This document shows, one piece after another, positions 1-40,221 of a stretch of DNA of 40,221 bases. The notes under the pieces were generated by a model. It did no database searches and had not been told where the DNA came from. It saw only the letters and a list, made by a program, of their open reading frames with translations. The stretch's first letter is position 1. Every line of letters begins with the position of its first letter. This stretch comes from Bacillota bacterium (GTDB lineage Bacteria > Bacillota > Limnochordia > DTU087). Position numbers and translations under genes: made by a program. The stretch lies in contig JAAZHE010000044.1 in assembly GCA_012510855.1 (NCBI GenBank), positions 1-40,221 of the forward strand. The letters are read 5' to 3'.

Positions 1-127
1 AACACTACTTACTGTCAGTACCCTAATTCATTCATCCTACACCAGACAAAGTCCAAACTGGACAAGGTGACATTTTCACTGAACAAAACACCGATATGTG
101 AGGTGACATTTTCAAAGACCATTGACA
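1..127. mobile_element. Probable terminus of an IS21-family-like insertion sequence (body lies outside the window)
   Basis: Two direct copies of AGGTGACATTTTCA (65-78 and 101-114), 36 bp apart, and a possible terminal TGTCAATGG (reverse complement of CCATTGACA) near 127. Multiple TGACATTTTC-type terminal repeats are recalled as typical of IS21-like ends. No transposase ORF is in the window. Confidence 0.4.
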
Positions 128-165
128 CCCGTGTTGGACTTGGAAGCCCTCCTCACCAAATAATG

Positions 166-1263
166 CTAAAAGCCTTTGGCAGTTGCTCTCTGCCGTGCTT
201 TGGCGGCATTTTCCTTCACCTGCTGGATCCATCCTCTGGTAACAGCCCGCTCAAAACTGCGGAGCCCTGCCAGCCGGAAGCCGTGGCGGGCAGCCAAACG
301 GCTGATCTCATCAACCTGTTCTACCGACAGGTCCCGTCCCAGTGTGAAGTTCTCATATCGGCCTTCAAGGGCCAAGATCATCGTCTCAGCCATGCAGGCA
401 TAGGCAGTCTTAGCTGGAAAGCCGAAATCTAAACCAAAGTCAACATCGCCCGGTACCTCAACTACGCCGCCCTCGAAAACCAATACGTCCTTACGGACCT
501 CAGCCACCCGACGGGAGACATTCCGGGGCCTGGCAACATCACAGACTATGGCTCCTGGCTTCAGCCACTCCGGCTCCACTATGGTACCGGTTGCACTGGT
601 GACTGCCACCACAATGTCCGCCTCCCTACAGGCTGTGGCTATATCGGTAGTCACCTGAGGGCTTAGGCCAGCCTCGCCCCTGATTCTATCGGCAAGGTGT
701 TCTAGCTTGTCTAGAGAACGGGCCGCCATTGTCAGATGGCCAACATCTCGAGCCAGTATCCGTGCACATGCTGAACCGATAGAGCCAGTAGCACCCAGCA
801 CAGCCACTGACGCATCTTCAATGGATATTTCCATTAAGTCAGCGGCGTAACGAATTCCTTCTAGCGCTGTTGCAACAGTATAACTGTTGCCGGTGGTCAC
901 TGCTATATTTACGTTTTCTGCCACGGTGACACCAGCATCTCCTACCACCGCCGTAAAAGCCCCAAGGCCCACAATTCCTGCCCCGAGCTGCTCAGCCTTT
1001 TTTGCCGCCTTGATAATCTTCTCCATTACGTCTTGCTCTGGCAGCTCCATCATCTGTTTACTGGTCAACAAACAGCCAATGAACCATCCTTCTGCCTCTG
1101 TGCCCCGGAGAGAGCGAACCCCTGTGATGTGGGAGGCCTTGATGGGCGGACTGTGCCTGAGCAGAGTCTCTAGCCAGGTGACCGGCATTCGCTGAGCTGA
1201 CGGGAATTTGCGGGCAACATCTTGGATTTCCAGGGGGTGGATTATAAAAGCGAACCGTTCCAA
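166..1263 (-). CDS. Long-chain acyl-[ACP] reductase (AAR)-like / shikimate-dehydrogenase-like NAD(P)-binding protein
   Basis: 365 aa; TTG start with GAGGTG SD. Motifs TTGNSYTVATA, VAVLGATGSIGSACARIL (Rossmann) and AYACMAETMILALEGRYENFTLGRDLSVEQVDEISRLAARHGFR match cyanobacterial AAR motifs recalled from memory ([58 protein letters not shown]...KHGFRP). Confidence 0.7.
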   Translation of the reverse strand: MERFAFIIHPLEIQDVARKFPSAQRMPVTWLETLLRHSPPIKASHITGVRSLRGTEAEGWFIGCLLTSKQMMELPEQDVMEKIIKAAKKAEQLGAGIVGLGAFTAVVGDAGVTVAENVNIAVTTGNSYTVATALEGIRYAADLMEISIEDASVAVLGATGSIGSACARILARDVGHLTMAARSLDKLEHLADRIRGEAGLSPQVTTDIATACREADIVVAVTSATGTIVEPEWLKPGAIVCDVARPRNVSRRVAEVRKDVLVFEGGVVEVPGDVDFGLDFGFPAKTAYACMAETMILALEGRYENFTLGRDLSVEQVDEISRLAARHGFRLAGLRSFERAVTRGWIQQVKENAAKARQRATAKGF

Positions 1264-1299
1264 AAAAGATCACCTCATCGGTTGTCTATTGAACAAGCG

Positions 1300-2211
1300 T
1301 TAGGCCTGGAGATACTCCACTCTGGGAGTGAAGTTGATGGCATCCAGCATCTCCAAATAATCTTGGGGTTTGATGTCCTCTAGCGGTTTGCCAATTAGTG
1401 TCACCAGCACCGCTTCCATAACATTGGTGCCGAAGGAACGCCCACAGAGATTCGGCGTTGAGGTGATTAACATCTCTACACCCCTGCGCCGCAGTACGTC
1501 TATATCGTTTTGGGTAACGGTATTGGTCACTATTATCTTCCCGCGAAGATTCTCTGGCATATGTCTACTGATAAATAAATAATCTCCGGCAATAATCTCC
1601 GCCCACTCATAGTATTTGGAGTACTTCACTTTCGATTGTTCCTGCTTGCTGCCGGTTGGATACAGCACTTTAAAGGGAAGCTGCACGACAATGGGTGCCG
1701 CGATCCGAGCCACAACGGCAAGGGTTCGGAGGCTGTGGATGGGAATCGGAAGTCCCAAACCAAACATCAAGTCTCCGATTACCATATCGCACCCAGCCAG
1801 AGCAATGGCCTCTGCCATGCCAAACCGGTCCACAGCTGCCACCAGCAGGAGGCGGCGTCCCTTCAGCTCGAGATTCATCCTTTCTTGCAGGAAAGTGACA
1901 ACCTTTCTTTCTAGGGTGTTCTTTAGTCCTGAACCATCGACCAGAGGTGTTTTCCTCGCCGCCGAGGCAAACCGCTTAGAATCCCGAATGGTGTAGCGGC
2001 GGTTATCGGCATAGATATACATATACATGCCGCCGAGGCCAAAGGCATCTACTTTGCCGTCAAGCTGGCGAATCAATTCCACCGCTCTGTCCATATCGCC
2101 ATCGGTGCCGATCCGTTCAACGAGGAACTGCTCACCCATGATCTCCAACTCTGCTTTGTGATCTCGTTTTGAGGAACCAATACTAATGCTCACTACGTGC
2201 TTCACAGCCAC
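1300..2211 (-). CDS. Conserved protein of the type often annotated 'quinate 5-dehydrogenase' (function uncertain)
   Basis: 303 aa intact ORF, co-oriented and 36 bp upstream of the AAR-like gene; resembles the recalled Bacillota family with that label. The enzymatic assignment is not verifiable here. Confidence 0.55.
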   Translation of the reverse strand: MAVKHVVSISIGSSKRDHKAELEIMGEQFLVERIGTDGDMDRAVELIRQLDGKVDAFGLGGMYMYIYADNRRYTIRDSKRFASAARKTPLVDGSGLKNTLERKVVTFLQERMNLELKGRRLLLVAAVDRFGMAEAIALAGCDMVIGDLMFGLGLPIPIHSLRTLAVVARIAAPIVVQLPFKVLYPTGSKQEQSKVKYSKYYEWAEIIAGDYLFISRHMPENLRGKIIVTNTVTQNDIDVLRRRGVEMLITSTPNLCGRSFGTNVMEAVLVTLIGKPLEDIKPQDYLEMLDAINFTPRVEYLQA

Positions 2212-2254
2212 GCCTCCATAGGAACAGAATTAATCCAGTATCTAGAGCGATTCC

Positions 2255-2809
2255 CTACCTATCCATCAGGGACCGGATCAAGGTTCGAAACTCTGTCGGA
2301 TCCACGTACTTATCCTGGCGGATCGGTGATTTACCCAATTCAATACCCAACACCGTCTCCGGAGCCAGCATGGCCTCCACCAACTTAATCCGCATATTTG
2401 AACCGAGAAAAACGACAGTATCGAAGTCCCGCAACCGCGAAAACAGCACCATCAGTTCATTGGCCAACTTGGCGCCGCTGCGGTCTTCGGCAAACTGCCA
2501 GCGCTCCTCATTGGTCATCACCCATACAAAATCCACGCCCTCGTCTCGGGCAATGGCTTCAATCTCTTCCTTATTGCCAATGGGAAAACCGATTACTGCT
2601 ACTCGGGCCCCTTTACGAACTTCTCCAAGGCCCTCCAGCCGAGAAATAAAGGTGCGGTCAACTCCAATTTGCTCAGCCACCTCTTGTTGAGACTGCCCTT
2701 GGGAGCGCAGGTCAAGAATTTGGTCCACGATCCTATGTACGCGGCTGGTACTGATCAGTTTTTCCCCAATCCGCAGTAGGTCCACGATGCCAACCACCTT
2801 AGCTTCCAA
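2255..2809 (-). CDS. Helix-turn-helix transcriptional regulator-like protein
   Basis: 184 aa; N-terminal HTH (SQGQSQQEVAEQIGVDRTFISRLEGLG) and C-terminal alpha/beta domain; first gene of a co-oriented three-gene cluster. Confidence 0.65.
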   Translation of the reverse strand: MEAKVVGIVDLLRIGEKLISTSRVHRIVDQILDLRSQGQSQQEVAEQIGVDRTFISRLEGLGEVRKGARVAVIGFPIGNKEEIEAIARDEGVDFVWVMTNEERWQFAEDRSGAKLANELMVLFSRLRDFDTVVFLGSNMRIKLVEAMLAPETVLGIELGKSPIRQDKYVDPTEFRTLIRSLMDR

Positions 2810-3001
2810 TTAGTCGGTCGCTGTATTGTGCACAACTTTGTGCTCAAACCCATATTACCAGACAAGGCTCCACCGTGCAAGAGACCAAGACAACAAGAAT
2901 TCTAGGAGCTGAAAAACCGCTCCGCTGGACAGGGCATTGTTCGCTGGAAAACATACCGCCGCTTCCGTCAGCAATCCCACGGCCTTCCTTGTCAGTAAAG
3001 C

Positions 3002-3037
3002 AAAAAAGGGCGCTCGCCCACTTAACGGCAAACGCCC
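3002..3037 (-). terminator. Intrinsic terminator downstream of the tlpA-like gene
   Basis: Minus-strand RNA GGGCGUUUGCC-GUUAAGU-GGGCGAGCGCCC followed by UUUUUU (11-bp stem including G-U pairs). Confidence 0.85.
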
Positions 3038-3101
3038 CGGAACTTTCAAGTTCAATCAAAGACGTTCAGAGATAACCTAATCGGTTCTGGATCTACCAGC
3101 C

Positions 3102-3671
3102 CTATTCTGAACTTGTCGGCAAAATCGACTCAATCCCCTGCCGCAGCCGGGCCTCGGTCATGGCTCCAATCACCATGTCCCGGATTACCCCCTCACCATC
3201 GATGAAGAAGGAGGTCGGCAGCCCCCGGACATTATACTTTGCTCCCGCGATTCCGAGGGAGTCCAGGTATACCGGCACAGTCCAACCCGCTGATTCAAAG
3301 TAGGCTTTAACCGTCTCCCCGCTTTCCCTGACATCGACAATCATGAAGGTGACATCGTCACCGATTTCTTCGTACAAGGATTGAATATAGGGCATTTCTA
3401 TCTTACAGAAATGGCACCAAGTCGCGAAGAAGTTAATAAATACAGGAGCGCCTAGCTGCTCCCCTAGGGTAACCTCGGTACCTTCCAGTGTCTTGACGGT
3501 AAAATCAGGAGCTCTGTAGCCAATTCTGGGGCTGACGGTACCTGCGCTTGAATTTGCTCGGTTTCCTACTGCAGTTAGAACTAGAGCCGCTGCAATAATC
3601 ATTACCAGACACAGGGACCTGGTCAATGTCCCCTGACCGGCATTATCCCGTCTCTTACTCCTTAACTCCAT
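3102..3671 (-). CDS. TlpA/ResA-like membrane-anchored thiol-disulfide oxidoreductase
   Basis: N-terminal TM segment, APDFTVKTLEGTEVTLGE, FINFFATWCHFCKIEMPYIQ (CxxC), RGLPTSFFIDGEGVI. Confidence 0.9.
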   Translation of the reverse strand: MELRSKRRDNAGQGTLTRSLCLVMIIAAALVLTAVGNRANSSAGTVSPRIGYRAPDFTVKTLEGTEVTLGEQLGAPVFINFFATWCHFCKIEMPYIQSLYEEIGDDVTFMIVDVRESGETVKAYFESAGWTVPVYLDSLGIAGAKYNVRGLPTSFFIDGEGVIRDMVIGAMTEARLRQGIESILPTSSE

Positions 3672-3801
3672 GTCATCCCCCCGCTCTTTGCTGAAATCAG
3701 CGTCTCAGCCGGCGATTCCCGCCTGTCAGTACATTACGTCTCCCAGCCACAGCGTCACCGGCTTCTTCATATATATCCGGGCTCCCATTCTACCTAAACC
3801 G

Positions 3802-4782
3802 CTAGACTTCTTCCAAATTAAGGCAGTCTTCGAGGATCTCCCGGACCTCCGCCACGCTCTTGGCCTGATTGAGCCGCTGGCGAACGGCTGCCGCCTGGGG
3901 AAATCCCTTGGTATACCAGGCAAGCTGTGACCGCATCTTCCGCACTCCAGCCAGTTCCCCAAGGACTGCCACCTCTTTTTCCAGGTGTGCCAGAGCCAAA
4001 TCCAGTCTTTCCCTAAGACTGGGCTTGGGCAAATATTCGCGCCAGCGCAGGTAGTGGCTAACCTCCCTAAAAATCCAGGGATTGCCTAGAGCCGACCGCC
4101 CGATCATCACACCATCACAACCGGTCTCCTGCAGCATCTTTAGGGCAGCATCGGGGGAATCCACATCCCCATTTCCCCAAACAGGGACATCTACCGCCGC
4201 TTTTACCGCCGCGATACAATCCCAATCGGCTTTGCCCCGGTAAAACTGCTCCCGGTAACGACCGTGGATAGTCAGCCCCTGGGCGCCAGCTTTCACCAAC
4301 AAGGGAGCTATTTCCGCAGCAGTGGGGGAATTCTCATCCCACCCCCGGCGCATCTTAACAGTCACTGGACAGGAGACATTGGCCGCGACACTCTCTACCA
4401 CCCGTGCCGCCAGATCTGGATCCCGCATTAAAGCAGCCCCGTCTCCATTCTTGACAATTTTAGGCGTTGGACAACCCATGTTGATGTCGATAAGGTCAGG
4501 TTCTAATGCCGCCACCATCCGGGCTGCTTTGCCCATCGTCTCTGGCTCTGAACCGAACAACTGGATGGCTATGGGCCGTTCCTCCTCACTAAATGCCAGC
4601 AGCTCCTCCGTCCGCCGATTATTGTACAGCAGTCCTTTGCTGCTCACCATTTCCGTAATCACTAGGCCGGCTCCCATCGCCTTGCAAATCCTCCGGAAAA
4701 TAGAGTTGGTGACACCGGCCATCGGGGACAAAGCCACGGGATTCTCGATCAGAACATGGCCTATCCTCAACAATGCTCTCAC
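3802..4782 (-). CDS. dusB: tRNA-dihydrouridine synthase
   Basis: LSPMAGVTNSIFRRICKAMGAGLVITEM, DINMGCPTPKIVKNGDGAALM, VTVKMRRGWD, VWGNGDVDSPDAALKML, DGVMIGRSALGNPWIF. Confidence 0.95.
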   Translation of the reverse strand: MRALLRIGHVLIENPVALSPMAGVTNSIFRRICKAMGAGLVITEMVSSKGLLYNNRRTEELLAFSEEERPIAIQLFGSEPETMGKAARMVAALEPDLIDINMGCPTPKIVKNGDGAALMRDPDLAARVVESVAANVSCPVTVKMRRGWDENSPTAAEIAPLLVKAGAQGLTIHGRYREQFYRGKADWDCIAAVKAAVDVPVWGNGDVDSPDAALKMLQETGCDGVMIGRSALGNPWIFREVSHYLRWREYLPKPSLRERLDLALAHLEKEVAVLGELAGVRKMRSQLAWYTKGFPQAAAVRQRLNQAKSVAEVREILEDCLNLEEV

Positions 4783-4854
4783 TCCAAATGCCCAGGAAAC
4801 AGAAAAGCAGGACTATGCCCTGCTTTACTCTTCCGCCTTAGATTGTTGCTGTAT

Positions 4855-5064
4855 TTACTCCTCCGGCAAATTGTACTTCTTCCGGAACCTTTCGACCCGT
4901 CCACCAGAATCAACGAGCTTCTGCCTCTGTCCTGTATAGAATGGGTGGCACTGGGAACAGATTTCCACTCTCAGGTCCTGGCGGGTGGAACCAGTTTCAA
5001 AACTAGCGCCACAGGCACAGGTAACTGTTGTCTGATGATATGGTGGATGAATGTTCTCCTTCAC
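4855..5064 (-). CDS. rpmE: 50S ribosomal protein L31
   Basis: [27 protein letters not shown]...[31 protein letters not shown]; Cys-containing (zinc-type) L31. Confidence 0.96.
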
Positions 5065-5230
5065 GGCCTGTCACCTCTTTCCCCATTTGGTACTCTAAAT
5101 TTCACATTTGCAGTTTGCACACCGTAGAATTATAACATGATTACTGGGATGGGCGCAAGCCGCTCCCGTACAGTAACTTCCTTCTTGCCTGTGCTTTAGA
5201 ATGGAAATTCTTTGCAGCTGTTTACCAACA

Positions 5231-6367
5231 TTAGGGCAAGAGGTACTTTTCTGGATCAACCGGTGTCCCTCGGTAACGGATTTCAAAATGAAGGTGCGGA
5301 CCCGTTGAACGGCCGGTATTGCCGCTATAGGCGATGATCTGTCCGCGTTTCACAGTTTCACCAGCCTTAACTGCCAACCGGGAATTGTGGGCATACCTAG
5401 TCTCAACCTGTTGCCCATGATCGATAATGACTAGATTGCCGTATGAACCCCGGGGCCCACTCCATGTAACCCGTCCATCGGCAGCGGCCCGTATGGGGGT
5501 ACCTACAGGAACAGCAATGTCCAATCCGTAATGCATACTACCCCATCGAGCACCGAACCGGGAGGATATCCGGGCCCTTGCCGGCCAATCGAAGGCCCTC
5601 CTCAACTGACCATTGGCTCCAACTAGCTGGTAGCGTTGGGCAGCCACTGCTTGTGCACCAGGAATCACTAGCTGCTGTCCTACACGCAGGGCGCTGGGAT
5701 CCGATAAGTCATTGGCTTCAATGATATCCTGTGTCTTGACTTGGTAGGCCCTTGCTATGCTCCACACACTATCCCCCGATTTTACCGTATGCAAAGCTCC
5801 ATCAACGGTTAAAATGGTCAACTTCTGTCCTACCTGCAGACGCTGGGGATCGCTGATGCCGTTGGCCGCCACAATGGTGTCGATATGGATTCCATAGAGC
5901 TTGGCTATATCCCAAAGGGTTTGCCCTTTCGCCACTACATGGGTAAGCACCGTTGGTTTCTTCTCTTGAGGGGCCTGATCCGCCGACTGCCCTACGGGAT
6001 CAGCCTCGGCAGTGACGATACCAGCCGGACCCTCTTCCGCCGGCACCTCTTCTGTAGTTTCCCCATCAACAGGAGGGATTATCTCTCCCAAGGAAACGGA
6101 AGGAGCACTACCCGCACCCGCCATGACAAGAAACTCTGGGAGATCAGTGGACAATAATGAACCGAATTCGAGATCATCGGGATCGGGACCGCCCTGATCG
6201 GTTCCCTCCAAGAAACGTTGGTGCCATGTAAACTGAACCGGCGAATCGGAGGTCAGCTTGGAAGCCTCATCTGAGACAGTTAAGGCAACAAGAAGCATAA
6301 GTATCAACAGAGTCCATCCCGGACGCCAGCGGCTGGTGCGATTGTCCTCCAACGCTACCCACTCCAA
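5231..6367 (-). CDS. M23-family peptidase with two LysM domains
   Basis: One N-terminal TM segment; two LysM repeats (HVVAKGQTLWDIAKLYGI..., HTVKSGDSVWSIARAYQV...); C-terminal SRFGARWGSMHYGLDIAVPVGTPIRAAADG...GNTGRSTGPHLHFEIRYRG. Confidence 0.95.
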   Translation of the reverse strand: MEWVALEDNRTSRWRPGWTLLILMLLVALTVSDEASKLTSDSPVQFTWHQRFLEGTDQGGPDPDDLEFGSLLSTDLPEFLVMAGAGSAPSVSLGEIIPPVDGETTEEVPAEEGPAGIVTAEADPVGQSADQAPQEKKPTVLTHVVAKGQTLWDIAKLYGIHIDTIVAANGISDPQRLQVGQKLTILTVDGALHTVKSGDSVWSIARAYQVKTQDIIEANDLSDPSALRVGQQLVIPGAQAVAAQRYQLVGANGQLRRAFDWPARARISSRFGARWGSMHYGLDIAVPVGTPIRAAADGRVTWSGPRGSYGNLVIIDHGQQVETRYAHNSRLAVKAGETVKRGQIIAYSGNTGRSTGPHLHFEIRYRGTPVDPEKYLLP

Positions 6368-6513
6368 TCCTATGGAATCATTTCGATAACTTCGTGCCCA
6401 CAGGGGCTAAATCCTTTTTTTGCTGAGAAATTCTTCTATAGGTTTATCTTCCTAGGTATGGGTGGCGGTTTCGGCCCTTCCTCCCATACCAGATGCAAGG
6501 TCTCAACACCGAG

Positions 6514-7785
6514 CTATGATGAACGCACATTTTCCGCAAAGGTAGAATTGATGACTAAGTCTACTAATTCGGCATTGGACTTGGTGTGCAGAATCCGGTC
6601 AATAAGAATGTCCGTGGTTTCCGCCGTTCCCAGGGAGCTGAAGGCTTTCCTGAGGAGCCACATCATCTCCAACTCCTGCTCCGTCAAGAGCAGCTCTTCT
6701 TTCCGGGTACCTGACCGGTAAATGTCGATGGCGGGGAATATGCGACGTTCTGCAAGGCGGCGGTCTAGGTGGAGTTCCATATTGCCGGTGCCCTTGAACT
6801 CCTCATAAATCACGTCATCCATCCGGGAACCTGTCTCGATGAGAGCAGTAGCTATTATAGTCAGACTGCCCCCTTCCTCTAGCTTGCGGGCAGAACCGAA
6901 AAACCGTTTAGGACGGTGGAGCGCCGCTGGATCGACACCACCGGAAAGAGTGCGCCCACTGGGGGGTACCACCAGGTTGTGGGCTCTGGCCAGACGGGTG
7001 ATGCTGTCTAACAAAATGACAACATCTTTTCCATGTTCCACTAGACGCCGAGCTCTCTCCAACACCATATCGGCCACCCGGACATGGTTGTCTGGAGGCT
7101 CGTCAAAGGTTGAACTGATCACTTCTCCATCAACGGACCGCTGCATATCGGTGACTTCCTCCGGCCGTTCGTCGATCAGGAGTACCATCAGCTCAACTTC
7201 CGGATGATTGTGGGTCACGCTGTTGGCTATTTTCTTGAGGACTGTGGTTTTGCCGGCTTTAGGCGGAGCCACGATTAAGCCCCGCTGCCCTTTTCCCAAA
7301 GGCGCCACAACATCGATTAACCTTGTTGCCGTATCTTCCTGGGAAACCTCCAGTCGCAGGCGCTCGTAGGGGTAAATGGGGGTGAGGTCTTCGAAGTTGG
7401 GCCGGCTGATGGCTTTTTCGGGGTCGAGGCCGTTAACTGCTACAACTTTGAGGAGAGCGTTATACCGTTCATTCTCCTTGGGAGGCCTTATTTGCCCGAG
7501 GACTAAGTCACCGGTTCGCAGGTTGAATCTCCGGATTTGCGATGGCGAAACATACACATCTTCACCGCTGGGAGTGTAGCCCTCTACCCGCAGAAAGCCG
7601 TAACCGTCAGGAAGGATTTCTAGTACCCCGTGTTTGAATTCCAGGCCTTCTTTGTTAGACTCCGCTTTTAGAATTTCAAAGATGAGTTCACGCTTGCGGA
7701 GCCGTGAAGAGCCAGGGATCTCAAGCTCCCTTGCGATCTCCTGCAGTTCCGCCGCCGTTTTCTCTTCCAGTTGCGAAATATTCAT
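6514..7785 (-). CDS. rho: Transcription termination factor Rho
   Basis: Walker [50 protein letters not shown]. Start placed at MNISQLEEK (7785) because AAGGAG precedes it; the ORF track start is 7821. Confidence 0.96.
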
Positions 7786-8017
7786 AACTCCACTCCTTAA
7801 ACCTCTAAGCTGAATTGTCACTTATCAAAACAGTGGGATTATTGCGTTTGGCAGCGCAATAGGTACAGCTATCGCCTGTTACAGGAGGCTTATGTGAGAT
7901 TCTTAGGCTTGTTCTCGCTGAAATGATAGCTGAATTAGTGAGTAGGAGAGTACTCAAGAACATGCTGGCAACAATCAAGGTCAGACAGACGATGATGGTG
8001 AATCAAAATCGAGAATG

Positions 8018-8048
8018 GGGGGCGGGTAGAAGACTGACTCACCCGCCC
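8018..8048 (-). terminator. Hairpin downstream of fba (weak terminator candidate)
   Basis: Minus strand GGGCGGGTGAGTCAGTCTTCTACCCGCCC; no clean U-tract. Confidence 0.45.
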
Positions 8049-8064
8049 GCTGCTAGCAACCTCT

Positions 8065-8919
8065 TTATGCTTTCCCAGAAGAGCCGAACAAACGCATTTT
8101 CTCCCTAACTACCTTCTTCATAGCTTCCCTTGCTGGACCCAAGATCTTCCGGGGATCTATTTCCTCTGGAGCGGCCTCCAAAACGTTGCGGACAGCTTGT
8201 GTAAAGGCCAGCCGCAGCTCTGTGTCAATATTAATCTTACTAATTCCCAGCTGACAAGCCTTTCGAATTGCTTCATCAGGCACACCAGATGCGCCGTGCA
8301 ACACCAAGGGGATATCGACTCGCTTCCTGATCTCTTCCAATCGCTTGAAGTCAATCCTCGGCTCCCCTCGATAGACTCCATGGGCAGTACCGATGGCTAC
8401 GGCCAAAAGATCGGGCTGAGCCTGACGCACAAATTCAGCAGCTTCACCGGGATCGGTCATGGTAGCATCCTGCTGGGAGACTACAATATCGTCTTCTGTG
8501 CCGCCGATCTTGCCTAGTTCCGCTTCTACTGAGACTCCCACTGCATGGGCAACATCCACAACCCGCTTTACCAAAGCTACGTTTTCATCGAAAGGTAGCC
8601 GAGAGCCATCGATCATCACAGCGGAAAAGCCTTTGCGGATACACACCATTGCCTGCTCAAAACTGGTGCCGTGGTCCAAATTGAGGGCCACCGGTACGGA
8701 CGCGTTTTCAGCGGCAACCCGGGCCATCGCTACAATATAATCGATGCCGGCATATTTAAGACCGCCTTGACTAGCTTGCAAAATTACAGGTGAACGTTCC
8801 TCCTCCGCGGCCTCGATAACAGCCTGCAGGATCTCCATATTGTTTAAGTTAAAGGCTCCTACAGCGTAGCCGCCTTCAGCAGCGGCCCTGGTCAGCTCAG
8901 CCACAGTAACTAAAGCCAA
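8065..8919 (-). CDS. fba: Class II fructose-bisphosphate aldolase
   Basis: GAFNLNNMEILQAVIEAAEEERSPVILQ, PVALNLDHGTSFE, VMIDGSRLPFDENV, AIGTAHGVY, PLVLHGASGVPDEAI, KINIDTELRLAF. Confidence 0.95.
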   Translation of the reverse strand: MALVTVAELTRAAAEGGYAVGAFNLNNMEILQAVIEAAEEERSPVILQASQGGLKYAGIDYIVAMARVAAENASVPVALNLDHGTSFEQAMVCIRKGFSAVMIDGSRLPFDENVALVKRVVDVAHAVGVSVEAELGKIGGTEDDIVVSQQDATMTDPGEAAEFVRQAQPDLLAVAIGTAHGVYRGEPRIDFKRLEEIRKRVDIPLVLHGASGVPDEAIRKACQLGISKINIDTELRLAFTQAVRNVLEAAPEEIDPRKILGPAREAMKKVVREKMRLFGSSGKA

Positions 8920-8960
8920 ATTCTTCTCCTCCCACTAGCAGGGCCGTATTCGACCCTCAT

Positions 8961-9617
8961 CTATACTCTGTGACGATAACGGAAGTCAGCTGAGTCTATA
9001 CAGGTGAAAGCTCCCTGTTTCAGAACAACCTCCTGCAGCCCTTCCATGGCGGCAAGGTCTTCTTCCCGTTCGGCATATATGACCAATGTACCGCCGCACT
9101 GCGAACAAACAACTTCGACCTTCTCTGAGAAAAGATCCAGCTCCAGCTGGCGATTGCCGCAGCCGCAATACAACTGTCCTTTATTGGCCCAGGTTTGGAG
9201 CCGCCCTAATACTTCCCGCATTATCTCAATATCCACAAATGCAGAGTCAATGGCTCCTGGCACCACTATATTTGCCAGCAGATCTCCCTCGGCAGCCAAG
9301 AGCTCCTGCACCCGTTCGCCCCGCCCAATTATGGCCAAGTCTATATCACTTTCGGGGCAGAAGAGCACTAAGGCGTCATTACGTATGACGTTCTTGGCAT
9401 CTACGAGGATCTCATGCTGTGTTTCGCATACAATGCAACCGATGTGCAGTCTGTATAAGCGGCTGTGCCGTCCAATTTTCACGAGAACGTACCCGCACAG
9501 GCAGCGAATAATGGTTGGTTTCCTGCTATGTAACTCGAACAGGGAACAATCATGGAGTTCGAGCCGACCACATTGGGGACACCGCACGGCCACGACTCGA
9601 CTGGTATCAATCAACAT
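8961..9617 (-). CDS. Hypothetical multi-zinc-ribbon (CpXC-like) protein
   Basis: 218 aa; Cys pairs CPQCG, CLCG, CIVC, CGCG, CSQCG. Intact ORF with upstream AAGGGAG. Confidence 0.6.
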   Translation of the reverse strand: MLIDTSRVVAVRCPQCGRLELHDCSLFELHSRKPTIIRCLCGYVLVKIGRHSRLYRLHIGCIVCETQHEILVDAKNVIRNDALVLFCPESDIDLAIIGRGERVQELLAAEGDLLANIVVPGAIDSAFVDIEIMREVLGRLQTWANKGQLYCGCGNRQLELDLFSEKVEVVCSQCGGTLVIYAEREEDLAAMEGLQEVVLKQGAFTCIDSADFRYRHRV

Positions 9618-9731
9618 CTAAGTCCACTCCCTTGGCAGCCCAGTTGTAAAGTTTCGCTACCTAGAAACAAACTCCTTTATCAACCGTTAGTTTATTTTCC
9701 CAAGGGAGTCCCTTACCGGCGGGCCCTTTTC

Positions 9732-9780
9732 ATAAAAATCGCCTCCCCGTTCTATCCTTTCCAGTATAAACCGGGGAGGC
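9732..9780 (-). terminator. Intrinsic terminator downstream of the bifunctional nuclease gene
   Basis: Minus strand GCCTCCCCGG...CGGGGAGGC followed by GATTTTTATG. Confidence 0.75.
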
Positions 9781-9811
9781 AGACTTTATAACTGACGGAC
9801 CGCCGCTCTAT

Positions 9812-10321
9812 TTACTGAAGATTACGGCGAAAATCGTCGGGGGTTAGATCAGCCAGGAAACGGCGGAATTCTTCCGCTTCCTCATCATGGCTGTCTACAG
9901 AAGCTTCCTTGCCCGCTGCCTCGCGATCAGCAATCATGGCTTGGTTGGCCACAGTGTCGGAAACAAAAATCGGGCTCTGGGTACGGAGTGCAAGGGCAAT
10001 GGCATCACTTGGTCTAGCATCTACTTCAATGATCCCCGTTACCGTCTTAAGGACAATACAACCATAGTACGTCTCATCCCTGAGGTCCGAGATCACTACT
10101 CGATCTACCTGGGCATCCAGCTTGCTCAGCAAGTCCCGCATAAGATCGTGGGTCAGTGGTCGGGGCGGCTTAATCCCTTCGAGTTCCATGGCGATTGCAT
10201 TGGCCTCAGCCGGTCCTATCAGGATGGGCAAGAAATGCCGTTCATCCATATCGGTTATTACTACAACCGGGCACATGGCAACCTGGTCAATGCCAACTAG
10301 CTTTACCTTAACCCGAACCAT
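9812..10321 (-). CDS. Bifunctional nuclease (BFN/DUF151) family protein
   Basis: VVITDMDERHFLPILIGPAEANAIAMELEGIKPPRPLTHDLM...ISDLRDETYYGCIVL...DARPSDAIALALRTQSPIFVSD. Start at MVRVKV (10321) chosen from the AGAGGTGG SD; ORF track start 10390. Confidence 0.9.
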   Translation of the reverse strand: MVRVKVKLVGIDQVAMCPVVVITDMDERHFLPILIGPAEANAIAMELEGIKPPRPLTHDLMRDLLSKLDAQVDRVVISDLRDETYYGCIVLKTVTGIIEVDARPSDAIALALRTQSPIFVSDTVANQAMIADREAAGKEASVDSHDEEAEEFRRFLADLTPDDFRRNLQ

Positions 10322-10496
10322 ATCGTCCACCTCTCTCGTCTCCCAAGGTGATAACCCATCCATTTCAGCAGCCTGCCACAAGCTCGCCACTGATGAATGA
10401 ACGTTGCCCTTAACTAACCTCGCGATTATTATATCAAAAGGCGTAGATTCGCGCCACCGGCATCTGCAGCAGTGTGTGCCGTGTTAGCCCACCATC

Positions 10497-12149
<1,653 letters not shown>

Positions 12150-12196
12150 TTATTTTAGCTCTTCTCATTCAATCAGTAAAGATGCAGGAAACCCCA

Positions 12197-12231
12197 CAAA
12201 AAAGAAGCCTCCCTAAATTAAGGAAGCTCTG
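12197..12231 (-). terminator. Intrinsic terminator between the YesL-like gene and pyrG
   Basis: Minus strand AGCUUCCUUAAUUUAGGGAGGCU followed by UCUUUUUU (long stem with G-U pairs). Confidence 0.8.
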
Positions 12232-12299
12232 TAATTGGCTGCCTGTCATGTCGAAAGGCGGCTCCATGATGGTTAGGTGCAGCACCGTAGAGTTCCCTA

Positions 12300-13055
12300 C
12301 TAAACCTCACCTTCAATGGAGGTCTCAACGGTTGTCTCTTGGGAAGGTGCATCATCATACTTCTGCATCAGCTCATAATAACCCACACTTTGAAGAAAAG
12401 CAATGATACCCAGCATCAAGAGCAGCACAGGTGCAGCTAGAATCACACTCAGTACAGCTATAATTAATACTGCCACAGATAAGAAAATTGTAACCACCAG
12501 GTTGTCAATAGCCAGCAAAGCCGACCGTTTCATGGTCAATAGGACGCCGATGTTCTGATTAACCAAAAATGGGAAAATATAGTTACTCATTAATACCCAA
12601 AAAATAAAGAAGTAAATCCAGATGCCGGACAGCATTTGAATGAATTTATTGGAACTGTTTAGGGTAAAAACCAGGTCCGAAGCCAAAATCAGCAAGATAA
12701 GGGCATTGAGCAGCACCAGGGCAACACTTCGCCCAAAGAACTTCCGGAAAAAGGCGAAGAACTCCCGGACCCTCACTTCCTCTTTTTGCAGAATCTTGGC
12801 AGCAATCCCGTGAACTGCTGCGGTTGCTGGCCCTAGAGTCACCAGTGTCAGCAGGATTGCTCCCCCGATCACCAGTGGATTTTGGATATATTTACTCAAG
12901 CTGGTAACCACCAGGATGGGAAAGAAGCCTGTAAAAAACCAGAGGGCACTGGCAGCGATCACCATCCCCAGATAGTCGTAAGAATACCGGATGCCCCTGC
13001 GAATTATCAGCCATGACTTAGAGATTGATTGCCCTGCCATACCGCTCCTCCTCAC
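12300..13055 (-). CDS. YesL/DUF624-like integral membrane protein
   Basis: 251 aa, several TM helices; SYDYLGMVIAASALWFFTGFFPILVV and VRVREFFAFFRKFFGRS resemble the DUF624 family. Confidence 0.6.
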   Translation of the reverse strand: MRRSGMAGQSISKSWLIIRRGIRYSYDYLGMVIAASALWFFTGFFPILVVTSLSKYIQNPLVIGGAILLTLVTLGPATAAVHGIAAKILQKEEVRVREFFAFFRKFFGRSVALVLLNALILLILASDLVFTLNSSNKFIQMLSGIWIYFFIFWVLMSNYIFPFLVNQNIGVLLTMKRSALLAIDNLVVTIFLSVAVLIIAVLSVILAAPVLLLMLGIIAFLQSVGYYELMQKYDDAPSQETTVETSIEGEV

Positions 13056-13094
13056 TTAGATAAACCACAGGCCCTTCCCGCTAACATCTCACAC

Positions 13095-14783
13095 TTACAT
13101 TTGTTCCGGAGCTGAGACTCCCAGAAGCCGTAAGGTGATTTGGAGAACCCGCTTCGTCGCCTGTACCAATACAAGCCGCGCATTCTGCAAGGCTTCCTCC
13201 TCACCCAACACCCGGCAGTGGGTATAAAAACTGTGGAAGACGGAAGCCAATTCGTAACAGTAACGGGCAATCCGATGGGGTTCCCTCCGCTCTGCTGCCT
13301 GAATAATCTCTTCCGGCAATTGGGCTAGTTTCTTGATTAGATCAAGCTCGAACTCGGTCTGCAGCCGGTCCAAATGAGCCCCAGCCGCCATTGGCAGCTT
13401 GATTCCACTTTCCTCAGCCTGCCGCAAAATGCTGCAAATACGGGCATGGGCATATTGGATATAGTAAACCGGATTCTCCTGGCTTTGCTCCACTGCCAAG
13501 GCCATATCGAAATCCAAATGGCTGTCGGGAGCCCGCATCAGGAAGAAATACCTAGCCGCGTCTTTCCCGACCTCATCCAAGAGCTCCTCCATACTGATAA
13601 ATCTGCCCGCCCGCTTGGACATCCGCACCTTCTCACCATGGCGCAGGAGCGTAACCAGCTGCAGAATGATAACTTCAAAACTATCTGGCGGGTATCCTAA
13701 GGCTTGAATAGCAGCCCTCATTCTTGCAATATAACCGTGGTGATCAGGTCCCCAGATATCAATCAGATGCTCAAATCCCCGGCGGTACTTATTCCAGTGG
13801 TAGGCCACATCCGGCGTGAGGTATGTAGGCTCACCATCGGACTTGACCATCACCCGATCTTTGTCATCGCCAAACCTGGTAGAGGCAAACCAGATGGCTC
13901 CATCCTTCTCGTATAAGTAACCGGCCTCCTGCAAAAACTTAATTACCTCATCCAACTGCTGCCCCTCGTGCAAATCCCTTTCCCGGAACCACAGGTCAAA
14001 CTCCACGCCAAAGGCGGCCAAGTCTGCCTTCTGCTGTTCAACCATCCGGTCGGTGCCCCACCGCTTGCAAAAAGCTTCTTGCTCCTCTTGGGATTTCTTT
14101 AACAGATCCGGTTCTTCCTGCCGCAGAATTTTGGCCAATTCTGTGACATAGTCGGCGGGATAGCCATCTTCGGGGAACTCTACTTCCAAACCAGCCAATT
14201 CCTTGTATCTCGCAAGAATGGAGAGACCGAAAAGATATGCTTGCCGCCCCGCGTCATTCACATAGTATTCCCGGCTAACATTATACCCCGCCGCCTCCAT
14301 GATGTTGGCCAGGGTGTCTCCTACTGCCGCCGCCCGGGCATTGACAACATTCATGGGACCTACTGGATTGGCACTGACAAACTCCAGGAGCACCTTCTTG
14401 CCTTGTCCATAGCTAGAGCGCCCGTAAGCATCACCCTGCTCTTCAATGTCTCTCAATACCTTGTACAGCCACTGGTTGCTCAGGCGTAGGTTTATAAAGC
14501 CTGGCCCCGCCACCTCAACGCTCTCCACAAAGGTATCTGTCAGGTCAAGGTGTTGAATGAGGACTTCAGCGATGCGCCGGGGAGCTTGCTTTATCTCCCT
14601 GGTGAGCTGCATGGCCAGGTTAGTTGCCAAGTCTCCATGGTTCTTTTCTTTAGGTATTTCCAACTCAATGGCAGGCAGGTTTTCGATTATCCAGCCCTCG
14701 CTGGCAGCCGCCTTATTTACCGCCTCCAACAAAGCCTGCTTAATCCGGGATTGCAGCTCTAGGGCAATACTCAATGCCATCAC
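13095..14783 (-). CDS. argS: Arginyl-tRNA synthetase
   Basis: VLLEFVSANPVGPMNVVNARAAAVGDTLANIMEAAGYNVSREYYVNDAGRQ, LIDIWGPDHHGYIARM, GEKVRMSKRAGRFI, anticodon-binding C-terminus. Confidence 0.97.
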   Translation of the reverse strand: MMALSIALELQSRIKQALLEAVNKAAASEGWIIENLPAIELEIPKEKNHGDLATNLAMQLTREIKQAPRRIAEVLIQHLDLTDTFVESVEVAGPGFINLRLSNQWLYKVLRDIEEQGDAYGRSSYGQGKKVLLEFVSANPVGPMNVVNARAAAVGDTLANIMEAAGYNVSREYYVNDAGRQAYLFGLSILARYKELAGLEVEFPEDGYPADYVTELAKILRQEEPDLLKKSQEEQEAFCKRWGTDRMVEQQKADLAAFGVEFDLWFRERDLHEGQQLDEVIKFLQEAGYLYEKDGAIWFASTRFGDDKDRVMVKSDGEPTYLTPDVAYHWNKYRRGFEHLIDIWGPDHHGYIARMRAAIQALGYPPDSFEVIILQLVTLLRHGEKVRMSKRAGRFISMEELLDEVGKDAARYFFLMRAPDSHLDFDMALAVEQSQENPVYYIQYAHARICSILRQAEESGIKLPMAAGAHLDRLQTEFELDLIKKLAQLPEEIIQAAERREPHRIARYCYELASVFHSFYTHCRVLGEEEALQNARLVLVQATKRVLQITLRLLGVSAPEQM

Positions 14784-14805
14784 CTTCTTAGTTAAACTGA
14801 CCTCT

Positions 14806-14835
14806 CCGACACCGCCAAAACCCTGTCGGTGTCGG
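14806..14835. other. Perfect 9-bp inverted repeat between speE and argS
   Basis: CCGACACCG (14806-14814) / CGGTGTCGG (14827-14835), 12-nt loop. Confidence 0.7.
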
Positions 14836-14876
14836 CAACCCTTCTGTAGACACTCCAGCCAGCCAACGGCAAAGTA

Positions 14877-15707
14877 CTAAGGTGTCAACAACTCCCGCAC
14901 GAACTGGGGCAAGCTGAAGGCAGCACTGTGAACATCGGTATTGTAATACCTGGTCTTTAAGGGTTGGAGCTTTTCCCTATTGATAACAGCAGGGTCATGC
15001 TGCTTTGCCCCTATAGTAAAGCTCCACAAGCCGCTGGAGTAACTGGGAATATAGGCTAAGTATAGTTTCGTCATGGGGAAATGGGTATTGACACTGGTGA
15101 ATGTCCGTCTAACATGCTCCGGCTCATAGTAAGGCGACTCGGTCTGGGCCACCATGATGCCATCATCCTTCAGGGCCTCGTAGACGCTACCGTAGAATTC
15201 GGGAGTAAACAGACCGACAGCCGGGCCCACCGGATCTGTGGAGTCGATAATAATCACATCATAGGTATTCTTCGATTCCCTAATATGCTCTATGCCGTCG
15301 GTGATTAGGATTTCTACCCGCTCATCATCTAATCCGCAGGAAATCTCAGGCAGATACTGACGGCTGGCCTCAATCACCTCGGCATCGATCTCCACCAGTA
15401 CAGCCTTTTCTACAGTATCATGCTTGATCACTTCCCGGATGGTGCCCCCATCGCCGCCTCCGATCACCGCTACTTTCCGGGGATGCGGATGGGCATTCAA
15501 AGGGACATGGGCAATCATCTCATGGTAAACAAACTCATCGGCCACGGTGGTCTGCACAATACCGTCCAAAAGTAGCATCCGGCCGAACTGCATTGTGTCA
15601 ATTATGGCAATCTCTTGGTATGGAGAGCGCTTCCGCATGAGTGTACCCTTAGTCTTACAAGTCATCCCGACATTTTCTGTCTGCTTCTCTGTGTACCAAA
15701 GCTCCAT
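14877..15707 (-). CDS. speE: Spermidine synthase (polyamine aminopropyltransferase)
   Basis: MELWYTEKQTENVGMTCKTKGTLMRKRSPYQEIAIIDT, HEMIAHVPLNAHPHPRKVAVIGGGDGGTIREVIKH, DSTDPVGPAVGLF. Start from GGGAGGT SD; ORF track start 15728. Confidence 0.96.
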   Translation of the reverse strand: MELWYTEKQTENVGMTCKTKGTLMRKRSPYQEIAIIDTMQFGRMLLLDGIVQTTVADEFVYHEMIAHVPLNAHPHPRKVAVIGGGDGGTIREVIKHDTVEKAVLVEIDAEVIEASRQYLPEISCGLDDERVEILITDGIEHIRESKNTYDVIIIDSTDPVGPAVGLFTPEFYGSVYEALKDDGIMVAQTESPYYEPEHVRRTFTSVNTHFPMTKLYLAYIPSYSSGLWSFTIGAKQHDPAVINREKLQPLKTRYYNTDVHSAAFSLPQFVRELLTP

Positions 15708-15821
15708 AAGGTATGACCTCCCTCCCAACCAGTCAGCGGAGACTCCCGGCCAGAGTGCCCAAGGCAGTCATGAGATAGTATACCAGATGGACTGCAGAAA
15801 ATAAACTAATTCCTCCCATGG

Positions 15822-18497
15822 CTACCAAGCTAAAAGGTGCAGCCTACCATCGATACTGTAGGCCAGCTGCCGACCGGAGGCCGCCCAGTGAACACCTCCC
15901 CGGATCCCATTGGTCTCAGCACTGGCCAATACAGCTGACGTCCGAGAATCCAGTTCCCAAATGCGCACCTCTGACCTGCCGTCGGGATGCCGGCTCATAT
16001 AGGCCAAGAAGCTGCTATCAGAGGACCAAATTGGACTCCAGCCGGGAAAACGGGATACTATCTCCCTGGTATCAACACTCACTACCACCACTTCTTCGCC
16101 AACAGCCGCAGCGAGAAATCTTCCATCCGGGGACCAGTGTAAGGATTGTATGCTGCCCACCGCATCCAGTTTGACAGCAGCACCGGTGGCCATCTGGTAA
16201 AACCATAGGGCCCCATCTCTGCTGAATGCCAGCTGCCGGCCGTTGGAACTTACCGCAGGGGTACGGGCGCCGGTGAGCACCGGTATACTGACGCCGTCCA
16301 GGGCGCCGTAGATCATACTGTTCTGACTGAACAATACCAAATCACTATCGGTCACCCATACAGGGGAGTGGATATCGTGCCCCTCTGCCAAGACAGTAAT
16401 GGGAAAAGAATCGGTATCTGCTGCCGCAGTCGGTTCAACTTGAATGACACTCAGCCGCTTGAGTCCATCTTCATCTACCTTGCTTACAGCAGCTATCGCC
16501 GAACCATCGCCTTTCCACACTGCCTCCACCACTGGCTCTGCTAAGACCTTCACAATGCTCCCGCTATAGATATCAAAGACCCAGAGCCCTTCCTCCGGCC
16601 CTCCGGTGCCGAAGGCAATGAGCTTGCCATCGGGTGACCATGCCAAAACATCTGTAACTTCTTCCACACCTTGCTCCGGTCCCAATACCGCTGTCCAATT
16701 GAGGACAAATCCCTTTTTCTCCCAGACAAGCTCAGCCTCCATCATTTTAAAGTAATCCTTGAGCACCACAAGGTCTACACCGGTATAATAATGCCGCAGT
16801 ATATCCTCATATCCGAATCCTAAGCGAGACATGTGGACAGCCCCCGCCTGGGACATCCCTAAACCGTGACCGTTGCCCTTCCCCACCGCTGAAACCGTCT
16901 TGATCTTCCCGTCAGCTTCTTGTACCTCCAGCTCAAAACGGGTACTGGGAAGAATCCGACCATCGGGCTGCCGCAGAACCCACCGGATCTTATCCTTTGT
17001 TACCCTATACTCCAGTTGACGGGTTCCAGCCCCGTCGGATTCCTCATACGTAATTGCAAGTTCCTGAACTCTGCCTACGTCATCCCGTTTGGTAATGGTT
17101 AACCCCTTTAACTGGGCAGAACTGGGCACATTCAAAGAAAGCTCCGTCTTAAGATGCGTACCTAGAATGTCTGCCAGCACATTCCCCGGCCACTGAACCT
17201 CCCAGCTGTATCCAGGTCTATCTCGACCTAATTCCACCAAGGAATTAGTGTTGGGATCAACGGCTTCATCGGCTCTTGGCCTCAGGTAACCGGAATAACG
17301 GGTAGACCAGACCTGCTCGGCACCCGCAGTTGCTCCGCCACTGTTGGAATGATAGACCGCGCTGATGACCCAGCCTCCATATACCAGAATCAGCCCGGCA
17401 GTGGAATCGACAGCCTCCCGGATCAAGGCTGATTCCCGATCCAGCCCCTGGTAGACCTGGCAGTGGACTGTGGCGCAGAGGTCAAATCCTTCACTGTCAT
17501 GTTTGCCTAAGCTGTTAATGCTGTAGGTGCGGGCAGCTACTGCTTGAGCCGCCAGTGCCGCCAGATCATCTTTGTTACTGCTGTAAAGTTCGGCTCCTAC
17601 CACTCCGTACAAGTACTCTTCAAGGTCGATGATATTGACGAGCTGAATCTTTCCTTGCCCTAGGAAGGTAAGCCGTAGATTCCCCCGGTAGCTGCGGGGA
17701 GGGCTGCCCGATATTTGCACTGTTACCGGGTGGCCGTTGATGGGCTCCACCACGAGCTGGGGCTCTGCAATTCGAAGCAAAGTGGCGCCGCCGTCATCCT
17801 CCAGCCGAAAAGCCGGCTTGGCATCTTCTGTCTGTCCCTCATTATCGTCTTCCTGCACTTCTATTCTTGTGATCCACGCGTCTTGATAACCCAGTTGCTG
17901 GAGCCTAGACCGGAGGTTCTCCGCTTCCTCGGTGCTGGAGGCGTTTCCCACTTGGACCTTATACCAGGGGTCTTCCTGGACCACATAGCTGGAGACTCCG
18001 CTATCCATCTCCACTTGCTGACGGAGCGCTAAAGCAGCCCCCTGGTCACGGACCGCTTTGATCTGCACCCGCCAGATAGCTGAGGGGCGCCTGGGTCCCT
18101 CTCGGACCTCACCGACTATGCGGAAAGCTTCGGAAAATTCATCCAAGACTCCGCCTCTATGGGTACTTACCCTGACACCCTCTTTTGCCGAGATCCTGAC
18201 TGCGCCCGATATCTCACCTAAACCAACAGCCAACTTCCCACCGGCATCCCGCAGCTTGAGGACCCTAGAAGGGGGAACTGCCGATACTTTGCCCCATGGA
18301 GCGGTCAGTAAACATAAACATAGGATCAGCCATATAGAGGGCAAAGTCCTCTTAATGTATTTTCTCAAACTCAGCGCTCTGCCCACGCTTCTGCGGCGGG
18401 CATCAGTTCTTGCCACAGGCTCTACCTCCCCAACTAAGCCACGGCCTTCCCTCTCCGCCATCGTCGGCCATATCCAAATACAGCATAGCAGCGACAA
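15822..18497 (-). CDS. SpoIID/LytB-domain protein with SPOR-like region and C-terminal TolB/WD40-like beta-propeller
   Basis: SPOR-like WYKVQVGNASSTEEAENLRSRLQQLGY; SpoIID core DLEEYLYGVVGAE...LAAQAVAARTYSIN...GHGLGMSQAGAVHMSRLGFGYEDILRHYYTGV; then repeats LAWSPDGKLIAFGT, LHWSPDGRFLAAAVG, PIWSSDSSFLAYMSR, VHWAASGRQLAYSIDG. The true start may lie downstream of the ORF-track start. Confidence 0.88.
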   Translation of the reverse strand: MSLLCCIWIWPTMAEREGRGLVGEVEPVARTDARRRSVGRALSLRKYIKRTLPSIWLILCLCLLTAPWGKVSAVPPSRVLKLRDAGGKLAVGLGEISGAVRISAKEGVRVSTHRGGVLDEFSEAFRIVGEVREGPRRPSAIWRVQIKAVRDQGAALALRQQVEMDSGVSSYVVQEDPWYKVQVGNASSTEEAENLRSRLQQLGYQDAWITRIEVQEDDNEGQTEDAKPAFRLEDDGGATLLRIAEPQLVVEPINGHPVTVQISGSPPRSYRGNLRLTFLGQGKIQLVNIIDLEEYLYGVVGAELYSSNKDDLAALAAQAVAARTYSINSLGKHDSEGFDLCATVHCQVYQGLDRESALIREAVDSTAGLILVYGGWVISAVYHSNSGGATAGAEQVWSTRYSGYLRPRADEAVDPNTNSLVELGRDRPGYSWEVQWPGNVLADILGTHLKTELSLNVPSSAQLKGLTITKRDDVGRVQELAITYEESDGAGTRQLEYRVTKDKIRWVLRQPDGRILPSTRFELEVQEADGKIKTVSAVGKGNGHGLGMSQAGAVHMSRLGFGYEDILRHYYTGVDLVVLKDYFKMMEAELVWEKKGFVLNWTAVLGPEQGVEEVTDVLAWSPDGKLIAFGTGGPEEGLWVFDIYSGSIVKVLAEPVVEAVWKGDGSAIAAVSKVDEDGLKRLSVIQVEPTAAADTDSFPITVLAEGHDIHSPVWVTDSDLVLFSQNSMIYGALDGVSIPVLTGARTPAVSSNGRQLAFSRDGALWFYQMATGAAVKLDAVGSIQSLHWSPDGRFLAAAVGEEVVVVSVDTREIVSRFPGWSPIWSSDSSFLAYMSRHPDGRSEVRIWELDSRTSAVLASAETNGIRGGVHWAASGRQLAYSIDGRLHLLAW

Positions 18498-18503
18498 AGA
18501 AAG

Positions 18504-18535
18504 AAAAGGGCAAAGCTGCGCCTTACCCTTTATCC
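18504..18535 (-). terminator. Intrinsic terminator downstream of ndk
   Basis: Minus strand GGGTAAGGCGCAGCTTTGCCC followed by TTTTCTTTCTTT. Confidence 0.6.
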
Positions 18536-18566
18536 TCTCCCTACCTCTCCCAGCTTGGCGACACTC

Positions 18567-18974
18567 CTAGTCGCCGAAAAACCGCTTGATCTCATCCTCA
18601 GCTGCAGTAGGGCTATCAGCGGCATGAACCATATTATACGGGAGTTTGATGGCAAGGTCCCCCCTAATGGTGCCGGGAGCTGCTTTGGCCGGGTCAGTGG
18701 CCCCCACCAATGTCCGCACCTGCTGGATGGCATCATCGCCTTCCAAGACTGCCAAAACCACTGGACCCTTGGTTATCGCTTCGATGAGCTGCGGAAAAAA
18801 GGGCTTGTCCTTGTGATGGGCATAGTGCTCCTCTGCCGTTTCCCTTTGAATCTGGGTGACAGCCAACCGCTTAATCTTCAGGCCTTTGCGTTCAAAACGT
18901 CCGATGATTTCCCCTATTAGTCTTCTTTCTACAGCTTCTGGCTTAATGATCACAAAGGTCTGCTCTACCGCCAT
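18567..18974 (-). CDS. ndk: Nucleoside diphosphate kinase
   Basis: EQTFVIIKPEAVERRLIGEIIGRFERKGLKI, AIQQVRTLVGATDPAKAAPGTIRGDLA, NMVHAADSPTAAEDEIKRFF (active-site His in NMVHAADS). Confidence 0.97.
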   Translation of the reverse strand: MAVEQTFVIIKPEAVERRLIGEIIGRFERKGLKIKRLAVTQIQRETAEEHYAHHKDKPFFPQLIEAITKGPVVLAVLEGDDAIQQVRTLVGATDPAKAAPGTIRGDLAIKLPYNMVHAADSPTAAEDEIKRFFGD

Positions 18975-18989
18975 GTTATAATACCTCCA

Positions 18990-20657
18990 TTACGACAATC
19001 CGACTATTGTTCCGTCTTTATCTATATCAATCCTCTTAGCCGCCGGTTCCTTGGGCAAGCCAGGCATGGTCATGACATCTCCGGTGATGGGTACTAGAAA
19101 ACCTGCACCAAGGGATGCCCGCACTTCTCTTACCGTCAACGTCCAGCCGGTGGGAGCACCCTTTAAGCTCGGATTATCTGAAAGGGCATGCTGGGTTTTA
19201 GCCACACAGAGCGGCAAGCTCCCAAAACCCATGGCAGTCAAGTCACGGATATCCTGTTCTGCCCTCGGAGTGTAAGCGACATCCTCTGCACCGTAGATTT
19301 CCCGCGCGAGAAGGCTCATCTTCTCTTTAATGGGCAAGTTCCAGTCATACAAAGGTCGGAATTTATTCTCTTCCTCCAATGCCTCCATGACAGCTTCTGC
19401 CAGCTGGATACCGCCTTCACCACCCTTAGCTACAACCTCGGAAACCGCGACTTTAACCCCAAGCTCACGGCAGCTTTGCTCAACCAGTTCAAGCTCCTCC
19501 GCATCATCGGTGGGGAACCGGTTAACGGCCACCACTACCGGTAGGCCGAATTTCTTAAGATTGATAATGTGTTTTTCAAGATTGGTCAGCCCATGCTTTA
19601 GAGCCTCCAGATTGGTTTCTGCCACCCTGTCCTTGGGCACCCCTCCGTGCATATTCAGGGCACGAACTGAGGCCACCAACACCGCTACATCCGGAGTCAA
19701 ACCACTGTACCCGTGGACAATATCAAAGAACTTCTCTGCCCCTAGATCCGCTGCAAAACCACCCTCAGTGACGACATAATCAGACAGCTTCAGTGCTAGA
19801 CGGGTTGCGATAATGCTGTTGTTCCCGTGGGCTATGTTGGCAAAGGGGCCTCCGTGAACAAAGGCTGGCTGGCCCTCCAGGGTCTGGACTAAATTGGGCT
19901 TGATGGCATCCTTGAGGAGAACAGCCATTGAACCGACGACCCCCAAATCCCGGGCAAACACCGGCTGTTTGCTCCGGGTATACCCGATGAGCATCTGCCC
20001 CAGCCGCCGTTTTAGGTCCTCCATATCCTCCGCAAGGCAGAGAATTGCCATGATCTCTGAAGCCACTGTTATGTCAAAGGCTGATTCCCGGACGACGCCG
20101 TTCCCGGGGCCTCCAAGCCCGACAACTATACTCCGCAGCTGCCGGTCATTCATATCCATTACCCTGCGCCACAAAATGCGCTTGGGATCTAGATCCAGCT
20201 CATTTCCTTGAAAGATATGGTTGTCGATGACAGCTGCCAAGAGATTGTGGGCTGTCCCCACAGCATGGATGTCCCCGGTAAAGTGGAGGTTAATGTCCTC
20301 CATAGGCACTACCTGTGCATAACCGCCCCCTGCTGCTCCCCCTTTAATTCCAAAGGTGGGACCAAGGGAGGGTTCCCGCAAGCATACCGTCACCCGCTTG
20401 CCCATCTTACCCAATGCTTGGGTAAGGCCAATGGCGGTACAGGTCTTGCCCTCTCCCGCAGGAGTGGCAGTGATGGCCGTTGTATAGATTAATTTCCCAT
20501 TGGGGCGCTCCTTTACCCTCTCCCAGACATGGGCTCCGATCTTGGCTTTATACTTCCCGTATAGCTCCAGATCCTCTTCATCCAGCCCCAATAAAGCTCC
20601 TATTTCCTGTATCGGCCGCAGCTTCGCGGCCTGGGCGATTTGGATGTCGCTTAGCAT
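18990..20657 (-). CDS. fhs: Formate-tetrahydrofolate ligase
   Basis: YTTAITATPAGEGKTCTAIGLTQALGKMGKRV, REPSLGPTFGIKGGAAGGGYAQVVPMEDINLHFTGD, FVHGGPFANIAHGNNSIIATR. Confidence 0.98.
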   Translation of the reverse strand: MLSDIQIAQAAKLRPIQEIGALLGLDEEDLELYGKYKAKIGAHVWERVKERPNGKLIYTTAITATPAGEGKTCTAIGLTQALGKMGKRVTVCLREPSLGPTFGIKGGAAGGGYAQVVPMEDINLHFTGDIHAVGTAHNLLAAVIDNHIFQGNELDLDPKRILWRRVMDMNDRQLRSIVVGLGGPGNGVVRESAFDITVASEIMAILCLAEDMEDLKRRLGQMLIGYTRSKQPVFARDLGVVGSMAVLLKDAIKPNLVQTLEGQPAFVHGGPFANIAHGNNSIIATRLALKLSDYVVTEGGFAADLGAEKFFDIVHGYSGLTPDVAVLVASVRALNMHGGVPKDRVAETNLEALKHGLTNLEKHIINLKKFGLPVVVAVNRFPTDDAEELELVEQSCRELGVKVAVSEVVAKGGEGGIQLAEAVMEALEEENKFRPLYDWNLPIKEKMSLLAREIYGAEDVAYTPRAEQDIRDLTAMGFGSLPLCVAKTQHALSDNPSLKGAPTGWTLTVREVRASLGAGFLVPITGDVMTMPGLPKEPAAKRIDIDKDGTIVGLS

Positions 20658-20909
20658 ACACAGCTCCCTTTCTCATCGGGGATAGCATCGCGCTGGGTCT
20701 TCTCGTCATGGACAATACCCATGTATTTAGAGACATTATTTCCACAAAGAGCCATAGGATCCTTTCCCAAGTGATTTCACATCAACTGGAGATCCTGCCA
20801 ATATTCCCCAGAACGGTGTAGGAATGATTGCCTTGATGGCGAATTACACAGTCGTGGAGGATTTGGCTAACCTACATGGTTAACCGAACTAGATCAAGGA
20901 GGAGCGCAC

Positions 20910-22022
20910 ATGAGAAACAACCGCATAAGACTGCTCTTGGGCATCATCGTACTACTGGCCTCCATAGGTATCCTTTGGTTTTTTAAGGTCGCTGATTCAT
21001 GGCAGCGGATGGCATGGATCATCGCCGCACTAATAGTGAATTTCCTCGTAACCACCATTGGTGCATATTACGGCAAGCAAAAGCTGGAGGGTTATGAGGA
21101 GGCAATCAAGCAGCTATCGGAGGGCAGTTTTGCCGGCATTGATACATTAGCATCTAGTGATGACAGGATACTAGGATCCTTAGGTCAAGCATTAGCCACC
21201 TTGGGCAGCAAATTGCTGCAGTTCACAGACAACGCTAGACAGATCGTCACTGAACTTGTCCAAAGCGGAGAGGACCTCCTCACTACGTCGGAGGAAATCA
21301 ATGCATCTATACAGGAGGTTGCCAGTACTGCTAACCAGTTTGCCGGCACCGTTCAGCAAGTCAGTGCTACCTCGCGGCTGCTGGCGGAATCCTCCCTCCT
21401 AGTCGGAGAAACCACTATGGAGCACCTCAGCAGGATTGAAGATGTGGTCAATCAAATGAACCAGATTGAAAAAGCAATTATGGAACTGTCCAACATCAGG
21501 AAGGACCTCAGTGCCCGCTATGAGCAGATCAATAAGTTCGTGGGAGACATTACTGATATCGCTGAGCAGACCAACATGCTGGCCCTCAACGCAGCCATTG
21601 AGGCTGCCAGAGCCGGTGAGCAGGGCCGAGGATTTGCCGTTGTAGCTGAGGAGGTTCGTCAGTTAGCAGAACAGTCGGGAAGGGCTGCCAACGAGGTACG
21701 GCGTGTAGTTGCCAATATCGCTGAAGGAGATGCCAAAGCCGACAGTGCCCTGGAGATCAATATCAAGGCGATTCACGACGGCAGCCAGATACTTAGATCC
21801 ATGACCGAAAGCTTTGTGGAACTCAAGAAGAAAGTGGATGACTCAATCTCGCAAATGCAGCATATTAACACCGGTATACAACAGCTGAGCAGCGGCAGCC
21901 AGCAAATTGCAGCCGCAGCCCAAGAACAGGCGGCATCCATTGAACAAATTGCCGACAAAGCCAAGGTCCTCAGCGAGATCGCAGAACGGCTGCAATCCTA
22001 CATCCAGGAGTTCGGAAACTAA
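20910..22022 (+). CDS. Methyl-accepting chemotaxis protein (short sensory region)
   Basis: N-terminal TM helices; signalling tip [54 protein letters not shown] upstream of ATG at 20910. Confidence 0.95.
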
Positions 22023-22040
22023 CTTGCTTCATGGCGACAA

Positions 22041-22067
22041 ATCCCCGGCGGAGTTCCCGCGGGGGAT
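22041..22067 (+). terminator. Hairpin downstream of the MCP gene
   Basis: ATCCCCGGCGG-AGTTC-CCGCGGGGGAT (one mismatch), then TCTC; weak U-tract. Confidence 0.5.
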
Positions 22068-22090
22068 TCTCAATTGAAAGGAGCCTGTAA

Positions 22091-22463
22091 TGATCTTCGC
22101 TCCGACCAACGTGACTCCCTACAGATCCCACAGCAGCCTTCCGGCCACTACAGAACCTTACGGAAACCACGCTGATCTTTGCCCGACCTCCACGCATCGC
22201 TGTCGAAACCTATTGTGACCTCTCGACCACAATAGATCCCTAAGCGACCCATGGAGATCTTGGTCCGGCTAGTGCGGATTCCTTGAGCGCCGGCAGCGAC
22301 TTCACCAGCCGCTGCTGACACCTACGAAACCCGCAGTAACCTTGGCGCCGACCAAGACTGATCCTCAGGCGAACCAGCCTTGATCTTTGCTCGACCCATA
22401 CAGATCCGCTCTAGAACCTGTATGGATCTTAACTCGACCATTACAGACCCCTTGTCGGCAACC
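22091..22463. repeat. Degenerate tandem array, ~21-22 bp period, core about NGATCYTNNNTCGACC plus 5-nt spacer
   Basis: More than a dozen successive units, e.g. TGATCTTCGCTCCGACC, AGAACCTTACGGAAACC, TGATCTTTGCCCGACC, TGACCTCTCGACC, AGATCCCTAAGCGACC, TGATCCTCAGGCGAACC, TGATCTTTGCTCGACC, AGATCCGCTCTAGAACC, GGATCTTAACTCGACC, mostly separated by 5 nt. No plausible ORF. Confidence 0.75.
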
Positions 22464-22586
22464 CCATCTTTGGGGTGCACCCTTATCATGCCCCCCGCTC
22501 AAGGGAATATACCCAACCGGTGAGAAACCTCGCTGCCAAATTGAACCAGTCCAGTCTCCTGTACTTCACCTTTCTCCATCGGCTCG

Positions 22587-22622
22587 TTTTTCTAAGACCC
22601 AACTTTTTTCTAAGGCCCAACT
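22587..22622. repeat. Two-copy 18-bp tandem direct repeat
   Basis: TTTTTCTAAGACCCAACT (22587-22604) then TTTTTCTAAGGCCCAACT (22605-22622), one mismatch. Confidence 0.85.
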
Positions 22623-22636
22623 ATGGGAGAGAAGAA

Positions 22637-22690
22637 AGCCGCTGCCAAAGCTTTGCATCCAAGTATCTGGACACAAGAGCTGCAGCGGCT
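22637..22690 (-). terminator. Extended stem-loop downstream of rex (probable 3' structure/terminator)
   Basis: Perfect 9-bp inverted repeat AGCCGCTGC (22637-22645) / GCAGCGGCT (22682-22690); on the minus strand followed by TTCTTCTC. Confidence 0.5.
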
Positions 22691-22727
22691 CGATGGAAAC
22701 TCGCAGCTTGTCGGACAGGGTGGTCTC

Positions 22728-23378
22728 TTATGGGTGTTGAGCGCCTATGTAGTACGCCAGACGTTGAAGCTCCAGACTCAAATCGGCATTGGCCACGTGT
22801 ACGTCCTTGGGAACATCCAGCTTCACTGGAGCAAAATTAAGTATGGCCTTAACACCGGCCTCTACCAAGACATCGGTGATCTCTTGGGCGACATCGGCCG
22901 GCACCGTAACAATGGCCAGTCTAATATCTTTCTCCGGCACAACCCTAAGGATTTCATCTACGGAATAAATAGGCATATCTTCTATATAGGTTCCGATCAG
23001 TTCTGGTTTGATATCAAATAAGGCGACCATCTTGATGGTAAAAAGAGGATCCACCTCAAAACGACGCCGGTTATATCGAGCAAGGGCGTGCCCTAAGCTT
23101 CCGACCCCCACCAGTGCCATGTGGAGAGGCTCATCGAGATTGAGGATCTTGCGGAGTTCATCTTGCAGGAACTCTACGTCGTAACCTACCCCTTGTTTGC
23201 CGAACTCGCCAAACCAGGCCAAGTCTTTCCTGACTAGAGCCGGCCTCACACCTGCCCTCTTCCCTAGTTCATGGGATGAAATGCAAGTCTCTTTGCCTTT
23301 TACCTCTTCTAATACCCTCAAGTATATGGGTAGACGCCGAATCACCGCATCGGAGATTCCCTTCCAGGCCAACTTCAT
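22728..23378 (-). CDS. rex: Redox-sensing transcriptional repressor Rex
   Basis: IRRLPIYLRVLEEVKGK, ISSHELGKRAGVRPALVRKDLAWFGEFGKQGVGYDVEFLQDELRKIL, ALVGVGSLGHALARY, GVKAILNFAPVKLDVPKDV. Confidence 0.96.
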   Translation of the reverse strand: MKLAWKGISDAVIRRLPIYLRVLEEVKGKETCISSHELGKRAGVRPALVRKDLAWFGEFGKQGVGYDVEFLQDELRKILNLDEPLHMALVGVGSLGHALARYNRRRFEVDPLFTIKMVALFDIKPELIGTYIEDMPIYSVDEILRVVPEKDIRLAIVTVPADVAQEITDVLVEAGVKAILNFAPVKLDVPKDVHVANADLSLELQRLAYYIGAQHP

Positions 23379-23486
23379 TCCCCCTCCAAAAGAGGTGTTC
23401 GTTCCTAGATTTTTACCCGCAGCTGCAGATCCCTAAACACCTGTGTCATGCTAGAGGCTCCCGCCCATGCCCAAGACTAGCCAAGA

Positions 23487-24875
23487 CTAATATGCTAACT
23501 TCTCTTCGATGTAATTCGCAACTTGCTCTATAGGTATTCTCACTTGCTCCATCGAATCACGATCCCGGATAGTCACCGCGTGATCCTCCAGTGAGTCGAA
23601 ATCAAAGGTGATGCAGAACGGAGTCCCGATTTCGTCCTGCCTGCGGTAGCGCCTGCCGATGCTGCCGGAATCATCATAATCAACGGGGAAGCGCTTTCGC
23701 AGCGCATCATAGATCTTCTCAGCTTCCGCAGAGAGATTCTTCGATAGCGGGAGAACCGCAGCCTTGTAAGGAGCCAGGAATGGATGGAACCTCAATACTT
23801 TTCTGGTCTCTTTCTCCAGCTGCTCTTCTTCATAGGCATCTGCTAAGAAGGCCAAGAACAGGCGGTCTACCCCCACCGACGGCTCAACGCAATAAGGTAC
23901 ATACCTTTCGTTGGTGAAGGGATCCAAATAGCTCATATCCTCCTTGGATGCTTCAGCATGCTGCTTAAGGTCAAAATCAGTGCGGTTGGCTATCCCCCAT
24001 AATTCTCCCCAACCAAAGGGGAAGAGATACTCGATGTCAGTGGTAGCCTTACTGTAATGGGACAACTCCTCGGGAGAATGCTCTCGGGTTCGGACATTCT
24101 CTGGCTTCAGGCCCAACTCCAGCAGCCACTGCTTGCAAAAATCTATCCAGTATTCATACCATTCCATGTCTGTGCCGGGGGCGCAGAAGAACTCCAGCTC
24201 CATCTGCTCAAATTCCCGGGTCCGGAAAATGAAGTTGCCGGGGGTGATTTCATTTCTAAAGGACTTCCCGATCTGACCGATGCCAAATGGGATCTTCTTG
24301 CGGGAGGTCCGCATTACATTCTTGAAATTGACGAAAATGCCCTGGGCTGTTTCAGGCCTAAGGTAGACTTCAGATTTTGCATCTTCCGTTACGCCCTGAA
24401 AGGTCTTGAACATCAGGTTAAACTGCCGCACATCGGTAAAGTCATGGGCTCCACAGCGCGGACAAGCCACTTTGTGGGTCTTTATGTACTCCGCCATCTC
24501 CTCATCTGACCAGCCATCAATGGCAGGTACCGCTTGGCCGCTCTTGACGAGGCTTTCCTCGATGAGCTGATCTGCCCGGAATCTAGCCTTGCATTGGCGG
24601 CAGTCAATCAGCGGATCGCTAAATCCCGCTAGATGCCCTGAAGCTTCCCACGTCTTGGGATTCATCAGAATGGCCGAATCCAGTCCTACATTGTACGGTG
24701 ACTCCTGGATGAACTTCTTCCACCAGGCTCTCTTGATATTATTCTTGAGTTCCACTCCCAGAGGGCCATAATCCCAGGTGTTGGCCAATCCCCCGTATAT
24801 CTCAGAACCGGGGAAAACGAAACCACGGGACTTGGAGAGTGAAACTAATTGGTCCATGGTTTTCTCCGTCATCAT
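23487..24875 (-). CDS. glyS: Glycyl-tRNA synthetase (dimeric type)
   Basis: [85 protein letters not shown]. Confidence 0.97.
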
Positions 24876-24922
24876 CTGTACTCCTTCTCAGTTTATAGCA
24901 CTTGATCCAATGGTCTCGCCCT

Positions 24923-24952
24923 ATTATACCCATACAGAGCCCATCTCTGCAA
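24923..24952 (-). promoter_or_regulatory. Predicted sigma-A promoter of glyS
   Basis: Minus strand TTGCAG - 18 nt - TATAAT, upstream of glyS start. Confidence 0.6.
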
Positions 24953-25092
24953 TTGCCTGGCCATTCTTTGTCAAGGTTTTCGACTACACGGCTAAAGGAA
25001 TCTCCCCCCGCAGTGACGAACCTTTGTTAGGTAGTTACCGACATGCCATAGAGAAGTACGCGGCGAAGTCGGCAAGCGAAGGAGGTTAGAAC

Positions 25093-26502
25093 ATGTCTCA
25101 TGTCACATTGGGGCTGATTGTGGGCAACCGCAATTTCTTCCCAGACAGCCTCTGTGAGAACGGAAGAACAGCTGTCATCAAGGTAATGGAGCAGCTGGGC
25201 TTCAAGGTTGTTGCTCTTTCCCCAGAAGACACAAACCTCGGAACCGTAGAAACCTGGGAGGATTCCCAGAAATGTGCGGCTCTCTTCAAAGAACACCGAG
25301 ATGAGATCGACGGCATTTTGGTCACACTGCCCAACTTTGGTGACGAACGGGGTGTAGCCAATGCTATACGGCTATCGGGACTAAGGGTCCCCGTATTGGT
25401 CCACGCCTTTGCAGATGATGCATCCAAGATGGATCTTGCCCACCGACGGGATAGTTTTTGCGGCAAGGTTTCAGTATGCAATAACCTGCGCCAATACGGC
25501 ATCCCCTTCTCACTGACTACCAAGCACACTGTCGCTCCCGAAGACCCAGCTTTTGCTGAAGATCTCAAGTGGTTTGCCGCAGTCTGCCGGATAGTCAAGA
25601 CCTTGAGAGGTGCCCGGGTTGGCGCTATCGGCACCCGTCCGGCCAATTTCAACACCGTTCGCTACAGCGAAAAGCTCCTGGAGGCAAGCGGCATCTCCGT
25701 GGAGCCCATAGACTTGTCGGAAGTCTTTGGCAGAATTGACCGGTTAAGTGACAGCGATGAGGCTGTCCAAGCCCGTCTCAAGGATATCACCGGCTATGTC
25801 GACACGGCGGGCGTGCCCGACGTTGCGCTGCTCAAGATGGCGAAACTGGCTGTAGTCATCGACAGGTGGATGAAGGACCATGACCTCATCGGCACCACCA
25901 TCCAGTGCTGGACATCCATCGAAGAATTCTTTGGGATCGCTCCCTGTGCCGTCATGAGCATGATGAGCAACTCACTGTTACCAAGTGCCTGTGAAGTAGA
26001 CGTTATGGGCCTCTTGAGCATGCTGGCTCTCCAAGCGGCTTCTGAAAGGCCTAGTGCCATCATCGATTGGAACAACAACTACGGCGATGATCCCAATAAG
26101 TTGGTGGCTTTCCACTGCAGCAACTTCCCCAAGGATATGCTGGAGAGTGCCAAGATGGCTTATCAGGACATTGTCGGCGGTACTGTCGGCAATGAGAATG
26201 CCTACGGTACAGTGCAAGGAAGAATCAAGCCTGGGCCCTTTACCTTTGCTAGACTCAGCACCGACGACCTGACTGGCACGATCAGGGCCTATGTAGGCGA
26301 AGGGACCTTCACCGACGACCAGCTGACCACCTTCGGCGGATATGGAGTTGCAGAGATTCCTGGACTGCAGTGCCTCATGAAGCACATCTGTAACAACGGC
26401 TTCGAGCACCATGTGGCCATTACTCAGTCCCAGGTTGCCTGTGCCTTATACGAAGCCTTCACCAAGTATCTGGGCTGGGACGTTTATTACCATAAGGGCT
26501 AA
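25093..26502 (+). CDS. L-fucose/L-arabinose isomerase-like family protein
   Basis: 469 aa; VGNRNFFPDSLCENGR, CWTSIEEFFGIAPCAVMSMMSN, CEVDVMGLLSMLALQAASERPSAIIDWNNNYGDDPNKLVAFHCSNFP; SD GAAGGAGG upstream. Confidence 0.8.
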   Translation: MSHVTLGLIVGNRNFFPDSLCENGRTAVIKVMEQLGFKVVALSPEDTNLGTVETWEDSQKCAALFKEHRDEIDGILVTLPNFGDERGVANAIRLSGLRVPVLVHAFADDASKMDLAHRRDSFCGKVSVCNNLRQYGIPFSLTTKHTVAPEDPAFAEDLKWFAAVCRIVKTLRGARVGAIGTRPANFNTVRYSEKLLEASGISVEPIDLSEVFGRIDRLSDSDEAVQARLKDITGYVDTAGVPDVALLKMAKLAVVIDRWMKDHDLIGTTIQCWTSIEEFFGIAPCAVMSMMSNSLLPSACEVDVMGLLSMLALQAASERPSAIIDWNNNYGDDPNKLVAFHCSNFPKDMLESAKMAYQDIVGGTVGNENAYGTVQGRIKPGPFTFARLSTDDLTGTIRAYVGEGTFTDDQLTTFGGYGVAEIPGLQCLMKHICNNGFEHHVAITQSQVACALYEAFTKYLGWDVYYHKG

Positions 26503-26539
26503 TCCCAAAGCATAAGCATGGGTAATTTAGCCATCAATT

Positions 26540-26573
26540 GAGCCAAGGGCAAATCCCTTGGCTCAGATTGTTT
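26540..26573 (+). terminator. Intrinsic terminator of the isomerase-like gene
   Basis: GAGCCAAGGG-CAAAT-CCCTTGGCTC (perfect 10-bp stem) followed by AGATTGTTT. Confidence 0.75.
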
Positions 26574-26661
26574 AAGAAGGGACCTTTTCCCAGACAGACA
26601 AGCATCCTAGTGTTTGGATTTAGAAGACCAACTGACAGCTTGAGTGTTCTTGTCCTCGAAA

Positions 26662-27156
26662 TCAGTAGTGATATGATTCTCCCCTGATGATGGTAAACCA
26701 CCGATAGAGCTGCTCTAGGAGGATCAAGCGCATCAGCTGATGGGGGAAGGTTAGCGGAGAAAAGGAAAGACGCATATGGGCTGCATCAAGCAGGGAAGTA
26801 TGGAGTCCCAATGCACCGCCGATGAGAAAAGCAATATGGCTCCAGCCCTCTATCCCAAGCCGTTCAACCATTGCCGCCATCTCCTCGGAGGACCTCATTT
26901 GACCCTGCATATCTAAAGCAATGACAAAGCTTCTTTCAGGGATTGCCTTGAAAACCCGCTGGGCTTCCTTGGCCTTTACCATCTCCTGCACAGTTTGGGA
27001 ATACCCGTCCCGAAAAGGTTCATCTTTCACTTCCACTATGTGAAGCTGGCAATAGGACTGCAGCCGCTTGCTGTATTCCGCTATCCCATTGACCAAGTAA
27101 CGTTCCTTTAATTTCCCAACTGCAACTATGGTAACCCGCACTGTACCAGCAAGCAC
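26662..27156 (-). CDS. rlmH: 23S rRNA (pseudouridine1915-N3)-methyltransferase
   Basis: VTIVAVGKLKERYLVNGIAEYSKRL, FVIALDMQGQMRSSEEMA, IAFLIGGALGLHTSLLDAAHMRLSFSPLTFPHQLMRLILLEQLYRWFTIIRGESYHY. Confidence 0.97.
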   Translation of the reverse strand: MLAGTVRVTIVAVGKLKERYLVNGIAEYSKRLQSYCQLHIVEVKDEPFRDGYSQTVQEMVKAKEAQRVFKAIPERSFVIALDMQGQMRSSEEMAAMVERLGIEGWSHIAFLIGGALGLHTSLLDAAHMRLSFSPLTFPHQLMRLILLEQLYRWFTIIRGESYHY

Positions 27157-27194
27157 TCCTCTCTCAACCTGCCGAAGAAGGTGCTTTCAATGGC

Positions 27195-28325
27195 TTACAA
27201 GCGGGCGGTAGTCACATACCTGTCTTGTCCCCTGAAAAAGTCGATATTCAACTCCCCGCCATGACCGGCCTCTTTGACCTTGGCAACCAGTTCTTCCATA
27301 GAGCCGATCTTTTCACCGCCAGCAGCGATAATCACATCTCCTGGCTGCAGTCCGGCAGCCGCGGCTGGCTCATTGGGAACTACCTCGACTATGAAAACAC
27401 CACTTCTCACCGGCAGCTTATTCCCTGTTTCCCGTTCATAGCGGGAAACGAAAACCTCATCTATTGTACCGCCGAGAATACCTAACCTGAGGATTTTGCC
27501 GTGGGCGATGAGTTCCTCAGCTATCTCCCGGGCAGTGTTGATGGGGATGGCAAAACCAATACCCTGAGCGTTCTGGATAATTGCGGTGTTGATGCCGACA
27601 ACTTCTCCCTGGAGATTGAGCAGGGGACCGCCGCTGTTACCTGGGTTGATGGATGCATCGGTTTGGATAACTCCCTCGATCTGCAGGTTGTACTTGGGAT
27701 CGAGAAGGAGACCTCGGCCCAAGGCACTGACCAGCCCAATGGTCACCGAGTTTTCGAATCCGTAAGGGTTACCGATGGCTATGACAAACTGTCCGACCCG
27801 GAGCCTATCGGAATCACCCAAGGGCGCTGTCGGCAAATTCCTGGCGGAGATCCTGACTACCGCCAGATCGGTAAAGGGATCTGTTCCCACCACCCTGCCC
27901 CTGTAGGGGTCCCTTCGCTCCGGCAGATATACCATGATCTCGGAAGCCCCGGAGATTACGTGATTGTTGGTGATTATGTGCCCATCCTCATCGATGATAA
28001 CCCCCGAACCGATACCTTCCCTTTCCTGGGTAATCTGCCCGACGAAGAAATCATTGACTACAGCCTTTTCTACTGTCTCTATCCGAACCACCGCTGGCCC
28101 GATCTTTTCAACTACTTCTACAGCAGCGTTTTCTAGCCTGCGCAGGACATCGAGCCTATCTGCCATCTCAGCCCGCTCATCTGCTTTTATTTCCTCTGCG
28201 CTGGGAGGTGAAGACCGGGCACCCCAGCGCTGATCCACCCACCAACTCCCAAACAATGCCACCGCAGCACAGACGACTATAACCATCAAGAGCTCCCGGG
28301 GAAGCTGAAAGCGCTTTCCTGACAT
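27195..28325 (-). CDS. HtrA/DegP-like trypsin-like serine protease with PDZ domain
   Basis: N-terminal TM; GSGVIIDEDGHIITNNHVI, DPFTDLAVVRI, IQTDASINPGNSGGPLLNLQGEVVGINTAI, C-terminal PDZ. Confidence 0.95.
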   Translation of the reverse strand: MSGKRFQLPRELLMVIVVCAAVALFGSWWVDQRWGARSSPPSAEEIKADERAEMADRLDVLRRLENAAVEVVEKIGPAVVRIETVEKAVVNDFFVGQITQEREGIGSGVIIDEDGHIITNNHVISGASEIMVYLPERRDPYRGRVVGTDPFTDLAVVRISARNLPTAPLGDSDRLRVGQFVIAIGNPYGFENSVTIGLVSALGRGLLLDPKYNLQIEGVIQTDASINPGNSGGPLLNLQGEVVGINTAIIQNAQGIGFAIPINTAREIAEELIAHGKILRLGILGGTIDEVFVSRYERETGNKLPVRSGVFIVEVVPNEPAAAAGLQPGDVIIAAGGEKIGSMEELVAKVKEAGHGGELNIDFFRGQDRYVTTARL

Positions 28326-28408
28326 GGGCTGTCTCCTCCCTACCTGTTTATCCTAGTATGTGTGGGTAGGGCAAAAGACTATGCGGCGGGAAAACCCGTT
28401 GGATAGAA

Positions 28409-29842
28409 TTAATGCTGATGAACTATGTCGGCGGCAGCGTCTTGGAGTTCTTCTACTTTTTCTTCTGATTCGGCTTCGATATACACCCGCAGCAGCGGTT
28501 CGGTTCCCGAAGGCCGAATCAGGAACCAACTGCCATCATCAAAAACCAGTTTGACCCCATCGATATCAGTGATTTGGACCAGCTTCCGCCCCGCTATCTC
28601 TTCTGGCGGGGCTGCAACCAGCTTTTTCAGCAGGCTGACTTTCTTTTCGTCGGGATAACGGAGGTCAATGCGGCGGCTGAACACCGGTCCCACGTTGGCC
28701 ATGATGCGGTTCAGTATTGAACTGAGGTTTTCGCCCCACACGGCCCGCATTTCAGCAATCAGCAAGTTGGCCAGAATTCCATCTTTCTCCGGTATATGAC
28801 CTGCGATGCTGAGGCCCCCGCTTTCTTCTCCCCCGATAATCACAGGTCTCTTGCGCATATGCTCACATATATACTTGAATCCCACCGGTGTCTCCAACAC
28901 GCTAAGACCATACTTGGCAGCTAACTTATCTACCAAATGGGTTGTGGCCACCGTCCGCACTACGTCCCCTTTATATCCCCGGCGTTCCACCAAATGGACC
29001 AAGAGCAGGGCCACCACTTGATTGGGAGTAATGTACTGACCTGTGCCGTCAATAACCCCAAACCGGTCGGCATCTCCATCGGTGGCCAGCCCCAAATGGC
29101 TGCCGCTTTCCCTTACCCGTTCTACCAGGGGAGCCAATTGAGCGGCAGTGGGTTCAGGCAGTCCGCCGCCGAACAGCGGATCCCGATTTCCCCGAATCAT
29201 CTCCACCTGGCAGCCGTTGGCCATTAACACGTCAGCCAGATAATGGCGGCCCGACCCATGCATGGGGTCACAGACCATCTTTAAACCGCTTTCCGCGATT
29301 CTGGGGAAATCAATTAGGCTGTTAAGGTGCTCAAAGTACTCTTCACGGGGATCGATAATCTCCAGGCGGCCTTTCTGGCGGGCAGCTGGCAAATCTACCG
29401 CTTCTGCTCCCTCCGCCACCGGCAGACCGACTTCGCTTTCTATGGCTTTAGTTATCTCCGTTGTGGCCGGCCCACCGTACTCGGGTATGTACTTGATTCC
29501 GTTGTATTCAGGGGGGTTGTGGCTAGCAGTAAAGACTACAGCACCGGCCGTTTGATGCTGAGTGACTGCATAGGCTATAACCGGGGTAGGCGCATCATTG
29601 GGAAGCATGTACACCTTGATTCCGTTGGCAATTAATACCTTGGCCGCTTCTTGGGCAAAGCGTTCCCCCAGGAACCTTGCATCGTGACCGACAATAACAC
29701 CCTTATCGGATTTGTTGTTGGCCAAAAGGTAAGCGGCTATGGCCTGAACAACTAAACGCACATTCTCGAAGGTGAAGGTATCACACATAATGGCCCGCCA
29801 GCCGTCGGTGCCAAATTTGATCTGACTAATTCTGCTTGCCAT
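28409..29842 (-). CDS. Phosphoglucomutase/phosphomannomutase family protein
   Basis: IKFGTDGWRAIM, VVFTASHNPPEYNGIKYIPEYGGPAT, CDPMHGSGR, ATDGDADRFGVIDGTG, IGGEESGGLSI, RPSGTEPLLRVYIEAES. Confidence 0.95.
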   Translation of the reverse strand: MASRISQIKFGTDGWRAIMCDTFTFENVRLVVQAIAAYLLANNKSDKGVIVGHDARFLGERFAQEAAKVLIANGIKVYMLPNDAPTPVIAYAVTQHQTAGAVVFTASHNPPEYNGIKYIPEYGGPATTEITKAIESEVGLPVAEGAEAVDLPAARQKGRLEIIDPREEYFEHLNSLIDFPRIAESGLKMVCDPMHGSGRHYLADVLMANGCQVEMIRGNRDPLFGGGLPEPTAAQLAPLVERVRESGSHLGLATDGDADRFGVIDGTGQYITPNQVVALLLVHLVERRGYKGDVVRTVATTHLVDKLAAKYGLSVLETPVGFKYICEHMRKRPVIIGGEESGGLSIAGHIPEKDGILANLLIAEMRAVWGENLSSILNRIMANVGPVFSRRIDLRYPDEKKVSLLKKLVAAPPEEIAGRKLVQITDIDGVKLVFDDGSWFLIRPSGTEPLLRVYIEAESEEKVEELQDAAADIVHQH

Positions 29843-30058
29843 AAAGTCTTAAACCGCCCCAAAGCCTCCGTAGTAATTAGGGCGGCTCCCTCCTCTCTTA
29901 AACTGTATACACTGCGGGTCCATGTCCTGCAGCTACAACCGCTAACTACAAACCGCTATAGATAGAAATTCGCATCGGCAATCGGTTTACCTGTAGACTA
30001 ACCCTTTTTCTCTGTCATGACCCGGGCGTAATCCGTTGCTTGATGCCCTAGTTAGTCA

Positions 30059-31108
30059 TTAGCGGCTTTGCTTTTGCCGCCTCAGCAGGTAAATAAAAAA
30101 CGGTGCTCCGGCTATGGCAGTAATGACTCCCACCGGCAGTTCTGCAGGAGCGAGGATTGTTCGGGCCACTGTATCGGCAATAACGAGGAAAATAGCACCA
30201 ACTAGACCCGCTGCCGGCAGAAGGATGCGGTGATCGGGCCCGGTAATTATTCTCACAGAATGGGGGATAATCAGACCTACAAAACCAATGACACCGCTAA
30301 CCGACACCGCTGCTGCCGCCATCAGAGAGCCTGCGATGAGAAGAATGGCTTTGACCCGTTCCACATTGACCCCGAGGTTCTGAGCCGTCTCCTCCCCAAC
30401 TAGCAGAATGTTCAGCTCCCGGGAGTAGAAGAGCACTACCAGACCGCCCACGGCTAAGTAGGGTAGGCTGGCTTTAACATGGTTCCAACTTCTACCCGAG
30501 AGGCTGCCCATCATCCAGTAGACTATTTCCGGCATCGACTGGTTGGCTACCACCATCAAGAAAGAGACCACAGCTGAGAAAAAAGAACTGACAGCTACTC
30601 CAGCTAAGAGGAGTGTCCCGATGGGCACCCGTCCGCCTACCCGCGCTATATTATACACCAAAAAAATAGTAAGTACCGCCCCTAGAAAGGCCAGCAAAGT
30701 CACAATGGAGAGCCCAAAATCGAAGTACTTAGTCCTAAGCAGTATTCCAATAGTGGCACCCACAGACGCTCCCGCCGATACCCCGATAATATACGGGTCA
30801 GCCATTGAATTCTGCAGCAGTCCTTGGTACGTGGCACCAGCCATTGCTAAGCCGCCGCCAACCATCACCGCCAAGACGATCCGGGGAAGCCGCACCTGAA
30901 AAACGATCATTTTGTGGGATAAAGGCCAATTACCTAGTTTACTATCTACGCCCAAGAGGTGATGCACGATCATCTTGGCCACATCGACGGCGGCGATATT
31001 GGCAGGACCCACCGCAGCCGAAATGATGGCCGCCAAGATCAATAAGAGACTCAGCACCAATATAGTGAGCGCCCACTTCTTCCCGCGACTACTTAATCCA
31101 TTTCTCAA
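30059..31108 (-). CDS. btuC: FecCD/BtuC-type ABC transporter permease (probably cobalamin)
   Basis: FQVRLPRIVLAVMVGGGLAMAGATYQGLLQNSMADPYIIGVSAGASVGA, MMGSLSGRSWNHV, VSGVIGFVGLIIPHSVRIITGPDHR. Downstream of a cobalamin riboswitch in the same operon. Confidence 0.88.
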   Translation of the reverse strand: MRNGLSSRGKKWALTILVLSLLLILAAIISAAVGPANIAAVDVAKMIVHHLLGVDSKLGNWPLSHKMIVFQVRLPRIVLAVMVGGGLAMAGATYQGLLQNSMADPYIIGVSAGASVGATIGILLRTKYFDFGLSIVTLLAFLGAVLTIFLVYNIARVGGRVPIGTLLLAGVAVSSFFSAVVSFLMVVANQSMPEIVYWMMGSLSGRSWNHVKASLPYLAVGGLVVLFYSRELNILLVGEETAQNLGVNVERVKAILLIAGSLMAAAAVSVSGVIGFVGLIIPHSVRIITGPDHRILLPAAGLVGAIFLVIADTVARTILAPAELPVGVITAIAGAPFFIYLLRRQKQSR

Positions 31109-31644
31109 TACTCGATCCCCTTTCGTACCTTTAAACCTCGGTCGTAAGGGTGTCTAACACAGCGCATTTCTGTCACAAGGTCCGCTGCGGCTATAAGCTC
31201 TGCCTGCATGTCCCGCCCTGTAAGAATCATCTCCACATGTTTGGGCCGCTTGCTAATCAGCCCCAGGACCTGCTCAATGGTGATCAAACCGACTTTGACT
31301 GCATGGCTGATTTCATCGAGGATTACCAGGTCATAGCCTCCCCTTTGCACCACCTGGGAAATCTCGGACCATCCTGCCTGCGCCAAAGCCAGTTCCTCCT
31401 CCGTGGGCTCCCTATTGATAATAAACTCCCCGGTACCCAGCTGACTAATGGTTAAGTAAGAACATAACCGCTGGGCCGCCAAATGCTCTCCAGACTCCTG
31501 CCCCTTAATGAACTGGGCCATATAGACCCGAAGGCCTCGGCCGACGGCCCGCAGGGCTTGTCCTAAAGCCGCCGTCGTCTTTCCCTTGCCGTCCCCAGTA
31601 TAGACCTGCACGAGACCAAAATCCAAACGATAGTCTGCTACCAT
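31105..31644 (-). CDS. cobO: Cob(I)yrinic acid a,c-diamide adenosyltransferase (CobO/BtuR type)
   Basis: LVQVYTGDGKGKTTAALGQALRAVGRGLRVYMAQFIKG, YDLVILDEISHAVKVGL, LTGRDMQAELIAAADLVTEMRCVRHPYDRGLKVRKGIEY. Confidence 0.95.
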   Translation of the reverse strand: MVADYRLDFGLVQVYTGDGKGKTTAALGQALRAVGRGLRVYMAQFIKGQESGEHLAAQRLCSYLTISQLGTGEFIINREPTEEELALAQAGWSEISQVVQRGGYDLVILDEISHAVKVGLITIEQVLGLISKRPKHVEMILTGRDMQAELIAAADLVTEMRCVRHPYDRGLKVRKGIEY

Positions 31645-31742
31645 GGAAATCTCCTCCTAAGAACTACCGGGCACCCCCGAAAGCCATCTACCGGAAGACA
31701 TCATTCGAGGAAGCTCTCATCTCCTGGAAACATGACACTGGC

Positions 31743-32534
31743 TCAATGGTGGCTGGGAACCAACACATGTACCTGGGGCTTGCCGGTCAAGGGATTGGGG
31801 TAGACAACTACATCTACCCCATATACTCTGGCGAGGGTCTCGCCCCGGAGGACCTCCTCTGCAGAGCCGGATGCTTCGACGGTACCCCGCGCCAGCAGAA
31901 GCAGTTGATCGCAGTATTCTGCAGCCAAATCTAAATCATGGAGCACCACGATGGTAACAAGGCCCTTCTCGCTGGTTAACCGCCTGAGCAGCTGGAAAAT
32001 CTCGGCCTCATGATTAATATCCAAGGAGGCAGTGGGCTCATCTAATAGGAGCACCTCAGGCTCTTGGGCCAAGGCTCTAGCTACAATCACCCTCTGCCTT
32101 TCTCCCCCAGAGAGTTCCGTCATGGACCGTTCGGCTAGAAATAAAACATTGGTAGCTTCCATGGCTTGATGGACGATTTCCTGGTCTTGTTTGGACATGG
32201 CCTGAAACCGGCGCAGGTATGGGCTCCGGCCCATCTCCACAATATCTCTGACAGTGAACTCAAAGTTGATCTGGGTTTCCTGGGGCACCACTGCCACTGT
32301 TCTAGCCAGAAGTCGAGGTGACCAAGAAGCGGTATCTTTACCATCGATCAAAATCCGCCCTCGATCAGGGACTAGAAGTCTAGAGATGATCTTCAAAAGG
32401 GTGGTCTTGCCGGAACCGTTTGGCCCTATGATCCCCACCATCTCCCCAGCCTCAACTGTGAAGCTGATGTCCTGGAGGATGAGCCGCTGGCCGTAACTGA
32501 AACTCACATTTTCAACAACCAGTTTTTTGGCCAT
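31743..32534 (-). CDS. btuD: ABC transporter ATP-binding protein (BtuD/FecE type)
   Basis: VGIIGPNGSGKTTLLKIISRLL, ELSGGERQRVIVARALAQEPEVLLLDEPTASLDI, VLHDLDLAAEYCDQLLLLARG. Confidence 0.92.
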   Translation of the reverse strand: MAKKLVVENVSFSYGQRLILQDISFTVEAGEMVGIIGPNGSGKTTLLKIISRLLVPDRGRILIDGKDTASWSPRLLARTVAVVPQETQINFEFTVRDIVEMGRSPYLRRFQAMSKQDQEIVHQAMEATNVLFLAERSMTELSGGERQRVIVARALAQEPEVLLLDEPTASLDINHEAEIFQLLRRLTSEKGLVTIVVLHDLDLAAEYCDQLLLLARGTVEASGSAEEVLRGETLARVYGVDVVVYPNPLTGKPQVHVLVPSHH

Positions 32535-32551
32535 GGAATACTCACCATTTC

Positions 32552-33475
32552 TTAGAAACGTTCAGGATGCAGTATTCTTGCCAGCACCAGCAATGCATCG
32601 GCAAGTCGCGGCGTTGTCCGCACAAAGGGTTCGGAGTCTACTGCTATCACTCGGCCTTGCTGCACGGCCTTAACTGTCTGCCAGGCACTGCGGGCCAGCA
32701 CCTCATCCTCGTAAGGCCAAGTAAGGATAATCACATCGGGATTTCTCTCCACAACTAATTCGCTGCTGTACTCTACCCAGGCACCGGGGGCATCGGCCGC
32801 CAAATTGCGCCCTCCAGCCAATTCTATCAACTCCTGCATGAAGCTCCCAGGTCCGCAGGTCATCAGGGGCTCATTCCAGATCTCTACAAATACCAGCGGC
32901 CGCTCATCTTCCGGAAGATCCCCCAAAGCATCCTGTACATAGCAGATCTTTTCCTTCATTTCCGCCACTACTTCCTGGGCTTGATCCTGGGCTCCAGTGG
33001 CTTCACCTAGCAGCAACAGTGCATCCATTACTTCCTCAAGGTTAGTCGGATTGATGGCTAGAACCGGAAGCCCCAGCTCATCTAGCTTGGCGATGAAGGT
33101 CCTCACTACCTGGGCATCCCCGACGATCAGATCGGGCTCCAGCATCAAAATCTGCTCGTAGTTGAGATGCAGAGCATCGCCGATAATCGGCTTCTCCTCG
33201 GCTTCTGGAGGATAGTTGCTGTAATCGCTGACTCCCACCACCTTGTTTCCCAAACCGAGAGCATACAGGTTTTCGGTGACGCTGGGAGCCAAGGAGATCA
33301 ATCTTTCCGGAGCTTTCTCGATTAAGATTTCTCTATCCAAGCCGTCGATGACAACCACTGGGAATTCTGCGGCTTGTACAGAAACAGCCCCCAGCACCGT
33401 CAAACAGACACACAGAGCCAAGAACTTAGATAATGTTCCAACCAAATCTCTATACAGAAGCATCATGCTGGTCAC
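32552..33475 (-). CDS. btuF: ABC transporter substrate-binding protein (BtuF-like)
   Basis: Signal peptide; PERLISLAPSVTENLYALGLGNKVVGVSDYSNYPPEAEEKPIIGD, EPDLIVGDAQ; first gene after a cobalamin riboswitch. Confidence 0.88.
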   Translation of the reverse strand: MTSMMLLYRDLVGTLSKFLALCVCLTVLGAVSVQAAEFPVVVIDGLDREILIEKAPERLISLAPSVTENLYALGLGNKVVGVSDYSNYPPEAEEKPIIGDALHLNYEQILMLEPDLIVGDAQVVRTFIAKLDELGLPVLAINPTNLEEVMDALLLLGEATGAQDQAQEVVAEMKEKICYVQDALGDLPEDERPLVFVEIWNEPLMTCGPGSFMQELIELAGGRNLAADAPGAWVEYSSELVVERNPDVIILTWPYEDEVLARSAWQTVKAVQQGRVIAVDSEPFVRTTPRLADALLVLARILHPERF

Positions 33476-33506
33476 CTCTTGTCATCACATTTTTCTTGTA
33501 AGTGCT

Positions 33507-33541
33507 AAAAAAAATCCTCTTCCCAGTCAGGTCAGAGGATT
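33507..33541 (-). terminator. Intrinsic terminator in the riboswitch expression platform upstream of btuF
   Basis: Minus strand AATCCTCT...AGAGGATT followed by a T8 run. Confidence 0.8.
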
Positions 33542-33599
33542 CATGGTCAACCGGCGTTGATCCTTTTCCATATCGCCAAGTTCCCGTGTACCATCCCCT

Positions 33600-33787
33600 T
33601 TCCGCGAAGGTTGCTGGTTCATCCCTTAGGCAGGTCTCCTGGCTACCGGATCATCACTTTGCCATAGCCTTCCCCACAGGCTGCGAGTGGCTGATGGCCA
33701 TTCCCCGGTTACAGTGGCGCGACCGCGTGGTCACGAGCAAAAGGCTGCTCGCCCAACTTCCCTATTCTCCCCGGATACGGGGCACCT
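33600..33787 (-). ncRNA. Cobalamin (adenosylcobalamin) riboswitch
   Basis: Minus strand has the B12 box AGCCAGGAGACCTGCC (33629-33644), GCCACTGTAACCGGGGAATGG, 5' GGTGCCCCG and flanking stems; lies upstream of btuF-btuD-cobO-btuC. Confidence 0.95.
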
Positions 33788-33792
33788 AAGGG

Positions 33793-33829
33793 TTAATATT
33801 CACTTTTACCAAAAGGTCAATGGTTGACC
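33793..33829 (-). promoter_or_regulatory. Predicted promoter of the B12 operon with palindrome over -35
   Basis: Minus strand TTGACC (33815-33820) - 16 nt - TATTAA (33793-33798); GGTCAA-TGG-TTGACC palindrome (33815-33829) overlaps -35. Confidence 0.5.
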
Positions 33830-33915
33830 CTGCTCAGTCCCTTTGCACTATTCGGCAGCACGCCTCTAAATCCTGCCGGAAGGGCCTATCTTTGCCCTCT
33901 GGGACGCTCGAGTAG

Positions 33916-34773
33916 TTAACGATCCACTGCAGGTTGTCGCAGTTTGAGCACTTTCCGGATCTCCTCACCATACTCTGGATAATCATCTACCGGAGATTCC
34001 AAGATGAAAGGGAGTTCTCCCAGCACTGAGTGGTTAACGATTGCTTGAATACCTTCCATGCCTAAGGCCCCCTCGCCAATTTTGGCGTGGCGGTCAATGC
34101 TGCTGCCCAATTCCTGTTTGGAGTCATTGAGATGCATCAACTTCATCCGTTCCAGGCCGAGGAGAGCATCAAATTCTTCCAGAAACTGGTCAATCCCTGG
34201 GGTATTAGTAAGATCATAGCCCGCGGCTAGCAAGTGGCAGCTGTCCAGGCAGACCCCCATCTTTTCCGGCCAGTATAACCTGAGGAAAACCTCCCGCAGT
34301 TCCTGCAGGTTTCTACCCACTTCTGTTCCGTGACCGGCCATGGTCTCCAGTAATAGAACGGGCTTCTCTTCATGATACCGCTCAAAGACAAAGGTGAGGG
34401 CATCGACAATTCGCTCTATACCTGCATCAACCCCATCACCAAGATGACTGCCGGGATGCACTACTAGAAAATCAACTTCGGCAGCAGCAAAGCGCTCCAA
34501 GTCTTCCCGCAGAGTCTCTTTGCCGAAATCATGAATATCCGGCCGGTTTGTAGCCAAGTTTATGGTGTAGGGCATGTGGCCCACTACACACTTAATTCCT
34601 GCTTCTAGCCGGCTCTTCCGAAACTCCGCTATCTCCTCCTCCCCAATGTGTCGGGCCCTTCCACCCCGGGGATTACGGGTAAAAAACTGAAAGGCGTTGC
34701 CGTCTATGGACTTGGCTAGTTCTATTGCAGCAGGCATCCCTTTTGCAATGGTTAGATGAGCACCAATAATCAT
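33916..34773 (-). CDS. nfo: Deoxyribonuclease IV (AP endonuclease)
   Basis: MIIGAHLTIAKGMPAAIELAKSIDGNAFQFFTRNPRG, VVHPGSHLGDG, LLLETMAGHGTEVG, GVCLDSCHLLAAGYDL, HLNDSKQELGSSIDRHAKIGEG. Confidence 0.97.
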   Translation of the reverse strand: MIIGAHLTIAKGMPAAIELAKSIDGNAFQFFTRNPRGGRARHIGEEEIAEFRKSRLEAGIKCVVGHMPYTINLATNRPDIHDFGKETLREDLERFAAAEVDFLVVHPGSHLGDGVDAGIERIVDALTFVFERYHEEKPVLLLETMAGHGTEVGRNLQELREVFLRLYWPEKMGVCLDSCHLLAAGYDLTNTPGIDQFLEEFDALLGLERMKLMHLNDSKQELGSSIDRHAKIGEGALGMEGIQAIVNHSVLGELPFILESPVDDYPEYGEEIRKVLKLRQPAVDR

Positions 34774-34915
34774 TTTCCAATCATTTTTCCTCCATAGATA
34801 TCCAGGTGAGTAGCACTCTACCAGTATTGTATTCCATACTTACCGCGATACTATACTTGGGCAAACCCCTGAGCTCAGACAGCGGGGTCAAAACCGACAG
34901 AGGAGGCGCCATCAC

Positions 34916-35281
34916 TTGGCAAGAACCAAACGCGAACAGCAGAATCAGCAAAACCAGCAGGTCTCCATGCAAGCTCGACAGACACAGCAGAATCGCCAGG
35001 CACAGCAGGCCCAGCAGACAGGTCAGCAGCAGACCCAGTATGAATTTGCCCAACCGCTGACCGGGCCCCAGAATCAGGGGCAGCAGAACCAGCAGCAGGT
35101 TGCTATGCAGGCTCAGCAGCAGGCTCGTCAGGCCCAGCAGGCCCGGCAAAGAGCCAAACAGCAGTCCCAGTACGAGTTCAGTCAACCGTTGACTGGAACT
35201 CAAAACCAGAGACAGCAGAATCAGCAGGCAAGCCAGATGGCACAACAGAAAGCGCAGCAGAGACCGCAGAATCAGTCGTAA
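34916..35281 (+). CDS. Candidate gamma-type small acid-soluble spore protein (Gln-rich repeat protein)
   Basis: 121 aa from a TTG start with AGGAGG (34901-34906) 9 nt upstream. Two long repeats and a partial third, each Q/N/A/R-rich and ending TQYEFAQPLTGPQNQ / SQYEFSQPLTGTQNQ; resembles the recalled SspE repeat QQVRKQNQQSA...QFGTEFASETN. Strong hairpin follows at 35337-35369. Confidence 0.65.
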   Translation: MARTKREQQNQQNQQVSMQARQTQQNRQAQQAQQTGQQQTQYEFAQPLTGPQNQGQQNQQQVAMQAQQQARQAQQARQRAKQQSQYEFSQPLTGTQNQRQQNQQASQMAQQKAQQRPQNQS

Positions 35282-35336
35282 CAACTCTATCACAAGCGTC
35301 GGAGTAAGAATCAGAACTCACAGGAACAGTCTCTCA

Positions 35337-35369
35337 GCGGCCGGAGAGCATTGCTTGCTCTCCGGCTGC
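35337..35369 (+). terminator. Strong hairpin terminator candidate after the SASP-like ORF
   Basis: CCGGAGAGCA-TTGCT-TGCTCTCCGG, perfect 10-bp core with outer pairs; weak U-tract. Confidence 0.6.
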
Positions 35370-35397
35370 CCCTTGTCAGGAGGTCCTAACCTTTCTC

Positions 35398-36639
35398 ATG
35401 TTGAAAACAAGCCGGAATAGCCAACCTAGAGACAATAAACTAAGACACTGCCGGGATTGGCTAGAAGCCACACTCCTGGTGAAATCCGATGCCAGAACAT
35501 TGACCTCGGCAGGACTCCTGGCGGGGGAGATAGTCCTTTTTTCTGCCGTGGGCCTCTGGATTGCTGGAACTTTAGTTGGCCTCCAGGGTCCGCCGGCGGT
35601 GCGCCTTGCCGCCGTGGTAAAAGGCATCATTCCATGGCTTCCTTTCCTGGCACTTTGCCTATTGCTTTCGCTCGCAGCTGCCCACATGGCTCAATGGGGT
35701 GAGCGCCGCTACCGCCGGGGCCGAACGGCTGCTGCCTTGGTATCGGTACCGGTAACACCGGTTATCCTCGGCATCCTCCTCGTTCAACCGTTCTTTGCGG
35801 CTGCACCTATCCTTGCCCCTATCGCCATCTGGGCAGCAGCGGAGCTTTGGTGGCAGCTTTTTCTTTATTTTCTGCGGCGCTTGGCTACCTTCGACTATTG
35901 GGCTGAACTGGAGCGGGAAAGCCGGAGCTCCTCATCAGACAACTGTTATGACCTAAGATCCCACCGGGAGTACTTGGCGACCAAGAAAACCGCCCTTATG
36001 GAGAGAAAACTCCGCTGGGAGGCAATGGCAAATAGCGGAAACCCTCAAGACGGCCAGACCCAAGCACTCAACGGCGGCAGCCAGGGTTTAACATCTCCCG
36101 GATCCGGGACCCGCCTTCGCTTTCCAGTTACAATCATTTTAGCAGCCTGCTGCTTCTTGGCTTTGGGCGGGCTCCTCCGCCAAGTTGAAAGCAGAAAAGC
36201 CCAGGTGCAGTCCCCGGAAGCCGCAGCTATCCCGGTGGAACCTCCCCGGCTTACCTTCTGGTACCAAGCCCTGGATCCTGAAGCATCACTGCTGCAAGAT
36301 CTAATAGACGCCTACAATGAGACAATTGCTGGCCCGGCTACTACCCCTGGTGTTATCGGAATTAACCAAGATGGCGATCTTGCCCAGGAGATTTTCTACG
36401 CCCAGCTGGCGGATAGGAGTCCCGACATTATGCTGCTACCTAGAGAATTTGGGCTGCAGCTCTACACCGGCTGGAACTCGCCGGCTTATGATTCTGAGTT
36501 TGCCGGCTCTTACCTCCCCCTGTGGACTAATCGCCCTTGGCGGCAGCGGCTGGCACTGGTGGTCAGTCCAAAAACCCAGTTCCCCCAAGAGGCCCAGGCT
36601 TTTGCCGCGTATCTCCATGACCGGCTGAGCAGAGAATGA
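35398..36639 (+). CDS. Hypothetical membrane protein with C-terminal extracellular solute-binding-like domain
   Basis: 413 aa; about four N-terminal TM helices, a cytosolic-looking charged segment, another TM (FPVTIILAACCFLALGGLL), then LTFWYQALDPEASLLQDLIDAYNETIAG...SPDIMLLPREFGLQLYTG...RLALVVSPKTQFPQEAQAFAAYL. Confidence 0.6.
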   Translation: MLKTSRNSQPRDNKLRHCRDWLEATLLVKSDARTLTSAGLLAGEIVLFSAVGLWIAGTLVGLQGPPAVRLAAVVKGIIPWLPFLALCLLLSLAAAHMAQWGERRYRRGRTAAALVSVPVTPVILGILLVQPFFAAAPILAPIAIWAAAELWWQLFLYFLRRLATFDYWAELERESRSSSSDNCYDLRSHREYLATKKTALMERKLRWEAMANSGNPQDGQTQALNGGSQGLTSPGSGTRLRFPVTIILAACCFLALGGLLRQVESRKAQVQSPEAAAIPVEPPRLTFWYQALDPEASLLQDLIDAYNETIAGPATTPGVIGINQDGDLAQEIFYAQLADRSPDIMLLPREFGLQLYTGWNSPAYDSEFAGSYLPLWTNRPWRQRLALVVSPKTQFPQEAQAFAAYLHDRLSRE

Positions 36640-36683
36640 CAAGGGGATCGGGACCCTCCACACCTCTGACCCTCCATACCTCT

Positions 36684-37874
36684 CTACTGGGAACTACTGC
36701 CTTTGATCTCTCGGATCAGCGCCGGAATGATTTCTTCTACCTTACCCACGATCCCATATGTTGCGATACTGAAAATGGGCGCATCGGGGTCGCTGTTGAT
36801 GGCCACGATAATGTCAGAAGACTGCATACCAACTATATGCTGAATAGCACCGCTAATGCCGCAGGCAATGTAGATTTTCGGCGCCACTGTCCGGCCGGTT
36901 TGTCCTACCTGGTGGGGATAACTCACCCAGCCCGCATCTACCACCGCCCTGCTGGCACCAACGGCTGCTCCCAGGACCGATGCCAATTCTTCTACAAGGC
37001 GGAAGTTTTCCGGACTTCCCAGACCTCGTCCACCGGCCACCACGATATCGGCTTCAACTAAGTTGGGACCTGTGTCGGCCGCTTCCACTACCTCAAGGAT
37101 ACGCTGCCACGGCATAAGGGGCGGCAGTTCCAAGTGAATTATCTCCCCTTTTCTATTGGGATCCCTAGCAGGCTTGGGAAATACTTTAGGTCTAACTGTT
37201 GCCATCTGGGGCCTGTGATTGGGGCACCGTATGGTAGCCATCAAGTTGCCGCCAAAGGCAGGACGGGTTTGCAGCAAGTTCCCATCCTCATCTAGCGCAA
37301 AAGCGGTGCAGTCAGCAGTAAGCCCTGTTCCCAGCCGGGTAGCGACTCTGGGCGCCAGGGAACGGCCGTTGGCAGTTCCGCCAATTAACAGAATCTCCGG
37401 CCGGTACTGCTTAACTGAGTATTCCATCACTTGAGCATATAGGTCACCCCGGTAACCTTTAAGCTCCGGAGCACTGCCCACATAAACCCGATCAGCGCCG
37501 AATTTAACCAGCTCTTGAGCCAAATGATCCACGCCATCGCCCAAGAGAAGACACCCCAAAGACACTTCCAGCTCTGCTGCCAGCCTCCGGCCTTCGCCTA
37601 AGAGCTCCAAGACTACATCTAGAAGCTGGCCGTCTCTCTGCTCGGCAAAAACCCATACATCTCCCCTCGCCTCCCCAGGCTCGGACTGCGCAGATATCTC
37701 CTCTCCAGCGATATAGATAGCCTCGGTAGGACAGACCTCTACACAGGCTCCACAAAGGGTACATTCTTCACTGAACTCAGGGCCATCGGTTCCCACAGTG
37801 ATCGCATCGTAGGGACATGCATCTTCACAGGCCCCGCAAATAGTACAGTTATCTGCTCGCAATCGAATTTCCAT
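36684..37874 (-). CDS. etfA: Electron transfer flavoprotein alpha subunit with N-terminal 2[4Fe-4S] ferredoxin domain
   Basis: CTICGACEDACPYDAITV...CTLCGACVEVCPTEAI; C-terminal VVAGGRGLGSPENFRLVEELASVLGAAVGASRAVVDAGW...QVGQTGRTVAPKIYIACGISGAIQHIVGMQ. Confidence 0.95.
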   Translation of the reverse strand: MEIRLRADNCTICGACEDACPYDAITVGTDGPEFSEECTLCGACVEVCPTEAIYIAGEEISAQSEPGEARGDVWVFAEQRDGQLLDVVLELLGEGRRLAAELEVSLGCLLLGDGVDHLAQELVKFGADRVYVGSAPELKGYRGDLYAQVMEYSVKQYRPEILLIGGTANGRSLAPRVATRLGTGLTADCTAFALDEDGNLLQTRPAFGGNLMATIRCPNHRPQMATVRPKVFPKPARDPNRKGEIIHLELPPLMPWQRILEVVEAADTGPNLVEADIVVAGGRGLGSPENFRLVEELASVLGAAVGASRAVVDAGWVSYPHQVGQTGRTVAPKIYIACGISGAIQHIVGMQSSDIIVAINSDPDAPIFSIATYGIVGKVEEIIPALIREIKGSSSQ

Positions 37875-37913
37875 ACGCTACTTTCCTCCTGATGCCGATG
37901 CTGCCAAATCTAC

Positions 37914-38690
37914 CTATAGGGACCTAAGCCGCTGCCACAGAGCAGCTGCCTGTTCACTGGGCGTACCTTCCAACATTTCACCCCTGCGCTGTCTCTCGGG
38001 TTCGAAGGTGCGCCATACCTGGGTAGGTGAGCCTTTGAGGCCGATACGTTCTGCCTCTGCTTCAATGTCTTCCGGTCCCCAGATAGGAATTTCTGCCTTT
38101 TTGGCCCGCATCATGCCCCGGAGTCCCGGGATCCGGGGTTCGTTTAGCTCTTTTACCACTGTAATAACCGCGGGCAAGTTTACCTCCACCACTTCATACC
38201 CTCTGTCGGTCAGTCTTTCTGCCACCAGCTTATCTTCAGTCAGCTCCCTGATCTTCCTAACTTGGGTGATGTGGGGTATGTCCAGATTAGCTGCCACACC
38301 CGGACCTACCTGAGCTGTATCTCCATCTACTGCCTGCTTACCGCAGATCACAAGATCCACATCACCCAGTTTCGCGATGGCTCGGGCTAGTGTATAGGAG
38401 GTGGCCAGGGTATCGGCTCCGGCAAACCGCCGGTCACTGAGGAGGATCCCGTGATCAGCTCCCATGGCAATGGCGTCCCGCAGGACTTGTTCAGCGGAGG
38501 CTGGTCCCATGGACAAGACGGTGACTTTGCCGCCCTTTGCCTCCCTAAGGCGCAGGGCTTCCTCTAAGGCATGAAGGTCATATGGGTTGATAATTTTATC
38601 TACACCTTCCCGGATCACCAAGCCGGTTTCCCGATCAATTCGAGCCTGGCTGGGGTCGGGGACCTGTTTGATACAGGCGACTATATGCAT
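37914..38690 (-). CDS. etfB: Electron transfer flavoprotein beta subunit
   Basis: MHIVACIKQVPDP, INPYDLHALEEALRLREA, VTVLSMGPASAEQVLRDAIAMGADHGILLSDRRFAGADTLATSYTLA, CGKQAVDGDTAQVGPGVA. Start at 38690 from the AAGGGGAG SD; ORF track start 38714. Confidence 0.95.
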   Translation of the reverse strand: MHIVACIKQVPDPSQARIDRETGLVIREGVDKIINPYDLHALEEALRLREAKGGKVTVLSMGPASAEQVLRDAIAMGADHGILLSDRRFAGADTLATSYTLARAIAKLGDVDLVICGKQAVDGDTAQVGPGVAANLDIPHITQVRKIRELTEDKLVAERLTDRGYEVVEVNLPAVITVVKELNEPRIPGLRGMMRAKKAEIPIWGPEDIEAEAERIGLKGSPTQVWRTFEPERQRRGEMLEGTPSEQAAALWQRLRSL

Positions 38691-38710
38691 GTGCTGCTTT
38701 CTCCCCTTCG

Positions 38711-39871
38711 TCACTTGTTCTTACGGGCTGCTTTCTTAATGAGGTCGAGCGCGATGATGTTGCGCTGAATCTGATTGGTGCCTTCATAGATCTGGGTGAT
38801 CTTGGCATCCCGCATCATCTTTTCCACTGGGTACTCCCGCATATAACCATAACCGCCCAGGATCTGCACAGCATCTACAGTCACTTTCATTGCCACATCA
38901 GAGGCAAACAGCTTAGCCATAGCTGCCGCGTGGGATACATCCTTAGCACCGCTGTCGATCCATCTAGCGACGGAATACACCAGGGCCCGGGCTGCCTCTA
39001 CTTGGGTAGCCATATCTGCCAGCATGAACTGAATTCCCTGGAAGGAGCTAATGGGCTGACCAAACTGTACCCGCTGGCGGGCATAATTGACTGCTTCATC
39101 CAAAGCACCTTGGGCAATCCCCACAGCCTGAGCGCCGACTCCCGGCCGGGTCTTATCAAAGGTTTTCATGGTAATGACAAAACCCTGGCCTTCCCGCCCC
39201 AGTAGGTTTTCTTTGGGAATCCGGCAGTTATCGAAAATGACTTCCCGGGTAGCTGAAGCTCGGATTCCCAGCTTTTTCTCCTTCTTTCCAAAACTCAAGC
39301 CCGGTGTACCCTTCTCCACAATGAAGGCACTGTATCCCCTAGGACCCTTGGCCTTATCTGTCACTGCAATGACTGTATAAATATCTGCTTCTCCGCCGTT
39401 GGTGATCCACTGCTTGGTGCCGTTGAGGACGTATTCATCTCCATCTAGTGTAGCAGTTGTGGCAATCCCCGATACATCGCTGCCGGCATTAGCCTCAGTC
39501 AAGGCAAAGGCCGCAAGGCGCTTGCCGCTGGCGATGTCCGGCAGGTAGCGCTGTTTTTGCTCCTCTGTGCCAAACATAATGATGGGAAAGCTCCCCAATG
39601 CACTGGCCGCGTAGCTAACCGCCACACCGCTGCAGGCCCGGGACAGCTCCTCGACCACTAAAACCTGTTCAAAAACACCGCCGCCCAACCCGCCGTATTC
39701 CTCCGGCACCCAGACTGCAAATAGATCTGCCTCACCCAAAATGCGCATGAGTTCCCAAGGGAACTCTTCTCTCTCATCCAGCTCTGCTGCCACTGGCTTG
39801 ATCTTCTCATCGGCGATCCGGGCAGCTAGCTCCTTGATCATTTGCTGTTCCTCGGAAAGAAAATAATCCAC
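38711..39871 (-). CDS. Acyl-CoA dehydrogenase
   Basis: VPEEYGGLGGGVFEQVLVVEELSRAC, AFALTEANAGSDVSGIATTA, NGTKQWITNGGEAD, ILGGYGYMREYPVEKMMRDAKITQIYEGTNQIQRNIIA. Confidence 0.96.
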   Translation of the reverse strand: MDYFLSEEQQMIKELAARIADEKIKPVAAELDEREEFPWELMRILGEADLFAVWVPEEYGGLGGGVFEQVLVVEELSRACSGVAVSYAASALGSFPIIMFGTEEQKQRYLPDIASGKRLAAFALTEANAGSDVSGIATTATLDGDEYVLNGTKQWITNGGEADIYTVIAVTDKAKGPRGYSAFIVEKGTPGLSFGKKEKKLGIRASATREVIFDNCRIPKENLLGREGQGFVITMKTFDKTRPGVGAQAVGIAQGALDEAVNYARQRVQFGQPISSFQGIQFMLADMATQVEAARALVYSVARWIDSGAKDVSHAAAMAKLFASDVAMKVTVDAVQILGGYGYMREYPVEKMMRDAKITQIYEGTNQIQRNIIALDLIKKAARKNK

Positions 39872-39955
39872 TGGTTTTCCCTCCTTAGTACATACTTCTA
39901 TGAGCAGGTCCTAACTCTGTGTTTCGCCGTGGATTATCATAATCCTGCCAACGAC

Positions 39956-39991
39956 GAAAAAGGCTGCAGCCTCGAGGTCAAGCTGCAGCCT
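39956..39991 (-). terminator. Intrinsic terminator of the corrinoid protein gene
   Basis: Minus strand AGGCTGCAGC...GCTGCAGCCT (10-bp stem) followed by TTTTTC. Confidence 0.85.
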
Positions 39992-40035
39992 ACCAAATTA
40001 TGCCCAACTGGCGGTAGAATATACTAGTCCTTGTC

Positions 40036-40221
40036 TTATGCAGCCCCGATGAGTTTCTTGGCTACATCGACGGCAGTACCGGAATCAGGAGCATATCCGT
40101 CAGCGCCGATATCATCGGCAAAGGCCTGGGTTACCGGTGCGCCGACTACCAATACCTTGACACTATCCCGGAGGCCGGCATCGGTTAATGCCTGAATGGT
40201 CTCCTTCATATTCACCATGGT
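40036..40221 (-). CDS. Corrinoid (B12-binding) methyltransferase protein, C-terminal fragment cut by the window edge
   Basis: VNMKETIQALTDAGLRDSVKVLVVGAPVTQAFADDIGADGYAPDSGTAVDVAKKLIGAA matches the C-terminus of MtaC/MtbC/MttC-type proteins; the real gene starts beyond 40221. Confidence 0.8.
   Translation of the reverse strand, partial: TMVNMKETIQALTDAGLRDSVKVLVVGAPVTQAFADDIGADGYAPDSGTAVDVAKKLIGAA

Follow-up and report, generated by a model that had tools for sequence, protein, structure and literature searches.

Time and again, large structured RNAs of bacteria have opened up new biology; new classes that are widely distributed are seldom found. Sponge RNAs of the CsrB/RsmZ type carry many copies of one protein site per molecule, presented in GGA loops. 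Homo-oligomers are known for OLE, ROOL and GOLLD (PMC12286853), and one account places OLE in anaerobic Gram-positive bacteria (PMC9723947). Two non-coding RNAs of the forespore, CsfG and the Bacillus sRNA Bvs196, which has a stable fold, are transcribed under sigma-F and sigma-G (PMC9147052). CsfG (136 nt as entered in an Hfq study; Rfam-type ylbH element) is a short RNA of Bacillaceae with conserved CU-rich loops (PMC3574147). Bvs196 is 294 nt long, folds at -82 kcal/mol and acts on mRNAs, and a five-arm architecture was not reported for it (PMC9147052). The raiA motif (ModT) is a widespread structured non-coding RNA of Bacillota (PMC11706538) with a length of 205 nt (PMC12286853).

The locus described here was analysed within a window of 40,221 nt (the whole stretch of DNA under analysis). 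Its minus strand almost certainly encodes, between about 22478 and 22077, a stand-alone structured RNA of ~400 nt. This RNA resembles OLE, ROOL and GOLLD in being large, highly structured and stand-alone, differs from them by its five regular arms, a wobble code that is repeated from arm to arm and a forespore-type promoter, and by analogy may work as they do. It is ~3x longer than CsfG and has conserved helices and no CU-rich loops; identity with the CsfG/ylbH element was rejected on its length, its five arms, its conserved helices and the silence of the Rfam search. From Bvs196, which it resembles in its predicted forespore setting, it is set apart by description, not by sequence comparison. 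Like the raiA motif, it is a widespread structured RNA of Bacillota, but it is about 400 nt long and lacks an Rfam match. A way of working might be shared with CsrB/RsmZ, in which case the sites would be helix faces marked by G-U pairs. No Rfam 15 family reached its gathering threshold on the window's RNA or at any of 20 homolog loci, permissive Rfam searches, run on the window and on a single distant homolog, returned eukaryotic noise only, and the covariance models of OLE, ROOL and GOLLD did not match the RNA. The mainly open-access literature covered, on large RNAs of spores, on relatives of CsfG and on the discovery of large RNAs, contained no match, and an earlier mention is possible. As to its general kind, it belongs with the large non-coding RNAs.

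The RNA gene lies between an MCP gene (plus strand, ending at 22022) and rex (minus strand, ending at 22728), which converge on it as the initial annotation had described. That annotation, made from the sequence of the window, had reported an unexplained non-coding tandem array at 22091-22463, and the array proved to be real. GATC occurs 9 times within it, compared with 2.07 times in dinucleotide shuffles (a count of 9 was seen in 0 of 1000), and its self-identity has maxima at lags 21 (z = 3.4) and 22 (z = 3.2), with no peak at lags 18, 20, 23 or 24. The ~21-nt period is made up of one helix strand (15 nt) and one loop (6 nt), and the complementary "spacers" that had been noted between units lie in mid-helix. 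Tandem Repeats Finder did not report the array, its units being strands of helices and not copies of a sequence. It was found once in its own genome by BLAST. The unit pattern GATCYTNNNTCGACC was matched 13 times in this genome, compared with 33 matches for the reversed control pattern; it is not enriched, and the unit is therefore not a dispersed DNA motif. The statements that the array is not coding and is not a promoter for its neighbours were upheld. Two further elements were seen in the gap: a hairpin at 22040-22068, directly past the MCP gene, is the probable MCP terminator, and two 18-nt direct repeats, 94% alike, lie at 22587-22622 between the RNA promoter and rex.

Both strands of 22080-22480 were folded as RNA. 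The minus strand reached -227 kcal/mol (z = -14.4, with no shuffle near this value) and the plus strand -125 kcal/mol (z = -4.7), a difference that arises because G-U pairs form on one strand only. The earlier suggestion of a folded non-coding RNA was thus right about the RNA and wrong about the strand, the minus strand outfolding the plus strand. All three hairpins that had been named were recovered, CTATTGTG/CACAATAG as the outer helix of arm 4, GCAGCG/CGCTGC as the outer helix of arm 3 and CCATACAG/CTGTATGG as arm 1; the far more extensive minus-strand pairing mediated by G-U had been missed. The architecture consists of a closing stem and five arms made of 15-16 bp helices (Table 1). Nearly the whole RNA is paired, and the single-stranded linkers measure just a few nucleotides. 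By eye, the two sides of the additional 5' hairpin vary among relatives yet still pair; this hairpin stands outside the counted structure. A 42-codon antisense ORF with a GGAG-type ribosome site (22090-22218, plus strand) is open in several close relatives. It was rejected as a gene, its start being absent in two relatives and a third having other frame content, and is probably a by-product of the conserved RNA sequence.

Covariation was measured in two alignments. The first comprised ten genomes of one family including that of the window, with relatives at 67-89% blastn identity to the window. It was not fitted to a structure, and RNAalifold applied to it yielded 147 pairs. In these, 97.8% of cells were paired, compared with 32-46% in slid controls, and both sides had changed in 52 of the 147 pairs, compared with 5-10 in slid and 20.5 in shuffled controls. 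All five arms and the closing stem were supported, and the sequence of the terminal loops of arms 1 and 2 was not conserved. In a wider alignment of the 19 best matches, double changes were present in 53/63 pairs against 24-34 in slid controls; this alignment was fitted to the structure of the model, and its counts lean towards that structure. Compensatory changes above controls, the mark of a structured non-coding RNA gene, were therefore found, and they show that the base pairing of the five-arm RNA is under selection. Two covariance models of arms 4-5 were built, R1 and, from the 19-sequence alignment, R2.

Table 1. Features of the RNA gene and its promoter, in order of transcription (positions are those of the window)
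Feature	Position	Strand	Remarks
-35 element GTATA, sigma-F/sigma-G type	22508..22512	-	motif enriched at the homologous place
-10 element CATGATA	22484..22490	-	window promoter GTATA-N17-CATGATA, 22512-22484
5' hairpin (CACCCC/GGGGTTG)	22458..22478	-	beyond the core; seen in the window's family; alignment columns 4-32
Closing stem, 5' strand	22436..22453	-	forms 18 pairs with 22078-22095, paired in 98.3% of cells
Arm 1 (15 bp helix, 6-nt loop)	22393..22428	-	helix 3; 99.3% of cells paired; 4 double-change pairs
Arm 2 (15 bp helix, 6-nt loop)	22350..22385	-	helices 5-6; 7 double-change pairs
Arm 3 (two stacked helices, internal loop)	22267..22341	-	helices 7-8; 16 double-change pairs
Arm 4 (two stacked helices, internal loop, GNNA-type tetraloop)	22185..22259	-	helices 9-10; models R1, R2
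Arm 5 (two stacked helices, GUA/GUA internal loop, GNNA-type tetraloop)	22104..22177	-	helices 11-12; models R1, R2
Closing stem, 3' strand	22078..22095	-	with the subsequent U-run, probable intrinsic terminator
3' U-run	22077..22079	-	short; weak in the window (UUU)

Arms 1-3 of the same RNA were matched by the arm 4-5 model as well, and the arms are therefore versions of one module. Counted from its base, the first helix of every arm has G-U wobbles at positions 3, 12 and 14. Among 63 homologs, wobble frequencies at positions 12/14 were 0.95/0.88, 0.91/0.75, 0.79/0.52, 0.63/0.84 and 0.95/0.84 for arms 1 to 5; those at position 3 were 0.48, 0.89, 0.66, 0.67 and 0.98, and most other helix positions stayed below 0.2. 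Arms 1-3 lay outside the search model with which the homologs were gathered. In the arm 4-5 alignment, the top wobble columns held a wobble in 60/63, 60/63, 58/62, 63/64, 59/64 and 60/64 sequences, most pairs adjacent to the fixed wobbles alternated between G-C and A-U, and one column kept its wobble in both orders (GU 49, UG 10). A G-U pair can normally be swapped for G-C or A-U, yet here it is fixed; selection therefore appears to act on the wobble itself, rather than on a Watson-Crick pair. Positions 3 and 14 are separated by 11 bp, which is one A-form turn, and so would face the same side of the helix. To our knowledge, a fixed wobble-pair code repeated in every arm is present in no other RNA family.

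Related genomes were then scanned, the initial annotation having named further copies there, and covariation, as checks on its reading; both were found and the finding survived. R1 matched in 23 and R2 in 26 of the 73 genomes of the class. With R2 at E <= 1e-4, the RNA was detected in 162 of 399 genomes sampled evenly from the phylum, and in 116 of 267 genera. Hosts recovered by a pattern scan included Pelotomaculum, Desulfofundulus thermobenzoicus, Thermincola ferriacetica, Carboxydocella thermautotrophica, Thermanaeromonas and a Tepidanaerobacteraceae bacterium. Unconstrained minimum-energy folds had exactly five arms in 63 of the 65 homologs with a recognisable closing stem; this count is independent of the search, as R2 spans arms 4-5 only. 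A single copy was present in the window's own genome; elsewhere there was usually one and sometimes a few loci. At least two separate copies were seen in several genomes (that of locus L117, and G084, G104, G374, G383 and G442), those in L117 lying ~2.6 kb apart.

In the window's relatives the RNA adjoins rex at the same place. The gap between RNA and rex, short in the window, measures ~4-5 kb in G001, G003 (L077, L078) and G002, and in G001 and G003 this stretch opens with a gene for a periplasmic sugar-binding-type protein. The RNA stands divergent from an adjoining spoVAC-spoVAD pair in three families, and a fourth family has three genomes in which spoIVA lies ~1 kb away from it within one contig; in other families the RNA adjoins rex, a class I tRNA synthetase gene, a glycerate kinase gene or other genes. 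As neighbours differ between families, the RNA is a stand-alone gene. No conserved neighbouring protein gene that could point to a partner was found among the homolog loci. A cis-acting riboswitch or leader was rejected, the downstream gene being convergent in the window and the neighbours variable between families. A mobile or palindromic repeat element was likewise rejected, as genomes have one copy or sometimes a few; the mobile repeat family considered initially does not agree with one copy in this genome, the same place beside rex in relatives and the lack of any match to the RNA's exact pattern in viral contigs. In G004 (L006/L084), a genome from the window's genus, the 5' half of the RNA gene, with arms 1-3 and part of arm 4, has been lost and only the 3' half is kept. 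This remnant is a natural decayed copy and adjoins an unrelated gene with its own terminator.

Upstream regions were searched for G[ACT]AT[AT], a spacer, and then GGN2-3ANANT or [CT]ATNNTA. These patterns were chosen after the sequences had been viewed, and the controls weigh more than the raw counts. A motif of sigma-F/G type was present near the RNA start in 29 of 68 regions, compared with 1.3 on average in shuffles (at most 4 in 100 of them), 0 in antisense, 1/68 farther upstream and 0 inside the RNA. Measured from the closing stem, it was present in 27/65 homologs, compared with 0 for the opposite strand; most of the motifs stood at about -28 to -41, and those of the family with the extra 5' hairpin at -59 to -64. 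About half of the homologs had no clear match to the promoter patterns. Enumeration of gapped 4-mers in these AT-rich upstream regions gave GTAT..GGCA as the best (10 vs 0) and was weakly informative. In the window itself, -35 and -10 elements of sigma-F/G type stand upstream at the right spacing. Sites of sigma-F and sigma-G are alike. A U-run came directly after the closing stem in 37/65 homologs, compared with 8/65 in a control stretch. By these features it is strongly supported that the RNA has its own promoter of sigma-F/sigma-G type and that the transcript would end at the closing stem; such a promoter would hence place transcription in the forespore.

SpoIVA was encoded in 336 of the 399 sampled genomes, in 157/162 of those bearing the RNA and 179/237 of the others (Fisher p = 5e-10, uncorrected for relatedness). 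Three of the five carriers without SpoIVA are genomes of 61-80% completeness. On the strength of the promoter motifs, the near-restriction to SpoIVA genomes and the spoVA or spoIVA neighbours, expression of the RNA in the forespore is very probable. The RNA was undetected in about half of the sampled genomes with SpoIVA, and because of this and of the lost 5' half in G004 it is not essential to sporulation.

With nearly all of the molecule paired and the linkers short, antisense action is unlikely, and the RNA would instead act structurally. Its repeated wobble-tagged helices could serve as identical docking sites, making it a multivalent scaffold or a titrating sponge for an RNA-binding spore protein. 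Such a scaffold or sponge might shape the spore core, or set the free level of the protein, during dormancy and outgrowth. Because the wobble code is repeated across the arms, a scaffold or sponge is favoured, with assembly of RNA alone as the main rival. The whole chain, from a forespore RNA to a scaffold or sponge with a putative protein partner, is proposed tentatively, at somewhat less than even confidence. Stated more broadly, and to be held just as cautiously, the locus may define an uncatalogued class of endospore RNA whose five arms with a shared wobble code form a higher-order structure of the forespore core, alone or with a dedicated protein.

Self-assembly of the same forespore RNA into an RNA-only oligomer or cage, with G-U faces and internal loops as RNA-RNA contacts, is rather unlikely. 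It would agree with the size class, the ornate fold and the modular arms, with the GNNA-type tetraloops of arms 4-5 and the conserved 3x3 internal loops, and with the precedent of OLE, ROOL and GOLLD (PMC12286853), and repeated sites could equally serve RNA-RNA contacts; however, no conserved kissing loop is evident, and the terminal loops of arms 1-2 vary in sequence. A forespore regulatory sRNA that pairs with mRNAs, as Bvs196 or CsfG might suggest, would match those RNAs in predicted compartment and sigma factors (PMC9147052, PMC3574147), but the conserved letters lie mostly in helices of an almost fully paired molecule with linkers of a few nucleotides, and this role is distinctly unlikely. 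Equally improbable is transcription from some other promoter with no tie to the forespore, the link to sporulation being a phylogenetic coincidence. The richness of the phylum in spore-formers and the absence of a clear motif from about half of the homologs would allow this; enrichment of the motif over every control at a fixed distance, the co-occurrence with SpoIVA and the spoVA or spoIVA neighbours speak against it. G-U pairs often bind metal ions, and a large RNA with heavily conserved G-U pairs could be a forespore ribozyme, or use its wobble sites to bind a small molecule or a metal; conservation is, however, even across the repeated arms and picks out no single core, none of the known families of ribozymes or riboswitches was matched, and the idea is very unlikely. 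A DNA-level element, such as helically phased protein sites on one DNA face (as had first been suggested) or iterons, draws on the ~21-bp period and the GATC enrichment but has a negligible likelihood: what is conserved is RNA base pairing, the pairs covary, the near-invariant G-U pairs form on one strand and are mismatched on the other, the fold is strand-specific with promoter and terminator features at its minus-strand ends, and the unit pattern is not enriched in the genome over its reversed control.

The favoured reading, a forespore scaffold or sponge, concerns an RNA that occurs in ~40% of the genomes sampled from a phylum in which spore-formers abound and that is absent from Rfam, and it gives a specific prediction of cell type, the forespore. 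If true, it raises the question of whether spores hold a dedicated structural RNA; we know of no earlier large structural RNA of bacterial spores, and this would be the first. Cultured hosts exist, one of them with a complete chromosome, and the prediction is thereby directly testable.

Elsewhere in the window, a cobalamin riboswitch (33612-33804, minus strand, 92 bits) was the sole Rfam match at gathering level and stands before a minus-strand ORF at 32552-33475. A CAG-codon-rich tandem repeat of 132 bp in 1.8 copies was located at 34985-35227, inside overlapping ORFs near 34781-35293.
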